64,000 bases of DNA. It comes from Balneolaceae bacterium. Lineage in GTDB: Bacteria > Bacteroidota > Rhodothermia > Balneolales > Balneolaceae. Every line of letters starts with the position of its first letter. Position 1 is the first letter of the stretch. The translations under genes were made by a program, and so were the position numbers. Below are positions 1 through 64,000 of the stretch, piece after piece. The DNA lies in the NCBI GenBank assembly GCA_007693745.1, contig REDA01000053.1, positions 1-64,000 on the forward strand, written 5' to 3'. Under the pieces are notes generated by a model that saw only the letters and a list, made by a program, of their open reading frames with translations, did no database searches and was not told the DNA's origin.

Positions 1-140
1 TCCTGTTCAGAATCAGTAAACTCTATGCGTAGTCCCCAAAAAATTCACTTGACCCGAAAAAAATCGTTCGTGTTTTTCGTTTTAGATGATGAATTTTTTC
101 ATGCTCATTGCATTGATTTTAAAAGAGTATAGTACATTGA

Positions 141-187
141 GGAGAATGTTTCACAAAAATTTGTCTGAATTTTGTGCAATGTTCTCC
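141..187. other. Long imperfect inverted repeat (hairpin)
   Basis: GGAGAA (141-146) pairs with TTCTCC (182-187), and CACAAAA (152-158) pairs with TTTTGTG (170-176), with 5-nt internal loops and an 11-nt apical loop. There is no adjoining T tract, so it does not look like an intrinsic terminator. It may be an RNA structure, an operator, or chance in AT-rich DNA. Confidence 0.35.
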
Positions 188-249
188 TGCCCGGAAAATA
201 TTGTATGAGGTTACAACAGAAGGACTTCTCAATATATCTTGATAAAAAA

Positions 250-280
250 AAGCCTTGCAAATCTCTGACTTGCAAGGCTT
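250..280 (-). terminator. Rho-independent terminator of the Gfo/Idh/MocA gene
   Basis: A perfect 11-bp stem is formed by AAGCCTTGCAA (250-260) and TTGCAAGGCTT (270-280) around a 9-nt loop. Read on the minus strand it is followed at once by a run of seven T residues. It lies about 50 nt beyond the stop codon of the minus-strand oxidoreductase gene, as expected for its terminator. Confidence 0.9.
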
Positions 281-329
281 GATCTGCCCGGGAAGGGCAG
301 AGCTTTACGGTTTTATCAAATGAGACCGG

Positions 330-1469
330 TTAGAGCTGAATCCAGCTTTTGGAATTGTGGCCTCTGTACACTTCTGTCACAACCCGATTTACTTTTGCAG
401 CTTCATCGGCTGTAATGAGCGGAAGGCCCTGTTCGCCGCGAACAGCATCAAAAAACAGCTCAAGCGGATGCTTCCAGTTTTCGGGAAGATCGGTCCACGG
501 CTCATTGGCTGTAATTTCCTGTCCCGGAATTCTCAGATAGAGCTGGCCATTGGTGATGCGGGCATGTCCCTCTGTTCCGGATACCTCCAGTTGATTGGGA
601 TTGGCGTGATCGACCCAGCCACCGGCAACAGTGGCCACGGCGCCCGATTCGAATACCACCATTCCTTCTCCATATTCATCACATCCTGGATAGCGGGCAA
701 TGGCCTGTTCAATATGACCGGTACAGGAGACAGGAGTATCGTTTGCCATCAGCCAGAGCAGCAGATCAAATACGTGTGATCCCAGGTCACCAAAAGCACC
801 CACACCCGCCTGCTCCACATCGGCCATCCATCTCCATTCGGTATCAAACCAGCCTCCGATGGCTCCGCTGTGAACATTGCTGAGCCTGAGACGGGTAATC
901 TTACCGAGTGCTCCAGACTGAATCAGCTCTCTTACCTTCAGGTTTGCACCGTTGCTTCTCATGAAATAACCGGTCTGAAAGAGTACACCGGAGCTGTTTA
1001 CTGCCTGCGCGATCGCTTCTGCCTGATCTCCGTTCATACCCACAGGTTTCTCTGCAAAAATGTGTTTGCCGGCACGTGCAGCTGCCGGAATCAGATCCAC
1101 ATGTTTATCTGTGATGGAACAGATGACAACCCCATCCACTTCCGGGTCATTAAAAATCTGCTCCGGACTCTCCGCAATTTCACCACCGGTTACTTCCTGC
1201 CTGCGAACGGCGGTATCGGGGTTGGAGTCCCACTGATATTTGGTTGTAACATTTTCAGCCCGTGCCATTCTCTGCGCAAAGTTGGGAGCATGGATATGCT
1301 GGCCGCCTACCATTGCCAGGGTTATGTGATTGCTGGACTTCCTCAATGCAGATGCACCTGCTGTGGATGAGAACGCAAGAGGGGAAACAGCCAGTGCAGC
1401 GGTTCCGGCTGCCATGTTTTTAAGTGCATTTCTTCTTGAAATGCCCGAAGATTGGTTTGATAGACTCAT
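330..1469 (-). CDS. Gfo/Idh/MocA family oxidoreductase, Tat-exported
   Basis: NAD(P)-dependent sugar or polyol dehydrogenase family, 379 aa. The N-terminus has a twin-arginine motif (S-R-R-N-A-L-K, R12-R13) followed by an Ala/Gly-rich hydrophobic stretch to about residue 40, so periplasmic export by Tat is likely. The family signature EKP (140-142) after a Rossmann half, and the conserved GAFGDLGSH region (224-232), are both present. The nucleotide-binding loop (V-G-G-Q-H-I-H, about 54-60) departs from the usual GxGxxG, as in some secreted family members. The gene stands alone, with its own terminator at 250-280. The substrate cannot be told from sequence. The ATG start is supported by the signal peptide; no strong Shine-Dalgarno site is visible. 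Confidence 0.9.
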   Translation of the reverse strand: MSLSNQSSGISRRNALKNMAAGTAALAVSPLAFSSTAGASALRKSSNHITLAMVGGQHIHAPNFAQRMARAENVTTKYQWDSNPDTAVRRQEVTGGEIAESPEQIFNDPEVDGVVICSITDKHVDLIPAAARAGKHIFAEKPVGMNGDQAEAIAQAVNSSGVLFQTGYFMRSNGANLKVRELIQSGALGKITRLRLSNVHSGAIGGWFDTEWRWMADVEQAGVGAFGDLGSHVFDLLLWLMANDTPVSCTGHIEQAIARYPGCDEYGEGMVVFESGAVATVAGGWVDHANPNQLEVSGTEGHARITNGQLYLRIPGQEITANEPWTDLPENWKHPLELFFDAVRGEQGLPLITADEAAKVNRVVTEVYRGHNSKSWIQL

Positions 1470-1650
1470 GTTTTTCTATTATTTCAGTTGATCTTATGAT
1501 GTGACAAATTTTTTTATAACAGGTAATGTAGACAGCAGAAAATGCAAATTCAACCGGATCAGAATGAGAAAATGTTTTTTAACAATACAGTCAGGCTGTG
1601 AAAACTCAAAATTTTATACAGGAACGGGCCGGAAGTATAGTCAGAGCTGC

Positions 1651-1678
1651 AGAACATCTCACACAAGTGAGGGGTTCT
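1651..1678. other. Hairpin between the permease and oxidoreductase genes
   Basis: AGAAC (1651-1655) pairs with GTTCT (1674-1678) and CTCAC (1658-1662) with GTGAG (1667-1671), with a 4-nt loop and a 2/2 internal loop. It sits 60 nt beyond the stop of the minus-strand permease gene. It lacks a T tract, so it is at best a weak terminator or a processing structure. Confidence 0.3.
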
Positions 1679-1737
1679 TAACATTTGAGACAACAAGGAA
1701 ATTTGGGAATGGAACAGGGTTGTACATCCTCTCAGTA

Positions 1738-2964
1738 TCATTTACCGAAGGAGAGTACCTGGACCGGATCGGTTGATGCGGCGATTCTTGCGGGAAGCCA
1801 GGAGGCAACGGAACAGAGAATCAGCGTGACGCCGCTCACAATCACGAAGTCGAGCAGTTGGGGCTGCACCGGTGCAGTACTCATATAATAATTCTCCTCC
1901 GACAAGGGGATGATTCCAAATTGAGACTGTAACCAGTAGAAGAGTAGGGAGATCAAAATACCGGCGGCCAATCCGGAAACGGCGACAAAAACCCCCTCAA
2001 GGATAAATATTTTTTTGATGATCCGGCTTTTGGCTCCGATGGTTTTCAGGATTCCTATGTCCCGGACCCGCTCGAGGACCATCATCAGCACTGTGCCGAT
2101 GAGGTTGAATGCAGCTACGATAATCATCACTCCGATCACCAGAGGTATCGTTTCTTCCTGCAAGTCCACCCAGGCGAAGATATTTCTGTATCGGTGATAG
2201 ATGCTTTCGGTAATGAACGGAAAGCGAAGCTGCTCACTTATTTCAGCGTGTAACTGCTCAATGTGCCTCGAATTGCCAGCCCGTATCTCCATCATACTGG
2301 CCTGATTGGTTCCCGCACCCGTAATGGATTTCAGAGATTCGATACCGGCGAGGGCAAAATTGTCATCAAACCGCGCAATTCCGGTTTGATAAATTCCTGT
2401 GACAGTAAATTGCTCAATTTCGGGTGTATTGAACGGAGAGGGGAGACCATCGAGTGCGAATACCGTGACTCTGGAACCGACATCCGCGCCGATATTGCGG
2501 GCCATGGCAGAGCCGATAATGAGTCCCGGAAACCCTGAGGGCTGTTGCGAGAGGTCGTACGTTCCCCTGCTGATGTACTGCGCAAGATCCGTAACATCTT
2601 TATCACCAGATATTCCCTTCAGAAGGGTACCACTGATATCAGCAGATGCCTGAATCATCACCTGCGCAAGAAGTACAGCCTGTACTTCTTCAACCCCCTC
2701 CATTGAAGAGAGATGGACAGTAAGTGTATCAGCCCGGTGAAGAAACTGCCCCGAGAATGAATGAACCGTTACATGCGGGGCAAATCCTGTGATTTTCTCA
2801 TGAATCACAGACTTAAACCCGTGGACAATGGAGAGGGCGATCAGGAGGCCGGCAGAGCCGATCGCCACACCGGCAATCGACATGAATTTGATAAAGGAGA
2901 GAAATCCGGAGTCGCCTCTTCTGCTCCTGAAATACCTCAATGCAATATACCAGCTGAAATTCAT
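1738..2964 (-). CDS. ABC transporter permease, LolC/LolE (FtsX-like) type
   Basis: Inner-membrane permease of the MacB/LolCE superfamily, 408 aa. This family extracts lipoproteins from the inner membrane or drives mechanotransmission across the periplasm. The layout is typical: a short cytoplasmic start (YIALRYFRSRR), TM1 at about 24-50, a periplasmic domain of about 220 residues, then three TM segments at about 270-300, 325-350 and 375-395 forming the FtsX domain. The region V-L-E-R-V-R-D-I-G-I-L-K-T-I-G-A, where FtsX-type permeases contact the ATPase, is clear. The gene follows lysS on the same strand with an 80-nt gap. No LolD-type ATPase gene is in the window, so the partner must be encoded elsewhere. 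LolC versus LolE cannot be decided. Confidence 0.88.
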   Translation of the reverse strand: MNFSWYIALRYFRSRRGDSGFLSFIKFMSIAGVAIGSAGLLIALSIVHGFKSVIHEKITGFAPHVTVHSFSGQFLHRADTLTVHLSSMEGVEEVQAVLLAQVMIQASADISGTLLKGISGDKDVTDLAQYISRGTYDLSQQPSGFPGLIIGSAMARNIGADVGSRVTVFALDGLPSPFNTPEIEQFTVTGIYQTGIARFDDNFALAGIESLKSITGAGTNQASMMEIRAGNSRHIEQLHAEISEQLRFPFITESIYHRYRNIFAWVDLQEETIPLVIGVMIIVAAFNLIGTVLMMVLERVRDIGILKTIGAKSRIIKKIFILEGVFVAVSGLAAGILISLLFYWLQSQFGIIPLSEENYYMSTAPVQPQLLDFVIVSGVTLILCSVASWLPARIAASTDPVQVLSFGK

Positions 2965-3043
2965 GAATTATCTGATCAGGATTGGGATATTGATGTTGTA
3001 ATAGTGGCGGAAGAGATCCGTTTTCCGGCAGGGTTTACTGTGA

Positions 3044-4585
3044 TCATGATCGCTGATCCGGTCTCATCAGCGGGAAAAAGAGTACATCACGAATCGATTC
3101 GGAGTTTGTCATAATCATGGCCAGGCGGTCAATGCCGATTCCGATGCCGGCGGTAGGGGGCATCCCATACTCGATGGAGCGAAGAAAATCTTCATCCACA
3201 CTCATCGCTTCCTCATCGCCCGCGCTCCGGAGTTTGGCCTGCTCTTCGAAACGGTTTCTCTGATCTACAGGGTCATTGAGCTCCGAAAAGGCGTTCGCAA
3301 TTTCCTTTCCGTTGCAGATCGCTTCAAATCTTTCCACAAGGCCGGCCTTGGTTCGGTGTTTCTTGGCAAGCGGACTCATTTCCACGGGGTAGTCGGTGAT
3401 GAATGTGGGCTGAATCAGCTTGGGCTCAACAAACTCACCGAAGATTTCGTCTATCAGCTTGCCCTTACCCATCGATTTTTCCGTGTGGATCTGCAGCGAT
3501 TTGGCAATCTCCATGATTTCATCCCTGTTTTTGCCGCTCAGGTCATATCCGGTCTCCCGCTCTATAGCCTCATACATGGGAAGGCGGGGCCAGGGACTCT
3601 TGAAATCAATGATATGATCCCCAACCTTTACCTGTGTGCTGTTGTGAAGCGTAATCGCAACATGCTCAACCATCTTCTCCATAAACTCCATCATCCAGAT
3701 GTAGTCCTTGTAGGCCACGTAGAGTTCAACCTGTGTAAACTCAGGGTTATGAAAACGGGAGAGGCCCTCATTTCTGAAATCTTTGGAAAATTCGTAAACC
3801 CCGTCGAATCCCCCCACAATCAACCTTTTCAGGTAGAGTTCGTTCGCGATTCGCAAATAGAGCTGCATATCCAGAGCGTTGTGATGCGTAACAAATGGTC
3901 GTGCAGAAGCACCGCCGTAAACCGGTTGCAGGATGGGCGTTTCAACTTCAAGATAGCCTCTCGAATTCATGAAATTCCTCATCGCCTGCACCATGCGGGT
4001 TCTTTTGACGAACGTATCCTTCACATCCGGATTTACCACAAGATCCACATAACGCTGCCTGTAACGAAGCTCTTTGTCTGCAAAGGCGTCATAGGTAACG
4101 GTTTCACCCTCCTCATTTACAACTTCCTTGGGTGTTGGAAGCGGCCGCACCGTTTTTGTCAGAAAGGTAAATTCCTCGGTATGAATGGTCGTTTCACCGG
4201 TACGTGTCTTAAACACAAAGCCTTTGATCCCCACAAAGTCGCCAATGTCCACCAGCTTTTTGAATACGTCATTATAGAGCTCCACACCAATATCATCTCT
4301 TCGCAGATAGACCTGAATCGTTCCGGAGGAGTCCTGAATTGTAAAAAAAGAGGCCTTGCCCATAATTCTGCGGGTCATGATTCGTCCCGCCAAAGAGACT
4401 CGAACCGCTTCACCCGGCTCATCAGGAGTGGCCGTGATGTAAGAATCGTTTTTGCGTACATCTTCAGCAAGATGGCTTACCTGAAAATTGTAGGCATAAG
4501 GTGCAACGCCCAGGCGGTTCAGCTCATCCAGCTTTTCAAGTCTGATTTGTTGCTGTTCGCTTACCGAAAGTTCTGATTCACTCAT
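3044..4585 (-). CDS. lysS: Lysyl-tRNA synthetase, class II
   Basis: Cytoplasmic class II aminoacyl-tRNA synthetase that charges tRNA-Lys, 513 aa, the usual length. An N-terminal OB-fold anticodon-binding domain (about 60-170, containing [15 protein letters not shown]) is followed by the class II core. Motif 2 is visible as [15 protein letters not shown], and motif 3 as [11 protein letters not shown] near the C-terminus. The protein ends in PLMRPDQ, typical of bacterial LysS. It is transcribed away from the phosphopantetheinyl transferase gene, and the 186-nt gap between them must hold both promoters. The lolC-like permease is probably co-transcribed downstream. Confidence 0.97.
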
Positions 4586-4668
4586 TCGAAAATAGTTTAA
4601 CTGGCTGGAATGGATAACGTTTCATTTCACAGCAACAAGATAAAAAAAACGAAAGGAAGAAAATCTGA

Positions 4669-4676
4669 TATCTTTG
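4669..4676 (+). promoter_or_regulatory. Candidate FCB-type -7 promoter element
   Basis: TATCTTTG matches the Bacteroidota -7 consensus TAnnTTTG at all fixed positions. It lies about 95 nt upstream of the phosphopantetheinyl transferase start, in the gap divergent from lysS. No clear TTG/TTTG -33 element is found at the expected spacing, so this is only a candidate. Confidence 0.4.
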
Positions 4677-4771
4677 TACTTCAAAACGGGGCTGTGGAAA
4701 CGAATCACTCTCTCGTAAGATGTATGATATTTGACTTGCATAAACCGTATCCATTGATGTAGTTTCGTTTT

Positions 4772-5410
4772 ATGAAGCATATTCTATTCAAACCGGAGAT
4801 TCTCCATCATAAACGTATCCCCGACGCAATCACCATCGGTTTTCAAAAGTTATCGGACTCCGAAAACGAACCGAGTGACTCCCATGCGATAGAAAATCTC
4901 TCCGGATCACATTTTATTCGTAAGCTTGCTGAAACGGGTTTGGGTATCGGATCCCTTCAACTGGTAACACGGAAAAATGAGAAACCGAAGGCATTTGACG
5001 GGAAAGATGAACTTTCCGTCAGTTTTTCACATACAAGACACTCTATTGCAGGTGCAATTTCCCGGATTTACAATGTTGGGTGCGATCTTGAATCGGCAAC
5101 ACGAAAGGTACCGGAGTCTCTTGTGAAACGGATGAAAGCGAAAGAGGAATCGGAAAGTCTCTACGTAAATGAACAGGCACTCAGGATCTGGACCTGTAAA
5201 GAAGCTGCACTCAAAATGACAGGTACGGGTCTTCGGAAACCGATGTCCGGCGTAAGGCTTTTCCAGCAGGAGGAGGAACTTTTTATTGCTGAAATAGACG
5301 ATGTATTTCAGGCGGAAATTTGTAGTTTTCTCCATAATGGTTTTTGGATTTCGGTCTGTTTTAAAAAAGAGATGTTGGAGAAGATGACCGAAGACAGTCC
5401 CCCCGTTTAA
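4772..5410 (+). CDS. 4'-phosphopantetheinyl transferase superfamily protein (Sfp-like)
   Basis: Transfers the phosphopantetheine arm of CoA to a serine on an acyl or peptidyl carrier protein. It is 212 aa, the two-lobed Sfp length and not the short AcpS length. The Mg-binding motif reads GCDLE (103-107; usually GVDIE) and the second motif WTCKEAALK (140-148; W-x-x-K-E-A-x-x-K). The preceding VSFSHTRH matches the usual (L/V)S-x-S-H substrate region. The gene leads a plus-strand run but has a 94-nt gap to the next gene. The target carrier protein is unknown; no synthase gene is in the window. Confidence 0.87.
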   Translation: MKHILFKPEILHHKRIPDAITIGFQKLSDSENEPSDSHAIENLSGSHFIRKLAETGLGIGSLQLVTRKNEKPKAFDGKDELSVSFSHTRHSIAGAISRIYNVGCDLESATRKVPESLVKRMKAKEESESLYVNEQALRIWTCKEAALKMTGTGLRKPMSGVRLFQQEEELFIAEIDDVFQAEICSFLHNGFWISVCFKKEMLEKMTEDSPPV

Positions 5411-5504
5411 CATAAAGAGTGCATACTTTACCGGTGCCATCACTACACTTGTTTACTACTGATATCCTTTTTGCACTACCTGACCCGTATTAAAATAACG
5501 AATT

Positions 5505-6272
5505 ATGAAAACAGCACTTTATTCCAGAGAAACTCTTCAAAGCAAGATCGGCCGGTACGGAGATGCCTCTGCTGAAAACAATCTGAATGTGAGATTGTTA
5601 TTCGCACCCCGAAAGCTGAATGAGCAGACCGTGGATGAGTTCTGCTCTGTTTATTCTAAAATCAGCGGTGAGTCGTTCGAAACGGTTGTTATCGTCGAAT
5701 CTCATTTTGGCGAGACAAAACGCAAACTGCCCATGCCTTCATTCAAAAGTGTGGAGACTCCCTTCGGGGAAGTGATGGTAAATGACAAGCTCCGGAATGA
5801 ATTTGCAGATGAGGATGACGATTTTTTTATTGACGACGACGCATTTGACGAGAATGTGAGTATCCACGATCAGCTCATGCTGCTGCAGAGTGTTCTTGAT
5901 GATTTTTCGATTCTTAGCATTCAGATCACAGATTCCAACTCCTTTATTGTGAAGGAACTGGCCTATGCGCTGGAAGAGGTGTTGCTTTCGCGCAATATGC
6001 TGATCGTTTTCTGTTGCGACCTGAAATCTGAACACACGGATGAGTTGCGATCCGTACTGGAGTACATCGAAAATGATAATTTTTCGGCGCTGCTCAACTA
6101 CCTGAACAGTGGCCGGTCCAGCGTGGAGGGGGTGGGCACGTTCATAACCGGTTTAATTGTGGCTCAGAAGTGGGGTCTGACACTCGATTTTGAAGTTCTG
6201 AACGGGAAAAATGTGTCGAACGCACTGACCGGGTACGCACATCTGCAGCCGCAAATCAGTAACAGGAAGTGA
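5505..6272 (+). CDS. Divergent MEMO/AmmeMemoRadiSam protein B-like protein
   Basis: I place this 255-aa protein in the MEMO1 (PF01875) superfamily from a chain of landmarks in the right order: F-E-T-V-V-I-V-E-S-H (58-67, cf. V-x-L-G-P-S-H), VETPFGEVMVN (83-93, cf. ETPLGxVxVD), DENVSIHDQLMLLQ (115-128, cf. DEHSIEVQLPFLQ), IVFCCDL (167-173, cf. VVASSDL) and NGKNVSNALTGYA (233-245, cf. the family's C-terminal NSGDxxGxxxxVVGYA). The metal and active-site residues look lost: the HAGY site reads PRKL (35-38), the EHS histidine is gone, and no cysteine occupies the usual C-G-x-x-P-I stretch (206-216). It is probably a non-catalytic paralogue. The downstream gene starts within a few bases, so the two are likely co-translated. 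Function is unknown. Confidence 0.6.
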   Translation: MKTALYSRETLQSKIGRYGDASAENNLNVRLLFAPRKLNEQTVDEFCSVYSKISGESFETVVIVESHFGETKRKLPMPSFKSVETPFGEVMVNDKLRNEFADEDDDFFIDDDAFDENVSIHDQLMLLQSVLDDFSILSIQITDSNSFIVKELAYALEEVLLSRNMLIVFCCDLKSEHTDELRSVLEYIENDNFSALLNYLNSGRSSVEGVGTFITGLIVAQKWGLTLDFEVLNGKNVSNALTGYAHLQPQISNRK

Positions 6273-6274
6273 GT

Positions 6275-7114
6275 ATGCCAGGCACGGTTTCTGTGATCGG
6301 CAGGGGTGCGTTAGGCTCTGCACTGTCCGATTTTTTCGGATCGGATGGATGGGAAATCATTCCGGGACCCGATAACAGGGAACAGTTTTATCGTTTCATC
6401 TCTGATGAGAAACCGGAGATAGAAGACCGCACTTTTGGAGAGATCGTCTTTATAACAACTCCGGATGATCAGATAGAAGAAATCGCTGAAAAACTATCTG
6501 AGCTTCCTTCTCTGCAGTGGGAAAGACGAATAGCTGTGCACTGTTCCGGCGTTTTAAGTTCCGGCTCACTGGCGGCACTGAAAAACAAAGGGGCATCGGT
6601 AGCATCAATGCATCCGGTTCAGACATTCGTAAAGGGCGACTTGAAGAACAGGTTTGAAAACATCTATATCAGTCTGGAGGGAGACGAGAACGCCTGCCTT
6701 CAACTCGAGCGGATAGTTAAACAGATGAAAGCGAGTGCTATGAGAGTGAGTCCTGAGCAGAAAACGGCGATTCATACAGCTGCAGTCATTGCTTCCAATT
6801 ACATGGTTTCACTGATGAGTGCCGCAAACCGTGTGTTGGAATCAAACGGTGTCGGGTCCGGTTTTGATATTTTAAGGCCATTACTGAGACAGACTTCGGC
6901 AAACCTGCTTGCATCGGAGCCGCAGGAGGTACTGAGCGGGCCGGTAAAAAGGGGCGATATCGATACGATTGCAAGGCATCTTGAATTATTGGAAGGCAAC
7001 CGTGACCTTACTACATTGTACAAACTGCTGGGCAGGGAAGCCCTTATTATCGCTGAAAAGCAAGGTGAACTTCAGGAAATTGCCGCTCGAAGAATAGCTG
7101 AGATTTTGAAGTAA
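6275..7114 (+). CDS. Rossmann-fold DUF2520 dehydrogenase-like protein
   Basis: Predicted NADP-binding oxidoreductase with an N-terminal Rossmann domain and a C-terminal DUF2520 helical domain, about 279 aa. The dinucleotide loop GRGALGSAL lies near the N-terminus, TTPDDQI follows strand 4, and the family hallmark SMHPVQTF is near residue 115. Two starts are possible: GTG at 6269, overlapping the upstream stop, and ATG at 6275. I chose ATG because AGGA (6264-6267) is 7 nt away from it. The upstream MEMO-like gene ends at 6272, so the pair is tightly coupled. The family substrate is not established; it resembles ketopantoate reductase and pyrroline-5-carboxylate reductase folds. Confidence 0.85.
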   Translation: MPGTVSVIGRGALGSALSDFFGSDGWEIIPGPDNREQFYRFISDEKPEIEDRTFGEIVFITTPDDQIEEIAEKLSELPSLQWERRIAVHCSGVLSSGSLAALKNKGASVASMHPVQTFVKGDLKNRFENIYISLEGDENACLQLERIVKQMKASAMRVSPEQKTAIHTAAVIASNYMVSLMSAANRVLESNGVGSGFDILRPLLRQTSANLLASEPQEVLSGPVKRGDIDTIARHLELLEGNRDLTTLYKLLGREALIIAEKQGELQEIAARRIAEILK

Positions 7115-7138
7115 TACCAATCAGTCAACTTATTTTCG

Positions 7139-8872
7139 ATGAAACTTTATTTTATCAACGGTCTTATGTTCCTATTGCTTTTCGTTTTTCTGAAAAGCTG
7201 CGCCACACCGATGGGACCCACCGGTGGAGAACAGGACAGAACCGGCCCGCATGTGATTTCGACGTCACCGCAGACGGGGTCAACCAATTTCAGCGGAAGG
7301 CAAATTGAATTTACATTTGATAAGTTCATTGACCGAAATAATTTCAGGAGAAATGTAACTGTAGAGCCGGATCTTGGCATTCCATTTTCATTCGACTTTA
7401 AAAGACGGACAGCCGTTGTTGAATTTGAGCGCGATTTACCGGAAAACACCACCGTGATCATAAAAGTGGGTACCGATGTAACGGATACAAACCGCAACAA
7501 AATGGAGAGGCCGTTTGAGCTTGCACTCTCAACGGGTGATGTGATAGACAGTGCTGCGATCACGGCACGAATTCTGGATGCGGAGACCGGCAGGGGTGAA
7601 AGCGGGAACAGGGTCTTTCTCTATCGTATGCCGGCAGATTTGTTGCAAAGAGCGATGTATGTGGCCGAAACGGATACCTCCGGAAGCGCTCAGTTTGGAT
7701 ATATCAGTGAGGGCGAATACAGAGCTTTCTGGGTGAATGATGTGAACAGAAACCGGGTCTGGGATCCCCCGAGAGAGCTGGCACAGCCATTCATGACTGA
7801 AACTTTTTTTGTATCGGATGGCGACTCAGTGCATCTGGGAACACTCTATAAGTCTGTACCGGATACCACCAGGCCGAGAATCGAGGGAGTGGGGCTTCTC
7901 TCGGAAGTGAGATTACGACTGAGGCTTTCTGAAGAGCTGGTTTGGGATCAGGATTCATTTTTCACCCTGCTCGATACATTGGGTAATGAAATCACTGCTG
8001 CCTACCCGCTGTTTGAAGATGAACAAAATTCTCAGATCCTCTTTGCACAGTCTGAAGAAGCCCTGGGTGAGGATACATTTTTTACACTCAAACCGCATGG
8101 ATTCACTGACAGTGCCGGAAACCCGCTAATTGTGGACTTTGAACCATTTCCGGGCTCCTCCGTTGCAGATACAACAATTCTCAGAACGGTCTCCCACAAT
8201 GCCGGCAGCGGTCTCTTTCCGGACGAGCCTTTGGAAATTACCTACTCGGCATTTATCAATGAACAAGCTGTAAAAGATTCGCTCATTGTGGTGGAGGGAG
8301 ACAGGATTATTACAGACTGGGAGTTTACCGAGATTGAGAGGAATATCCTGAGAATCAGTCCGGGAGATTCATGGCAGGCCGGTATCCGGTATCAATTCAG
8401 GGTATGGAATCCCTGGGAGCAGGAGCATGAACTGGTAGATCCCGAGATCTGGCAGAGAAATCAGCTGGGCAGTATCCTCTTTGTCCTGGAAAATCATGAC
8501 AGCCAAATCCCAACCTATCTCACCTTAACCGACAGTGATCTGAGTATCCGCCTGGATACCACATTCACCGATTCAATTCAGATCGACAACCTTCCCCCGC
8601 TCAGCTATAAAGCAATACTGTTTGAAGATATCGACGGAGATGGAAAATGGGACAGGGGAGAAGTGGAGCCCTGGAGATCGCCTGAACCATATGATATCCG
8701 GCGAAATATTCCGGTACGAGAGGGGTTTACCTCAGAAGTTATGGTACGCTATGCCCGATGGGATGAAGATGATGCTGACAGAGGTAATGGCGCCGGTGAC
8801 GAGGAATCTGAGAATGATCCGGATGAGGAGGAAAATAGCTCTGAAGAAGAAACTGAAAGTGGTGAAAGTTGA
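7139..8872 (+). CDS. Ig-like domain lipoprotein (Bacteroidota type)
   Basis: Predicted outer-membrane or surface lipoprotein, 577 aa. The signal peptide ends in a lipobox L-K-S-C with Cys21, followed by P-M-G-P-T-G-G, the start typical of this Bacteroidota family. A SbsA-type Ig-like domain follows (about 35-115: STSPQTGSTNFSGRQIEFTF), then repeated beta-rich domains. One is a SpaA/carboxypeptidase-regulatory-like segment with D-x-N-R-N-R-V-W-D-P-P and, later, D-I-D-G-D-G-K-W-D-R-G calcium-loop-like motifs. The last 30 or so residues are almost all Asp, Glu, Asn and Ser, an unusually acidic tail. It lies 24 nt after the DUF2520 gene and is probably in the same operon. Function is unknown. Confidence 0.8.
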   Translation: MKLYFINGLMFLLLFVFLKSCATPMGPTGGEQDRTGPHVISTSPQTGSTNFSGRQIEFTFDKFIDRNNFRRNVTVEPDLGIPFSFDFKRRTAVVEFERDLPENTTVIIKVGTDVTDTNRNKMERPFELALSTGDVIDSAAITARILDAETGRGESGNRVFLYRMPADLLQRAMYVAETDTSGSAQFGYISEGEYRAFWVNDVNRNRVWDPPRELAQPFMTETFFVSDGDSVHLGTLYKSVPDTTRPRIEGVGLLSEVRLRLRLSEELVWDQDSFFTLLDTLGNEITAAYPLFEDEQNSQILFAQSEEALGEDTFFTLKPHGFTDSAGNPLIVDFEPFPGSSVADTTILRTVSHNAGSGLFPDEPLEITYSAFINEQAVKDSLIVVEGDRIITDWEFTEIERNILRISPGDSWQAGIRYQFRVWNPWEQEHELVDPEIWQRNQLGSILFVLENHDSQIPTYLTLTDSDLSIRLDTTFTDSIQIDNLPPLSYKAILFEDIDGDGKWDRGEVEPWRSPEPYDIRRNIPVREGFTSEVMVRYARWDEDDADRGNGAGDEESENDPDEEENSSEEETESGES

Positions 8873-8900
8873 TCATTAAACGAAATCATGGATAACAGTT

Positions 8901-9773
8901 ATGGAAGAACCTCTGCGTCTATTAACGGATAACTATGCAACCTTTTTCAAGGTTCTGTTCATTGTCGCCGGAACCATACTGCTGGCTAAGGTTATAAATG
9001 CGCTGTACAGAAAATTTCTTTTAAGGACGACAGAAAGAAACGATGAGCATTTGACCACCTTTAAGTTTCTGGAGCACACGATCATGGCGGGTATCTATCT
9101 GGCAGGCTTCAGTTATGCAATTTCCTTTATTCCAATAATGAAACCAATTGCTCAGTCTATTGTCGCCGGTGCCGGTATCATCGCAATCGCCGTTGGTTTT
9201 GCCGCTCAGCAGTCGCTCGGTAATATTGTGAGCGGGGTTTTTATCGTCATTTCCAAACCTTATCAGATCAATGACAGGATTTCAATGAACGACGGGCAGA
9301 GGGGAGTTGTGGAAGATATCAGCCTTCGTCACACCGTAATCCGCAATTTTGAAAATCAGAGAATCATCATACCCAACTCAATTATCAGCAATCAGGTTCT
9401 GATTAACTCAAACTACTCAGATTCAATGATTTGCAGGTTAATAAACATTGGAATCAGTTACGAATCTGACATCGATCTCGCCAAAAAGATTATCAGGGAA
9501 GAGGCTGAAAATCATCCGCTCACCTTCGATAACAGATCGAAGGAAGATAAGAATGACGGAAAGCCCCTGGTTATGGTTCGGGTTGTTCTGCTTAATGAAT
9601 CCTCTGTGGATCTGAGGGCCTGGGTTTGGGCTGAAAATGCGGCCGATGCCTTTGTTCTGGAGTGCGATATCCTGGAATCCATCAAGAAACGATTTGACCG
9701 GGAGGGAGTTGTCATTCCGTTTCCGCAGCGTACAATCAGCTACCTGAAATCAGAGAAGCCGAATGCAAATTGA
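8901..9773 (+). CDS. Mechanosensitive ion channel, MscS family
   Basis: Small-conductance mechanosensitive channel of the inner membrane that opens on hypo-osmotic shock, 290 aa, similar to E. coli MscS. TM1 is about 14-32, TM2 about 56-76, and the pore-lining TM3 about 85-120, with the Gly/Ala pattern (VAGAGIIAIAVGFAAQQSLGN) and the following VSGVFIVISKPYQINDRI. The beta domain continues V-E-D-I-S-L-R-H-T-V-I-R and R-I-I-I-P-N-S, both family signatures. It lies 28 nt after the Ig-like lipoprotein gene and ends the first plus-strand run. Confidence 0.93.
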   Translation: MEEPLRLLTDNYATFFKVLFIVAGTILLAKVINALYRKFLLRTTERNDEHLTTFKFLEHTIMAGIYLAGFSYAISFIPIMKPIAQSIVAGAGIIAIAVGFAAQQSLGNIVSGVFIVISKPYQINDRISMNDGQRGVVEDISLRHTVIRNFENQRIIIPNSIISNQVLINSNYSDSMICRLINIGISYESDIDLAKKIIREEAENHPLTFDNRSKEDKNDGKPLVMVRVVLLNESSVDLRAWVWAENAADAFVLECDILESIKKRFDREGVVIPFPQRTISYLKSEKPNAN

Positions 9774-9950
9774 TTTGCAACACTCAGGAATTCTTTTCTG
9801 CGTGAGTTCAGGAAAACAGGTCTGCATCTTTAGAGTATGCATTTCGCTGCCTTCATTTTCAAATCAGGATTCTGATCCGTTTATCTCCCTGTCTGCCCTC
9901 CATTTCATCTTTTTGCACCACATAAAATGTACTTTAGGCCACTTTTTCCC

Positions 9951-9970
9951 TATCTTGGAAACGCTTCCAA
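9951..9970 (+). promoter_or_regulatory. LacI-type palindromic operator over candidate -7 element of icmF
   Basis: TTGGAA (9955-9960), ACGC, TTCCAA (9965-9970) forms a perfect 6-bp palindrome with a central CG. This is the architecture of LacI/CcpA-family operators (TG-x-AA-x-CG-x-TT-x-CA). It overlaps TATCTTGG (9951-9958), one base off the FCB -7 consensus TAnnTTTG, and ends 24 nt before the icmF ATG. A bound repressor there would block transcription. No -33 element is evident, and no LacI-type regulator gene is in the window. Confidence 0.5.
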
Positions 9971-9994
9971 ATAAAATAAATCTGAAAAGATCGC

Positions 9995-12900
9995 ATGCCT
10001 TCAAATACGTTGACGCCGAGTAAAGACAGATCAGAAATGCCCCGTAACGGAAAAGAGAAAAAAGGCCCCTTCAAATCAGAAAACAAAATTCGCATTGTTA
10101 CAGCAGCGAGTCTTTTTGACGGACATGATGCCAGTATCAACATCATGCGAAGGATATTGCAGTCTTCCGGTGCGGAAGTGATCCATTTGGGGCATAACCG
10201 TTCGGTTCATGAAATTGTGAACTGTGCAATTCAGGAAGATGTACAGGGTATCGCAATCAGCTCCTATCAGGGCGGTCATATTGAGTATTTCAAGTACATG
10301 GTCGATCTTCTCAGAGACAGAAAGGCCGGGCATATCAAAGTGTTTGGCGGAGGCGGAGGCGTTATTGTAGCTGATGAAATCCGTGAGCTGCACGAGTACG
10401 GAGTCACAAGAATATTCTCGGTAGCGGATGGGTCCGCTATGGGGCTGCAGGGCATGATAGATTTTATGATGAGGGAGTGTGATTTTGATACCCTGAAGGG
10501 TACAGATACGGATCTTTCTGCGATACTCAACAAAGATGTAAATGCTATTTCAAAGGTAATAACCGCCCTCGAAAATAACAGAACAGAGTACGCCTCTTTT
10601 GATGGAACTGTCCTGTCAGTCAATGGCAGGAATATTCAGAAAACGACTGACAAAACGATACCTGTAGTTGGTATCACAGGTACCGGGGGAGCCGGTAAAA
10701 GTTCACTTACTGATGAGATCATTCGCAGGTTCCTGAGCGAGTTTCATGAGCTTATGATTGGGGTGATATCTGTCGATCCGTCTAAGATCCGTACCGGAGG
10801 GGCGTTACTGGGTGACCGGATACGGATGAACAGTATTGATACCAACCGGGTTTATATGAGAAGTATGGCCACCAGGGCCTCCAATAAATCGGTAAGTGAT
10901 GCCCTGAAAGGAGCCATTGCTGTCTATGAGGCTGCCGGATTTGATCTGATCATTGTGGAAACAAGCGGTATCGGACAGAGCGGGTCTGAAATAGTGGATA
11001 TCTCTGACCTTTCGCTTTATGTGATGACTCAGGAGTACGGGGCTGCCACGCAGTTGGAAAAGATCAATATGCTCGATCTGGCTGACCTGATTGTCTTAAA
11101 CAAATATGATAAAAAAGGTTCACTCGATGCCCTGCGCGACATCCGGAAAACGGTTCAGCGAAACCGGGGTGACTGGCAGAACAGCCCCGAAGAGATGCCG
11201 GTATTTCCAACCATAGCTTCACGTTTTAATGATGAAGGGGTTCACCGGCTATTTTCCGCACTTGTTGAACTGATTAATGAGACGAAAAACCTGTCATGGA
11301 AACCTGCTCTTTACACAAACCCCGAGCCCGAAACTGAACTGCACAAAACAAGTATCATACCCGGCAACAGGCAGCGTTATCTCTCTGAAATTACTGAAAC
11401 TGTCAGGGAGTATCATCTCTGGGTAAGGCAGCAGTCTGAAATTGCCGGAAAACTGGACCAGGTAAGAGGCACAATCAGTCAGCTGAATCATTGGAATCCG
11501 GAGGAGAGAAGCAACATGCTGCCGGTTCTGCAGAAAATGGAATCTCACTGGAGTGAAAAGCTGGATCCGCTCCCAAAGCGTATTCTTGAAAACTGGGATT
11601 CCCTTTTTGAGCAGTATCAGGCAGAATCGTTTTCAGTCGTCATCAGGGATCGGGAAATCAATTATGAGTTATTCAGCAAATCACTCAGCGGTCTGAAAAT
11701 TCCGCGTATTTCACTTCCAAAGACCAAGAACCTGGGTGATCGGTTGCAATTTGCCCTGAAAGAAAATCTGCCGGGATACTTTCCCTACACGGCCGGAGTA
11801 TTTCCCTTTAAGCGTGAGGGAGAGGATCCGACCCGTATGTTTGCCGGTGAAGGTTCGCCGGAAAGAACCAACAGAAGGTTCCATTATCTCAGTTCCGGAA
11901 TGCCTGCTTCCAGGCTATCCACTGCCTTTGATTCAGTTACACTATATGGCGAAGACCCCGGTTTTCGCCCCGATATCTATGGCAAAATCGGGAACTCCGG
12001 CGTGAGCATCTGTACGCTTGATGATATGAAAAAACTCTATTCCGGCTTTGAACTGACGAGTCCGGCCACCTCTGTTTCGATGACCATTAACGGTCCAGCT
12101 CCGATTATACTGGCGATGTATCTCAATACGGCTGTTGATCAGGAGGTGGAGCGGTGGTTAAGACAGAATGGGTTGTGGGAGAGTACACGAAAAAAAATTG
12201 AGGCTCTCTTTGCCGCCAAAGGAATCAGCCGCCCGGAATATGATCTGGAATTACCCTCCGGTCATGATCGGTTTGGTCTCGGACTGCTCGGCATCAGCGG
12301 CGATCAGGTCACAGATCCTGAAACCTATGAACGAATCAAAAATGACACACTGAAAGTTGTCAGGGGTACTGTACAGGCCGATATTCTGAAAGAAGATCAG
12401 GCACAAAACACCTGCATTTTCTCCACTGAATTCGCTTTGAAGATGATGGGGGATATTCAGAGTTACTTCACGGAGAAAAGCGTGAGAAATTACTACTCCG
12501 TTTCAATCTCGGGCTACCATATTGCCGAAGCAGGTGCCAATCCTGTAACGCAAGCCGCCTTCACTCTCTCAAACGGCTTCACATTTGTTGAATACTATTT
12601 ATCAAGGGGTCTCGACATCGATCAGTTTGCGCATAATTTGTCGTTCTTTTTCAGTAACGGGCTGGATGCCGAATACTCCGTGATAGGCCGTGTGGCACGC
12701 AGGATCTGGGCTGTTGCCATGAAGAATAAATACGGAGCAAATGAGAGGTCACAAAAACTGAAATATCATATTCAAACCAGCGGTCGCTCACTTCATGCCC
12801 GCGAAATACAGTTTAATGACATCAGAACGACACTTCAGGCTCTGATGGCAATTTATGATAACTGTAATTCCCTGCATACAAATGCCTACGATGAAGCGAT

Positions 12901-13465
12901 CACAACTCCAACAGAAGCCTCTGTGAGGCGCGCACTGGCTATTCAGCTTATCATCAACAAAGAAATGGGGCTGGCCAGGAATGAAAACCCGCTGCAGGGT
13001 TCATTTATCATTGAAGAACTGACTGATCTTGTTGAAGAGGCCATTTTATCAGAATTTGATCGTATCTCAGAAAGGGGGGGAGTGCTCGGTGCTATGGAAA
13101 CCATGTACCAGCGGGGCAAAATTCAGGATGAGAGTCTCCACTATGAAACTTTAAAACATGACGGTACTTTACCCGTGATCGGAGTCAATACATTCCTGAG
13201 TGACCAAAAAACCTCAGAAGAGGAGAGTACCCCGGAGCTGATACGTTCAACTGATGAGGAGAAAAATCAACAGATTGCATCACTTGAGAAATTTAAAGAG
13301 ATCAACAGAGACAAAGCCGAAGAAGCCTTGCATAATCTGCAAAATTCTGCAAGGCTGAATGAGAATCTGTTTAACGGGTTGATGGAAACGGTGAAGGTCT
13401 GTTCCCTTGGGCAGATTTCCAATGCGCTCTATCAGGTTGGAGGACAGTACCGCAGAAATATGTAA
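9995..13465 (+). CDS. icmF: Fused isobutyryl-CoA mutase (IcmF)
   Basis: Adenosylcobalamin-dependent acyl-CoA mutase fused to its own G-protein chaperone, 1156 aa. Such enzymes interconvert isobutyryl- and n-butyryl-CoA, and some act on isovaleryl- or pivalyl-CoA. The order is diagnostic of IcmF and not methylmalonyl-CoA mutase. The B12-binding domain comes first (about 30-165, with the cobalt-ligand motif DGHDASIN at 42-49). A MeaB-like GTPase follows (about 220-450, P-loop GTGGAGKSS) and then the TIM-barrel substrate domain (about 590-1156, with [20 protein letters not shown] and HIQTSGRSL). The ATG at 9995 gives an N-terminal extension before the B12 domain; ATG at 10037 is an alternative. 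It is probably monocistronic, and the LacI-like operator at 9955-9970 suggests dedicated repression. Confidence 0.95.
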
Positions 13466-13470
13466 AAATT

Positions 13471-13489
13471 CGTATCATTCAGTGATACG
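13471..13489 (+). terminator. Hairpin just after icmF
   Basis: CGTATCA (13471-13477) and TGATACG (13483-13489) form a 7-bp stem with a 5-nt loop, starting 6 nt after the icmF stop codon. There is no T tract, so it may be an mRNA 3'-end stabiliser or a weak terminator. Confidence 0.35.
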
Positions 13490-13591
13490 TATTCGAAAGA
13501 ATCGGGACAGAGCATGTCAGAGATGATGGTATGCAAGTTATTCTGCCCGACACATAAAATGCGCAAACTAAAAACAAGATAACGGGGAGGG

Positions 13592-14287
13592 ATGCGCATC
13601 CGGAACAGCACTTTTTTTAAAAAAATCTCAACAGATGAGAACTGGTTTCATAAGGTGGTTACCCGAACACTTCTCTTTCTGATGGTTATCGAGTGGGCAC
13701 TGCTTTTGTACAATCGGAGTTGGCTGGCCCTGTTTCTGATAACCTTGATCATTCTGACCCTCTTTGCTCCGGTTATCTTCAGGAAACAAATGGAAATTGA
13801 GATACCCGCCGAGTTTCATCTTATGGCTGTTTTTTTTGCTTTTGCCTCATTTTATCTGGGAGAAGTACACGATTTTTATCAAAGACTCTGGTGGTGGGAT
13901 ATTGCACTGCACACTACAGCCGGCTTGTTGATGGGGATACTTGGTTTCCTGCTCGTTTATATACTGAACGAGAATAAACGTGTGGAACTGCAGATGAATC
14001 CGGGATTCATTGCCCTTTTTGCTTTTCTCTTTGCGATTACAATCGGCACTCTTTGGGAAATATTTGAATTCACAATGGATCAGGTATTTGGAACCGCTAT
14101 GCAAAAACCGATGCTTGGGGATCCTTCCGGCCTCACAGATACCATGTGGGATATGATTGTGAATGCCCTTGGGGCTGCTGTTGTGAGTTTGACAGGATGG
14201 TGGTATCTGAAGAGAAAAGAACGGTTTTACATAAAATACCTCATCAACAAGTTCATCAAAAATAACCCCAGACTGTTCAAAAATTGA
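13592..14287 (+). CDS. Six-TM membrane protein, YjdF/DUF2238-like
   Basis: Integral membrane protein, 231 aa, with TM segments at about 25-41, 44-63, 74-92, 104-126, 139-161 and 188-206. The pattern W-W-W-D-I-A-L-H-T-T-A-G-L-L-M-G in one TM, G-T-L-W-E-I-F-E-F at the end of the next, then LTDTMWDMIVNALGA matches the DUF2238/YjdF group, where D-x-x-x-H, W-E-x-x-E-F and D-T-x-W-D recur. These polar membrane residues suggest a catalytic or ion-binding site. The C-terminus is very basic. It stands between icmF and the trp leader with gaps on both sides. Function is unknown. Confidence 0.7.
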   Translation: MRIRNSTFFKKISTDENWFHKVVTRTLLFLMVIEWALLLYNRSWLALFLITLIILTLFAPVIFRKQMEIEIPAEFHLMAVFFAFASFYLGEVHDFYQRLWWWDIALHTTAGLLMGILGFLLVYILNENKRVELQMNPGFIALFAFLFAITIGTLWEIFEFTMDQVFGTAMQKPMLGDPSGLTDTMWDMIVNALGAAVVSLTGWWYLKRKERFYIKYLINKFIKNNPRLFKN

Positions 14288-14341
14288 GACCGTTTTTTAT
14301 CTGCTGTTGCTTTTAATTTCAGGATGCAATAGTTTCAGGCA

Positions 14342-14410
14342 ATGGAAAAAATGATGAAAGTTTATTGGTGGAACCACTCACTTCGATCTGAAGCAGTGGC
14401 AATCGTATGA
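14342..14410 (+). CDS. trpL: trp operon leader peptide with tandem Trp codons
   Basis: A 22-codon ORF (ATG 14342; in-frame ATGs also at 14351 and 14354) ending in TGA at 14408-14410. From the third ATG it reads M-K-V-Y-W-W-N-H-S-L, with two adjacent Trp codons TGG-TGG at 14366-14371. A purine-rich GGAAAAA precedes the ATG at 14351. Position and codons are those of a transcription-attenuation leader: a ribosome short of charged tRNA-Trp would stall on the pair, directly ahead of the first hairpin arm (14374). The product has no expected function beyond this. An in-frame TAG at 14330-14332 limits the 5' end. Confidence 0.88.
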   Translation: MEKMMKVYWWNHSLRSEAVAIV

Positions 14411-14447
14411 GATAAAAATTTTGCGAAACAATGATCAAGCCCGCTGC
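14374..14447 (+). promoter_or_regulatory. trp attenuator: alternative pause (1:2) and antiterminator (2:3) hairpins
   Basis: Pause hairpin 1:2: CCACT (14374-14378) pairs with AGTGG (14395-14399) and CTTC (14381-14384) with GAAG (14390-14393). Antiterminator 2:3: GCAGTGG (14393-14399) pairs with CCGCTGC (14441-14447), with one G-U pair. The 2:3 pairing uses bases needed both by 1:2 and by the 5' arm of the terminator (14437-14445), so the structures exclude one another. Arm 1 begins 3 nt after the tandem Trp codons, so a ribosome stalled there would free arm 2 and allow readthrough. Confidence 0.85.
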
Positions 14448-14468
14448 AGTTACTGGAGTGGGCTTTTT
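14437..14468 (+). terminator. trp attenuator terminator (3:4 hairpin)
   Basis: AAGCCCGCT (14437-14445) pairs with AGTGGGCTT (14457-14465) as a 9-bp stem with one G-U pair. The loop can add CAG (14447-14449)/CTG (14453-14455). The stem runs into TTTTT (14464-14468) followed by AGTTT. The terminator sits directly upstream of the trpE ATG (14480), so it can only serve as an attenuator. When the leader is fully translated the ribosome covers arms 1 and 2 and this hairpin forms. Confidence 0.9.
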
Positions 14469-14479
14469 AGTTTAAAAAA

Positions 14480-15943
14480 ATGACCTTTGAACAGTTTAAA
14501 AATTTTGCAAAAAAGTTTACGGCAATCCCTGTAAGCAAACGAATGCTGGCTGATGTACTGACTCCGGTATCACTGTTCATGTCGATTCGGGAGAATGGTT
14601 TCTATCCATTTCTGTTTGAATCGGTCGAGGGGGGAGAGCATCTTGCACGCTACTCTTTTCTGGGCTCAAATCCTTACCAGATCCTGCAGTTAAAAGGAGA
14701 AGAGCTGAGCCTTTCGGTATCCGGTCAGATCTATGACCTCAACGAATCCTACTTTTCAGCGCTCCGGAGATTAACCAGTGAGCACAGGGAACCAAAGATT
14801 CCGGGACTACCCAGGCTCACAGGCGGCGCGGTTGGTTTTTCATCGTACGAAACCATCCGGGAAGTTGAATATCTTCCCGATCAGCCGGGCGACGGACTTG
14901 ATATACCGGAAGCGGTTTGGTCTTTTTATGATGAGGTGTATGCTTTTGATCATGTAAAACAGCAGATCGTTCTGATGAAGACGGTCTTTGTGGATAAGGA
15001 TACAGATCTTCAGGAAGCCTACGATAATGCATTACTGCGTCTTTCAAGAATGGAGGAGGTGGCCCTCAACTCCACAATCAAAGGCGGTGATTTTTCTCTG
15101 GATACTTCAATGCTGAAAAGCAATATGACAAAAGAGTATTTCCGGCGGATGGTCGATAAGGCAAAAGGTTATATTTTTGAAGGGGATATTTTCCAGGTTG
15201 TACTGTCCCAGAGATTTGAAGTACCGTTCCGGGGGGATAAGTTTACACTCTACAGGGCACTCAGAATGGTGAACCCTTCTCCCTATCTCTTTTTTCTCGA
15301 TTTCAGATCCTTTTCGCTCGTTGGCTCTTCTCCCGAGGTACTTGTCAGAGTCACCGGGGATGAAGCCAGGTTGCTTCCCATTGCCGGCACCAGAAAAAGA
15401 GGAGTAACGCACGATGAAGATATTGCCCTGGAACTGGAACTAAAAAATGATCCCAAGGAAATTGCAGAGCATATTATGCTTGTGGATCTTGGGAGAAACG
15501 ATCTCTCAAGGGTCTGCAAACCGGGTACGGTAAAGCTTGAAAGAAATCAGGCAATTGAACGGTTTTCCCATGTGATGCACATTGTATCTGACGTTGTGGG
15601 GGATTTGGAAAAAGATAAAGGCCCGGTGGATGCCCTTATGCAGTGTTTTCCGGCCGGTACGGTGAGTGGTGCACCAAAAATCAGGGCCATGGAGATCATA
15701 GACGAACTCGAACCTACACAACGGGGTCCTTATGCCGGTGCTGTCGGATACTTTGATTTTTCGGGCAATATGGATACCTGTATCGCGATCCGAACCATGG
15801 TTGTAACCGGGAATACTGTCTACATTCAGGCAGGTGCCGGCATTGTGGCAGACAGTCATTCACAAAGTGAATATGAAGAGACTAAGAATAAAGCCGGTGC
15901 ACTGATCGAAGCACTTAGTGTGGCCCTTGAAATTACACATTAG
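14480..15943 (+). CDS. trpE: Anthranilate synthase component I
   Basis: Converts chorismate to anthranilate using ammonia delivered by TrpG, the first step of tryptophan synthesis; 487 aa, cytoplasmic. The N-terminal regulatory domain carries F-L-F-E-S-V-E-G-G, the position of the L-L-E-S feedback-inhibition motif where Trp binds. The chorismate-binding domain (about 220-480) has GDIFQVVLSQRFEVPF, LPIAGTRKRG, LVDLGRNDLSRVC and AGTVSGAPKIRAMEII. It is the first structural gene after the attenuator, in the order E-S-G-D-C-F-B-A. The ATG at 14480 lies 11 nt beyond the attenuator's T run, so translation starts only on readthrough transcripts. Confidence 0.97.
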   Translation: MTFEQFKNFAKKFTAIPVSKRMLADVLTPVSLFMSIRENGFYPFLFESVEGGEHLARYSFLGSNPYQILQLKGEELSLSVSGQIYDLNESYFSALRRLTSEHREPKIPGLPRLTGGAVGFSSYETIREVEYLPDQPGDGLDIPEAVWSFYDEVYAFDHVKQQIVLMKTVFVDKDTDLQEAYDNALLRLSRMEEVALNSTIKGGDFSLDTSMLKSNMTKEYFRRMVDKAKGYIFEGDIFQVVLSQRFEVPFRGDKFTLYRALRMVNPSPYLFFLDFRSFSLVGSSPEVLVRVTGDEARLLPIAGTRKRGVTHDEDIALELELKNDPKEIAEHIMLVDLGRNDLSRVCKPGTVKLERNQAIERFSHVMHIVSDVVGDLEKDKGPVDALMQCFPAGTVSGAPKIRAMEIIDELEPTQRGPYAGAVGYFDFSGNMDTCIAIRTMVVTGNTVYIQAGAGIVADSHSQSEYEETKNKAGALIEALSVALEITH

Positions 15944-15970
15944 GGATTCGCCGGATCATGAAGAAGAGAT

Positions 15971-16981
15971 ATGACAAATAAGATTCAGATAATGAATAAG
16001 AAAAAAACGATTCTATCCGGCATTCAACCCTCCGGCAAGCTTCACATCGGTAACTATTTTGGCGCAATGAAGCAGCACATCCGTATGCAGGATGAAGGAG
16101 AGGCCTTCTATTTTCTGGCAAATTATCACTCACTTACGTCTGTAAATAACGGTGAGCTCCTGCAGAAATTTACTCTGGATGTTGTGCTGGATTATCTTGC
16201 ACTGGGTCTCGATCCTGAAAAATGTACTTTTTTTGCCCAGTCTGATGTTCCCCAAACAACGGAACTTGCCTGGATTCTGGGATGCCTGACGCCTGTATCA
16301 TTGATGGAGAAGGGGGTCTCATACAAGGATAAAGTGGCACAGGGCCTGGGTGCAAATATCGGACTCTTTACCTACCCTGTGTTGCAGGCCGCTGATATTT
16401 TGATCTACCATTCCGATCTGGTTCCGGTAGGAGAAGATCAAAAACAGAATATTGAAATCTGCAGAGACCTTGCAGGAAAACTGAACCGGCAGTACGACCG
16501 GGAACTGCTGGTGATTCCGGAAGAGTATATCGTCAAAAGTGTGGCGATAGTGCCCGGAATTGACGGCCGGAAGATGAGCAAATCGTATAACAACACGATT
16601 GAAATTTTTGACGAGGGAAGTTCACTCAAAAAAAGAGTGATGTCCGTTCAGACAGATTCCACGGCACTTGAACAGCCTAAAGACCCTGATAAGTGTAATG
16701 TTTTTGCTCTTATCAAGCTCTTTGCAGATGCTGATCTCATCAACGAAACAGCTCAAAACTACCGCAGGGGAGGTTATGGGTATGGTCATGCCAAAAAGGA
16801 ACTTCTTTCCCTCATAAATGATTATTTCGGGGAAGCCCGCGAAAAACGTAAAGAGCTGCAAAGAGACATCGGTTATGTAAAGGATGTTTTAAAGGAAGGG
16901 GGTAAAAAAGCCAGGATACGGGCTGAATCAGTTATGGAACCCATCCGTTCTGCAACAGGATTATTCAGAAGTTTTAAATAG
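15971..16981 (+). CDS. trpS: Tryptophanyl-tRNA synthetase, inside the trp operon
   Basis: Class Ic aminoacyl-tRNA synthetase charging tRNA-Trp, 336 aa, normal length. The HIGH-type signature is GKLHIGNYFGAM and the KMSKS loop is GRKMSKSYNN. GVSYKDKVAQG and YPVLQAADIL are family features. It sits between trpE and trpG with gaps of 27 and 35 nt, so it is probably co-transcribed and exposed to the attenuator. Shortage of charged tRNA-Trp would then raise both the biosynthetic enzymes and the synthetase. The start may instead be ATG at 15992, which begins M-N-K-K-K-T-I-L-S-G; I kept 15971 for the purine-rich GAAGAAGAGAT before it. Confidence 0.95.
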   Translation: MTNKIQIMNKKKTILSGIQPSGKLHIGNYFGAMKQHIRMQDEGEAFYFLANYHSLTSVNNGELLQKFTLDVVLDYLALGLDPEKCTFFAQSDVPQTTELAWILGCLTPVSLMEKGVSYKDKVAQGLGANIGLFTYPVLQAADILIYHSDLVPVGEDQKQNIEICRDLAGKLNRQYDRELLVIPEEYIVKSVAIVPGIDGRKMSKSYNNTIEIFDEGSSLKKRVMSVQTDSTALEQPKDPDKCNVFALIKLFADADLINETAQNYRRGGYGYGHAKKELLSLINDYFGEAREKRKELQRDIGYVKDVLKEGGKKARIRAESVMEPIRSATGLFRSFK

Positions 16982-17016
16982 CATTCAGGATCAAATGAAA
17001 TCTAATTGTATGAACA

Positions 17017-17598
17017 ATGATACTGATCATCGATAATTACGACTCATTTACTTACAATCTGGTTCACATAGTGGGTTCCGTAACGGATGATTTTCTGGTT
17101 GTTCGTAACGATTCCATGAACACCGACGATATTCGTGAACTCTCGCCGGATAAGATTCTGATTTCTCCCGGCCCCGGCCGCCCTGAAAATGCAGGCATTA
17201 CTGAAAATGTGATCAGTGAGCTCGGTAAAGAGATTCCGATATTGGGTGTCTGTCTTGGTCATCAGGCTATTGGTCAGGTTTACGGTGCTAAAGTAGTACA
17301 CGCACCCACACTGATGCATGGCAAAACGTCTGAGATTTTCCACGACGGAAAATCCGTTTTCAGCAACATCCCGGATGGATTTACCGCCACCCGTTACCAC
17401 TCACTGGTACTGGACCCGGATTCGATACCGCTGGAACTTGAAGTTACGGCGAGAACAGCAGACGGTGTTATTATGGGAGTGAGGCACCAACTCTACCCGG
17501 TAGAAGGAATTCAGTTTCATCCGGAAAGTATTCTGACCGTAGAAGGTCCGCAACTTGTGAAAAACTGGGTTTCACTCGAATATGAATCACGTTTATAA
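17017..17598 (+). CDS. trpG: Anthranilate synthase component II (glutamine amidotransferase)
   Basis: Hydrolyses glutamine and passes ammonia to TrpE, 193 aa, class I amidotransferase. The nucleophile Cys79 lies in GVCLGHQAIG, and the His/Glu pair of the triad in F-H-P-E-S (H168, E170). The N-terminus ILIIDNYDSFTYNL and the SPGPGRPE loop (50-57) are typical of TrpG/PabA. Position between trpS and trpD supports the TrpG role, though such subunits often also serve folate synthesis and no pabB is in the window. Confidence 0.95.
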   Translation: MILIIDNYDSFTYNLVHIVGSVTDDFLVVRNDSMNTDDIRELSPDKILISPGPGRPENAGITENVISELGKEIPILGVCLGHQAIGQVYGAKVVHAPTLMHGKTSEIFHDGKSVFSNIPDGFTATRYHSLVLDPDSIPLELEVTARTADGVIMGVRHQLYPVEGIQFHPESILTVEGPQLVKNWVSLEYESRL

Positions 17599-17611
17599 AA
17601 CTTAATTCACT

Positions 17612-18655
17612 GTGGTAAAAAGCTTTACTGAAATTATCGAAAAAATTTCTAAACCTAATGATCTCACATCTGAGGAGTCGGTTTTTGCAATACAAAACAT
17701 ACTGAGCGGTGCAGTTTCTGCTGAGGAAATCGCGGCATTTCTGATGGGTTACCGAATGAAAGGGCAGACCACAGAAGAACTGACTGCTTTTGTAAGAGAG
17801 ATGCGTAAGGCAGCATTGAATGTTGAAGTAGATACTGCGAATGCAGTGGATCTGTGCGGAACCGGCGGAGATAAATCCGGTACATTTAATATTTCGACCA
17901 CAGCGATGTTTGTCGCAGCCGGTGCCGGGGTACCGGTTTTGAAGCATGGAAACCGGAGTATTTCCAGCAGAAGCGGCAGTTATGATGTGCTCCGGTATCT
18001 CGGGGCTTATCCTGATTTGAACAAGACTCAGGTTGAGCTGCTTTTCAGGGAAACAGGAATGGCATTTATGTTTGCTCCGAATTTCCATCCGGCCCTGAAG
18101 TATGTGATGCCTGTTCGCAGGGCGCTTAAAGTGCGTACATTTTTCAATATGCTCGGCCCGCTCCTGAATCCGGCCGGTGTCAGGCGGCAGATCATCGGCA
18201 CATTCAGCAAAGAAGCTTCCGTAAAAATGATTCAAATTCTCAGGAATCTTGATACTGAACACGTTTTTACATTCTATTCGGAAGATGGCCTGGACGAAAT
18301 CAGTACATCAGCCGGAACACATCTCAATGAATTTGAACATTCAACAGGTGATGTAACCTCCAAACGGTTCCAACCCGAGGATCTCGGTTTTTCACGTTCA
18401 TCCCTGAAGCAGCTTGCTGGTGGTGAGGCCGAAGAGAATGCCGGAATTATGTTGGATATTCTGAGTAACAGGGCTACCGATGCCCAGAGAGATGTTGTGC
18501 TGCTGAATGCTGCTTTTGCGATTCTTGTATCCGGTCTCGCTGGTTCGCTTCAGGAGGGAAAGGAGAGAGCCATTAAAAGTATCGACAGCGGTGAGGCTAA
18601 AAGAAAACTTGATCTCTTTATCAGTGAAACCAAACGAATTGTATCGTTAGTGTGA
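17612..18655 (+). CDS. trpD: Anthranilate phosphoribosyltransferase
   Basis: Joins anthranilate to PRPP to give phosphoribosylanthranilate, second step of the pathway; 347 aa. The glycine-rich PRPP loop is CGTGGDKSGTFNIST, followed by KHGNRSISSRSGSYDVL and LGPLLNPA, all family motifs. The start is GTG at 17612, 13 nt after trpG, with no better ATG upstream. The stop TGA overlaps the ATG of trpC by one base (TGATG), which suggests translational coupling. Confidence 0.96.
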   Translation: MVKSFTEIIEKISKPNDLTSEESVFAIQNILSGAVSAEEIAAFLMGYRMKGQTTEELTAFVREMRKAALNVEVDTANAVDLCGTGGDKSGTFNISTTAMFVAAGAGVPVLKHGNRSISSRSGSYDVLRYLGAYPDLNKTQVELLFRETGMAFMFAPNFHPALKYVMPVRRALKVRTFFNMLGPLLNPAGVRRQIIGTFSKEASVKMIQILRNLDTEHVFTFYSEDGLDEISTSAGTHLNEFEHSTGDVTSKRFQPEDLGFSRSSLKQLAGGEAEENAGIMLDILSNRATDAQRDVVLLNAAFAILVSGLAGSLQEGKERAIKSIDSGEAKRKLDLFISETKRIVSLV

Positions 18656-19476
18656 TGGAAGACCTTCTCAGAAAAATAGAAAAACAGACCAAAGAGGATC
18701 TCACGAAGCGGAAGCGAGAGCTCTCTCTGCGGGATCTTGAGTCACTGCCGGGTTTTGAAGTACAGAGAAAAGACTTTTACGGATCTCTGAAAAACAGTCT
18801 TTCCGTATCCATCATTGCGGAAATTAAAAAGGCATCTCCCTCCCAGGGAGTGATCCGGGATGATTTCAATCCGTTAAAAATTGCGGAACAATACCTGAAA
18901 GGAGGAGCCTCAGCCATTTCAGTTCTCACAGATGAGCCCTTTTTCCAGGGATCACTGCATATCCTTCAGGAAGTTTCATCCAACACTCCTCTTCCCGTTC
19001 TGCGGAAGGACTTCATCGTTGATCCCTATCAGATAAAAGAAGCGAGGGCTTTCGGGGCTGATGCTATTCTGCTCATCGTATCGATGTACGGGGGAAATCA
19101 GCTCCATGAACTCCTGGAAGCAGCAGAAGAGTACGGCCTTGACTCCCTGGTTGAGTGTTACCACGATTACGAACTTGCTGAACTCGACTGGTCAAAAGTG
19201 AAAATTGCAGGTGTGAATAATCGTAATCTCTCCACGTTTGAAGTGGATCTGCACAGGGGAGTCAGTTTCCTTAAGCGCGTTCCTGAACAGGTCATATCTG
19301 TATCTGAAAGTGGTATTCATTCGGCCGGTGATCTTCTGGTTTTATGGGAGAATGGCATTCAATCGGCTCTTATTGGTGAACACTTTATGAGGCAGGTGGA
19401 TCCCGGACGGGCAATTGGTGAGATGATGGAACAATTTGAACTTCTTAAAGAAAACGCATTGAAGCAGGAATCCTGA
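18655..19476 (+). CDS. trpC: Indole-3-glycerol phosphate synthase
   Basis: Cyclises carboxyphenylamino-deoxyribulose phosphate to indole-glycerol phosphate; TIM barrel, about 273 aa. Family motifs are AEIKKASPSQG (catalytic Lys), SVLTDEPFFQGS, PVLRKDFIVDPYQI, VECYHDYELA, GVNNRNLSTFEVD and VSESGI. I chose ATG at 18655, overlapping the trpD stop by one base; GTG at 18652 is possible. It is monofunctional: trpF is a separate gene 57 nt downstream. Confidence 0.96.
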   Translation: MEDLLRKIEKQTKEDLTKRKRELSLRDLESLPGFEVQRKDFYGSLKNSLSVSIIAEIKKASPSQGVIRDDFNPLKIAEQYLKGGASAISVLTDEPFFQGSLHILQEVSSNTPLPVLRKDFIVDPYQIKEARAFGADAILLIVSMYGGNQLHELLEAAEEYGLDSLVECYHDYELAELDWSKVKIAGVNNRNLSTFEVDLHRGVSFLKRVPEQVISVSESGIHSAGDLLVLWENGIQSALIGEHFMRQVDPGRAIGEMMEQFELLKENALKQES

Positions 19477-19533
19477 ACAAACCGCCGGTGATTCAGGTTA
19501 CCTGCAATAATTCACAATGATCACATTACTAAC

Positions 19534-20199
19534 ATGTTTCAGCAGGAGATACGAACAAAAGTTAAAATTTGCGGACTGACCACACTCGAAGATGCACGTT
19601 TTGCTTCGGGTGCCCTTGCAGACTATCTGGGTTTTATTTTCTACGATAAGAGCCCGAGATTTATTGAACCCGGCAGGGCTTCTGCGATAATCAGCTGGAT
19701 TGAAGGGCCAAAAAAAGTGGGGGTCTTTGTGAATCAGCCTCTTGATGAAGTGAACGATACAGCCAGACTGACCGGAATTGATCTGGTACAGCTGCACGGA
19801 ACGGAATCGCCCGAATATTGTCAGCTGATTCAGCTTCCCGTTATTAAAGTTCTGCATGTGGAAGAGAATACTACTGTATCTGAGCTTGAAGAGATGATCG
19901 GGCTCTATTCTGCTGTCTCCGAGTATCTGCTTTTTGATACAAAAAGCGATACAAAATGGGGGGGCACCGGACGCACATTCGACTGGGAGCTCATACGAAA
20001 CCAGACCCGGGAGATTCCCTTTATTCTCTCCGGCGGGTTAAACAGCGGTAATATCCGGCTGGCTATTGAGACGACCTCTCCGGATGTCGTTGATCTGTCA
20101 AGTGGTCTTGAGGAGTCACCCGGACTGAAATGCTTTGATAAGATGGAACTCTTTTTTGAAGAAATGAGAAAAATCCGGGATCAACAGGAATCAGCATAA
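19534..20199 (+). CDS. trpF: Phosphoribosylanthranilate isomerase
   Basis: Amadori isomerase acting between TrpD and TrpC, TIM barrel, 221 aa. K-V-K-I-C-G-L-T holds the catalytic Cys, and [18 protein letters not shown] the catalytic Asp and phosphate-loop region. [10 protein letters not shown] and [14 protein letters not shown] form the C-terminal phosphate site. Gaps to trpC (57 nt) and trpB (11 nt) fit one operon. Confidence 0.95.
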
Positions 20200-20210
20200 A
20201 TATTGAAATC

Positions 20211-21404
20211 ATGAAATATACAGCTCCCACCAAACAGGGCTATTTTGGAAAATTCGGCGGTAAATTTGTTCCTGAAATCCTGATTCCCGCTCTCAACGAG
20301 CTGGAATCCGCTTACGAAGAAACTCTGACGGATCCCATATTTCAGAGTGAGTATATGGATCTGCTTCGTGAATATGTGGGCAGGCCAACAAAGCTTACAT
20401 ACGCCAACAGATTGACCGGCTACTACGGCAAGGGCAAAATCTACATGAAGAGAGAGGATCTCTGCCACACCGGAGCTCACAAGATCAATAATGCCATTGG
20501 ACAGCTCCTGCTGGCACGGAATATGGGTAAAAACAGAATTATCGCTGAAACAGGAGCCGGGCAGCATGGTGTGGCTACAGCAACAGCCTGTGCAAAATTC
20601 GGATTTGACTGCGTGATCTACATGGGTGCAGAGGATATGGAACGCCAGAAGCTCAATGTGGAGCGTATGCGGCTTCTTGGAGCCGAGGTTCGGGCTGTAA
20701 CCAGCGGTTCCCAGACTCTTAAAGATGCAACCAATGAAGCGATACGCGACTGGGTGACCAATGTTGAGAATACGTTTTATATCATCGGCTCGGTCGTGGG
20801 TCCGCATCCCTATCCCATGATGACGCGGAATTTTCACAGGGTAATCGGGGATGAAACAAAAAAACAGATCCGGGAAGCAGAAAACAGGGATCCGGATTAT
20901 CTGATTGCATGTGTAGGGGGAGGCAGCAATGCCATAGGGTTTTTCTACCCGTTTATTGAAGACGAATCGGTGAAGATGATAGGAATTGAAGCTGCCGGCC
21001 TGGGAGCCGACAGCGGCAAGACAGCGGCTACACTCACCAAGGGCACACCGGGAGTGCTGCATGGCTCTCTTAGCTATCTTCTTCATGACAGCGAGGGACA
21101 GGTTCAACTTGCCCACTCGATAAGCGCAGGGCTTGATTATCCCGGGATTGGCCCTGAACACTCATTTCTTCATGATTCCAGAAGAGTGAACTACTACGGC
21201 GTCACAGATCAGCAGGCGATGAATGCAGTAAAGCTTGTGTCAGACCGGGAAGGGATCATTCCTGCCATCGAAACAGCCCACGCTTTTGCCTATCTGGAAA
21301 CATTGATGCCACTCACACAAAAAGAGGATATCATCATTGTGAACTGTTCAGGCAGGGGAGATAAAGATATGAAAACCATATCCGAATGGTTCTCAGCTCA
21401 TTAA
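20211..21404 (+). CDS. trpB: Tryptophan synthase beta chain
   Basis: PLP enzyme that joins indole and serine to give tryptophan, 397 aa, TrpB1 type. The PLP lysine lies in [10 protein letters not shown], and the phosphate-binding loop reads [22 protein letters not shown] carries the catalytic Glu. NCSGRGDKD near the C-terminus ligates the PLP ring region. It precedes trpA as usual for the alpha2-beta2 complex. Confidence 0.97.
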
Positions 21405-21434
21405 GTGATATTTTAGACTGACTGTAAAGACCGA

Positions 21435-22256
21435 ATGATGCAACAAACAATAAAAATGAAACGAATTCAATCGCTGTTTGAAAAGCGAACGGATGACAGC
21501 AAGATCATGTCTCTGTTCATCACTGCCGGGTATCCGGATCTTCAATCAACTGTTGACCTTGTCCTTGGATTTGAGGAGAATGGCGCCGATATCATCGAAC
21601 TGGGAATGCCATTCAGCGATCCCCTGGCTGACGGTCCCACCATCCAGTATGCGAACAATGTTGCTATCGGCAATGGCATCACCATGTCGAAAATTTTTGA
21701 GATGGTTCGCCAAATACGTTCAAAATCTGAGATCCCGATTGTGTTGATGGGATATATCAATCCGATTCTGCGTTATGGAATCGGTAAATTCTGTCTCGAT
21801 GCCGCCTCATCCGGAGCGGACGGCCTGATTATTCCTGATTCACCCATCGAAGAGTCGTCAAGCCTTGCTGAGCATGCTGCGGGTTCGGGACTGGATCTGA
21901 TCTATCTGGTTGCTCCAAACTCCACGGATGAAAGAATGAACCAGGTGGATCGGCACAGCAGTGGTTTCGTTTATTGTGTATCCGTGACCGGAGTAACCGG
22001 TGCCAGGAGCGGTGAAGAGGTGGCCAGATCGGTTGAGAAATTTATTGGCAGGGTAAATAACCAGGTTACAAAAAACCCAAAGCTTGTCGGTTTTGGAATA
22101 AGAAGCCACGCCGATGCTCAAAAAATTGCATCGAGTGTGGACGGCTTTATCGTAGGAAGTGCACTTATCGATACCATCCGGTCGTTCTATCCAAAAGAAA
22201 GCTGGAAACAAGAGGTATTTTCTTTTGTAAAAGAGCTGAAATATGGAAATATTTAA
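21435..22256 (+). CDS. trpA: Tryptophan synthase alpha chain
   Basis: Cleaves indole-glycerol phosphate and channels indole to TrpB; TIM barrel, 273 aa. Catalytic Glu lies in D-I-I-E-L-G-M-P-F-S-D-P-L-A-D-G-P and the catalytic Asp region reads SGADGLIIPDSPIEES. VSVTGVTGAR and VGFGIRS are phosphate-site loops. Two adjacent ATGs (21435 and 21438) are possible starts. It is the last trp gene; no terminator is visible before the DUF4837 gene 30 nt on, so transcription may continue. Confidence 0.96.
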   Translation: MMQQTIKMKRIQSLFEKRTDDSKIMSLFITAGYPDLQSTVDLVLGFEENGADIIELGMPFSDPLADGPTIQYANNVAIGNGITMSKIFEMVRQIRSKSEIPIVLMGYINPILRYGIGKFCLDAASSGADGLIIPDSPIEESSSLAEHAAGSGLDLIYLVAPNSTDERMNQVDRHSSGFVYCVSVTGVTGARSGEEVARSVEKFIGRVNNQVTKNPKLVGFGIRSHADAQKIASSVDGFIVGSALIDTIRSFYPKESWKQEVFSFVKELKYGNI

Positions 22257-22286
22257 AACAATTTTGAACCTATTTTCAATAATACC

Positions 22287-23375
22287 ATGAGATTTTTTAT
22301 ACCGCTGTTTATATCAGTCATTATTCTAACTGCAGCTTGTAATTCGGATTACAGACCTGTGTCTATTGGGGCAATGGATGAAATCATCGTGGTTATGGAC
22401 TCTACTGCATGGGACAGTGAAACAGCTTTGGCCATTGAAGAAACGTTTGGAAAGTATATTGAAACAATACCCTGTTGCGAGCAGACCTACCGCCTGATCT
22501 TCAGGGATTTTTCCACCAACAGCGAACTGGATGACCTGCGCAGATACAAAAACCTGATCTTCGCTGCACCTGTCGATGAGGATTCCAATACAGGGAATCT
22601 GATTCGGGCTATTCTCAGTGATGAAGTGGAAGCACGTGTTCGCGCAGGAGAAAGTTTCGCTTTCCCATTGGCTGACCGGTGGATGCGGGATCAGTGGACA
22701 TTGATTCTAACCTCCGGTTCAGATGATGAACTGGCTGAAAAAATATATAACTCGGAAAGGTCACTCGTTGGAAATTTACTGGATAGGGAATTCGAAAGAC
22801 GTACAGCTGAGGTTTTCCGAAGAGGTGAACAGTTTGCACTGAATGACTCACTTATGCATCGCCATGGATGGATGGTACGAATGCAGCATGATTATGTTCA
22901 GTCAGTGGATACAGAGGATGTCGTTGTATTCAGGAGATACCTGCCGGATAATAACCGATGGATGCTGGGATGGTGGAAAGACGGTGTTAAGGATATCGAT
23001 TTTCTCACCCCCGACTGGATTAACGCTTCCAGGGATTCTCTCCTTGAACTCTATCTGCGCGGAGAAAGGGAAACTTCCCATCTCACAACAGAGTACAGAA
23101 GACCCGTTGTGACTGAAGAGATTCAGAGAGAGGATCATCTTCGCGCTTTCGAGACGCTGGGAACCTGGAATATGACCAACGATTTTATGGGCGGACCTTT
23201 TGTAAATTTTGTTTACTACGATCCGCTTACGGAGAGACTCTTTATGATTGAGTATGGCCAGTTCGCCCCGGGTATCAACAAGAGGAGGTTCGTAAGACAA
23301 TTCAGAGCTATGGGAAGAACGTTTGTTTCCGATTCCACATGGACTGAACAGACCAATCAGATTGCCGGGAACTGA
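22287..23375 (+). CDS. DUF4837 family lipoprotein
   Basis: Predicted lipoprotein of 362 aa found mainly in Bacteroidota-like genomes. The signal peptide ends L-T-A-A-C with Cys18. The DUF4837 pattern is visible: A-M-D-E-I-I-V-V-M-D near 30, then a segment beginning W-A-R-D-Q-W-like (R-W-M-R-D-Q-W, about 131-137), a second half with H-G-W-M-V-R-M-Q-H-D-Y and R-R-Y-L-P-D-N-N-R-W-M, and near the end Y-D-P-L-T-E-R-L-F-M-I-E. No enzymatic motif is evident. It lies 30 nt after trpA, but its link to tryptophan is unclear and may be only positional. Confidence 0.8.
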   Translation: MRFFIPLFISVIILTAACNSDYRPVSIGAMDEIIVVMDSTAWDSETALAIEETFGKYIETIPCCEQTYRLIFRDFSTNSELDDLRRYKNLIFAAPVDEDSNTGNLIRAILSDEVEARVRAGESFAFPLADRWMRDQWTLILTSGSDDELAEKIYNSERSLVGNLLDREFERRTAEVFRRGEQFALNDSLMHRHGWMVRMQHDYVQSVDTEDVVVFRRYLPDNNRWMLGWWKDGVKDIDFLTPDWINASRDSLLELYLRGERETSHLTTEYRRPVVTEEIQREDHLRAFETLGTWNMTNDFMGGPFVNFVYYDPLTERLFMIEYGQFAPGINKRRFVRQFRAMGRTFVSDSTWTEQTNQIAGN

Positions 23376-23419
23376 CCACATGAGGCTGAACTGTATCGGT
23401 CTGTCAGGCTGAATTACCA

Positions 23420-24490
23420 ATGAATTATGCTCAAAAACTTTATTATGCGGTAAGCAGTTGGCTCAGGCCGGATAACTTTACCCTGAAAGAAGCCATTGAA
23501 CAGAGTGTCGATGAAGGGCTGTTCAGCTTTCCTGATCTGAAATATCAGATCAGGGCACTGAAACAGACACTGACTCTTCCGGCTATTGAAAGATGGCTGG
23601 CTCTCACCTCCGTTCAGCCCGGAACTCTTGAAGGCAAAAAGATACTGTCACTCAACGCGGGTAATCTGCCGCTTGTAGGAGTACACGATCTGATTGGCAT
23701 TACTCTGACTGGCGCTGATTACAATGGGAAACTCTCCCGAAAAGATCCCTATCTGCTCCCTTCTTTCCTTTCAATTCTTCAGCAGGAATTTCCGAAAATC
23801 CAATTCATCTGGTCTGAGTCATTGTCAGATTTCGGCGGAATGAAGGCTGATGCACTGATCTATACCGGCTCAGAAGAGAACCGGAATGAGGTGAACAACC
23901 TGCTCAAGTCGATGAATATCATCTCTGATGCCACCCCCACCCTTACGAGAACGACTCATTTTTCCGTAGCATGGATTCAGAACCGGAATCAACTGACCAT
24001 GGAAGAACTTACGAATGCAATGCTGCGGTATAACGGCCATGGATGCCGGTCTGTGGCAATGGTTGTGGCTCCTTTTGGATTAAAGGAGATTGAATGCCAC
24101 CTTGCAGATGTTATTGAACTTTTTTGGATGGAAAACCCGCCCCACAAGCCCCCTGTAAAAGCTCTTCTGTACCGATACGCATATAACAGAGCTTCCGGCA
24201 CAAATCAGATATGGATGAATAATTTTTTAATTGAAGAGCGAATGGAGAAACCGGAACATCCCTCTGTTGTACAGTGGTTTCAGGGAGATGAGAGTGATCT
24301 CCGGACCTTCCTGAAAAAGCACAGGGGAGGGATTCAGACTGTGTACACGGAGGATGACAAAGCCGGCGATGAACTTGAAGGTTTCATTACAGAACCGTTA
24401 TCCTCCTCTCAGGTTCCGCCACTCTGGTGGAAACCGGATGGGGTGGATACATTGGAATGGCTCATTTCAAACCTTGAGGATATTGGGTGA
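23420..24490 (+). CDS. Acyl-CoA reductase, LuxC family
   Basis: Fatty acyl-CoA reductase-like protein (PF05893), 356 aa, of the Bacteroidota subtype. The region S-L-N-A-G-N-L-P-L-V-G-V-H-D (77-90) is the nucleotide-binding and family signature, and N-G-H-G-C-R-S (205-211) holds the candidate catalytic Cys209. The reaction in this subgroup has not been defined for this organism; LuxC makes aldehydes from acyl groups via a thioester. The gap to the DUF4837 gene is 44 nt. No luxD or luxE partner is nearby. Confidence 0.78.
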   Translation: MNYAQKLYYAVSSWLRPDNFTLKEAIEQSVDEGLFSFPDLKYQIRALKQTLTLPAIERWLALTSVQPGTLEGKKILSLNAGNLPLVGVHDLIGITLTGADYNGKLSRKDPYLLPSFLSILQQEFPKIQFIWSESLSDFGGMKADALIYTGSEENRNEVNNLLKSMNIISDATPTLTRTTHFSVAWIQNRNQLTMEELTNAMLRYNGHGCRSVAMVVAPFGLKEIECHLADVIELFWMENPPHKPPVKALLYRYAYNRASGTNQIWMNNFLIEERMEKPEHPSVVQWFQGDESDLRTFLKKHRGGIQTVYTEDDKAGDELEGFITEPLSSSQVPPLWWKPDGVDTLEWLISNLEDIG

Positions 24491-24533
24491 TTATTCCTAT
24501 TTTCAGGGATACCTGTAAATTCACTCATTTCCC

Positions 24534-25298
24534 ATGACAAATTTATTTCTTTCACTATTTCTGATACTGCTGATGAATTCTGAGCTGCCGTCTGATGCTT
24601 CGCAAATAATAAATGAATCTTTAAAACAGGGGCAGGAGCCTTCTGTTCTTGTTTTTTCAAAAACCGCCGGATTTCGCCACGATTCAATTGAAGCGGGTAT
24701 TGACGCTGTTAAACAGCTGGGTTCCGGGCATGGGTTTTCTGTTACTGCCACAGAAGATTCAGATTATTTCACCCCGGAAAACCTCGGCAGGTATGCAGTT
24801 GTGATTTTCATGAATACCACGGGCACCCTCTTCGATGAAGATCAAAGAGCTGCATTCAAACAGTTTATACAGAACGGAGGAGGGTTTGTGGGGGTTCATT
24901 CAGCCACAGATACCGAGTATGACTGGCCCTGGTACGGAGGATTGGTAGGCGCTTATTTTGCCAATCACCCCAATAATCCGAATGTGAGAAATGCCGAACT
25001 TATCGTAACGGACAGATCCCATCTGTCAACCCTTGATCTGCCTGAACCGTGGATACGGGATGATGAGTGGTATAATTTCGGAACCATCAGCGATGCGATT
25101 CAGGTAGTGGTAAAACTGGATACCGACAGCTATGAAGGAAGCGACCACCCAGGAAATCATCCCGCTTCCTGGTTCCAGGAGTATGACGGCGGGCGGGCTT
25201 TCTATACTGCAATGGGGCACACGTCAGAAACCTTTTCTGAACCCGTTTTTTTGAAACATCTCCTTGGCGGAATACACTATGCAATGGGAAGGGAATGA
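24534..25298 (+). CDS. Secreted ThuA-like domain protein
   Basis: Exported protein of 254 aa with an N-terminal hydrophobic signal (about 1-20) and a single ThuA-like (class I amidotransferase-like fold) domain. Signatures are L-V-F-S-K-T-A-G-F-R-H-D-S-I, G-G-G-F-V-G-V-H-S-A-T-D-T, Y-F-A-N-H-P and the closing G-G-R-A-F-Y-T-A-M-G-H. ThuA relatives act in sugar (trehalose, keto-glucoside) metabolism, often beside Gfo/Idh dehydrogenases. Here the neighbours are unrelated, so the substrate is open. Confidence 0.85.
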   Translation: MTNLFLSLFLILLMNSELPSDASQIINESLKQGQEPSVLVFSKTAGFRHDSIEAGIDAVKQLGSGHGFSVTATEDSDYFTPENLGRYAVVIFMNTTGTLFDEDQRAAFKQFIQNGGGFVGVHSATDTEYDWPWYGGLVGAYFANHPNNPNVRNAELIVTDRSHLSTLDLPEPWIRDDEWYNFGTISDAIQVVVKLDTDSYEGSDHPGNHPASWFQEYDGGRAFYTAMGHTSETFSEPVFLKHLLGGIHYAMGRE

Positions 25299-25331
25299 TT
25301 CAGTACACATAACGATCTAAGGAATTTCGAA

Positions 25332-26396
25332 GTGGCCAGAAACAGATCGGAAAGCCTGAACACTTTCCGCACATTTTATCAGGAACTTAAAAGCCAGAGT
25401 AATCTCAAGCCTGTTTACTATCTCTACGGCGATGAGATTTTTCTGGTGGATATGCTTCAGGAACTAATTGAAAACATTATTCCGGAAGGGATTCGTGATT
25501 TTAACATGGATCTTATCTACGGAGGGGAGACCACGGCAGACAGGGTTCTGAACATCGCCGCAAGTTACCCCATGATGTCAGACAGGAGGGTTGTCATCGT
25601 CAGGGATTTTCTGAAACTGAATCAATCGGCCGGGGGAGAGGGTATAGCTGATTTTATTCCTTATTTAAAAAACCCGAGTCCGACAACGATCCTCTGCCTG
25701 ATCGACCAGAAGCACCCTGACAAGCGTTCTCAACTGGGCAAACTGATCAGCAGTGCTGAAAAAAGCGGGAAGTTTGGTGTCGCTGGATTTGAGAAGGTAG
25801 ATCAGAATCAACTGCCTGATTGGATCATGAAGTGGGCCCGCCACTCCCATAAACGTGAAATGGCTGAAGATGCAGCCTGGCTGCTTTCAGAACTGACAGG
25901 ACCCGATCTAAAGCTACTGTCCACTGAAATCGATAAACTGTGCACTTTTGTGGACAGTGATTCCATCATTAAAAAGGAACACGTAAAAAAAGTTACCGAG
26001 TCATATCGCGAATATGACATCCTGGAGCTGAAAAATGCCGTGATTGCACGTGATCTGAATCAATCCCTTCGTATTTCGGAACAGATGTTGCAAAGAAGTA
26101 ATAACAGCACGGGCGAGATATTCAAAACCGTGGGGTTCTTTTACTTTTTGTTCAGCAACATCTGGAAAATTTGCAAATTGAGGGATTCGGGATTGGATAA
26201 ATCTCAGATGAAAGAGCAATTGGGACTCAGCAACTTTGCATTCAACCTCAATTACAGTGAAGCCTCCAGATTCCATCTGAATGAAATGCCGGCCATCTTT
26301 GAAGCAATTCTGGATGCTGACAGATCCCTGAAAGGATTTAGTACCATGAACCCTCCGGATATCCTGCTCCTGCTGATTAAGCGTATCACCGGATAG
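25332..26396 (+). CDS. holA: DNA polymerase III, delta subunit
   Basis: Clamp-loader subunit that opens the beta clamp during replication, 354 aa. The N-terminal motif P-V-Y-Y-L-Y-G-D-E-I-F-L-V-D is typical of HolA, and Y-P-M-M-S-D-R-R-V-V-I-V-R-D-F and L-L-S-T-E-I-D-K-L are further landmarks. The C-terminal helical collar domain spans about 215-350. The start is GTG at 25332, 33 nt after the ThuA gene. The identification is by pattern; the family diverges fast, but length and motif order fit. Confidence 0.88.
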   Translation: MARNRSESLNTFRTFYQELKSQSNLKPVYYLYGDEIFLVDMLQELIENIIPEGIRDFNMDLIYGGETTADRVLNIAASYPMMSDRRVVIVRDFLKLNQSAGGEGIADFIPYLKNPSPTTILCLIDQKHPDKRSQLGKLISSAEKSGKFGVAGFEKVDQNQLPDWIMKWARHSHKREMAEDAAWLLSELTGPDLKLLSTEIDKLCTFVDSDSIIKKEHVKKVTESYREYDILELKNAVIARDLNQSLRISEQMLQRSNNSTGEIFKTVGFFYFLFSNIWKICKLRDSGLDKSQMKEQLGLSNFAFNLNYSEASRFHLNEMPAIFEAILDADRSLKGFSTMNPPDILLLLIKRITG

Positions 26397-26448
26397 TATC
26401 AGGTCCGGTGTTACGGGAATCAGAACCGTAATGAACCGGGGTACTATC

Positions 26449-27057
26449 ATGGAAAGAAAATCGCATTTGGAATTAAATCAGATGTCAGATGAAGATCTGA
26501 TGGAGCAACTTCAACAAGGGGCACATGAAGCATTTGATCTGATTGTTCACCGTTTTAAAGACAGACTTCATAACTTTCTCTACAGATATACCCATAATAC
26601 CGAGGATAGTGAGGATCTTGTTCAGGAGACGTTTCTGAGGGTTTACAGAAGCAGGCACTCTTATCAGCGGATAGCTAAACTCTCAACATGGATCTTTACG
26701 ATCGCAAGTAATCTGGCAAAAACGCTCTATAAAAAGAAGCAGCGCATGCAGACCTTTACGATACATGCGGATGAATCTGATTCGGAAAGCCGTGAGTTTG
26801 AGATCAGGGACGATGCACTTCTGCCAGATGAAGAGCTCCATCTGGGCAATTCGATGAAAGAACTTGAAAAGGCTCTGATGCTGCTGAATGAAGATTTCAG
26901 GGAAGCGATTGTGCTCAGGGACATCCAGCAACTTTCCTACGAAGAAATATCAGATATCACAGGAGTTGCAATGGGTACGGTAAAATCCAGAATTAATCGT
27001 GCCAGGATTCAGATCCAGGAGCTGATCGGGGATTACGTTTACTCGGAAACTTTTTAA
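26449..27057 (+). CDS. ECF RNA polymerase sigma factor (sigma-70 family)
   Basis: Alternative sigma factor of about 202 aa. Region 2 runs E-A-F-D-L-I-V-H-R-F-K-D-R-L-H-N-F to D-S-E-D-L-V-Q-E-T-F-L-R-V-Y and W-I-F-T-I-A-S-N-L-A. Region 4 is L-S-Y-E-E-I-S-D-I-T-G-V-A-M-G-T-V-K-S-R-I-N-R-A-R. I chose ATG at 26449 because the product then begins M-E-R-K-S-H, close to the conserved domain; ATG at 26431 is also possible. The next gene, 46 nt away, may encode its regulator, and a hairpin covers the whole gap. Confidence 0.93.
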   Translation: MERKSHLELNQMSDEDLMEQLQQGAHEAFDLIVHRFKDRLHNFLYRYTHNTEDSEDLVQETFLRVYRSRHSYQRIAKLSTWIFTIASNLAKTLYKKKQRMQTFTIHADESDSESREFEIRDDALLPDEELHLGNSMKELEKALMLLNEDFREAIVLRDIQQLSYEEISDITGVAMGTVKSRINRARIQIQELIGDYVYSETF

Positions 27058-27064
27058 AAGGATC

Positions 27065-27105
27065 ATGGTAGTAGTGAATAGATCCTGAATTTATTCACAT
27101 ACCAT
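27065..27105 (+). promoter_or_regulatory. Stem-loop covering the start codon of the gene after the sigma factor
   Basis: ATGGTA (27065-27070) pairs with TACCAT (27100-27105) and GTGAATA (27074-27080) with TATTCAC (27092-27098), 13 bp in all with a 3/1 internal loop and an 11-nt apical loop. The 3' arm includes the first two bases of the ATG at 27104. Such a structure could limit translation of the small downstream protein relative to the sigma factor. Confidence 0.5.
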
Positions 27106-27418
27106 GAAACAACTCCGAAAGAACCACAGTAATCAAGAACACGATCAAAGTAAAAACGGTCAGAATCCGGAAACACCGGATTCTGCTTTGTGCAGGCATG
27201 GGTCACTGATACCCTCAGACCCGATGTTAAAACAGACAGTCTCACTCAGGGATCTGCCGTTGGTAAAAACCGGCCCCGGATTCGATTCCCGCATGGCGGC
27301 ACTATTTGCACTTGAACTTGAAAGGGAAATTTTGTGCCGGAATAAGAGTGTTCTCCAAAGAAAAAGGGGGATCCGGCTACCCGATCTGATTACGAATCTC
27401 AGAGAGGAGTTTCAGTAG
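27104..27418 (+). CDS. Small protein after ECF sigma factor, possible anti-sigma-like
   Basis: A 104-aa ORF following the sigma gene by 46 nt. The N-terminal half is polar and low in complexity. The segment L-R-D-L-P-L-V-K-T-G-P-G-F-D-S-R-M (49-65) resembles the L-P-x-V-x-x-P-x-x-F-x-x-R linker seen near the membrane segment of Bacteroidota anti-sigma and sigma-linked proteins. There is no TM segment and no zinc-binding H-x3-C-x2-C motif, so it is not a standard anti-sigma factor. Its last 42 nt overlap the end of the convergent TPR gene. It could be spurious, but position and motif favour a real gene. Confidence 0.55.
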   Translation: MKQLRKNHSNQEHDQSKNGQNPETPDSALCRHGSLIPSDPMLKQTVSLRDLPLVKTGPGFDSRMAALFALELEREILCRNKSVLQRKRGIRLPDLITNLREEFQ

Positions 27419-28003
27419 ATCGGGATGCTCAGGATTAAACTTCAGACCAATCCGGGCATATTCCAACGCTTTTTCATGTGCTTTGACTCTGTGTAATATC
27501 CAGGCCAGATTAAAATATGCGTCAGTAAATGAAGATTCTGCTTCAACACTGGCCTGATAGGCCTTCGCTGCTTCAATATGTCTGTTCTGCCTTAACAGAA
27601 AATTGCCCAGATTAAAGTGACTCACGGCATTTTCGGGGTTGAGCCTTGTGAGATAGTGAAACAACTCTTCAGCTTTATCACTTTCTCCCTCTTTTTCATA
27701 GCAGTCTGCAATGTTGTTGAGGGCAGGAATATGGTCGGGCTCCTTTTCGAGCACCTCCAGGTAGAGAGCAATAGCCTTTCTGAACTGCCCGGTTTCTGAA
27801 TAGGCGTTTGCCAGATTGTAGAGTGCTTTTGTATTACCGGGATCAAGCTCAAGGCATTTCAGATGGGCTGAGACCGCTTTTTCATACTCTCCCAAAAGAT
27901 AGTACCCTGCTCCCAGATCATTGAACAGGGTACTGTTTCCCGGATCTTCTGCAAGCTTTTTCAAAATGAGTTCTATCTGTTCAAAAATGTATGTGTGACT
28001 CAT
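27377..28003 (-). CDS. Tetratricopeptide repeat protein
   Basis: Protein of 208 aa made almost wholly of five to six TPR units. Examples are F-N-D-L-G-A-G-Y-Y-L-L-G-E-Y-E-K-A (about 27-43), A-L-Y-N-L-A-N-A-Y-S-E-T-G-Q-F-R-K-A, A-L-N-N-I-A-D-C-Y-E-K-E-G and H-F-N-L-G-N-F-L-L-R-Q-N. There is no signal peptide, so it is probably a cytoplasmic scaffold. Its ATG overlaps the patatin gene stop (TAATG), so the two are likely co-translated. The binding partner is unknown. Confidence 0.88.
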   Translation of the reverse strand: MSHTYIFEQIELILKKLAEDPGNSTLFNDLGAGYYLLGEYEKAVSAHLKCLELDPGNTKALYNLANAYSETGQFRKAIALYLEVLEKEPDHIPALNNIADCYEKEGESDKAEELFHYLTRLNPENAVSHFNLGNFLLRQNRHIEAAKAYQASVEAESSFTDAYFNLAWILHRVKAHEKALEYARIGLKFNPEHPDLLKLLSEIRNQIG

Positions 28004-30216
28004 TAGAATTGATAACCGATTTGTAATTGTGAAGTAGTGCCTGATGCAGAGTTTCTGGAAAGAATCAGTTGTATGGGGCCTGCAATGGTAAGAGCTCCAA
28101 GGCGCAGGGAAATACCAAAATCTGTACTTTCACGGGAAAAATCAAAATCCCACTGATCCAGGAAACGACCCGCATATAGCTCAATACCTGCAAAGCGATG
28201 ATAGAACGGCTCTGCCTGTATCCCAAAAGAGGCCATCTGAACATTTCTTGAGGTAATCTGATATCTGTTCGCCCCGGCAAATGATATGGTTCTGTGAAAT
28301 GGGTCGAACCGGTTTGGGACAAACCAGTAGTTCCACGGCAGTTCTCTTCCCGTTGTGTACCCCGCCCATATTTTTTGATTCAGAGTTATAAATTCATTGA
28401 TGCGAATATAGTGATCTGCAAAGAGAGACAGATGCATGAAATCGGCCGGACTATAGATTCCCTTGTCACTGAATACTGCTTCTGCCGTGATTCTTCTGCC
28501 ATCAACGGGATAGGATGTTCTGTGCAGATCATCATAAACATATTTCAGGAAAAGCGCGTGATGCCTGCTTTCAGAGGCTTTGATACCGGAGGGATTTATT
28601 TTCCCTCCAAATTCTGCCTTTTCGAACCTGATCCCGGAAGCAACAAGAGAATTGGTGCTGAGAAAATTACCAATAGAAAAATCTCCTCTCCATAAACTGT
28701 TGGAGAATCTGGAAATCCGCTCTTTTTTTTCGTACCACTCAACATTTTCAGAGTCGTAGCTTAAGGATGTCAGAAAGCCAAAACGGGTACCAAGAGCTCC
28801 AAAGTAGATATGATCCAGCCCAAATCTCATTCTGTCACCCAGCCTTACTACCGTCGTTGCAGTTGAACCGTTGAATATCAAATTATGAAAATTTCCTTCG
28901 AGAAACAGAGAAGCCTTGGTTTCAGATTCGTACCGCAGGCCAATCTGTATACTGTCGAGAGTGTTCTCCCTGATTGTGATGAGAAGTGTGAAATCATCCT
29001 CATTTGAGAGCACACGGTAGGTCACAAGGTCAATAAACCGGGCACTGTAAATTTTGGCAATTTTTTCTTCAATATCTTCAGGGCCAAGAATGCCAAAGGG
29101 TTGAAATTCGATCAAGTCTATGATGAACTGTGTATCATAGATCGTATTTCCTTCAATGATGATTTGGGAGAACTCCAGTTTTTCACCCTCACGCAGATCT
29201 TCTCTTTTGGGCGCATTGCCCGACTGCAAATCAGCCAGTTTTTTGAATTGTTCCAGGTGCCTCTCTGCTTCTTGCCGCCCAAGCTCAATCAGTAATTCCG
29301 CCTTGTCAAAATCAGCACCGGATAGGTGTTGAATATTCTCCACTTCAATTACATAATCGGCCAGTCGTTTTTGCTCTGCAACATTATCCTGAACCCTGTA
29401 CAGAAGTGTCTGAGTCAGGATGGATGAAAATGAGATCAGGCTGTCTGCAAGCTGGAGCGGCGTTCCCACATCCACTGCAATCGTGTAATTGGCCCCCATT
29501 TGAATTACATCTTCAACCGGCAGATTTCTTGCCAGTCCACCGTCTACATACACCCTGTTCTGAATCGGATGCGGCGTGAAAATGGAGGGAATAGAAATAC
29601 TTGCACGAAGTGCATCAGGCAGATACCCTGAGTGAAAAACAACGGCTTCACCGGTTTCAATATCTGTTCCAATTGCAGCAAATGGGATCGGGAAAGTATA
29701 AAAATCATCGTTATCATGAACACTCCAGGTCAGTTTTGCAAGATAGTTATAGATATTCTGCCCCTTGATCACCCCAAGGGGAAGATCAATCCCGGTTTCA
29801 CGTATCGGAAAGGTTACGATGGTGCGTGCATCGGATAATTTTTCAAAATTGGATATGAATTTTCTTTGACGCCTGTCCAGAAACAGTTCCGTGAAGTTAT
29901 TGGAAAGTGCAATCTCCCTGAGTTGACCGGTTGAATAACCTATGGCATACAATCCGCCGATCAGACTGCCCATGCTGGTTCCAGTGATATAATCGATTCT
30001 GAGACCGGCCGCTTCAATCGCCTCAAGAACACCGATGTGAGCAATTCCAAGGGCTCCGCCGCCAGAAAGAACCAGGCCAAGCCTTAGTGAATCAGAAGGG
30101 TGGAGGCTCTCTTCTGCCGGATAAATCGGATGGGATTGAATACCATGTACAGGGTTAGCCGCTGAAAAAAGGAAAAAAAAGTGCGTTATCAGTAGTAAAT
30201 GAAGGAAATTTTTCAT
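28003..30216 (-). CDS. Patatin-like phospholipase with Omp85-type barrel
   Basis: Predicted outer-membrane protein of 737 aa. A signal peptide (about 1-25) precedes a patatin domain (about 45-245) with oxyanion loop G-G-G-A-L-G (52-57), nucleophile elbow G-T-S-M-G with Ser81, and the dyad Asp in Y-V-D-G-G-L. A POTRA-like segment (about 345-415, I-I-I-E-G-N-T-I-Y-D) and a C-terminal beta-barrel ending L-Q-I-G-Y-Q-F (aromatic last residue) follow. This is the PlpD-like type Vd architecture. The lipase may be displayed, released, or act on lipids at the membrane. Both catalytic residues are intact. It is followed by the overlapping TPR gene. Confidence 0.92.
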   Translation of the reverse strand: MKNFLHLLLITHFFFLFSAANPVHGIQSHPIYPAEESLHPSDSLRLGLVLSGGGALGIAHIGVLEAIEAAGLRIDYITGTSMGSLIGGLYAIGYSTGQLREIALSNNFTELFLDRRQRKFISNFEKLSDARTIVTFPIRETGIDLPLGVIKGQNIYNYLAKLTWSVHDNDDFYTFPIPFAAIGTDIETGEAVVFHSGYLPDALRASISIPSIFTPHPIQNRVYVDGGLARNLPVEDVIQMGANYTIAVDVGTPLQLADSLISFSSILTQTLLYRVQDNVAEQKRLADYVIEVENIQHLSGADFDKAELLIELGRQEAERHLEQFKKLADLQSGNAPKREDLREGEKLEFSQIIIEGNTIYDTQFIIDLIEFQPFGILGPEDIEEKIAKIYSARFIDLVTYRVLSNEDDFTLLITIRENTLDSIQIGLRYESETKASLFLEGNFHNLIFNGSTATTVVRLGDRMRFGLDHIYFGALGTRFGFLTSLSYDSENVEWYEKKERISRFSNSLWRGDFSIGNFLSTNSLVASGIRFEKAEFGGKINPSGIKASESRHHALFLKYVYDDLHRTSYPVDGRRITAEAVFSDKGIYSPADFMHLSLFADHYIRINEFITLNQKIWAGYTTGRELPWNYWFVPNRFDPFHRTISFAGANRYQITSRNVQMASFGIQAEPFYHRFAGIELYAGRFLDQWDFDFSRESTDFGISLRLGALTIAGPIQLILSRNSASGTTSQLQIGYQF

Positions 30217-30529
30217 GCGCGGCGATCAATTTGCAGAGAATTCAGTACTATTGCTATACGCTTTGAGTATAATAAAGATTCAAAGCCCCCTCAAAATCAT
30301 TTGGACATCAAGCGTGGCTGTGGTTCTGATTTTAAAGAGAGTCAATGGTTTCAATATCGGATGTGTGACCCATATGGTAATTGTCAGATTCAAACGCAGA
30401 TGGTCAATGAATATCCGAATAGTTCTGAGTATTTTAAATCACTATCGGGTTTATCAGCTAAAGAAAAATGGTTAAATTTACTCTATCTGTTCAGTAAAAT
30501 TAAATGAGAATACTTTGGAGATTATAAAA
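30217..30529. other. Divergent intergenic region between patatin and bifunctional nuclease genes
   Basis: This 313-nt gap holds the promoters for two divergent genes. Two short plus-strand ORFs here have no recognisable features and I do not call them. The one clear structure is an inverted repeat GCTTTGA (30260-30266)/TCAAAGC (30280-30286), arms 7 bp and spacer 13 nt, located 44-70 nt upstream of the patatin ATG. It may be an operator. No terminator or RNA gene is seen. Confidence 0.4.
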
Positions 30530-31087
30530 ATGGATATACTCGGACTTTCCACAAGTCCGAGCAGCGGAGGCGCCTACGCATTGATACTCTCAGAAACAGA
30601 AGGTTTCAGAAGGTTACCAATCATCATTGGTACGTTTGAAGCTCAGGCTATTGCCCTTGAGCTGGAAAGTATCAAACCTCCGAGACCCATGACACACGAT
30701 TTATTGAGAAATATTATACAAAGCTTTGAGTCGGATGTAAACAGGATCGTGATTAGTGATCTTTCAGATGGCACCTTCTTTGCTACCATTCACATTCAGG
30801 TCAATGGAAAGGAGATGGAACTGGACGCACGGCCAAGTGACGCAATTGCTCTGGCCATCAGATCTGACGCTCCGATATACGTGAGTTTAAAAGTTCTGGA
30901 TGAAGCCGGTATTTCCACTGAAGAGACAACCCGGAAAACACCTTACGAGCAGGAGAAACCGGAGGACATTGAAAATAACCTTACAAAAATTGAAGATCTC
31001 GAATCGGATTTAAAAACAGCCATTGAAACCGAAAATTACGAGAAAGCAGCAAAAATCCGGGATCAGATAAATAAAATGAAAGGGTAA
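30530..31087 (+). CDS. Bifunctional nuclease (BFN/DUF151) domain protein with UVR motif
   Basis: About 185 aa. The BFN domain covers about 1-125, with the typical P-I-I-I-G-T-F-E-A-Q-A-I-A-L-E-L, R-P-M-T-H-D-L-L and L-D-A-R-P-S-D-A-I-A-L-A-I-R. A short UVR (UvrB/UvrC-interaction) helix hairpin follows at the C-terminus: L-K-T-A-I-E-T-E-N-Y-E-K-A-A-K-I-R-D. Plant BFN relatives degrade RNA and DNA; bacterial members are mostly uncharacterised. I chose ATG at 30530 because GGAG (30517-30520) is 9 nt ahead; TTG at 30515 would swallow that site. The next gene, bshC, begins 2 nt after the stop. Confidence 0.9.
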   Translation: MDILGLSTSPSSGGAYALILSETEGFRRLPIIIGTFEAQAIALELESIKPPRPMTHDLLRNIIQSFESDVNRIVISDLSDGTFFATIHIQVNGKEMELDARPSDAIALAIRSDAPIYVSLKVLDEAGISTEETTRKTPYEQEKPEDIENNLTKIEDLESDLKTAIETENYEKAAKIRDQINKMKG

Positions 31088-31089
31088 TT

Positions 31090-32709
31090 TTGATTATTTC
31101 TGATGTACCACACCAAAATCTGAATTTCTCCCGATTATTTACGGATTACCTCGCAGATAAGAATATCATTCACTCTTTTTTCGAATATCAGCCGCTCGAT
31201 GATCAGGAGTTGCTCAGAAGGTCAGAGGAGATTTCATTTCATTCGGACAGAGTACGCATCTCTGAAGAACTTAAGAGATTCAACTCAGGTTTCGGAGCCG
31301 GCAAGCACACACTTTCGGCTGTTGAAAAACTCAGGAACCCGAATACCCTCACCGTGGTAACCGGGCAGCAGCTCACTCTTTTCGGAGGACCTCTTTTTAC
31401 GGTTTATAAGATCGTTACTTCTATTCTTTGGGCCAGGAAATTGGAAAATCTTACCTCCAGGCCGGTGGTGCCGGTTTTCTGGATGGCTGATGAAGACCAT
31501 GATTTTGAAGAAGCGTCTTTTATCGGTCTTTTTGAGGGGCAGGAACTGGTAAAAAAAAGACTTCTTGATGCCGGTCATTCTGGAAAAAGAGTTTCAGACA
31601 CTGTACTGGGAACAGCTTTTGATGATTTCAGGGACGAGGCAGGTAAATTACTTTTTGAGACCGATTTCAAGAAAGAGGTATCTGCACTTCTGGACTCTTC
31701 TTACTCTTCAGGGTGTACGTTTGGAGAAGGTTTTGGAAAACTCATTCTTTCACTTTTTGGAAAACACGGTCTGATTCTGGCCGGCAGTAATCGAAAGGAG
31801 ATAAAGAAACTGCTTGCGGAACCGCTAAAAAGAAGTGTGGAATGTCATGAACAGATATACAGTGATCTGACAGACACTTCCGCCAAATTAATGGCGGCGG
31901 GATATCATAGTCAGGTTCAGGTTCAGCCAACGAATCTTTTTTATATTCACAAAGATGACAGAAGAGAGAGAATTCAGCTGGAGAATGATCGATGGACTGT
32001 TAAAGAGGCAGGAATTGCTTGGAGTAAGAGTGAACTTCTGATGGAGATTGATCTGGAACCGGAGAAGTTCTCTCCCAATGTGTTTTTAAGGCCTGTTCTG
32101 CAAAATTTCGTCGTTCCCGCTGCTGTTTATGTCGCGGGTCCCGGGGAAATCGCATACTATGCCCAGATGAGAAAGATCTATTCGCATTTTGACCTGAAAA
32201 TGCCTCTCATCCTGCCACGGTTTTCTGTCACCTTAAGAGAGAGTGCGATACAGAAATATATGGAGGAGCTGCCTTTTCGGCTGGAACAGTATTCTCAGAG
32301 AATTGAAGATCTGGAGGCAGCCTTTATTTCCAGGAGCGACACACTGGATCTTGAGGAGCTTTTTTCTGAGTGGAAGAACAGTACATCTTCAGTATCTGCT
32401 TCTTATACTGAACGGGTTTCATCTGTGGATTCAACACTTGAGGCCACGGCAGACAAGGCGCTGGCACTCTATCACTCCGAGCTGGATAAGTTGAAGGGAA
32501 AAATGTACAGGTCACTGAAAGAGACCGAAAAAGTAAATATTCAACGAATTCACCGGATTCAGGCACAACTCTATCCCGGTCGCAATTTGCAGGAGAGAGA
32601 AGTGGCCTTTATCTGGTTTATGAATAAGTATGGAATTCAATTATGGGATCAGCTCCTCACGCTCCTTTCCGACAAGCAACCGGATACTCATAAGCTGATA
32701 GATCTGTAG
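31090..32709 (+). CDS. bshC: Bacillithiol synthase BshC (cysteine-adding enzyme)
   Basis: Adds cysteine to glucosaminyl-malate in the last step of bacillithiol synthesis; 539 aa, full length. Family motifs seen are T-V-V-T-G-Q-Q-L-T-L-F-G-G-P-L-F-T, V-F-W-M-A-D-E-D-H-D-F-E-E, V-Q-V-Q-P-T-N-L-F-Y and Y-V-A-G-P-G-E-I-A-Y-Y-A-Q. A coiled-coil segment lies at about 420-490. The start is TTG at 31090, 2 nt after the preceding stop. bshA and bshB are not in the window. Its stop TAG overlaps the GTG of the next gene by one base. Confidence 0.93.
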   Translation: MIISDVPHQNLNFSRLFTDYLADKNIIHSFFEYQPLDDQELLRRSEEISFHSDRVRISEELKRFNSGFGAGKHTLSAVEKLRNPNTLTVVTGQQLTLFGGPLFTVYKIVTSILWARKLENLTSRPVVPVFWMADEDHDFEEASFIGLFEGQELVKKRLLDAGHSGKRVSDTVLGTAFDDFRDEAGKLLFETDFKKEVSALLDSSYSSGCTFGEGFGKLILSLFGKHGLILAGSNRKEIKKLLAEPLKRSVECHEQIYSDLTDTSAKLMAAGYHSQVQVQPTNLFYIHKDDRRERIQLENDRWTVKEAGIAWSKSELLMEIDLEPEKFSPNVFLRPVLQNFVVPAAVYVAGPGEIAYYAQMRKIYSHFDLKMPLILPRFSVTLRESAIQKYMEELPFRLEQYSQRIEDLEAAFISRSDTLDLEELFSEWKNSTSSVSASYTERVSSVDSTLEATADKALALYHSELDKLKGKMYRSLKETEKVNIQRIHRIQAQLYPGRNLQEREVAFIWFMNKYGIQLWDQLLTLLSDKQPDTHKLIDL

Positions 32710-33269
32710 TGTTAAAAAACGATCTGAGGAAATATTACCTGAATGTACGCATGCAACTCACCGTTGATGAGCTCAGCGAAAAAAGTATGCAGATTGCCCG
32801 GCATCTCTATAACTGGGAAGTTTATCAGAAAGCAGAGACGATTCACACATACGTTTCAAGCCAAAGTAAACATGAGATTGATACCTTTCACATCATAGAA
32901 AGTGCAATCGCATCCGGAAAACGTGTTGCCGTTCCTAAAATGGCGGGGCAGAGTAAACTTAAACATTATCGTCTTCCCTCTACGGATTATCTCAAACCAA
33001 ATAAGTGGGGTATTCCTGAACCTGATGGCACGCCGGAGCTGGATGTTTCGCAACTTGATCTGATTTTGGTTCCCATGGCGGTTACAGACAAGAATCTCAA
33101 CAGAATCGGCTATGGGAAAGGGTATTATGACCGGTTTCTGGAAGGGAGTGAAGCCATTAAGGCCGGTCTCATTCTTGACAGACTGATTCATTGTGAGATC
33201 CTCCCCGCTGATAAGCATGATATTCCCATGGATTTTGTAATTTCTGAAAGCGGGATAATAGTAAGATGA
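32709..33269 (+). CDS. 5-formyltetrahydrofolate cyclo-ligase
   Basis: Converts 5-formyl-THF to 5,10-methenyl-THF with ATP, 186 aa. The N-terminal basic segment L-K-N-D-L-R-K-Y-Y, the central I-H-T-Y-V-S, V-A-V-P-K-M and the closing signature I-G-Y-G-K-G-Y-Y-D-R-F-L are all present, with P-M-A-V-T-D before it. The GTG start overlaps the bshC stop (TAGTG), so translational coupling is likely. A symbol (fau/ygfA) is used in other species; I leave it blank. Confidence 0.93.
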   Translation: MLKNDLRKYYLNVRMQLTVDELSEKSMQIARHLYNWEVYQKAETIHTYVSSQSKHEIDTFHIIESAIASGKRVAVPKMAGQSKLKHYRLPSTDYLKPNKWGIPEPDGTPELDVSQLDLILVPMAVTDKNLNRIGYGKGYYDRFLEGSEAIKAGLILDRLIHCEILPADKHDIPMDFVISESGIIVR

Positions 33270-33331
33270 CCTGAAACTGTTTCTGAAGATTGTCGTAGGA
33301 CAGGTAAGAACATTTTATAACAGAAGACGTG

Positions 33332-33961
33332 ATGGAAAAGACAATTCATATATCCGAACAGGATCTGCACTCAACACTGGATGAATTTCTTCAGGAGTCA
33401 GAAAATAAACCTGAACCCAGAATCTGGAACCGATTGACTATCGCCGGAATCGGACTTCTTCTTGCCTCTGCAGCCTACACGGGATACTCCGTTCTGGCTG
33501 CATTCAATATTTTGAGTCCCGGTTCCTTTCCATTGCTCTACACAGTGATGAAGCTTGCTCCCTTTATAGGGGGTGCGTTTCTTGGTCTGGTTATACTCAC
33601 TGCTTTTAAAAAAGGCAAAAACATTACAGCTAAATCTCAACACGTAAAGAGTGAAAAGATGAAAACCCGTGATAAACTGGATGATTTTCTCTACAACAAA
33701 GAAGAGAAATCGGAGATGAGTTCAATGTCCCAAACCGCAGGGATAGACTCTGTTCAGAAATTATACAAATCCAGAACAGACCGGAAGATATTTGGTATTT
33801 GCGGCGGACTCGCAAAATATCTGGGAATGAATTCCACCGTGCTGAGAATAATTTTTATCGCAGCCCTGTTTCTTTCGGCCAATACGTTTCTTTTGGTTTA
33901 CATTGCACTCGCGTTTGTAATGCCAAAGGAACCCGCTGAAAAGGTTTTTGATTATTTTTAG
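33332..33961 (+). CDS. PspC domain membrane protein
   Basis: About 209 aa with three TM segments: two in the N-terminal half (about 36-58 and 72-94) and one inside the PspC domain (about 172-198). The PspC domain reads R-T-D-R-K-I-F-G-I-C-G-G-L-A-K-Y-L-G followed by V-L-R-I-I-F-I-A-A-L and ends in V-M-P-K-E. PspC proteins sense or buffer membrane stress; the N-terminal part matches no family I know. GTG at 33329 is a possible start, but ATG at 33332 is next to it and more likely. Confidence 0.82.
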   Translation: MEKTIHISEQDLHSTLDEFLQESENKPEPRIWNRLTIAGIGLLLASAAYTGYSVLAAFNILSPGSFPLLYTVMKLAPFIGGAFLGLVILTAFKKGKNITAKSQHVKSEKMKTRDKLDDFLYNKEEKSEMSSMSQTAGIDSVQKLYKSRTDRKIFGICGGLAKYLGMNSTVLRIIFIAALFLSANTFLLVYIALAFVMPKEPAEKVFDYF

Positions 33962-33974
33962 GTAAACTCAGGCT

Positions 33975-34583
33975 TTGATCATTTCATTCGAAGGTATAGA
34001 CGGGTGTGGTAAATCCACACAGATACAATTGCTGATCCAATACTTCACAGCAAGAGGAGAGACGTGTGTTACATTACGGGAGCCCGGAGGTACTGAAATT
34101 TCCGAAAAAATTCGCTCATTGCTTCTTCATGAAACAGATGAAATGAATTCAGTTACGGAATTGCTTCTTTTTTCAGCGGCACGGTCGCAACTGATTACTG
34201 AAAAAATACAACCGCTTCAACAGAGTGGTACAGTGATCATTTTAGATCGGTTTTTCGATTCAACCACCGCCTATCAGGGGTATGGAAGGGAATCAGCTGC
34301 TATTGAAGCCATTGAATTTTTAAACAGGCTGGCAACCCATCATACAGAACCGGATCTCACATTCTACCTGAAAATTGATCCGGAAAAGGCCGCCGCAAGA
34401 AATACCTCTCAGAATTATGACCGGATCGAGAAGGAGGGGGTTGGATTTTTTAAAAAAGTAACTGAAGGTTACGATCAGCTTGCCGAATTGCATAAACGGA
34501 TTCACACGGTCGATGCTTCTCTTACACCGGAACAGATTCATCTGCTTGTGACTGGAATTATTTCGGATTTTCGACAATCCTGA
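33975..34583 (+). CDS. tmk: Thymidylate kinase
   Basis: Phosphorylates dTMP to dTDP, 202 aa. The P-loop is F-E-G-I-D-G-C-G-K-S-T (5-15), the DRX motif D-R-F-F-D-S-T-T-A-Y-Q-G-Y-G-R and L-R-E-P-G-G-T the substrate loop. The start is TTG at 33975, which puts the P-loop at the usual distance from the N-terminus. The last 26 nt overlap the 3' end of the convergent RND transporter gene. Confidence 0.95.
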   Translation: MIISFEGIDGCGKSTQIQLLIQYFTARGETCVTLREPGGTEISEKIRSLLLHETDEMNSVTELLLFSAARSQLITEKIQPLQQSGTVIILDRFFDSTTAYQGYGRESAAIEAIEFLNRLATHHTEPDLTFYLKIDPEKAAARNTSQNYDRIEKEGVGFFKKVTEGYDQLAELHKRIHTVDASLTPEQIHLLVTGIISDFRQS

Positions 34584-36846
34584 GATCTGGTTTCAGCCAG
34601 TAAAACAGCGAAGGCAGAATCAGAAGATCTGAGATCAGTGCGGCAAAAATTGTGGTGCATACAAAAACCCCCATCAGAGCGGTAGAAGTGAATGCGCTGG
34701 TGACGAGAGTCCCGAAGCCGGCAATCAATATCATGCTGGTGATAATCAGCGCTCTTCCTGTTCGGATCGTTGCCGCACTTAACGCCGGGTACATCGCCTT
34801 TCTTTTCAGATATTCTATTCTGAACCGCGCCAGATAATGAATACTGTCATCAACTGCGATTCCAAGAGCTATAGTAAAAATAACTGCAGTAGAAGGTTTA
34901 ATATCTACATTCAGAAACCCCATCAGCCCTCCGGTAACAATAAGCGGAACCAGATTTGGAACCAGTGCTATCAGCATAAGCCGAATGTTTTTAAACAGCA
35001 GAGCCATGATAATTGTAATGGCTGTAATCGCAAGTAGTATACTCGAAGCCAGGGAATAGACAATTTTTTCCGTGAGATCAGCACTAAGAATGGTTGTGCC
35101 GGTAACGATCACATCCATATCCGGAAAAAGGTCTGCAATTACCGGGTTCAATTCGTCCCGGATCTGATTGATCCGGCTGGAACCCGCATCTTCTGTCAAT
35201 GCTGTAACCCGTAATTTTCTGTAATCAAAATCAGTCAGGCGCGACAGCTCATCCGCCTCGTTGATTTCGAGCAGCAGCAGGTACTGGGCTACGGCCTGAT
35301 CCGTTAACTGCCGTTGTTCGCCATTCCTGTCTCCAGTCATCACGATATCTACTTCATGCATCAATGTATGAAGTCCGGTAACCCTGTGTATTTCCGGAAA
35401 ATTGAGAAGAGTTGCTTCAAACCGGTGTAGTCTCTCCAGGATTTCGCCTGATACGGCACCTTCCGGTACCCCCGTGTCAAAAATAAACTCAAATGGAAAC
35501 TGCGGGGAGATATTTTCAGTGAAAAAGCGGCTGTCGCGCATCAGTTCTGTATTTTCGCCAATGTCATCAAAAATCTTGCCATTCACGTTGAGCGTTTTAA
35601 ACCCAAGCGCAAAAAGAAGGGTTATCAGAGCTGAACTGATCAGTATTTTACCGTAGTGAAGCCTGTTAATTGCTGTCAGTCTGGTAAGAAACCGGTTTAT
35701 CAGAGGATAAAATGAGCCGGATTTTTCATCCACCACACGTTTTTTTCTGGAGATACTCAAAACCGCCGGAAGAAATATGATGGTAAACAGATAGGCTATC
35801 AACACTCCGAGAGCGGTATAGAGTCCGAATTTTTTCATCGGTACCACCGTACTGCTTAAAAGAGAGGCAAATCCAATCGCAGTGGTAACACTGGTCAGGA
35901 ATGTGGCACTTCCCAGTGTCATCATCATCTCGAGAATGGAGAGCTTCTTGTTTTTACCCGATTCTCTTGTGTCATCATATTTTGAGATCATATGAACGGC
36001 ATCAGCCACACCCACACAGAGTAATATGGGAGCAATTGTGCTGCTCATAATTTCAAGATACCCCCCGGTAAGATGCATCAGCGCGAGTGTGAATAGCAGC
36101 GTTGACCAGACGATAACCATCGGAAAAAGAACACCCCAAATGGTTCTGTAGAGAAACCATAAAAGGAGAATAATGAGTACGGAGGAGACTGAAATGTACC
36201 AGATGATCTCCCCGTTCAATAAATTCACATACTGATTCCTGAAATAGGGGATCCCGGAAATATGGAAAGTGTAATCTCCTCTGTAATCCGAGAGGATATG
36301 ATTCATGTCTGAAATCAGCTGGTTCCTGTTCGGATAGGTATTGAGCTCCTCATTGATTCTCAGAAGGATGGAGGTTGCAGTGCCTGCTTCGTTTATGAAC
36401 AAGCCGCGGGCAAAAGGATCTTCTGTAATGCTTCTTCTGAGGGAGTCTTCCGCAGCAGCGTTGAGCCGATCCCTGGAGAGATAGGGGTTAAATGTAAGAT
36501 TATACCCATCCGATTCAATATTTTGCGCACTCCAGAGTGAGATCACTTCATCGAGAAGTTCGATCTTTTCAAATTTTTCCGTAATGGCAAGCAGATCCAA
36601 AAGTACTTTTTTGGAAAAGAGTGAATCATGGTGAAACCCGATCAGAATTGTATTGTCGTCCCTTCCGAATTCCTCCTCAAGAATTCTGTAGTCGTGTATC
36701 ACTCTGTCATCTTCCGGATAAAAGCCTTCCAGGTTGAAATCCGTTCGTATCTGGGATGCCGGGTAAATTGCCAGCATGGCAGCCCCAAAAAGGAAAAAAA
36801 GTACGAGCCGGGAGTGGTTGAGAATAAAAAACCCAAGTTGTTTCAC
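34558..36846 (-). CDS. RND/MMPL superfamily exporter
   Basis: Inner-membrane transporter of 762 aa, with the short RND layout: TM1 (about 10-28), a periplasmic loop (about 29-210), five TMs (to about 365), a second TM7-plus-loop half (about 400-610), then five TMs. The sterol-sensing-like stretch P-I-L-L-C-V-G-V-A-D-A-V-H (about 274-286) is repeated in the second half as T-I-A-L-G-I-A-V-D-D-S-I-H, with the membrane Asp pair of MMPL proteins. It follows the DUF1302-like outer-membrane gene by 70 nt. In proteobacteria similar pairs are thought to export lipids. The substrate here is unknown. Confidence 0.88.
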   Translation of the reverse strand: MKQLGFFILNHSRLVLFFLFGAAMLAIYPASQIRTDFNLEGFYPEDDRVIHDYRILEEEFGRDDNTILIGFHHDSLFSKKVLLDLLAITEKFEKIELLDEVISLWSAQNIESDGYNLTFNPYLSRDRLNAAAEDSLRRSITEDPFARGLFINEAGTATSILLRINEELNTYPNRNQLISDMNHILSDYRGDYTFHISGIPYFRNQYVNLLNGEIIWYISVSSVLIILLLWFLYRTIWGVLFPMVIVWSTLLFTLALMHLTGGYLEIMSSTIAPILLCVGVADAVHMISKYDDTRESGKNKKLSILEMMMTLGSATFLTSVTTAIGFASLLSSTVVPMKKFGLYTALGVLIAYLFTIIFLPAVLSISRKKRVVDEKSGSFYPLINRFLTRLTAINRLHYGKILISSALITLLFALGFKTLNVNGKIFDDIGENTELMRDSRFFTENISPQFPFEFIFDTGVPEGAVSGEILERLHRFEATLLNFPEIHRVTGLHTLMHEVDIVMTGDRNGEQRQLTDQAVAQYLLLLEINEADELSRLTDFDYRKLRVTALTEDAGSSRINQIRDELNPVIADLFPDMDVIVTGTTILSADLTEKIVYSLASSILLAITAITIIMALLFKNIRLMLIALVPNLVPLIVTGGLMGFLNVDIKPSTAVIFTIALGIAVDDSIHYLARFRIEYLKRKAMYPALSAATIRTGRALIITSMILIAGFGTLVTSAFTSTALMGVFVCTTIFAALISDLLILPSLFYWLKPDLRIVENPK

Positions 36847-36916
36847 AGAAAGATCTCAGAGCAGTTACGGATGAAAATGACACAACGAAACTTCATAAAA
36901 ATCAATTCCGGGGTCA

Positions 36917-38278
36917 TTAGAAAAAGTAACGAATCCTTGTGTATAGAAAACTGTTTTGACGGAATTGGCCAAACGAGAGATGACCGTACAGCGGATCGGG
37001 AGATTTTCCGCCAAAAAGGCTCATACCCGAAGAGAGTTCTAAATTGTCTCTGACCTCGTAGAGAAGTTCAAAGTGGGACCAAAGGTCGCCTCCGCTTATA
37101 TTGTACCGGTTGAAAGAAGTAAACCGGAGACGGTCGTCCATAAATGAACGGGAGAAAAGTAAAGTGGAATAGGTAAAAACACTCTCCTGAATCATTTCAG
37201 ATTGATAATCAGCAATAAAGTCCGTGGCAAACTGAATCTCTGCCGTATATCCCGACAATTCCAGCCGAATACCGGCTCCAGCTGAAACCCAGGGTGAAGA
37301 GACAAGATAACGATCCTCACGCGGCTGGAACTGATTGAAGAGTTGCAGTGCAGCCAATGGGTCACGTTCTGCCTGCCGGATAAGATCACTTGTAAACGGC
37401 AGATAGGTAAAGTACCGCTGGTGGACATAAAGCAGTTCAGCATTCAATCTGACCGCAGAGGTAAGCTGCAGCGACAATGTTGCAGATCCCATGGGTGAAG
37501 ATTCCATGGATTCGAAAACGGATAACTCAGGATTTTGTTCCGGACCGGAAGAAATCAGTTCGAGCCCAAGAGAGGGGACCGGATAGATCCAGTTCATCAG
37601 AGAGATTGAGTAATCTGCATAAGTGCCCCGCACCTGATACCTGAGAGAAAAAACGAGATCTTCGGAGAGAGAGCCCTTCGGTCTTGAGACCTGCCTGAAT
37701 TCAAGATCCCTGTTATTTTGAGAAAAAGGCGACCACCTGGAATCCGGATCGGGAAGTGCAGATGGCGGGCGGTGAAGTGCTGCGATAAAATTGATCGAAT
37801 TATTGCCAAGATAGCGTGTGATACTCACTGCCTCAAGTGGTACCCTGATATCGTCACTGTTTAAAAAGACGATCCGGTTCAGGTCAGACGGCGATAAGAT
37901 ATCCGCTACAGAGACACCCTCCATCCCTCCGGTAATTAGTTTCTGCCTGCCAGCGCGGATATCCGTATTCGAAAGATAAAAATCAGCATACAGCTCCCGT
38001 ACTAAAAAACCGGTGGTGAGAAGTTGATCGTAACTTAAACTCAATTCTGTTTCACTGCTCAGGCTGAAACCGCTTCGGCTAAAGACAGTCCTGTTTTTAA
38101 TTCGTGTGCGGCCGGCAAGCCAGTCGCTGTAATCAGTAGTTCGTGTGGCAGTATAATTCTCTGCTTCAGAGGATGATTGCATCTGTGCAATCAGGCTTCC
38201 GGATGGCAGAAACGTTAAAAAAAATAAAAGAATAGCAAAAACAAGCAGCAGGGATGCGTAAAGCCGGGGTATTCTCAT
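36917..38278 (-). CDS. DUF1302-like outer-membrane beta-barrel protein
   Basis: Predicted outer-membrane porin-like protein, 453 aa, with a signal peptide (about 1-32, hydrophobic L-L-L-V-F-A-I-L-L-F-F-L). Segments such as L-Y-A-D-F-Y-L-S-N-T-D-I-R-A-G-R-Q-K-L (96-114), V-A-D-I-L-S-P-S-D-L-N-R and R-V-P-L-E-A-V-S-I match the DUF1302 pattern (R-x-G-R-Q-x-x-x-W-G, D-x-x-S-P-x-D-L). Alternating amphipathic strands continue to a C-terminal R-Y-F-F, as expected of a barrel. It is transcribed upstream of the RND exporter gene. The assignment to DUF1302 is by pattern and not certain. Confidence 0.68.
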   Translation of the reverse strand: MRIPRLYASLLLVFAILLFFLTFLPSGSLIAQMQSSSEAENYTATRTTDYSDWLAGRTRIKNRTVFSRSGFSLSSETELSLSYDQLLTTGFLVRELYADFYLSNTDIRAGRQKLITGGMEGVSVADILSPSDLNRIVFLNSDDIRVPLEAVSITRYLGNNSINFIAALHRPPSALPDPDSRWSPFSQNNRDLEFRQVSRPKGSLSEDLVFSLRYQVRGTYADYSISLMNWIYPVPSLGLELISSGPEQNPELSVFESMESSPMGSATLSLQLTSAVRLNAELLYVHQRYFTYLPFTSDLIRQAERDPLAALQLFNQFQPREDRYLVSSPWVSAGAGIRLELSGYTAEIQFATDFIADYQSEMIQESVFTYSTLLFSRSFMDDRLRFTSFNRYNISGGDLWSHFELLYEVRDNLELSSGMSLFGGKSPDPLYGHLSFGQFRQNSFLYTRIRYFF

Positions 38279-38301
38279 TAAATAATTATTCTCTGATCAG
38301 A

Positions 38302-38332
38302 TTGATGATTATGTAAAATTTCCGTAATTTTA
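38302..38332 (+). promoter_or_regulatory. Candidate FCB-type promoter of the SRPBCC gene
   Basis: TTG (38302-38304), a 20-nt spacer and TAATTTTA (38325-38332) resemble the Bacteroidota -33/-7 pair (TTTG and TAnnTTTG) with one mismatch in the -7 box. It lies in the divergent gap, about 75 nt before the ATG at 38405. Confidence 0.35.
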
Positions 38333-38404
38333 TCGCATTGTGGATTTGTATTATCTGCAACCTCACGCAACTTTGAAATCAAACGTTCATACCCAAAGTT
38401 ACTT

Positions 38405-38881
38405 ATGGCGCACGAAAGAATAGAAGTAGACTTACCTTTAGCCAAAGTTTACGAGTTATTATGTAATCCCGTCCATTTCCCAAAGTTTCTTCACCGAATT
38501 GAAAAGGTTGAAAAAGTGAACTCTCAGACGTTCAACTATAAAACCACAATTGGTGGTGAAGAGTTTCAGTGGACTACCAATATTATTGATAATCTCAGAA
38601 ACACCCGATTTGCATGGATTACCATCAATGGTAATCTGAATCAGACTGGCACAATTCGTTTTACTCCGCTGAACAATGGCAGTAAAACCAGAGTGGATAT
38701 TTCCCTGGATTACCGCACTTTTTTTGGTGAGGCCGATGAAGATTTGGCTGCCTTTATTGATGGTTTGCCGGAACAGCTTGTTAAAGATCTGCAAACATTC
38801 AAGAATCTTGCAGAATCCGATACCTTCAAGGATGAAGAGATCACAGAACCCATTGAAGCTGTGAAGGAAGTAACAGCTTAG
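38405..38881 (+). CDS. SRPBCC (START/Bet v1-like) family protein
   Basis: Small ligand-binding-fold protein, 158 aa, of the polyketide cyclase/dehydrase type. H-E-R-I-E-V-D-L-P-L-A-K-V-Y-E-L-L-C-N-P-V-H-F-P-K-F (3-28) is the typical first strand, helix and P-x-x-(F/W)-x-x-F/W segment. F-Q-W-T-T-N-I, T-R-F-A-W and G-T-I-R-F-T-P-L follow. The last 25 residues are acidic. It is monocistronic with a strong terminator. The ligand is unknown. Confidence 0.83.
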   Translation: MAHERIEVDLPLAKVYELLCNPVHFPKFLHRIEKVEKVNSQTFNYKTTIGGEEFQWTTNIIDNLRNTRFAWITINGNLNQTGTIRFTPLNNGSKTRVDISLDYRTFFGEADEDLAAFIDGLPEQLVKDLQTFKNLAESDTFKDEEITEPIEAVKEVTA

Positions 38882-38902
38882 GCAAACGTATCCATCGTTT
38901 TC

Positions 38903-38939
38903 AAATGCGTTCAGACTCAAAACTGAACGCATTTTTTTT
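38903..38939 (+). terminator. Rho-independent terminator after the SRPBCC gene
   Basis: A perfect 12-bp stem, AAATGCGTTCAG (38903-38914) with CTGAACGCATTT (38923-38934), an 8-nt loop, and a run of eight T (38932-38939). It starts 21 nt after the stop codon and isolates this gene from aroE. Confidence 0.96.
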
Positions 38940-38960
38940 GCCGGTACATCAGGCTTTATT

Positions 38961-39833
38961 ATGGCAATATCTTTTAGAGAATACAGGGACTCGCCAAAGT
39001 CAAAGAAACCGCATATACTTATAGTGGGTTACCCTCTGGGGCATTCGCTCTCTCCATATATGCACAACAGCGCTATTCATCACTACAGCATGGATGCGGA
39101 GTATCTGGCAGTGGAACTTCATCCTCACGAGTTGACGGATTTCATTTCTGCCTGTAATTCAGATGATTTTCTCGGTTGCAATATCACCCTGCCTTATAAG
39201 CAAGATTTTCTCCGTCTGGCAGACCTGCTGGATGAAGATGCCGAGGATATCGGGGCAATCAATGTACTGGCGAAAAAGAATCATCAACTGGTAGGATTCA
39301 ATACCGACATTCACGGTTTTATTCAGCCTCTCAGGAGGTACTCAGAGCAGATTAACGGCTCCAGAGCCATTGTTTTTGGAACAGGAGGTTCAAGCAAAGC
39401 GGTCTGCAAGGGACTGCTCAAAATTGGCACTGATGAGATTATTCAGGTATCCAGAGCCCCGTATGACAGAGAGGATATTCCTTCGGTTAAGGATTCTGTA
39501 AGGCTTGTTGATTACTCTCAGTGGACAGCGTTTGCTGAAGAGGCATCCCTGATTGTTAACTGTACTCCACTGGGAATGACACCTAATGTGGAATCGAGTC
39601 CTGTCAGAGAGAGCGAAGCCGGATATCTGGCTGGCAAAATTTGCTATGATTTAGTTTATAATCCTGTACAAACGAAATTTTTATCGCTAAGCAAAGCTGC
39701 CGGAGGAGTTCCAGTTGGTGGATTGGAAATGCTGATAGAACAGGGGAGTAAGGCTTTTGAAATATGGACCGGCAGGCATTTTCCGGATGAGCTGATCCAA
39801 AAAATGTTAAAAAAAGATTTTCTTCCGCTCTGA
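38961..39833 (+). CDS. aroE: Shikimate dehydrogenase
   Basis: NADPH-dependent reduction of 3-dehydroshikimate, 290 aa. The substrate-binding S-L-S-P-Y-M-H-N, catalytic Lys and Asp in N-I-T-L-P-Y-K and G-F-N-T-D-I-H-G-F are intact. The nucleotide loop is F-G-T-G-G-S-S-K-A-V. The N-terminus is about 15 residues longer than in E. coli AroE. The stop TGA overlaps the ATG of pgeF (TGATG). Confidence 0.95.
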   Translation: MAISFREYRDSPKSKKPHILIVGYPLGHSLSPYMHNSAIHHYSMDAEYLAVELHPHELTDFISACNSDDFLGCNITLPYKQDFLRLADLLDEDAEDIGAINVLAKKNHQLVGFNTDIHGFIQPLRRYSEQINGSRAIVFGTGGSSKAVCKGLLKIGTDEIIQVSRAPYDREDIPSVKDSVRLVDYSQWTAFAEEASLIVNCTPLGMTPNVESSPVRESEAGYLAGKICYDLVYNPVQTKFLSLSKAAGGVPVGGLEMLIEQGSKAFEIWTGRHFPDELIQKMLKKDFLPL

Positions 39834-40591
39834 TGAAGCTCTATTATCCTCAGATCTTTTCAGAAAACAAATGTATAAATTCCTGTTTTACATTTGCAAA
39901 CCGGGATGTGTGGAATCCATCAAATGAGATTCAGGGACTAAATTTCGGACTCAACACTTCTGCATCCGACGCTGAAATCCGCAGCGCACTCGATGAATTG
40001 CTACTGCAGCTGGGCTGGAGATGGAGTGGGCTGGCACTTGCAAGACAGGTACACGGTACTGAAATTAAAGAAGTTGAACAGGACGGTATTTATGAGAATG
40101 TTGATGGCATGATCACCACAGAGCCGGGATTGATTCTTGGAATTCAGGTCGCTGATTGTGCAGCAGTGCTTGTTGCAGATGAAGTTGCGGGAGTTGCAGG
40201 CGCTTTTCATGCAGGATGGAGAGGAGCTATATCGGGTATTGTGCCCGAAGGTATCGCAGCGATGGAGAATGCCGGGGGGAGTATCCCTAACTTCAAAGTG
40301 TACATCAGTCCCTGTATTTCGGCAACTCAATTTGAGGTGGGTGAGGAGGTTTCCTCTCAGTTTCCGGAAAAATTCCGGCTGGAGAACAAAGGGAAAAAAC
40401 CCAGAGTGGATTTAAAAGGGTATCTGGTTGACCAGCTGAAAAGCAGCGGTATTCATGAATCGAATATTGAAATGGATCCGCTCTGTACGTTTACTGAAAC
40501 ATCACTTTATTCATACAGAAGAGAAGGAATTCAATCGGGGCGAATGCTCGGCCTTATTCAACTTCAACAGAAGAATGATGAATCAGAGTAG
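39833..40591 (+). CDS. pgeF: PgeF/YfiH (laccase-domain) purine nucleoside phosphorylase-like enzyme
   Basis: Multicopper-oxidase-like fold, single domain, 252 aa. In other bacteria the family cleaves purine nucleosides or edits peptidoglycan precursors. The Zn/Cu ligand and active-site motifs are A-R-Q-V-H-G-T, V-A-D-C-A-A-V-L-V, F-H-A-G-W-R-G and I-S-P-C-I, all intact. It overlaps aroE by one base, a conserved type of coupling with housekeeping genes. Confidence 0.93.
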   Translation: MKLYYPQIFSENKCINSCFTFANRDVWNPSNEIQGLNFGLNTSASDAEIRSALDELLLQLGWRWSGLALARQVHGTEIKEVEQDGIYENVDGMITTEPGLILGIQVADCAAVLVADEVAGVAGAFHAGWRGAISGIVPEGIAAMENAGGSIPNFKVYISPCISATQFEVGEEVSSQFPEKFRLENKGKKPRVDLKGYLVDQLKSSGIHESNIEMDPLCTFTETSLYSYRREGIQSGRMLGLIQLQQKNDESE

Positions 40592-40659
40592 GATATGACT
40601 TATCATACGTCGTATTCTCCACATTGTTTTTACTATCCATTGAATAGTCCTCAAACACA

Positions 40660-41814
40660 TTGAACACTGAAAGAATAGCCATTTTTGGTTCTACCGGCTC
40701 AATCGGAACGCAGGCAGTTGATCTGCTACTGGAGAAAACTGTTCATTTCGAAGTGGCGGCTCTCTCTGCACACAATAACTACAGGCTTCTGGCTGAGCAG
40801 GCAAATCTGCTTCGCCCCGACTTTATATTTCTCAGCAATCCTGAAAACAGACTCCCATTCGAAGCCCTTCTGAAGTATAAGCCGGTGTATACCGGGTATG
40901 GGAACCAGGAACTGGAGAGTTATGCCGGCACGGGTGAATATGATATTCTGTTGAACAGTCTGGTTGGCTTTGCCGGTTTTATGTCTACCTACAAAGCACT
41001 GGTAAACAATAAGAAAGTAGCACTCGCCAATAAGGAGTCTCTTGTTGTTGGAGGGCAGATTCTTACTGAGCTGCAGGCATTCAAAGATCAGAAACTTATC
41101 CCGGTCGATTCCGAGCATTCTGCAATGCTGCAGTCTCTGACCGGAGAAAAACTCTCAGCGATTGAAAGGATTATTATTACTGCAAGCGGGGGACCTTTCA
41201 GAGAGTACACTCTTGAGCAGATGAAGCAGGTGATGGTTGAAGATGCACTGAATCATCCGAATTGGGAGATGGGTGCCAAAATCACGATCGATTCATCCAC
41301 CATGATGAATAAGGGCCTTGAGATCATCGAAGCAAAATGGCTTTTTGGGCTTTCTGTCGAAAAAATTGTGCCGGTCATTCACCCTCAGAGCATTGTACAC
41401 TCGGTCGTTGAATTCATCGACGGATCATCCAAGGCCCAGTTGGGTCCGCCAGACATGAAAGTTCCCATTCTATACGCGCTTACATACCCGCACCGTGTGA
41501 AATCATCACAACCGGTTCTGGACTATTCTATTCCTTTCAATCTCGATTTCAGACCGGTTGATCCGGAGAAATTTCCCTGCCTTGATCTATGCATCCAGGC
41601 CGCTGAGAAAGGCGGTGCTGCTCCGGCTGTTCTTAACGCCTCGAATGAAGTTGCCGTAGAGCGATTTTTAAAAAGGGAAATTCACTATATTCAAATTCCT
41701 GAGATCATCAGTACCTCTTTGAAATCTATTCATTCAGAAACAATTCACTCACCTGAAACGTTGAAAGAGATAGATACCGAGACAAGGATTTTCGCAAACA
41801 ACCTTTTAAAATAA
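40660..41814 (+). CDS. dxr: 1-deoxy-D-xylulose 5-phosphate reductoisomerase
   Basis: First committed step of the MEP isoprenoid pathway, NADPH-dependent, 384 aa. The nucleotide loop F-G-S-T-G-S-I-G-T-Q (9-18), the metal site P-V-D-S-E-H-S-A, the substrate loop N-H-P-N-W-E-M-G and K-I-T-I-D-S-S-T-M-M-N-K-G are clear. The start is TTG at 40660, which gives the usual short N-terminus. It is followed after 3 nt by rseP, a common pairing. Confidence 0.96.
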   Translation: MNTERIAIFGSTGSIGTQAVDLLLEKTVHFEVAALSAHNNYRLLAEQANLLRPDFIFLSNPENRLPFEALLKYKPVYTGYGNQELESYAGTGEYDILLNSLVGFAGFMSTYKALVNNKKVALANKESLVVGGQILTELQAFKDQKLIPVDSEHSAMLQSLTGEKLSAIERIIITASGGPFREYTLEQMKQVMVEDALNHPNWEMGAKITIDSSTMMNKGLEIIEAKWLFGLSVEKIVPVIHPQSIVHSVVEFIDGSSKAQLGPPDMKVPILYALTYPHRVKSSQPVLDYSIPFNLDFRPVDPEKFPCLDLCIQAAEKGGAAPAVLNASNEVAVERFLKREIHYIQIPEIISTSLKSIHSETIHSPETLKEIDTETRIFANNLLK

Positions 41815-41817
41815 CGT

Positions 41818-43164
41818 ATGGATTGGATTATAAATACCGGCAGTACGATTGCTGTTTTTATTGCTGCAATATTTATACTGGTTACAGTACATGAACTTGG
41901 TCATTTTATTGCAGCCAAGTACTTTAAGATGAGAGTCAATAAGTTTTCGATAGGCTTTCCTCCAAAAATATTTGGGTTCCGCAAGGGTGAAACCGAGTAT
42001 GTGATCGGGGCAACACCCCTCGGGGGGTATGTGCAGATTGCCGGGATGATTGATGAATCCATGGATGACAGTTTCACGGATCAGGAGGTGAAACCGGATG
42101 AATTCAGGGGCAGGCCGGTGTGGCAGAGAACCGTCGTGATTCTCGCAGGAGTGATTTTTAATATGATCCTGGCAGTCATTATCTACACGGGTATGGCATG
42201 GAACTATGGTGAAACGGTGATCCCTGTCACTTCAATTGATGGGATTTATGTCCAGGAAGGTACGGTTGCCGCAGCAATGGGTATGCAGACAGGCGACAGG
42301 ATAATCGGAATCAATGGGAGAGAGGTTACCTATTTTAATCAGCTTTTTTCACCATCTGAACTCACTCAGCGGGATCTCTCATTCATGATTGAAAGAGACG
42401 GGAGAGTCGTAACGCTCACCGCACCGAGCGATTTTCTGGATCTCATCAACAGAGAGGGTGGGTTTATCGATCAGAGTCACACACTTCCGAGTCAGATTTC
42501 AAGAGTACTGCCCGATTCTCCTGCAAACGATGCGGGTTTTGAGGATGGTGACAGAATTGTAGCCGTAAATGGAAGGGAAATTGGTTTTTGGGTTGAACTG
42601 GTTCAGATTATTCAGAATGCCGGGGAAGAACTGAATGTAACCGTGGAGCGAAATGGCATCCTGGCCGAATTAACGGTTTTGCCGGATCCCGTTACGAAAA
42701 CCATTGGTATTCAGTCGCCCAATGCAGCGGATCTTTTCGATTATGAGGTCAAAAGTTACGGATTAACACAATCTGTCGCAGTAGGCCTGGACAGAACCAG
42801 CGACACATTCTTTGGCATCATCAAGGGTATCGGGCGCCTGTTTTCCGGTGATATATCCGTTAGAGAGAATCTGGGCGGACCGGTTGCCATTGCCAGTATC
42901 ACACGTGAAGCTACTGACAGAGGTGGCTGGGAAGGGTTTTGGAATATAACCGCTTTTTTAAGTGTTACGCTCGCCATCATGAATATGCTTCCGATTCCTG
43001 CACTCGATGGCGGTCACTTTATGTTCCTCGTTTATGAAGGAATCACAAGAAGAGAACCCTCTCCCAAAGTTAGAATGGGGCTTCAGCAGTTGGGTTTCAT
43101 CTTTCTGATCGGATTGTTTATACTGATCACGTTCAATGACATCCTGAGAATATTCGGAGGATAA
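41818..43164 (+). CDS. rseP: Site-2 protease RseP-like zinc metalloprotease
   Basis: Intramembrane protease of the inner membrane, 448 aa, that cleaves anti-sigma factors or signal-peptide remnants. H-E-L-G-H (25-29) in the first TM holds the zinc-binding histidines, and N-M-L-P-I-P-A-L-D-G-G-H near 395 the third ligand. Two PDZ domains lie between (about 145-225 and 230-305, the second with D-S-P-A-N-D-A-G-F-E-D-G-D-R-I). It sits in the standard dxr-rseP order, 3 nt after dxr. The ECF sigma at 26.4 kb has no TM anti-sigma gene beside it, so no direct link is claimed. Confidence 0.95.
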   Translation: MDWIINTGSTIAVFIAAIFILVTVHELGHFIAAKYFKMRVNKFSIGFPPKIFGFRKGETEYVIGATPLGGYVQIAGMIDESMDDSFTDQEVKPDEFRGRPVWQRTVVILAGVIFNMILAVIIYTGMAWNYGETVIPVTSIDGIYVQEGTVAAAMGMQTGDRIIGINGREVTYFNQLFSPSELTQRDLSFMIERDGRVVTLTAPSDFLDLINREGGFIDQSHTLPSQISRVLPDSPANDAGFEDGDRIVAVNGREIGFWVELVQIIQNAGEELNVTVERNGILAELTVLPDPVTKTIGIQSPNAADLFDYEVKSYGLTQSVAVGLDRTSDTFFGIIKGIGRLFSGDISVRENLGGPVAIASITREATDRGGWEGFWNITAFLSVTLAIMNMLPIPALDGGHFMFLVYEGITRREPSPKVRMGLQQLGFIFLIGLFILITFNDILRIFGG

Positions 43165-43166
43165 AA

Positions 43167-43829
43167 ATGCTGGCTAAAGAGGGATTTCCAACAATTATTG
43201 TAGTGTTTGTCTTTTCGGTTCTGGTCGGCTATGCAGTTAGTTTCGGGCCGTTTTGGCTGATGATTTTGACCTGGCCGCTGCTGCTGGCTCTCTGCTTTCT
43301 GATACTCTATTTTTTCCGGGATCCCGATCGGTTTCCACCCGTCGATCCCGACCTGATACTGTCACCTGCAGACGGAAAGGTTGTGCTGATTCAGGAAACA
43401 GATGAAAATGAATACCTGAAGGGTCGTGCTACCCAGATCAGCATCTTTCTCTCACCACTTAACGTGCATGTAAACAGAAATCCTGTATCAGGTACACTTG
43501 AATACCTGAAGTACTATCCCGGGCAGTATCTGATGGCCTGGGAAGATCATGCATCTGAATTAAATGAGAGAGCCCATTTTGGAGTGCTGCACACTTCCGG
43601 GGTGAAGATTCTATTCAAGCAGATTACCGGTTTTCTCGCCCGGAGAATCGTTTATCATATCAAAGAAGGGGATCAGATTAAAGCAGGTGAGAGGTTTGGA
43701 ATCATGAAATTCGGGTCCCGAATGGATATCCTGCTGCCTGAAGGAATTGAAATAGTGGTAAAGAAAGGCGATACTACGGTTGCGGGAGAAACGGTTATTG
43801 GAAAGTTCAATTCAAAAGAGACTCAATAG
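43167..43829 (+). CDS. psd: Phosphatidylserine decarboxylase, short (proenzyme) type
   Basis: Makes phosphatidylethanolamine, 220 aa, the small single-TM-hairpin type of Bacteroidota and archaea. TM segments lie at about 8-25 and 28-47. The core has L-S-P-A-D-G-K-V, S-I-F-L-S-P-L-N-V-H-V-N-R-N-P-V and the self-cleavage region F-G-S-R-M-D, where cleavage at Gly183-Ser184 would create the pyruvoyl group. It lies 2 nt after rseP and 44 nt before pssA, its substrate-supplying partner. Confidence 0.94.
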   Translation: MLAKEGFPTIIVVFVFSVLVGYAVSFGPFWLMILTWPLLLALCFLILYFFRDPDRFPPVDPDLILSPADGKVVLIQETDENEYLKGRATQISIFLSPLNVHVNRNPVSGTLEYLKYYPGQYLMAWEDHASELNERAHFGVLHTSGVKILFKQITGFLARRIVYHIKEGDQIKAGERFGIMKFGSRMDILLPEGIEIVVKKGDTTVAGETVIGKFNSKETQ

Positions 43830-43873
43830 CAGAAACTTGTGATCTGTAATTTCAGAGGCCAGCCACACATTCC

Positions 43874-44683
43874 ATGAAATATCCAATTCAGAAAAAGAGA
43901 TTCCGAAAAAGATTCCGGCCGAGAAAACTGAAACCGATCCCCAGGATGGTTGTGCCCAGCTTTTTCACACTGATGAATCTGTTTTGCGGGTTTCTGTCCA
44001 TTTTGCTGGTATCTGAAGGAAACTTAAAAATGGGAGCCTGGCTCATCGTGCTGGCTGGAATGTTTGATGTGCTGGATGGATTTATGGCACGGCTAACGAA
44101 CGGCACCAGTGAATTCGGTATGGAGCTCGACTCTCTGAGTGATATTGTTTCTTTCGGTGTGGCACCGGGATTTTTGATCTACACGTTTGCATTCAATGAA
44201 CTGGCTATTGCCGGCATCCTGTTAAGTGCACTTGCACCGATATGCGGCGCTATACGTCTTGCCAGGTTCAATGTGGAAACCAAAATATCTGAAATTGATT
44301 ATTTCAGGGGTCTGCCATCACCGGCCTTCGCAATTATGCTGGCAGCGCTCTATCTCTCGTTTTCCAACCGGCTGGAATGGTTTGACGGATTAAATCAGGG
44401 TGTAATCTCAATTCTTATTCCCATATTCTTACTGCTGTCCATTCTTATGGTGAGTACAATACCATTCGACAAGGTTCCGAAGTTAGACCGTCAATCGGTA
44501 AAGCAGTACAAGAGCAGGTTTATCCTTCTTTTTATTTATTTTGTTACCATAGTACTGTTCCAGGATATCGGTCTTATTCTTGTTTTCTCGTTCTTCGTCC
44601 TGAAAGGTTTACTACTTGGCCTCTATATCTTCTGGAAGCAGGCATTCACTGACGATCCCGATCCGCTCGAAGAGGGATACTGA
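43874..44683 (+). CDS. pssA: CDP-diacylglycerol-serine O-phosphatidyltransferase
   Basis: Makes phosphatidylserine from CDP-diacylglycerol and serine, an integral membrane enzyme of 269 aa. The CDP-alcohol phosphatidyltransferase motif D-V-L-D-G-F-M-A-R-(x8)-G-x3-D-x3-D is complete (D65 to D90). About six to seven TM segments follow. The basic N-terminus (1-25) is rich in Arg and Lys. With psd it forms the phosphatidylethanolamine pathway; the two genes are adjacent. Confidence 0.95.
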   Translation: MKYPIQKKRFRKRFRPRKLKPIPRMVVPSFFTLMNLFCGFLSILLVSEGNLKMGAWLIVLAGMFDVLDGFMARLTNGTSEFGMELDSLSDIVSFGVAPGFLIYTFAFNELAIAGILLSALAPICGAIRLARFNVETKISEIDYFRGLPSPAFAIMLAALYLSFSNRLEWFDGLNQGVISILIPIFLLLSILMVSTIPFDKVPKLDRQSVKQYKSRFILLFIYFVTIVLFQDIGLILVFSFFVLKGLLLGLYIFWKQAFTDDPDPLEEGY

Positions 44684-44728
44684 TCTGTTTTTCCCTCAGA
44701 GCCCGATGGGTGTAGAAAAGAAAGAAGG

Positions 44729-45223
44729 CTATAGGTGTTTTTTCAAAAAACTGTAGAGCTTCTTCGCATTTTCTTCACTAAATGGAATCACTCTTGCATC
44801 TGTTTTATACAGATATTCCCACTCTGAACTATCTGTTCTCCTGATCCGGATGCATCGGTCACTTTTGATGATGTCATTATAAAGACTTCTGTTTGGCATC
44901 TCATCAATTTTTAATTCGGCAACAGAGCTGGCAGGAACAAAATAAGTTTCTGCTTCCCGACCTTTTTTTTGGTACGAAATTGATATCTCACGATTCTCTG
45001 AAACAGTTGTAATTACAGAAATTTGTCCCTGATTGATCTTCAGAAGAGTCAGAATACCCGTAGCAAAGAAGATAAAGGCTGCCAGTCTGAGAATTCCTTC
45101 CAGAATTGCTGTATCTGTAAACAGATAGATAATAAAGAGAACGATTGCCAGAAAAAAGCTGATGATTGCAATCAATGGCCAGTAACTGGAGTATTTTTCC
45201 TGAATGAAAAGAGTTTTATTCAC
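44729..45223 (-). CDS. Two-TM membrane protein of unknown function
   Basis: 164 aa, with two TM segments (about 15-36 and 43-61) and a cytoplasmic beta-rich C-terminal domain (about 65-160: I-S-V-I-T-T-V-S, S-I-S-Y-Q-K-K-G-R, C-I-R-I-R-R), a layout like PH-like bacterial membrane proteins, though no family is certain. The GTG start overlaps the stop of the upstream PLP-enzyme gene by 4 nt (GTGA), so the two are co-translated. No function is assigned. Confidence 0.65.
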   Translation of the reverse strand: MNKTLFIQEKYSSYWPLIAIISFFLAIVLFIIYLFTDTAILEGILRLAAFIFFATGILTLLKINQGQISVITTVSENREISISYQKKGREAETYFVPASSVAELKIDEMPNRSLYNDIIKSDRCIRIRRTDSSEWEYLYKTDARVIPFSEENAKKLYSFLKKHL

Positions 45224-46296
45224 GAGAGAATCCGTTTTTCAATGCGTTTACCGGTAGTAGTTATGTAGGAATCATGGAGATTGGCTGTGAGGCAGGAGTG
45301 GACTGGGCAAATTGTGACACTATCCGTTACTTCCCTTCCCTTCGGCACCATCAAGATACCATGCTCCTGTGACAGAGAACTCAGATACATCCCATCCAGC
45401 AGAGAAATGCCCGATGAATCCATACTGACTGCCTGTCCGTATGAAATCCGATCACCGACCTGAATAGAATCCTTAGACAGATGAACGGCTCCGCCATGAA
45501 CGATGAGCTTTTCATATTCAGGTCTCAGCTGTGCCGAAGGCAGCAGGCAGAAGAGAGCCACATCATCCAGGGAACAAGAACCAATCTGCACCTGCATCCA
45601 GTCATAAAACACAAAATTACCGGGCGTGATTTCATCCACAACGCCAAAGTCATTCAGAAGAGATGCTGATGGAGTATCCCCGAAGATAATTGAAGCCTGT
45701 GGATAATCAGATTTTAAAGCAGCCAGGATATTCAGAACAGTTTTTGCATGATCTGCTGCAGAGGCCGGAGACTTGGCCTGATAGGTTCTTCCATCATGGA
45801 TGTAAAATCCGGAAAAAGAGGCCATATTGCATTTTTCACAAGCATCCAGTAACTTTTCAATCGTCTGAAAGTCCCTGAAATGAGTACCACTTCGTCCGTA
45901 ACCCGGATCCATTTCAATGATCACCCTGAAAGGGTTTTTGAGCTGCTGCTTCAAAAGTTCGATATCTTGCGGATTGTGCAGAAAAAGCCTTAATCGGGTC
46001 GTTTTTTCAAGATGAATAAGTGCAGGGATCATTCCGGGGAAGAATGGAAAGGCGATCGTGATATCATCCCACCCGTCGGATGCAAAATAAGATGCCATTC
46101 CTGCTGAAGATACCGTAATCGCGCGAACTCCTTCATCCCTGAACCAGTTTCCAATGGTAAGTGACTGGTGCGTTTTAAAATGTGGGGTAAAAGAAATATT
46201 GCAATTTTTGGCCTTGGAGGCCATATTTTGGATGTTTCTTTTGCATTTGAACTCATCAAGCAGCAGCGTAGGTCTGTTCGGAATAAAGTTAATCAT
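45220..46296 (-). CDS. D-threonine aldolase/D-serine dehydratase-like PLP enzyme
   Basis: Fold-type III (alanine racemase N-terminal) PLP enzyme, 358 aa. PLP lysine is Lys41 in T-P-H-F-K-T-H-Q. The C-terminal DSD/DTA domain carries the metal ligands His331 and Cys333 in C-P-V-H-S-C, the family H-x-C zinc or Mn site, followed by N-L-H-D. Family members cleave D-threonine or dehydrate D-serine; which applies here cannot be told. It overlaps the membrane protein gene by 4 nt. It is divergent from the RimB-like gene. Confidence 0.85.
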   Translation of the reverse strand: MINFIPNRPTLLLDEFKCKRNIQNMASKAKNCNISFTPHFKTHQSLTIGNWFRDEGVRAITVSSAGMASYFASDGWDDITIAFPFFPGMIPALIHLEKTTRLRLFLHNPQDIELLKQQLKNPFRVIIEMDPGYGRSGTHFRDFQTIEKLLDACEKCNMASFSGFYIHDGRTYQAKSPASAADHAKTVLNILAALKSDYPQASIIFGDTPSASLLNDFGVVDEITPGNFVFYDWMQVQIGSCSLDDVALFCLLPSAQLRPEYEKLIVHGGAVHLSKDSIQVGDRISYGQAVSMDSSGISLLDGMYLSSLSQEHGILMVPKGREVTDSVTICPVHSCLTANLHDSYITTTGKRIEKRILS

Positions 46297-46514
46297 GAGA
46301 AATTGCAGATCGTAAAGAAATTAAATGCAGGCAAATCCAAAAGATTGGTATTTTGTGCCCTGATCAGGGAGTAAAAACTGACGTAAATTTGGTTTCCCGG
46401 GGTGATAAAGCTGATGGAATATTGCAGTTTGGTAATTCTGAATGAAGGCATTGTATTTTACGTTGGCTGAAAGTTGCCAGTTTTGTGGAATTTAGTATCC
46501 TGATAATACAGAGA

Positions 46515-46973
46515 ATGAGTAATAAATTGACAGAAAAAAAGAAAAAAAGGGTTATTGGCAGGATTGAAAAAATAACGCTTCCCGATCTCTCCGGATTCAG
46601 CCTGGATGCCAAGATAGATACGGGAGCTTACACTTCAAGCCTTCACTGTCATCAAATTGAACTGTTCAGATTGAAAAACCGATCTATGGTTCGTTTTTTA
46701 TTACTGGATCCGGATCATCCCGAGTACCTGGACAAACCCTTTGAATGCCCGGTATTCAAGATAAAGAAAATCCGCAGCTCAAATGGTACTGTGACAGAAC
46801 GGGTAATCATAAAGCAGAAGGCCGTATTTTATGGAGAAAGCGGGCACATCCAGCTCTCCCTGGCCAATCGTTCCGAAATGCGGTTTCCGGTTTTAATCGG
46901 GAGAAGATTTATTACAGGAAAATATCTGGTGGACGTGACCGGAAAGTATTTTTACAAACCAGACAGCATATGA
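46515..46973 (+). CDS. RimB-like ATP-dependent zinc protease family protein
   Basis: Retropepsin-like fold protein (PF05618), about 152 aa. The active-site region [13 protein letters not shown] has D-T-G at 35-37, and V-L-I-G-R-R-F near the C-terminus is the second conserved segment. Despite the family name no zinc motif is evident, and the aspartic-protease-like D-T-G is the likely active site. I chose ATG at 46515 rather than GTG at 46485, because the product then begins M-S-N-K-L-T. The stop overlaps the ATG of rimK by 4 nt (ATGA). In pseudomonads the rimA-rimB-rimK genes act on ribosomal S6 modification. Confidence 0.8.
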
Positions 46974-47908
46974 GTTCGATTCGATATAAAATTGCAGTAC
47001 TCTCAAGAAACAGATCACTCTACTCTACCAAAAGACTTGTAGAAGCGATTGAGCAGAGGGGTCACGAAGCACTGGTTCTTGATCATTTAAAATGCGATAT
47101 CGTGATCGAGCAGGATCGGCCTTCAATCATTTATCAGGGTAAGGAGGTTACAGATGTCCATGCAGTGATACCCAGAATTGGTTCCTCTGTCACCTTTTAC
47201 GGTGCTGCGGTAGTCAGACAGTTTGAAATGATGAATGTACCAACGGCAGTCGAATCGCAGGCTTTGGTGCGATCGAGGGATAAACTGAGAAGTTTACAGA
47301 TACTTGCGCGCTCCAATGTTGGAATGCCTAAGACTGTTTTTACCAATTACAGTAAAGAGGTTGCGAAAATCATTGAAAGTGTGGGTGGAACACCGCTGAT
47401 TCTTAAACTGCTTGAAGGAACCCAGGGTTACGGAGTGGTTCTGGCACCCACAAAAAAAGCAGCCGAGTCGATGATTGAAGCCTTTCACAGCATGAAGGCA
47501 AGGGTTATTGTTCAGGAATTTATCGAAGAGGCCAAGGGGGCAGATATTCGCGCCTTTGTGATTGGAAACAAGGTAGTGGGTGCGATGAAACGGCAGGGAA
47601 GGGAGGGAGAGTTCAGATCAAATTTACATCAGGGAGGTATTGGAAAGCTGATTAAACTTAACCGCAAAGAGCGGGAAGCGGCTCTGACTGCAGCAAAAGC
47701 GATGAATTTGTCAATTGCGGGAGTGGATCTGTTGCAATCTGAGCGGGGACCGCTGGTACTTGAGGTAAATTCCTCACCCGGGCTGCAGGGAATTGAAAAA
47801 GCCACCGGAAAAGATATCGCTTTAGAGGTTGTAAAATATATGGAGCTTATGGTGGAACAGTCGCTTCGCAGAAGAAACGGCAGGAGGACCATAAAAAGTA
47901 ATGCATGA
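46970..47908 (+). CDS. rimK: RimK-type ATP-grasp ligase
   Basis: ATP-dependent ligase that adds glutamate residues to the C-terminus of ribosomal protein S6 in E. coli; 312 aa here. The N-terminal segment [16 protein letters not shown] is typical. The ATP-grasp core has [28 protein letters not shown] and [12 protein letters not shown]. The start at 46970 overlaps the protease gene by 4 nt. A longer reading from 46745 was rejected. The end overlaps the next gene by 8 nt. Confidence 0.93.
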
Positions 47909-48848
47909 TTATATTACCATTAATGGCCAGAAAATTGGAAGGGGAGAAGACAAAAAGCTTTTCCTTCGCATTGCCAGGCTTCCTACACATACGAACATTG
48001 ATCTCCCTGTCAGGGTTTTAAGAGCTGAAGAGCCTGGGCCTGTGTTGCTGTTAAGTGGGGGGTTACACGGGGATGAACTAAACGGAATTGAGATTGTAAG
48101 ACGGTTATTGCATTCGGGTCAAGCAGTTCCGAAAATTGGTACTGTGATTGCGATACCTTTGATGAATGTATATGGTTTTATACAGAGTGTGCGTGGTGTG
48201 CCGGATGGAAAAGATATCAACAGAAGTTTTCCCGGAAGTAAAACCGGCTCACTTGCCAAACTTGTAGCGTATACTCTTATGAATGAGATTATACCTAAAA
48301 TCGACTATGGTATTGATTTTCATACCGGAGGTGCAAACCGGTCCAATATTTCTCAGATACGGTGTGTCTTTGACAATCAGAAAAATATGGAGCTGGCCAG
48401 AGCATTTTCACCTCCGGTGATATTGCATTCCGGTTTGATAGAGGGTTCATTCCGTAAAGCAGCATTTAAAAAGAAGAAACATATTCTTGTTTTTGAATCC
48501 GGGGAATCCCTACGATATGATGAACCGGGGATTCAGGAAGGGATTGACGGGACGATCAGATTGATGAATTATCTGGGAATGACGGAATTGAAAACCAGCA
48601 ACAGGAATTTCCCGGAAGAGTACAATCACTCTGTTTGGCACAGAGCTCCTTATGCAGGCCTTTTTAAAAGTAAGGTGATGTTGGGTGATTACATCAAACA
48701 GAGAGAATTACTTGGGTATATTACGGATCCATTTGGACTTGAGATGCAAAAAGTTAAAAGCCGAAGTGAAGGAAGAGTGATTGGTATCAACTATTGTCCG
48801 GTGGTTCATAAGGGAGATGCAATTTTACATATAGCTGTTAATAAATAA
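47901..48848 (+). CDS. Succinylglutamate desuccinylase/aspartoacylase family zinc hydrolase
   Basis: M14-like zinc amidohydrolase, 315 aa. The metal site reads [10 protein letters not shown] (His56, Glu59), with the third ligand in I-D-F-H-T-G-G (about 138-144). The family motif D-I-N-R-S-F-P-G and the later V-F-E-S-G-E are present. The ATG at 47901 overlaps rimK by 8 nt, so translation is coupled. Members often accompany rimK and the RimB-like protease; it may remove or trim acyl or glutamyl groups. Confidence 0.9.
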
Positions 48849-48856
48849 TTTATATA

Positions 48857-49198
48857 ATGAATAAAAATCAGGATCTAATATTTCATGTAGTATCAAGAAG
48901 GAAATTTAAAGAGAATTACAATTCAGGAAGTTATTTTCCGCCTGAGGCTGAAACTGCAGGCCTTGTGTGTGTGCCGGTAACAGAGCTGAAGGAATTTCTG
49001 GACAGGGAGTTCAGGACGCGAAAGAATCTTTTGATTCTTGTGATTGACAGAATCCGGTTGGATTCGAAGCTGAGTATTCATTCAGAGGATGGGCTTATGA
49101 TCATCAACGGGCCGATCAATCAGGATGCTGTAATAGACAAGATCCGGATTGACTGCAATCCGGACGGGCTGTTTGATATTTCGGTCGAAACGAAGTAA
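48857..49198 (+). CDS. DUF952-like protein
   Basis: 113-aa protein with the DUF952 layout: I-F-H-V-V-S-R-R at the start (cf. I-Y-H-I-x-x-R/K), G-S-Y-F-P-P in the middle, L-I-L-V-I-D-R-I-R-L (cf. L-L-x-I-D), I-N-G-P-I-N-Q-D-A-V (cf. Y-G-P-L-x-x-x-A-V) and D-G-L-F-D-I at the end. The usual G-F-I-H-C-S is replaced by G-L-V-C-V-P (35-40), so a key histidine is missing. It follows the aspartoacylase-like gene by 8 nt. Function is unknown. Confidence 0.7.
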   Translation: MNKNQDLIFHVVSRRKFKENYNSGSYFPPEAETAGLVCVPVTELKEFLDREFRTRKNLLILVIDRIRLDSKLSIHSEDGLMIINGPINQDAVIDKIRIDCNPDGLFDISVETK

Positions 49199-49292
49199 AC
49201 AGGGATTTGAATTGTAACACTTATAAATGTCGCATAATATATATTATGTTAACTAAACAATATTCAATTCATACTCTATAACTCCATCTCCA

Positions 49293-49345
49293 AAAATCAT
49301 CCTCCCCGCCTCTCTTTATTTAATGAGATAGCGGATGAGGATTTT
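49293..49345. terminator. Candidate bidirectional terminator between convergent genes
   Basis: The stretch 49293-49314 (AAAATC-, CCTC- and CCGC-rich) pairs imperfectly with 49325-49345 (GAGA, GCGG, GAGG, ATTTT), about 17 pairs with small bulges and a 10-nt loop. A flanking A run on one side and T run on the other allow use on both strands. It sits between DUF952 (plus) and the peroxiredoxin gene (minus). A 16-nt perfect AT palindrome is at 49233-49248 (CATAATATATATTATG). Confidence 0.45.
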
Positions 49346-49449
49346 AAGTCATGACAGGTCTGCTCCGGTCAATTATTCACGTGTGAAAATAACGCCAAAG
49401 ACGCCGGAGGATCATTCAATTTTATGTGCGGCCCGGAAACAAGGCAACA

Positions 49450-49908
49450 CTACCCTTTCAGGGTATCCTGAATTGCCTTGAAGTCTGGTAAATCTCCGGC
49501 ACTTTCCAGTATTTCAGAATATTCAATGATGCCCTCACTGTTTACAACGAAAGCTGATCTTTTGGATACTCCCTTCATGCCGTGAAACTCATCATAGAGC
49601 GCACCATATGCAGCAGATACTTCTTTATTGAAATCACTCAATAATTGAAAATTGAGGTTATTCGCTTTTTTAAATTCCTTTAAAGTAAAAAAGCTATCCA
49701 CACTTATTGCTGCTACATTGGCGTTCAATGAGTTGTAGATTTTCATGTTGTCTCTCATTGTGCAGAGTTCAGTTGTACAAACACTGGTGAATGCCAACGG
49801 GAAAAAAAGTAAAACTGCGCTTTTATCCTGAGTAAGATCCGAGAGTGATACATCTTCACCCTCACTGTTTTTTAAACTAAAATTGAATGCTTTTTCGCCT
49901 TTTATCAT
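49450..49908 (-). CDS. Peroxiredoxin (AhpE/BCP-like)
   Basis: Thiol peroxidase, 152 aa, thioredoxin fold, cytoplasmic. The peroxidatic Cys44 lies in P-L-A-F-T-S-V-C (37-44; P-x3-T-x2-C), and a second Cys49 follows in T-E-L-C. The domain also has D-F-N-K-E-V-S-A-A-Y-G, and K-R-S-A-F-V-V-N-S-E-G. It is last in a four-gene minus-strand run. The reductant is unknown; bacillithiol is possible because bshC is present, but this is only inference. Confidence 0.92.
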   Translation of the reverse strand: MIKGEKAFNFSLKNSEGEDVSLSDLTQDKSAVLLFFPLAFTSVCTTELCTMRDNMKIYNSLNANVAAISVDSFFTLKEFKKANNLNFQLLSDFNKEVSAAYGALYDEFHGMKGVSKRSAFVVNSEGIIEYSEILESAGDLPDFKAIQDTLKG

Positions 49909-49916
49909 TTTGATAT

Positions 49917-50519
49917 TTATTGATTTTTGTTAATAATTGAAATGGACGTGATTAAGTCGGTTTTCATGACAATACCAATCCCGGCAAAAAATTGCCACAC
50001 AAAATCAGATTGAATCTCAAAATAGTCACCGAGCCAAAAGAATGCATACGCTGTAAAGAGGATGAGTGATGCTGCCAATGTTCTCATTATTATCTGCTTT
50101 CCGCCATCACCAAAGCAACTAATCAAAAGAAGCAGTGCAACAAGGATCAGTGCCATTTGCACTGACATAAATATCAGATCTTTTATCAGGAACGTGTCCA
50201 GTACAAGAAGAAATGATGCAATAATGATGAATGGTGAAAAAGTGAGTATGTACGGGTACTGAAAAAGTTCAGGACGAAGCTTCCTGACAAGCATCAGCAT
50301 GGCAGACAGGCCGGATGAATAGGCCGTTATCAATATCAATTCGGATATTTGTACTGATAAGGTTTCTGAAAAAAAAGGGCCTATTGCTTCCTGAATAACT
50401 CCGGAAAAGAGTGCAAATGCTCCCATAAAGAGTACGTCCTTATGTGATTTATCCACTCTTCTGAAAAGCAGCACAATAGAGATTGCAATGCATATGAATA
50501 TGAATAAACTACCCATCAT
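49917..50519 (-). CDS. Multi-TM membrane protein of unknown function
   Basis: 200 aa, with about seven hydrophobic segments (about 3-20, 29-48, 58-80, 92-112, 114-136, 145-166, 170-190) and almost no soluble domain. Starts M-M-G-S-L-F-I-F. No family is recognised. It lies 8 nt upstream of the peroxiredoxin gene and 3 nt after the coiled-coil protein gene, so all belong to one transcript with the NuoI-like gene. Confidence 0.65.
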   Translation of the reverse strand: MMGSLFIFICIAISIVLLFRRVDKSHKDVLFMGAFALFSGVIQEAIGPFFSETLSVQISELILITAYSSGLSAMLMLVRKLRPELFQYPYILTFSPFIIIASFLLVLDTFLIKDLIFMSVQMALILVALLLLISCFGDGGKQIIMRTLAASLILFTAYAFFWLGDYFEIQSDFVWQFFAGIGIVMKTDLITSISIINKNQ

Positions 50520-50522
50520 GAC

Positions 50523-51083
50523 TCAGCCCATCCATGATTTACGGGAAGATGCTTTTCTCTCAATATCCCGCTGCTGTTCTCTCTCCTTCTGATAGATGAG
50601 AATCAGGTCTGCAATTTTTTTTAAGAGTGCTCTTTCCTGAGTTACCATCCTTCGCGTAAATGTAAGAAGGGAAATATCCCTTCCCTTCTCGTCACGTACT
50701 GCTTTCATCCAGTCAGGCTTTGTGAACTTAGAGATAAAAGAGATTAACGAAGCCCTCTGTTTTGATATTCTTCGGATGATCTTTTGAATCTGTTTTGTAT
50801 CCTCTTCCTGATCTGCGGCATATTTATCAAAATCGTGCGCAAAATCTGTTAATCGGATTAACCGGTTTTCCTGATAAACAGCTTCAATGACAGGCCTGTA
50901 GTAATCACTTTGAGAATAGATAATCTGCAGAAGATAACCTGCTATTGAATCTCCGTCCGGAGTTGTTTCATCATAAGGAACTTCCTCGATCACATATGTC
51001 AGGGCTTCAGCTTCGTCCTGCAGATAGGAGACATCATCCAGCAGATCGTCAATTTCATTCTGCAAAATCTGTTCATCCGCCAT
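50523..51083 (-). CDS. Coiled-coil protein of unknown function
   Basis: 186 aa, highly charged and soluble, with acidic helices at the N-terminus (I-D-D-L-L-D-D-V-S-Y-L-Q-D-E-A-E, about 11-26) and a strongly basic coiled coil at the C-terminus (about 140-186, R-E-Q-Q-R-D-I-E-R-K). No enzyme motif is visible and I do not recognise the family. It lies 11 nt after the NuoI-like gene and 3 nt before the membrane protein gene. Confidence 0.62.
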   Translation of the reverse strand: MADEQILQNEIDDLLDDVSYLQDEAEALTYVIEEVPYDETTPDGDSIAGYLLQIIYSQSDYYRPVIEAVYQENRLIRLTDFAHDFDKYAADQEEDTKQIQKIIRRISKQRASLISFISKFTKPDWMKAVRDEKGRDISLLTFTRRMVTQERALLKKIADLILIYQKEREQQRDIERKASSRKSWMG

Positions 51084-51094
51084 ATAGAATTATA

Positions 51095-51778
51095 TCAGAC
51101 TTTCCAGTTACTGGATGCCCTGGAGGCATCATTTCTCTTCTGCTGCTCGAGAAGATTTACTAGTGAAAGTCCGGTATTCCAGTCAGTATCTCTGTCCCTC
51201 ACCGAATGTATATTATTATCCTGCTTGAAATCCCAAAATTGCCCAAACTGATTGTTTCGATACTCTTTAAGATACTCAAGACGTTCGCTTAGATCTTCTT
51301 TTGGCACCAGCAACCGCTCTTTATCATACACAGCATCTTCTCTGGATTCGAATACGATATCATAATCCTTACTCATCACAATGGCTTCTTCCGGACAAAC
51401 TTCTTCGCAGAAACCGCAGTAGATGCATCGGAGCATATTGATCTCAAATTTTTCCGGATATCTCTCCTTCGGGTCTTCACTTTCACTGGCCTGCATACTG
51501 ATGGCAAGCGGCGGACAGGCCCTGGCACAAAGTCCGCAGGCTACGCACCTCTCCTGTCCGTCATCCTCGACAAGTACCGGCCTTCCCCTGAAAATAGATG
51601 GCGGATCCCATTTTTCCTCCGGATAATTTAGCGTGAATTTAGGAGCAAACATCTGCTTGAATGTGTAAAGTAGCCCTTTAAAAATTTCAGGCAGATAGAT
51701 TTTCTCAAGAAAGGAAAGTTTTCTTTCTCGCTGATATGCCTCATTAATTGGGTTAGCTGCTGGTTTTTCGAGATTCAT
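51095..51778 (-). CDS. nuoI: NuoI-like 2x[4Fe-4S] ferredoxin-domain protein
   Basis: Protein of 227 aa resembling NADH-quinone oxidoreductase subunit I. Two 4Fe-4S motifs are [12 protein letters not shown] (about 79-90) and [12 protein letters not shown] (about 117-128). The N-terminal [14 protein letters not shown] matches the membrane-facing NuoI segment. A C-terminal extension of about 70 residues past the clusters is unusual. No other nuo genes are here, so it is an orphan I-subunit or a separate electron carrier. It leads the four-gene run down to the peroxiredoxin. Confidence 0.85.
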
Positions 51779-51875
51779 CTGGGGTCAAATAGTCTTTTTG
51801 TATTCAAAATTGTAACCTGCAAAAAATAACCTTTTCAACAGATCTAATCAAAGTGTTTGCACCAGTTCTGCTTTC

Positions 51876-53183
51876 CTATTTTTGCCTGAAAACCATTGTA
51901 ATCGGAACTCCTTCAAAACCGTAAGTTTCCCTGAGCTTATTCTCAATAAATCTTCTGTAGTTGGGAGGAAGTTCCTGGGGGTTGTTCATGAAAAATTTAA
52001 AAACCGGTGGATTGGATTTAACCTGAACAGCATATTGTATTTTTAGTACATTTCCCCTTTTTACGGGCAACGCCCTCTCTTTAAGAATCGTTTCAATGAA
52101 TTTATTTAATTCGGGTGTAGATATCTTCTTCTTTCTCTCTTCAATTACCTGCCTTGAAAGCTGCAGTACTCTGTAAATTCTCTGACCGGTTTTCGCAGAG
52201 AGCGTAATGATCGGAATGTAACTCAGTGTTGGGACTTTTTTGAAAATGTACGACTCAAACTCACGAACTACATTCGTGTCCTTCTCCGGCACAAGATCCC
52301 ACTTGTTCAGGGCAATAATGATTCCCTTGTTAAATTTCTCCGCTTCCCGTAGAATTCGTTTATCCTGTTCATCAAATCCCATCATCGAATCCAGCAAGAG
52401 GACAACCACATCCGCTTCCTTGATGGATCTGTCTGTTCTTACCGTGCTGTAGAACTCAATATTCTCTTTTACTTTCGCTCTTTTCCTGAGTCCCGCGGTA
52501 TCTACCAGGATATAGGTTTCTCCTTCAAACTCGAGCGTACTGTTGATAGCATCCCTTGTCGTTCCGGGAATGTCTGTTACGATGCAGCGATCATCCTTGA
52601 GCAATGCGTTCATCAGGCTGCTTTTTCCAACATTCGGCCTGCCGACAAATGCGATCTTCGGATAATTGACTTCCTCTGCTTCAGGTTCATCCGGAAGAAA
52701 AGAAACAACTTCATCCAACAGGTCTCCGGTCCCGATACCACTGATGGAAGAAACCGGGTAGTATGTATCAAAACCAAGGCCATAAAACTCTGCCCCTTCA
52801 AATCGTTTTTCCTCGTTATCGCATTTATTCACTACAAGCAGAACTTTATTGTCCTGTCTTCTGAGTAATTCGGCTACCGTACGATCCAGCGTGGTAATCC
52901 CGGTTTCAGTGTCCACGACGAATAAAATAACGTCCGATTCTTCAATCGCCAGTATCACCTGTTCCCTGATTCCCTCGGTAATCACATCCCCTTCATCCGG
53001 CAGATACCCTCCGGTATCGATGACCGAAAAGGTTTTACCATTCCAGAAACATTCACCATAATGCCTGTCCCGTGTTACACCATATTCATCATGCACAATG
53101 GCTTTTCTTCTCCCAATCAGCCTGTTGAACAGGGTGGATTTACCTACATTGGGCCTTCCGACGATGGAAACAGTACCTGACAT
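51876..53183 (-). CDS. der: Ribosome biogenesis GTPase Der (EngA)
   Basis: Tandem GTPase needed for 50S assembly, 435 aa. The first G domain has G-R-P-N-V-G-K-S-T (8-16) and D-T-G-G-Y, the second G-R-P-N-V-G-K-S-S (about 180-188) and D-T-A-G-L-R-K-R-A, with N-K-C-D and N-K-W-D base-recognition motifs. A C-terminal KH-like domain follows (about 350-435), ending V-P-I-T-M-V-F-R. All motifs are intact. Confidence 0.97.
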   Translation of the reverse strand: MSGTVSIVGRPNVGKSTLFNRLIGRRKAIVHDEYGVTRDRHYGECFWNGKTFSVIDTGGYLPDEGDVITEGIREQVILAIEESDVILFVVDTETGITTLDRTVAELLRRQDNKVLLVVNKCDNEEKRFEGAEFYGLGFDTYYPVSSISGIGTGDLLDEVVSFLPDEPEAEEVNYPKIAFVGRPNVGKSSLMNALLKDDRCIVTDIPGTTRDAINSTLEFEGETYILVDTAGLRKRAKVKENIEFYSTVRTDRSIKEADVVVLLLDSMMGFDEQDKRILREAEKFNKGIIIALNKWDLVPEKDTNVVREFESYIFKKVPTLSYIPIITLSAKTGQRIYRVLQLSRQVIEERKKKISTPELNKFIETILKERALPVKRGNVLKIQYAVQVKSNPPVFKFFMNNPQELPPNYRRFIENKLRETYGFEGVPITMVFRQK

Positions 53184-53286
53184 TTTTTATACCTAAAATC
53201 TTTAATAATAACCGGCCTATCCACCTGCACTGAATAAACCTTCAATAACACATTGTTTAACTCACCTTCAGTTCAGGAGAAGCTAA

Positions 53287-53322
53287 AGCTCCCGGCGGCA
53301 GATGCTGTCCGCTCATGCCGCC
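53287..53322. repeat. Intergenic GC-rich stem-loop, copy related to 57925-57955
   Basis: GGCGGCA (53294-53300) and TGCCGCC (53316-53322) form a 7-bp stem with a 15-nt loop. The sequence starts CTCCCGGCGG, and it shares about 25 of 31 aligned positions with the element at 57925-57955 in another intergenic gap. The copies may belong to a small dispersed repeat family. This one lies between der and the small membrane protein gene. Confidence 0.4.
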
Positions 53323-53415
53323 ATTACAGAATGATATATTGAAGAATATTTCATATCATGAAAATATGCTTCAAATTGTTCATATCCGTAAAGGTACGCA
53401 TTTTTTAAGAAAGCT

Positions 53416-53649
53416 ATGTTAGAATCGCTTTACAGCTATTTCGGTTTCACAGCCTCACTGGTGGTCTCTCTGTTCATCTTTCTCTTTTTCGTTTTCTGGA
53501 TGGCCGGGGTGGCTGGAATATGTTCCAGAAAGCGCCCTGTACATCGTCAGGCACTCTTTATTTCTCTCGCAGTTTTTATACCTCCCTACCCTGTTGTTTG
53601 GCTGATCTCTGAGATGATTAAACAAAAAAGAGAACTCAGAAATCTTTAG
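53416..53649 (+). CDS. Small two-TM membrane protein
   Basis: 77-aa ORF with two hydrophobic segments (about 11-35 and 46-66), a cytoplasmic basic loop between them (S-R-K-R-P-V-H-R) and a charged C-terminus (K-Q-K-R-E-L-R). Hydrophobicity and length fit a real small membrane protein, but no family is recognised. It lies alone on the plus strand between two minus-strand genes, 18 nt from the end of the helicase gene. Confidence 0.6.
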   Translation: MLESLYSYFGFTASLVVSLFIFLFFVFWMAGVAGICSRKRPVHRQALFISLAVFIPPYPVVWLISEMIKQKRELRNL

Positions 53650-53667
53650 AATCTATTTGGATAATAT

Positions 53668-55686
53668 TTATAACTGATTCCCCCCGTTGTTATTAGCGCT
53701 TTCAAGAAGTGGCTTCTGATGTTCTTCCACCAGAAGCCACGGTTCGAGGGCATTTTCTGAGATCCCTTCAAGAAACCTGGATGGATTTGAAAAATAATCA
53801 CCATAACGGCTTTGAAAAAGAGCCGGATAGGTAATAAAGAGACGTTCCCTGGCGCGGGTTACCGCAACATACATAAGCCTCAGCTCCTCATCCATCTGAC
53901 CCGAATCTTCGATAGCGTAACCCGAAGGAAGAATACCATCCAGGCACTGAATAACAAATACCGTATCCCATTCCAGACCTTTGGCTGAATGGATTGTACT
54001 GAGAACAAGTGGCGGCTCCTCGTTTTGTGAAGCCTCTGTTTCAACAGCAGTGGAATCCACCGGATCAAGAGCCAGCAGTTCGATTAACTCTTCGAGTGTC
54101 CTGTACTTACCGGAAATGTCGATAAACGACTCGAGATCTTTCATCCTTTTCGGATGGTCATCATACCTTTTCCTGCAGAACAGTGCGTAATATTCAACTA
54201 CTGCCCTGAGCTGCTCGGTTACAGATCCATCCAGTTGACGAAGTTTAGCGAAAAGTTCGCCAAGTGCTTTCAGCTGAGTCAGATAACGGCCGCTCAGATC
54301 CGGAGCCCGGCCCGGAGAATAGGGATCGGCACTGCGGGTGACCCATTGATAAAGATCTTCTGCAGTTTTGGGACCAATACCATCTATGAGCATCAGAACC
54401 CTGTTCCATGAAATAAAATCACGCGGATTGACCATCAATCTCAAATGAGCAAGCACATCTTTTACATGCGCCGCTTCCGTAAATTTTTGTCCGCCAAATT
54501 TGATGTACGGAATCTCTTTCTGATTGAGCATTACTTCCAGATCAAACGAATCTCTTCCGTTTCTGAAGAGTACCGCAATATCACTCAGTTGCAATCCCTG
54601 CTCGCGGATGTTTAAAATCATTTGCGAAATGAAACGGCTCTGATCGTGCATATCCGCAGCTTTGACCAGCCCGGGAAGATCTCCCTCCCCTCTCTTTGTG
54701 TAGAGATTTTTTTCAAATTTCCGGGCAGCTTTCTCAAGCAGAGTATTGGCCAGAGTCAGTATCTGTTGTGTGGATCTGTAATTTTCTTCCAGTCTGATGA
54801 TTTCCGTTCCGGGAAACAGTTCAGGAAATCTCAGCATATTTTCCAGATCCGCACCACGAAAAGAGTAAATACTCTGGGCATCATCCCCCACAGCCATTAC
54901 ATTCCCATGCTCCGAGGAGAGTTGTCTTGTCAGTTCAGCCTGCAGGGCATTCGTATCCTGATATTCATCGACCAGCAGATGCAGATTCGACGAGGCTACT
55001 TTCCTCCTCACCTCATCCGATTCAGAGAGCAAACCGGATGTTTTCAGTAACAGATCGTCAAAATCCATGACATGATTATCCTCTTTGTACTTTCGGTAGC
55101 CCTGCTCTATACCGGCAATCTCTTCTCCGAGTGAAATAAATTGCGGGTAATCTGCTTCAAGTACCTCCTGAATATCCATCTGACGGTTTACAGCACTGCT
55201 GAAAATTGAATATAGTGTGCTTTTTTTCGGAAATCGCTTCTTTTTGGTGTCGAGTCCGGCCCGGCTCCGGATCAGCTGAATGCATTCCATTGCGTCGCTG
55301 CTGTCGAGAATCGTAAAGTTTCCGGGATAGCCGATATGCTCCGCGTACTGATGCAGCAACTGACTGCAGTAGTGATGGAATGTTCCGCCCCGAATTCTCT
55401 GGCAGCGTTCATCCAGCACTGCGGCTGCCCGCTGCATCATCTCATCCGCGGCTCTGCGGGTAAAGGTCAGCAGGGTGATGGATGAGGGATCACAACCCGA
55501 TTCTACCAGTCTGGCCACCCGGTAAACGAGTGTACGGGTTTTCCCTGTCCCGGCTCCGGCAATCACCAGTGCCGGCCCACTTTCATGAAATACAGCCCGA
55601 AACTGCTGCTCATTCAGTAATGACCGGTAGCGAACCATTGTCGTTTTCTGCTTCGAATCCCCGCCCGATAGAACAAATTTTTTCAT
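53668..55686 (-). CDS. UvrD/PcrA-type superfamily 1 DNA helicase
   Basis: ATP-dependent 3'-5' helicase of 672 aa. Motif I is A-G-A-G-T-G-K-T (43-50), motif II V-D-E-Y-Q-D-T-N, motif III G-D-D-A-Q-S-I-Y-S-F-R-G-A, motif IV E-E-N-Y-R-S-T-Q, motif V S-T-I-H-S-A-K-G-L-E-W-D-T-V-F and motif VI M-Y-V-A-V-T-R-A-R-E-R-L. All are intact. It is slightly shorter than UvrD (about 720) and lacks the C-terminal extension. ATG at 55636 (Met17) is a possible alternative start. Confidence 0.95.
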   Translation of the reverse strand: MKKFVLSGGDSKQKTTMVRYRSLLNEQQFRAVFHESGPALVIAGAGTGKTRTLVYRVARLVESGCDPSSITLLTFTRRAADEMMQRAAAVLDERCQRIRGGTFHHYCSQLLHQYAEHIGYPGNFTILDSSDAMECIQLIRSRAGLDTKKKRFPKKSTLYSIFSSAVNRQMDIQEVLEADYPQFISLGEEIAGIEQGYRKYKEDNHVMDFDDLLLKTSGLLSESDEVRRKVASSNLHLLVDEYQDTNALQAELTRQLSSEHGNVMAVGDDAQSIYSFRGADLENMLRFPELFPGTEIIRLEENYRSTQQILTLANTLLEKAARKFEKNLYTKRGEGDLPGLVKAADMHDQSRFISQMILNIREQGLQLSDIAVLFRNGRDSFDLEVMLNQKEIPYIKFGGQKFTEAAHVKDVLAHLRLMVNPRDFISWNRVLMLIDGIGPKTAEDLYQWVTRSADPYSPGRAPDLSGRYLTQLKALGELFAKLRQLDGSVTEQLRAVVEYYALFCRKRYDDHPKRMKDLESFIDISGKYRTLEELIELLALDPVDSTAVETEASQNEEPPLVLSTIHSAKGLEWDTVFVIQCLDGILPSGYAIEDSGQMDEELRLMYVAVTRARERLFITYPALFQSRYGDYFSNPSRFLEGISENALEPWLLVEEHQKPLLESANNNGGNQL

Positions 55687-56037
55687 ATTCTGAATCTAAT
55701 CAAAAGTTTTCATATGTAAAAAACATGTTCAACCTCTTTTACGGGATTCAGCCTCCTCTCTCGCTCGATCGGTCAGATTTTGCTTTGCACCTTGGAGTCG
55801 GATTACTATTTTCCATTTGATGAACTGACTTCATTGTTTAACTGTCAATTTGGACACTGTCTATCTTGTCATAAACATAATATCCCTGCGTATATTCAAT
55901 AGATCGCTGTTTCAAATTTACTACCATCCTGATCCTGAATTAATGTTCTGATTTTAAAGCCCCTGTCAGCTTCGATATACTTTAATGTTTTAAATCGACC
56001 ATCTGTCAACCCAATCAACCCCCTGGTAACCTCATCC
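55687..56037. other. Intergenic region between helicase and TlpA-like gene
   Basis: A 351-nt AT-rich divergent region. It should contain the promoters of the helicase gene (minus) and the TlpA-like gene (plus). No tRNA, terminator or convincing short ORF is visible, and no clear -33/-7 pair stands out. Confidence 0.5.
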
Positions 56038-56556
56038 ATGAAATGTATCCGAATCGCCCTGCTTCTCTCTTCACTGTTTTTGCTGCTGTTGTTATCCTCC
56101 TGTATGAGAACTGGTAATCATCAGTTATCGGAGGATCAGGTCCGGCTGGTTGAGGAAGCACGGTTTTTCGACTGGGAGGGCAATACTGTTTCTGTTTCCG
56201 ATTTTGCCGGTAAAATTGTAGTCATCGATTTCTGGGAAAGCTGGTGCGGACCCTGCCGAAGTGCTTTCCCGGGATTTCAGCGTGCTCTCAATGAGTTTCC
56301 GGACGATATAGTAATCATCGCGGCTACAGTCGGCTGGAATGAAGGCAGGGATGAAGCTCTCAGATTTATCGAAGAGAATCGTTACGATTTCGTCTTTGTT
56401 AACGGCCGCAATATCTCATCTGCACTTGATATTACGGGTATTCCCTATAAAGTGATCCTGGATCGTGAGGGCAGGCTGATCGGTGCACAGGCGGGCTCTG
56501 CCGGAGCAGAGCGGGAGTATGAGAAACTGAGGAATCTGATCGCTGCCCACTCCTGA
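56038..56556 (+). CDS. TlpA-like thiol-disulfide oxidoreductase lipoprotein
   Basis: Membrane-anchored periplasmic thioredoxin-fold protein, 172 aa. The signal peptide ends in the lipobox L-S-S-C (Cys22). The active site is W-C-G-P-C (69-73) and the cis-Pro loop I-T-G-I-P-Y. It probably reduces or oxidises periplasmic disulfides; the partner is unknown. Its stop overlaps the region next to the YjbQ remnant on the other strand. Confidence 0.92.
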   Translation: MKCIRIALLLSSLFLLLLLSSCMRTGNHQLSEDQVRLVEEARFFDWEGNTVSVSDFAGKIVVIDFWESWCGPCRSAFPGFQRALNEFPDDIVIIAATVGWNEGRDEALRFIEENRYDFVFVNGRNISSALDITGIPYKVILDREGRLIGAQAGSAGAEREYEKLRNLIAAHS

Positions 56557-56566
56557 GCCGGTTTCG

Positions 56567-56750
56567 TTAGGTTTCCAATCACCTGTACGATCACCCGCCT
56601 TGTCCGGGTCCGGTTATCCTGACCGATACCCACAATCTGCTGCCATTTCCCCGGAATACAGTGTTTACCGATAATCGGCACGGAGATACCGGGACCCGTA
56701 AACGTCGAACGGATATGGGAAAACCCATTGTCGTCAGTATCCCATCGATT
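56567..56750 (-). pseudogene. Remnant of a UPF0047/YjbQ-family gene
   Basis: The minus-strand frame through 56567-56750 reads D-D-N-G-F-S-H-I-R-S-T-F, then G-P-G-I-S-V-P-I-I-G, then P-G-K-W-Q-Q-I-V and R-T-R-R-V-I-V-Q-V-I-G. This is the C-terminal third of the YjbQ/UPF0047 family (N-G-x-x-H-x-R-x-x-x-x-G-P-S-x-x-V-P, G-T-W-Q-Q-I, R-R-R-V-V-V-Q-x-x-G). An in-frame TGA lies just upstream (56751-56753), no start exists, and the final Val-Gln-Val-Ile-Gly-Asn is followed by C-TAA, so the stop is out of frame by one base. The first 16 or so bases of the fragment lie inside the end of the serine-hydrolase gene, so the 5' part of this gene was lost. Confidence 0.75.
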
Positions 56751-57876
56751 TCAGTGCAATTTCTGTGAGTGAGCGGTCTTCTGAATGAGGTGAATTGGTA
56801 AGAATCAGAAGATCCCAGCCATCGGGGAAGTGGCCGGCGAAGCTTTCCACTGTTTTTGCAAGACCCTCCTGATTACTGGCATAAACCCAGCTTCCGCTTT
56901 TAATAAATGCCCTGTCCGCCTGCGATCCATCTGCAGGATCAAATCCGATTCGTTCCGATTTCATTAGCTCTCTCTCATTCCCGTTCAACAATCTGTCGCT
57001 ATACCAGAAGAGGTTCCAGAATGAAGCCAATTGCCTGATGTTGAGGTAATAACCGAAAGCACCGCTGATGAGTATGTAGTTCCAGTTATTTCCATAACCG
57101 AAGCCTGCATCATCCGGACCGTAATAGGCAAGCGGCGGATCTTCGGTCATCTGTGTGGTTTGCAGGGCATTGTCATCAAGACCTGCTGCCGGAAATAGCT
57201 CCTTTCGCAAATATTCCCTGAATACAAAGCCGTAGTCGAAATCGAGTGGCTGCGGACCCAGTGTCCGGTTGCCGCGGTCAATTATTTGCGGAATCAGCAC
57301 GCGCATCATCGCAAAGTTCTGATGAGTGTAAACCCGGGACTCCTCCGGCAGTGCTCCCTGCTGAATCACAAGCCTGAGAGAATCGAGTGTGGCAGCGCGA
57401 ACCCTTTGGCTGCCCGGACGAAGAAATCCGGAGGTGTGAGTCAGCAGGTTTATAAAACGCACCTGATCCAGATTCTCTCCCTTTTCCCATCCGGCCGGAA
57501 GATAGTCTGCAATAGACTCGGTTAGAGAGATCTGCCGGTCTCTCAAAAAACGAACTGAAGCTACTGCGGTGATGAACTGGCTCAACTGCCCGATATGGAG
57601 TTTATCTTCGATTCGAAACTCCCTCGCTATATCTGTATCGTTGCGTGCCATTCCGCCGCTCAGCTCCACGAGCAGATCTCCCTGATAGGAGATGACAGCG
57701 GTGTAACCCATTACATTCCCCTCCAGCTGCGATCTGAGGCGGTCTGCAATCTCCTCCGCCTCCACGAAAACCTGATCCGGAGAAAGTGACTGATCACTGC
57801 AGGAACTTGTGCCTGTCAGTAAAGCGGCAGCTGCCGCAAACTGAACCAAACGCTTTCGCAGGAGATCGTTTCTCAT
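56734..57876 (-). CDS. Serine hydrolase (beta-lactamase fold) lipoprotein lacking catalytic motifs
   Basis: Predicted periplasmic lipoprotein, 380 aa, lipobox S-S-C with Cys26. It has the beta-lactamase/class C (PF00144) layout: F-R-I-E-D-K-L-H-I-G-Q-L-S-Q-F-I-T-A (87-104), then Y-L-P-A-G-W, V-R-F-I-N-L-L-T-H-T-S-G-F, and V-Y-T-H-Q-N-F. But the S-x-x-K site reads Q97-L-S-Q100, and the Y-x-N site reads Y-T-H, so both nucleophile and lysine are replaced. It is probably a non-catalytic binding protein. The gene ends against the YjbQ remnant. It follows leuS by 90 nt on the same strand. Confidence 0.82.
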   Translation of the reverse strand: MRNDLLRKRLVQFAAAAALLTGTSSCSDQSLSPDQVFVEAEEIADRLRSQLEGNVMGYTAVISYQGDLLVELSGGMARNDTDIAREFRIEDKLHIGQLSQFITAVASVRFLRDRQISLTESIADYLPAGWEKGENLDQVRFINLLTHTSGFLRPGSQRVRAATLDSLRLVIQQGALPEESRVYTHQNFAMMRVLIPQIIDRGNRTLGPQPLDFDYGFVFREYLRKELFPAAGLDDNALQTTQMTEDPPLAYYGPDDAGFGYGNNWNYILISGAFGYYLNIRQLASFWNLFWYSDRLLNGNERELMKSERIGFDPADGSQADRAFIKSGSWVYASNQEGLAKTVESFAGHFPDGWDLLILTNSPHSEDRSLTEIALKSMGY

Positions 57877-57924
57877 TTGGCTTATGAAACTGGGTTGTGG
57901 TTTGAATCTTTTTCAACAATAAAA

Positions 57925-57955
57925 CTCCCGGCGGGATAGCTCCCCGCTGATGACC
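57925..57955. repeat. GC-rich intergenic repeat, copy related to 53287-53322
   Basis: Starts CTCCCGGCGGGA and contains GCGGG (57931-57935)/CCCGC (57943-57947) that can form a 5-bp stem. It matches about 25 of 31 aligned positions of the element at 53287-53322. It lies between leuS and the serine-hydrolase gene, on the minus-strand transcript, and may also act as a weak terminator. Confidence 0.35.
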
Positions 57956-57966
57956 AGGAAATGATT

Positions 57967-60549
57967 CTATTTAATCACGAGATTCACAATTCGGCCGGGC
58001 ACCGAAATTTCCTTGACGATAACCGAACCATCGAGATATTTCTGGACGTTTTTCTGCTGTTTCGCGAGCCCGATCACAAAATCTTTCTCATGAATTCGCC
58101 CAGAAGGCACTTCAATATTCGCACGCACTTTTCCGTTGATCTGTACCGGGATCTCAACACTATCGCTCCTGAGGTACTTTTCATCATATTGCGGCCACTC
58201 TTCATAGGCCAGGCTTTGTGCATGACCCATCCGGCTCCAGATCTCCTCCGCGATGTGCGGGGCAAATGGTGACAGCAGCAGTATAAAATCCTTTGCAACG
58301 GCCGATGGCAATTCCTCCCAGCTGTTTGCCTCATTCACAAAAATCATCAGGGCAGAAATTGCAGTATTAAACCGCATGCTTTCAATATCCTCTGTCACCT
58401 TTTTTATCGCCGTGTGAAGCACCTTAAGCTGTTCTGAATCGGGATCGGATTCGGAGAGATTCCTGATCTCATCCCCATGCTCACCAAAAAGGAGCCGCCA
58501 GGTCCGGTTCAGAAACCGGTTCACTCCCTCCACCCCTTTGGTACTCCAGGGCTTGACCTGTTCCAGGGGTCCCATAAACATCTCGTACAGCCTCAGGGAA
58601 TCGGCTCCGTAGCTCTTGACAACATCATCCGGATTGATCACATTTCCGCGAGACTTGGACATTTTATGCGCCTTGGAATCTACAGTGATTTCAGTCCCCT
58701 TCATCACAAACCGATCCCCTTTTTTCTCGACTTCCGAATCCGAAAGCTGAAGTCGCACCAGCTCTTTCTGTCCTGCCGCCTCATCGGCTGATATGATCTT
58801 CCCATCTTTTTCATAGGCCGTGTACTCCACTTCTCCGAGAATCATCCCCTGATGTACCAGTCTCTGGAAGGGCTCTTTTGTGGATACCACACCGCAGTCG
58901 TACAACACCTTATGCCAGAAGCGGGCATAGAGAAGGTGCAGCACGGAATGCTCCGATCCGCCTACGTATAGATCCACCGGCATCCAGTATTTTTCAAACT
59001 CAGGATCCACGGGTCCGCCGTTAAAGTCCGGACTGATATACCTGAGGTAATACCAGCAGGATCCGGCCCACTGCGGCATGGTGTTGGTTTCACGAAGCGC
59101 CTTTTTCCCGGTTTCAGGATCTGTTGTCTCCACCCAGTTCTTTGCACGTGCAAGCGGTGGTTCTCCGGTTTTGGTCGGCTGGAAGTCATCAACCGGAGGT
59201 AATGTTACAGGCAGATCATTCAGGGATACAGCTTTCGGTTTTCCATCCACATGCAGTATGGGAAATGGCTCCCCCCAGTACCTCTGCCTCGAAAAGAGCC
59301 AGTCTCTCAGCTTGTAATTGATGCTCTTCTCTCCCACCCCCTGCTCCTCGAGCCACTGGATCATTTTTACTTTTGCATCTGTAATGGTCAATCCGTTCAG
59401 GAATCCGCTGTTGATTGCCGGTCCGTCACCGGTATAGGCTTTACCCTCAAAATCACCGGGAGGCTGAACCGTGCGGATAATGGGAAGATCAAACGTTTCG
59501 GCAAATTCCCAGTCCCTTTCATCTTCACCGGGAACAGCCATAATGGCCCCGGTACCGTAATGAGCCAACACATAGTCGGCAATCCAGATCGGAATTTCCG
59601 CATTGTTCACCGGATTGATGGCATAACTGCCGGTAAACACACCGGTCTTTTCTTTGGTGAGTTCCTGTCGTTCCAGGTCCGATTTTTTAGATGCGGTATC
59701 CTGATAGGCGGTCACCTGATCCTTTTGATCAGATGTAGTAAGCACCTCCACCAGCGGATGTTCGGGAGCCAGTACCATATAAGTGGCACCGAAAAGGGTA
59801 TCCGGCCGGGTCGTAAAAACCCTTAAAGAGTGATCCTGACCCGCTACCTGAAACTCCACCTCGGCGCCTATCGACTTTCCGATCCAGTTACGCTGCATCT
59901 CCTTGGTCGATTCGGGCCAGTCCAGATCATCCAGATCTTCCAGCAGCCGTTCAGCGTAAGCCGTGATTTTTAAAACCCATTGCCGCATCGGCCTCCGCAC
60001 AACCGGAAATCCCCCCACTTCGCTCTTACCATCAATCACCTCCTCATTGGCAAGCACGGTACCCAGCTCCGGGCACCAGTTAACGGGCTGCTCCGATTCG
60101 TAAGCCAGTCCCTTTTCAAACAGTTTCAGAAAAATCCACTGGGTCCATTTATAATAATCAGGATCCGTGGTATCCACTTCCCGGTCCCAGTCGTAGGAAA
60201 AACCCAGCATCTGTAGCTGCTCCCTGAATATTCCGATATTCTTTTCTGTTGTTGTACGGGGATGGGTCCCGGTCTTCACAGCATATTGCTCTGCAGGCAG
60301 GCCAAAGGCGTCCCATCCAATCGGATGCAGTACATTAAACCCCTTCATCCTCTTAAACCGGGCAAGAATATCGGTAGCAGTGTACCCTTCCGGATGCCCC
60401 ACATGCAGACCCGATCCGCTCGGATAGGGAAACATATCCAGTATGTAGTACTTCGGTTTATCCTTCGTATCGGGTGTTTTGAAGGTTTTGTTTTCGAGCC
60501 AGTAGATCTGCCACTTTTTTTCTATGTCTGATGGATTGTATGTACTCAT
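57967..60549 (-). CDS. leuS: Leucyl-tRNA synthetase
   Basis: Class Ia synthetase charging tRNA-Leu, 860 aa, full length. HIGH-type motif L-H-V-G-H (48-52), editing domain (about 225-415) with [21 protein letters not shown], and K-M-S-K-S (about 625-630) in [10 protein letters not shown]. The C-terminal anticodon domain ends [11 protein letters not shown]. The 185 nt upstream shows no leader peptide rich in Leu codons and no T-box-like structure. Confidence 0.97.
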
Positions 60550-60734
60550 AATCAGCTTACGTTGAGATACTCGGGGCGCTTCAGGTTAAAAAAATCTATT
60601 GTCTTCCTTACTGCAGGACACAGAACAGAAAAAGGTAGTTCAGAGAAACCGGATGATCGTAAAAAGCACCGGAGATCTGCCTGCCAGAGGAATCTTTTAA
60701 AAATAGATAAAATTGGAGATGAAACCGAACCGGT

Positions 60735-61592
60735 TTATCCGTAGCGCTCTGTGAGTTTGCCAAACGCATCCACTCTCCGGTCACGAAAGAAGGGCCATGT
60801 CTGCCGCTGATTCTCAATTAAAGACCAGTTGAGTTCTGCGCTGATAATCTCCTGCCCTTCTCCCGCTTCTGCCAGGATTTCACCGAACGGACCGCAGACG
60901 AATGAACCGCCCCAGAAAGTATTGTGCCCTTCATTACCGATTCTGTTTGTACTGGCTACATAGCAGCCGTTGGCAATGGCATGACTCCTTTGAATGGTTC
61001 TCCAGGCATCCCTGAACCGGATCTTGTCCACCTCTCCCTCCTCCGGAATCGTACCGATGGCGGTTGGATAGACCAGCAGTTCGGCTCCTTTCATGGCTGT
61101 AAGGCGCGCGGCCTCCGGAAACCACTGATCCCAGCAGATGAGTGTACCTATCTTCCCTGCGGATGTATGAAAGACACGGAACCCAAGATCACCCGGGGTG
61201 AAGTAGTATTTTTCAAAAAAACCAGGATCATCCGGTATGTGCATTTTCCGGTAGAGTCCTGCCAGTGTGCCGTCTCTTTCAATCACTGCAAGTGAATTAA
61301 AATAGAGACCCGGAGCTTTTTTCTCAAAAAACGGGAGCAGGAGTACCACATTAAGACTTGCTGCCAGCTTTCTGAATCTGGAAACAGTGGACCCCTCAGC
61401 AGTTTCGGCCAGCGAAAAATGATCCTGATTCATCTCCGAGCAGAAATAGAGGGAATCAAAAAGCTCCTGAAGCAGAATCAGGTCAGCCCCCAGCCTGGCG
61501 GCTTCTGCCACCATGGCTTCTGCGGTGTCCTGATTTTCAAATCTGTTTTCGGAACAGGAGTATTGAGGTAGTGCTATTTTGGTGACATTCAT
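60735..61592 (-). CDS. Carbon-nitrogen hydrolase, N-carbamoylputrescine amidase-like
   Basis: Nitrilase-superfamily enzyme of 285 aa. Catalytic triad: Glu43 in L-Q-E-L-F, Lys116 in Y-R-K-M-H-I-P, Cys153 in I-C-W-D-Q-W-F-P-E. Length and A-T-A-I-G-T, S-T-N-R-I-G-N-E, G-F-G-E-I fit N-carbamoylputrescine amidase (AguB) of polyamine synthesis. I chose ATG at 61592 (M-N-V-T-K-I-A-L-P-Q), because the longer reading from 61661 adds a Cys-rich stretch unlike the family. The usual partner, agmatine deiminase (AguA), is not here, so the substrate is not sure. Confidence 0.85.
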   Translation of the reverse strand: MNVTKIALPQYSCSENRFENQDTAEAMVAEAARLGADLILLQELFDSLYFCSEMNQDHFSLAETAEGSTVSRFRKLAASLNVVLLLPFFEKKAPGLYFNSLAVIERDGTLAGLYRKMHIPDDPGFFEKYYFTPGDLGFRVFHTSAGKIGTLICWDQWFPEAARLTAMKGAELLVYPTAIGTIPEEGEVDKIRFRDAWRTIQRSHAIANGCYVASTNRIGNEGHNTFWGGSFVCGPFGEILAEAGEGQEIISAELNWSLIENQRQTWPFFRDRRVDAFGKLTERYG

Positions 61593-61880
61593 GAGTAGGG
61601 ATTTATAAAACAGAAAAGGTAAAAAATTGCAGCCAAAACATCTCTGATCGGATTGAAGCAATGTGAGTTTTCCCGGGAAAGTGAAATCACGGATCCCCGG
61701 CCTTTACTCTCTGGCCGATCCGCATACATACCGGAACATCCTCCTCTGCTCAATATAATCAGTTGCGGGATTCGATAACACGAAACAAATCTGAAATTTT
61801 TTTCTATAAAGAAGCTGAAATAATCCCCTAAACCCGATGAACAGTTTCAAAACTGCGAATGAGAATGCCTATATTTCTTT
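61593..61880. other. Intergenic region before MITE-like element
   Basis: The first 288 nt of the 549-nt gap between the amidase and SPOR genes. No gene or clear signal is seen, only AT-rich sequence with a few short repeats, and no terminator after the opposite-strand start. Confidence 0.35.
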
Positions 61881-62099
61881 CTAGATATAACGCAAGTTCG
61901 AGATAAGAAATTTATGAAATGGTTACAGACGACCTATTGAGCTCAATTCCGATGTTGTTTTCCCAGCGGAATGAAGTCGAATATGAAGTTAGCGCTTCGC
62001 GGGCAAAAGATGAGCGACTTCTTTCCGACCAAAAAGCGGATGGAACTGCGCTCAAAATGACGAAACCTTATTTTTATCCCGAACTCATGTTAAATAAAG
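61881..62099. mobile_element. MITE-like element with imperfect terminal inverted repeats
   Basis: The left end (61881-61910, C-T-A-G-A-T-A-T-A-A-C-G-C) and the reverse complement of the right end (62070-62099) share about 21 of 30 positions, including GTTCG and GATAA. The core AGTTCG-A/G-GATAA is the clearest part. The interior holds no transposase frame, only a nested stem GAAGTCG (61973-61979)/CGACTTC (62015-62021). A 219-nt non-coding element with inverted ends is the MITE pattern, though no target-site duplication is evident. It could be the remnant of an insertion sequence. Confidence 0.5.
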
Positions 62100-62141
62100 T
62101 AACCTTACGTCTGTAAGATGGAAAATGCCGATTGAATCTCA

Positions 62142-62744
62142 ATGAATATGACAACTCGAATACCCAAAGCCGGAATCTTGATCACACTTTTGCTGATCAT
62201 TTCTCTTTCTTGTGGCACTACCGAATCTTTGAAGGATGAAATGCCGGGTCCCACTCCGGTTGGGCCCTCAGAGGAGATCAGTGAAGCTGCCATTGAGGAA
62301 TTTTCTGAAACAGAGCGGTTACTATATGAGAACCGGACGCATATGGCTGATCGGTTTTCAGTCATTGAACCTGAAATACCTGAAACTTTTCTCCGGGAAG
62401 CCGCCGTGGATGATCGAGTAATCGATGAAACCGCAGGCTACAGAGTACAGATTATCTCTACGAGGGATGTTGCTCATGCTGATTCCATACGTGATGGTTT
62501 CAGGGTTTGGGCACTGGACAGAATTGAGGGGTATGAACCCGGTGCCTATATCATATTCAGGCAGCCCTACTACCGTGTGCGGGTGGGGGATTTCAATGAC
62601 CGAAGAATGGCGATCGACTTTTCAAATCTGCTGAAAAACCGGTATCCGGATGCCTGGATCGTCCACGACAGAATCGATCCTGAGCTCACGCCGGCGGACA
62701 CATCCGTCATTCGATTCAGAAGTATTGAAACTGTATCAGAATAA
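62142..62744 (+). CDS. SPOR-domain lipoprotein
   Basis: Predicted outer-membrane lipoprotein of 200 aa. Signal peptide to lipobox L-S-C (Cys24), a polar linker rich in Glu and Pro, then a SPOR-type domain (about 98-180) with G-Y-R-V-Q-I-I-S-T-R-D, Y-Y-R-V-R-V-G-D-F and D-R-R-M-A-I. SPOR domains bind denuded peptidoglycan, often at the division site. ATG at 62148 is an alternative start. It is monocistronic, downstream of the MITE-like element. Confidence 0.87.
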   Translation: MNMTTRIPKAGILITLLLIISLSCGTTESLKDEMPGPTPVGPSEEISEAAIEEFSETERLLYENRTHMADRFSVIEPEIPETFLREAAVDDRVIDETAGYRVQIISTRDVAHADSIRDGFRVWALDRIEGYEPGAYIIFRQPYYRVRVGDFNDRRMAIDFSNLLKNRYPDAWIVHDRIDPELTPADTSVIRFRSIETVSE

Positions 62745-62856
62745 ATACTGAATAGTTAAACAATCTTAACTCTCTCCTCAGTAGTGTTTTGTAAATTTTA
62801 TCTAAACTGTTTCGAGGTTCAGGGAGCCCCATGCATCAACAGAGAACCGGACTCCG

Positions 62857-63951
62857 TCAGACATTAAACCTGAAGAGCATCACATCCCCGTCCTTCACGG
62901 TGTACTCTTTCCCTTCCTGTCTCATTTTACCGGCTTCCTTGGCTGCTTTTTCCGATTTCAGTTCTTCATAGTCGCTGAAAGAGATGGTCTCTGCCCGGAT
63001 AAACCCTCTCTCGAAATCAGAGTGGATAACACCGGCAGCCTGGGGTGCTTTCGTCCCCCTGCGTATCGTCCAGGCCCGCACCTCTTTGGGTCCGGCAGTG
63101 AAATAGGTAATCAGTCCCAGGTTTTCATATGCAGCGCGGATCATACGGTCAAGACCGGAGCGTTCCAGACCCATTTCCTCCAAAAATTGCTGTTTTTCAT
63201 CCGGATCCAGTTCAGCGATCTCAGCTTCAATTTTTGCGCAGAAACTAACCAGCTGATCATCATAGGTTTTAGCAATTTTACCCACTACATCCACGTAGGC
63301 GTTACCTGTATTAATCTCATCCTCCCCCACATTACAGGCGTAGAGTACGGGTTTATCGGAAAGCATAAAGAGATCTTTATAGACCGATTTCTCCTCCTCT
63401 GTAACTTCAAACGTTCGGGCACTCATTCCATCCTGCAGATGAGCAACAATACGATCCACAACCTCCAGATCCGATTTCGTCTTTTTGTCACCGCTCTTTG
63501 CCAGTTTGCGCAGATTATCGGCCCGTTTTTCGGCACTCTCCAGATCTTTCAGAATAAGTTCCTCTTCGATAATCCGAATATCTCTTTCGGGATCCACGGA
63601 GCCTTCCACATGGATGATATCATCATCATCAAAACAGCGAACCACATGAACAATCAGGTCCACTTCCCGTATGTGGGACAGAAAAGCATTTCCCTTCCCT
63701 TTTCCTTCAGAAGCACCTTTCACCAGTCCGGCGATATCCACAAACTCAATGGTAGCCGGTATGGTCTGAGCCGGATTGACCAGTTCCTTTAGTTTATCGA
63801 GTCGTCTGTCGGGAACCGGTACAAGTCCGATATTGGGATCAATTGTACAAAAGGGAAAATTGGCTGACTCTGCACCGGCATCACTCAGTGCATTAAAAAG
63901 AGTGGATTTCCCGACATTCGGGAGTCCGACGATACCACATTTTAAGCTCAT
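62857..63951 (-). CDS. ychF: Redox-regulated ATPase YchF (Obg family)
   Basis: Cytoplasmic OLA1/YchF P-loop ATPase, 364 aa. The G1 loop reads G-L-P-N-V-G-K-S-T (8-16) and G3 reads D-I-A-G-L-V. The G4 position N-V-G-E-D-E explains ATP preference over GTP. A coiled-coil insertion and a C-terminal TGS domain (about 280-364: Y-F-T-A-G-P-K-E-V-R-A-W) follow. All family motifs are intact. It is the last gene in the window. Confidence 0.96.
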   Translation of the reverse strand: MSLKCGIVGLPNVGKSTLFNALSDAGAESANFPFCTIDPNIGLVPVPDRRLDKLKELVNPAQTIPATIEFVDIAGLVKGASEGKGKGNAFLSHIREVDLIVHVVRCFDDDDIIHVEGSVDPERDIRIIEEELILKDLESAEKRADNLRKLAKSGDKKTKSDLEVVDRIVAHLQDGMSARTFEVTEEEKSVYKDLFMLSDKPVLYACNVGEDEINTGNAYVDVVGKIAKTYDDQLVSFCAKIEAEIAELDPDEKQQFLEEMGLERSGLDRMIRAAYENLGLITYFTAGPKEVRAWTIRRGTKAPQAAGVIHSDFERGFIRAETISFSDYEELKSEKAAKEAGKMRQEGKEYTVKDGDVMLFRFNV

Positions 63952-64000
63952 TTGATTCTGTTTGTGTTCGTTGTTCTATGGCGTTTCGCTTGTGTGGGAA

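Follow-up and report, generated by a model that had tools for sequence, protein, structure and literature searches.

A probable ribosome-mediated transcription attenuator of the trp operon, conserved among Balneolales

The 64,000-nucleotide stretch of Balneolaceae DNA analysed here (the window) carries a trp operon, and the region just upstream from trpE raises the question of whether transcription of this operon is governed by a ribosome translating a short leader peptide. The original prediction had placed a leader ORF with a pair of TGG codons, a pause hairpin, an antiterminator and a terminator in this region, and direct reading of the sequence located each of them among the features listed below.

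14307..14309, + strand: TTG, the −33 element of a promoter of the Bacteroidota sigma-A type; of the 57 leaders compared, nearly all have a spacing of exactly 20 nt from the TTG to the −7 box
14330..14337, + strand: −7 box, TAGTTTCA (consensus TAnnTTTG)
14342, + strand: predicted transcription start, from promoter geometry; identical to the first base of the leader ATG
14342..14410, + strand: leader peptide ORF, read directly, 22 codons plus TGA at 14408-14410; MEKMMKVYWWNHSLRSEAVAIV
14366..14371, + strand: tandem Trp codons, TGG TGG; relatives mostly have WWW, some have WWWW, and genome G009 has a single W
14374..14399, + strand: protector or pause hairpin (1:2), CCACT 14374-14378 with AGTGG 14395-14399 and CTTC 14381-14384 with GAAG 14390-14393
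14393..14399, + strand: antiterminator arm 2, GCAGTGG, pairing with CCGCTGC 14441-14447 (7 bp, one G.U)
14437..14447, + strand: arm 3, common to the antiterminator and the terminator
14437..14468, + strand: intrinsic terminator, AAGCCCGCT 14437-14445 with AGTGGGCTT 14457-14465 (9 bp, one G.U)
14480..15943, + strand: trpE, anthranilate synthase component I (TIGR00564, above cut-off)
15971..16981, + strand: trpS, tryptophanyl-tRNA synthetase (TIGR00233, above cut-off), the only copy found in the genome
17017..22256, + strand: trpG, trpD, trpC, trpF, trpB and trpA, the rest of the operon

A short leader ORF with tandem Trp codons lies 5′ of a trp biosynthesis gene, as expected for this class of regulator, and the ORF extends through arm 2. 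The 1:2, 2:3 and 3:4 pairings are mutually exclusive, with 3:4 forming an intrinsic terminator, as in trp attenuators. The terminator (−19 kcal/mol) has an inner CAG/CTG and a T run at 14464-14468; the five T residues predicted to follow it are present, but two of them lie inside the stem, and the shortness of this run counts against the attenuator reading. The predicted structures were recovered by folding, the minimum free energy structure of 14335-14480 containing both the protector hairpin and the terminator. The fold of the window alone is modest (−34 kcal/mol, z −1.5), its outer protector stem is weak (z about 0), and the window hairpin is a shorter, local form of a protector hairpin that is longer in relatives. 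Judging from the sequences, the layout of this leader is not due to chance, a point decided by the comparison across relatives and not by the lone fold.

We consider the element very probably to be a ribosome-mediated transcription attenuator of the trp operon, assigned on its sequence to an uncatalogued branch of the trp peptide leaders; the E. coli-type mechanism originally proposed is supported by the layout, and by conservation and covariation in related genomes. RNA polymerase would begin transcription at the leader ATG or no more than a few bases away, and a ribosome would load on the 5′ end of the RNA and follow the polymerase. With charged tRNA-Trp scarce, the ribosome would stall on TGG TGG (14366-14371) and cover arm 1, so that arm 2 (14393-14399) would be available for pairing with arm 3 (14441-14447); this 2:3 pairing would block the terminator and allow trpE-trpS-trpGDCFBA to be transcribed. 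With sufficient charged tRNA-Trp, the ribosome would reach the stop codon (14408-14410) and cover arm 2, so that arm 3 would pair with arm 4 (14457-14465) and transcription would end before trpE.

The ribosome positions were represented in an equilibrium masking model that ignores pausing, in which the RNA is cut before arm 4 and the ribosome footprint is barred from pairing. With the ribosome on the Trp codons, arm 3 was held by upstream sequence in 57/57 leaders (mean 0.81), in agreement with the original proposal that stalling there frees arm 2; the mean was 0.47 when the ribosome had reached the stop codon and 0.44 for the RNA alone. The corresponding values for the window were 0.87, 0.29 and 0.86. 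The naked window RNA favours the antiterminator (0.86), and the shut state of the window would therefore depend on a ribosome at the stop codon covering arm 2. In about half of the relatives the at-stop value was not below 0.5, which counts against the attenuator reading. In the model, the long protector hairpin of many relatives gives a shut state without a ribosome.

The comparison set consisted of trpE upstream regions from relatives of the order, giving 57 leaders (the window and 56 others). An ATG-started leader with WW, WWW, WWWW or WCW was present in 56 distinct sequences, including that of the window, G009 providing one more with a single Trp codon; 55 of the 56 other regions have two or more neighbouring Trp codons, most often WWW, and the window leader has two where relatives mostly have three. 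The G009 leader (locus L136), MKMNLNTIIKSWRGPFLMAVAVV, retains the stems and the promoter. A terminator was found in 57/57 leaders (median −18 kcal/mol), a count to which that of L120 was added by hand. Arm 3 starts 87-108 nt past the leader ATG, while the distance from this ATG to trpE ranges from 137 to 230 nt; because arm 3 keeps to this range despite the variable distance, it is the geometry of the leader that is fixed.

These loci also bear on a simpler explanation, that the hairpin only terminates transcription of the upstream gene (13592-14287) and the small ORF with its pair of Trp codons is a product of chance. That gene does end only 55 nt before the leader, but it adjoins trpE in only 1/34 loci compared (a few of them with too little upstream sequence) and in G011, whereas nearly all loci retain the leader with its Trp codons and the terminator; a promoter is also predicted between this gene and trpE. 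We regard this explanation as highly improbable.

Support for an attenuator was also obtained from the pairing of the arms. The arms of each genome pair better with each other than with those swapped in from other genomes, for the leader/protector (z −10), antiterminator (z −8) and terminator (z −11) pairings, with 0/5000 permutations as good for each of the three; this test is conservative, as close relatives share both arms, yet relatedness was only partly corrected. Swap tests were used for the leaders from outside the genus (alignment A2) because MAFFT misaligns their terminators. The outer protector stem has undergone compensatory changes, with AUGAUAC/GUAUCAU in L003, AAACGUA/UACGUUU in L013, AAUAGUU/AACUAUU in L006 and AUGGUUU/AAACCAU in L014. 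In the genus alignment, 95% of cells were paired and six pairs had changed on both sides, with 0/500 shuffles as good, and the pairing was lost when the structure was slid along the alignment as a control. All seven pairs of the antiterminator form in 26/26 genus members, the 2:3 structure being 100% paired in genus alignment A1. Genomes G018 and G015 (loci L036 and L037) belong to the same genus as the window. Trp codons and pairing are both kept in relatives, where their absence would have refuted the original prediction.

The longer protector hairpin of relatives involves leader codons 4-8 and the Trp codons, together with the stretch after arm 2 or the stop codon (Stouffer z −12), and within the genus it is conserved and shows covariation. 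The stop codon of the leader is frequently located in the loop of this hairpin, or close to it, in families f3 and f4. The outer stem was tried as a separate fourth helix and rejected, folding showing it to be an extension of the 1:2 protector hairpin. A covariance model built on the genus found one strong copy per genome, 5′ of trpE, and recovered leaders in other families outside its training set (E down to 1e-14 in 184 kb). The window scored 76.8 bits, the lowest value among genus members with a trpE leader match (99-147 bits for the others).

In G001 and G003 the leader ORF stops before arm 2, and the arm-2 sequence is nonetheless kept; as this sequence is retained without coding, the RNA rather than the peptide is conserved there. 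This observation is relevant to the possibility that the leader peptide works in trans in the manner of Sinorhizobium peTrpL, with attenuation secondary. Sinorhizobium meliloti provides a precedent for such a role in the product of a leaderless trpL (PMC7298713), but the peptide of Balneolales is variable outside the Trp run and its C-terminal part follows arm 2, the very part lost in G001 and G003, where the RNA remains. A primary role in trans is accordingly most unlikely, though the peptide may have one in addition to attenuation.

Regulation without ribosome stalling has to be considered as well, with a Trp- or tRNA-binding RNA (riboswitch or T-box) or a TRAP-type protein selecting the hairpin. 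The Balneola lineage (L029, L051-L054 and L056), with a promoter and a terminator and no Trp leader, may respond to some other input. No Rfam riboswitch or T-box match was obtained at threshold in the window, including with the T-box covariance model, and TRAP was found in none of 21 genomes, with matches in control genomes; the tandem Trp codons, moreover, have the same position within the leader in nearly all genomes. We therefore judge a switch of this type very unlikely for the window and retain ribosome-mediated attenuation. TrpR was likewise absent above cut-off from the 21 genomes and detected in control genomes; candidates in G004 and G041 were below cut-off, carried stops and were not accepted.

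No other promoter-coupled short leader with a terminator was found in the window, nor any leader comparable to that of trp at the hisG, pheA or ilvB loci of the genus. Near hisG in G035 (L209, minus strand, about 2257) lies a short ORF, MMAPAHLHHHCVHHHQA, likely a His leader peptide; a TTG is present upstream, and the terminator scan found none.

The position of the promoter suggests how the leader might be translated. The leaders carry a TTG-N20-TAnnTTY promoter with 3-8 nt between the end of the box and the leader ATG. A strict form of this pattern (box with at least 4/6 matches, TTG 20-21 nt before the box and 4-8 nt to the ATG) was found in 56/57 Balneolales leaders and in 9/9 further Balneolaceae, with control frequencies of 2.7% (about 3%) for shuffled sequences and 0 for the reverse complement; in the window it occurs before only 1/72 long ORFs. 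It was also present in 13/19 other members of the class and in 7/20 members of other classes. In Flavobacterium psychrophilum, the −7 box occupies positions −12 to −5 relative to the transcription start (PMC9723704), and applying this spacing to the window box places +1 at 14342. The predicted promoter thus ends just 5′ of the leader ATG, and not beyond 14465, where a start would have been at odds with the original prediction. By the same geometry, the leader RNA of relatives would have about 0-4 nt of 5′ UTR, and the leader mRNA of the window is probably leaderless, with the ATG at its very first base. Such transcripts are uncommon in Bacteroidota, in which 3.7% of mRNAs have 5′ UTRs under 10 nt (PMC7366714) and 5.5% are leaderless (PMC9723704). 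If leaderless, trp attenuation would operate here without the need for Shine-Dalgarno pairing, which would suggest how tight timing between ribosome and polymerase arises in a phylum hardly using Shine-Dalgarno sequences.

The genes behind the attenuator include trpS, the second gene of the operon, which across the order, and as far as Rhodothermales (loci L032-L065), is flanked by trpE and trpG; it directly follows trpE at nearly all of the order's loci in which this could be seen. A single trpS was found in the genomes tested, in two pieces on separate contigs in G006, except for the 62% complete G009, in which there was none. A search upstream from trpS gave no sigma-A-type promoter in the window and only weak candidates in three relatives. 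As trpS lies behind the attenuator and no internal promoter was found, the tRNA-Trp-charging switch probably controls the charging enzyme too, that is, the trpS of the cell. An only trpS behind the switch would constitute a charging-feedback loop, which is directly testable. The chances seem to us about equal for and against the full reading, in which an order-wide and largely class-wide variant of the attenuator combines a leaderless leader peptide RNA with control of the cell's only trpS, so that feedback would act on tRNA-Trp charging and not on Trp synthesis alone, in a phylum mostly lacking Shine-Dalgarno sequences and with few leaderless mRNAs.

Among the closest described systems is the Bacteroidete trp peptide-leader family (Bacteroid-trp, RF01692), published in 2010 (PMC2864571), which occurs like the window leader in the same phylum and before the same gene, with a leader peptide containing Trp codons followed by a terminator. 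The window gave no match to RF01692 (gathering threshold 49 bits), even at E values up to 10, and there was none up to E 0.5 in nine relatives tested. Loci L199, L203 and L204, from another class of the phylum, do match it, and their −7 box lies 18-20 nt from the ATG, versus 3-8 nt in the order of the window. RF00513 (Trp_leader), the E. coli trp attenuator, ranked first among 4227 families for a match at the expected position (21.8 bits, E 0.041), but the gathering threshold of 41 bits was not reached by the window or by relatives (23.6-26.5 bits). A match to RF00513 on contig C6 of the same genome (E 6.9e-4) was rejected because the sequence there is the 3′ end of an unrelated gene together with its terminator.

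The four-arm logic is common to the window and E. coli. The trp leader of E. coli has a conventional 5′ UTR that includes a Shine-Dalgarno sequence, whereas that of the window is predicted to be leaderless and its ORF also runs through arm 2. In S. meliloti, the RNA of the trpL/rnTrpL attenuator begins with the leader peptide ATG, as predicted for the window, and its initiation is free of Trp-dependent repression (PMC7298713); this species is an alphaproteobacterium in which leaderlessness was measured rather than predicted, and its trpL controls trpE(G), whereas the window attenuator precedes a full operon with trpS. Attenuator leader peptides on leaderless transcripts are also known for leuL, thrL and metL of Streptomyces lividans (PMC8079986), one of the Actinobacteria, with 17% leaderless transcripts, such mRNAs being rare in Bacteroidota. 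Leader-peptide attenuation has been suggested for F. psychrophilum (PMC9723704).

The kind of attenuator is thus already known, also in Bacteroidota; the window branch is absent from Rfam, although an earlier description of it is possible. The leaderless start and the link to trpS would, if confirmed, make the window attenuator a variant. In the phylum sample, Trp-rich leaders, mostly with terminators, were found in about 19/26 class members not belonging to the order, as well as in about 20/32 genomes of other classes, and were missing in several families. Leader-peptide attenuation of trp is accordingly widespread in Bacteroidota and not a proteobacterial speciality, and the Rfam models miss its Balneolota branch. 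The original description of a full example in the FCB group as notable is only partly right, given RF01692, the suggestion made for F. psychrophilum and the Trp-rich leaders across much of the phylum.

Further observations were made at individual loci. L176-L185 and L197-L207, from other classes, have Trp-rich leaders, several with W.WWW, and the spacing from the −7 box to the ATG is longer in several. The Balneola-type loci L029, L051, L052, L053, L054 and L056 keep the TTG-N20-TA promoter and the terminator, with no Trp-codon leader; a conserved sequence resembling CACTAGTG ahead of the terminator, and CCTCCAAAGGTTG in some of these loci, may be another sensor or a relic. Upstream from trpE in L125 (G056), a Trp leader was not found and a terminator-like hairpin is present. 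Finally, L076 and L085, from MAGs labelled Deltaproteobacteria, contain a 33-codon ORF with EWWW 5′ of trpE, possibly a further leader.
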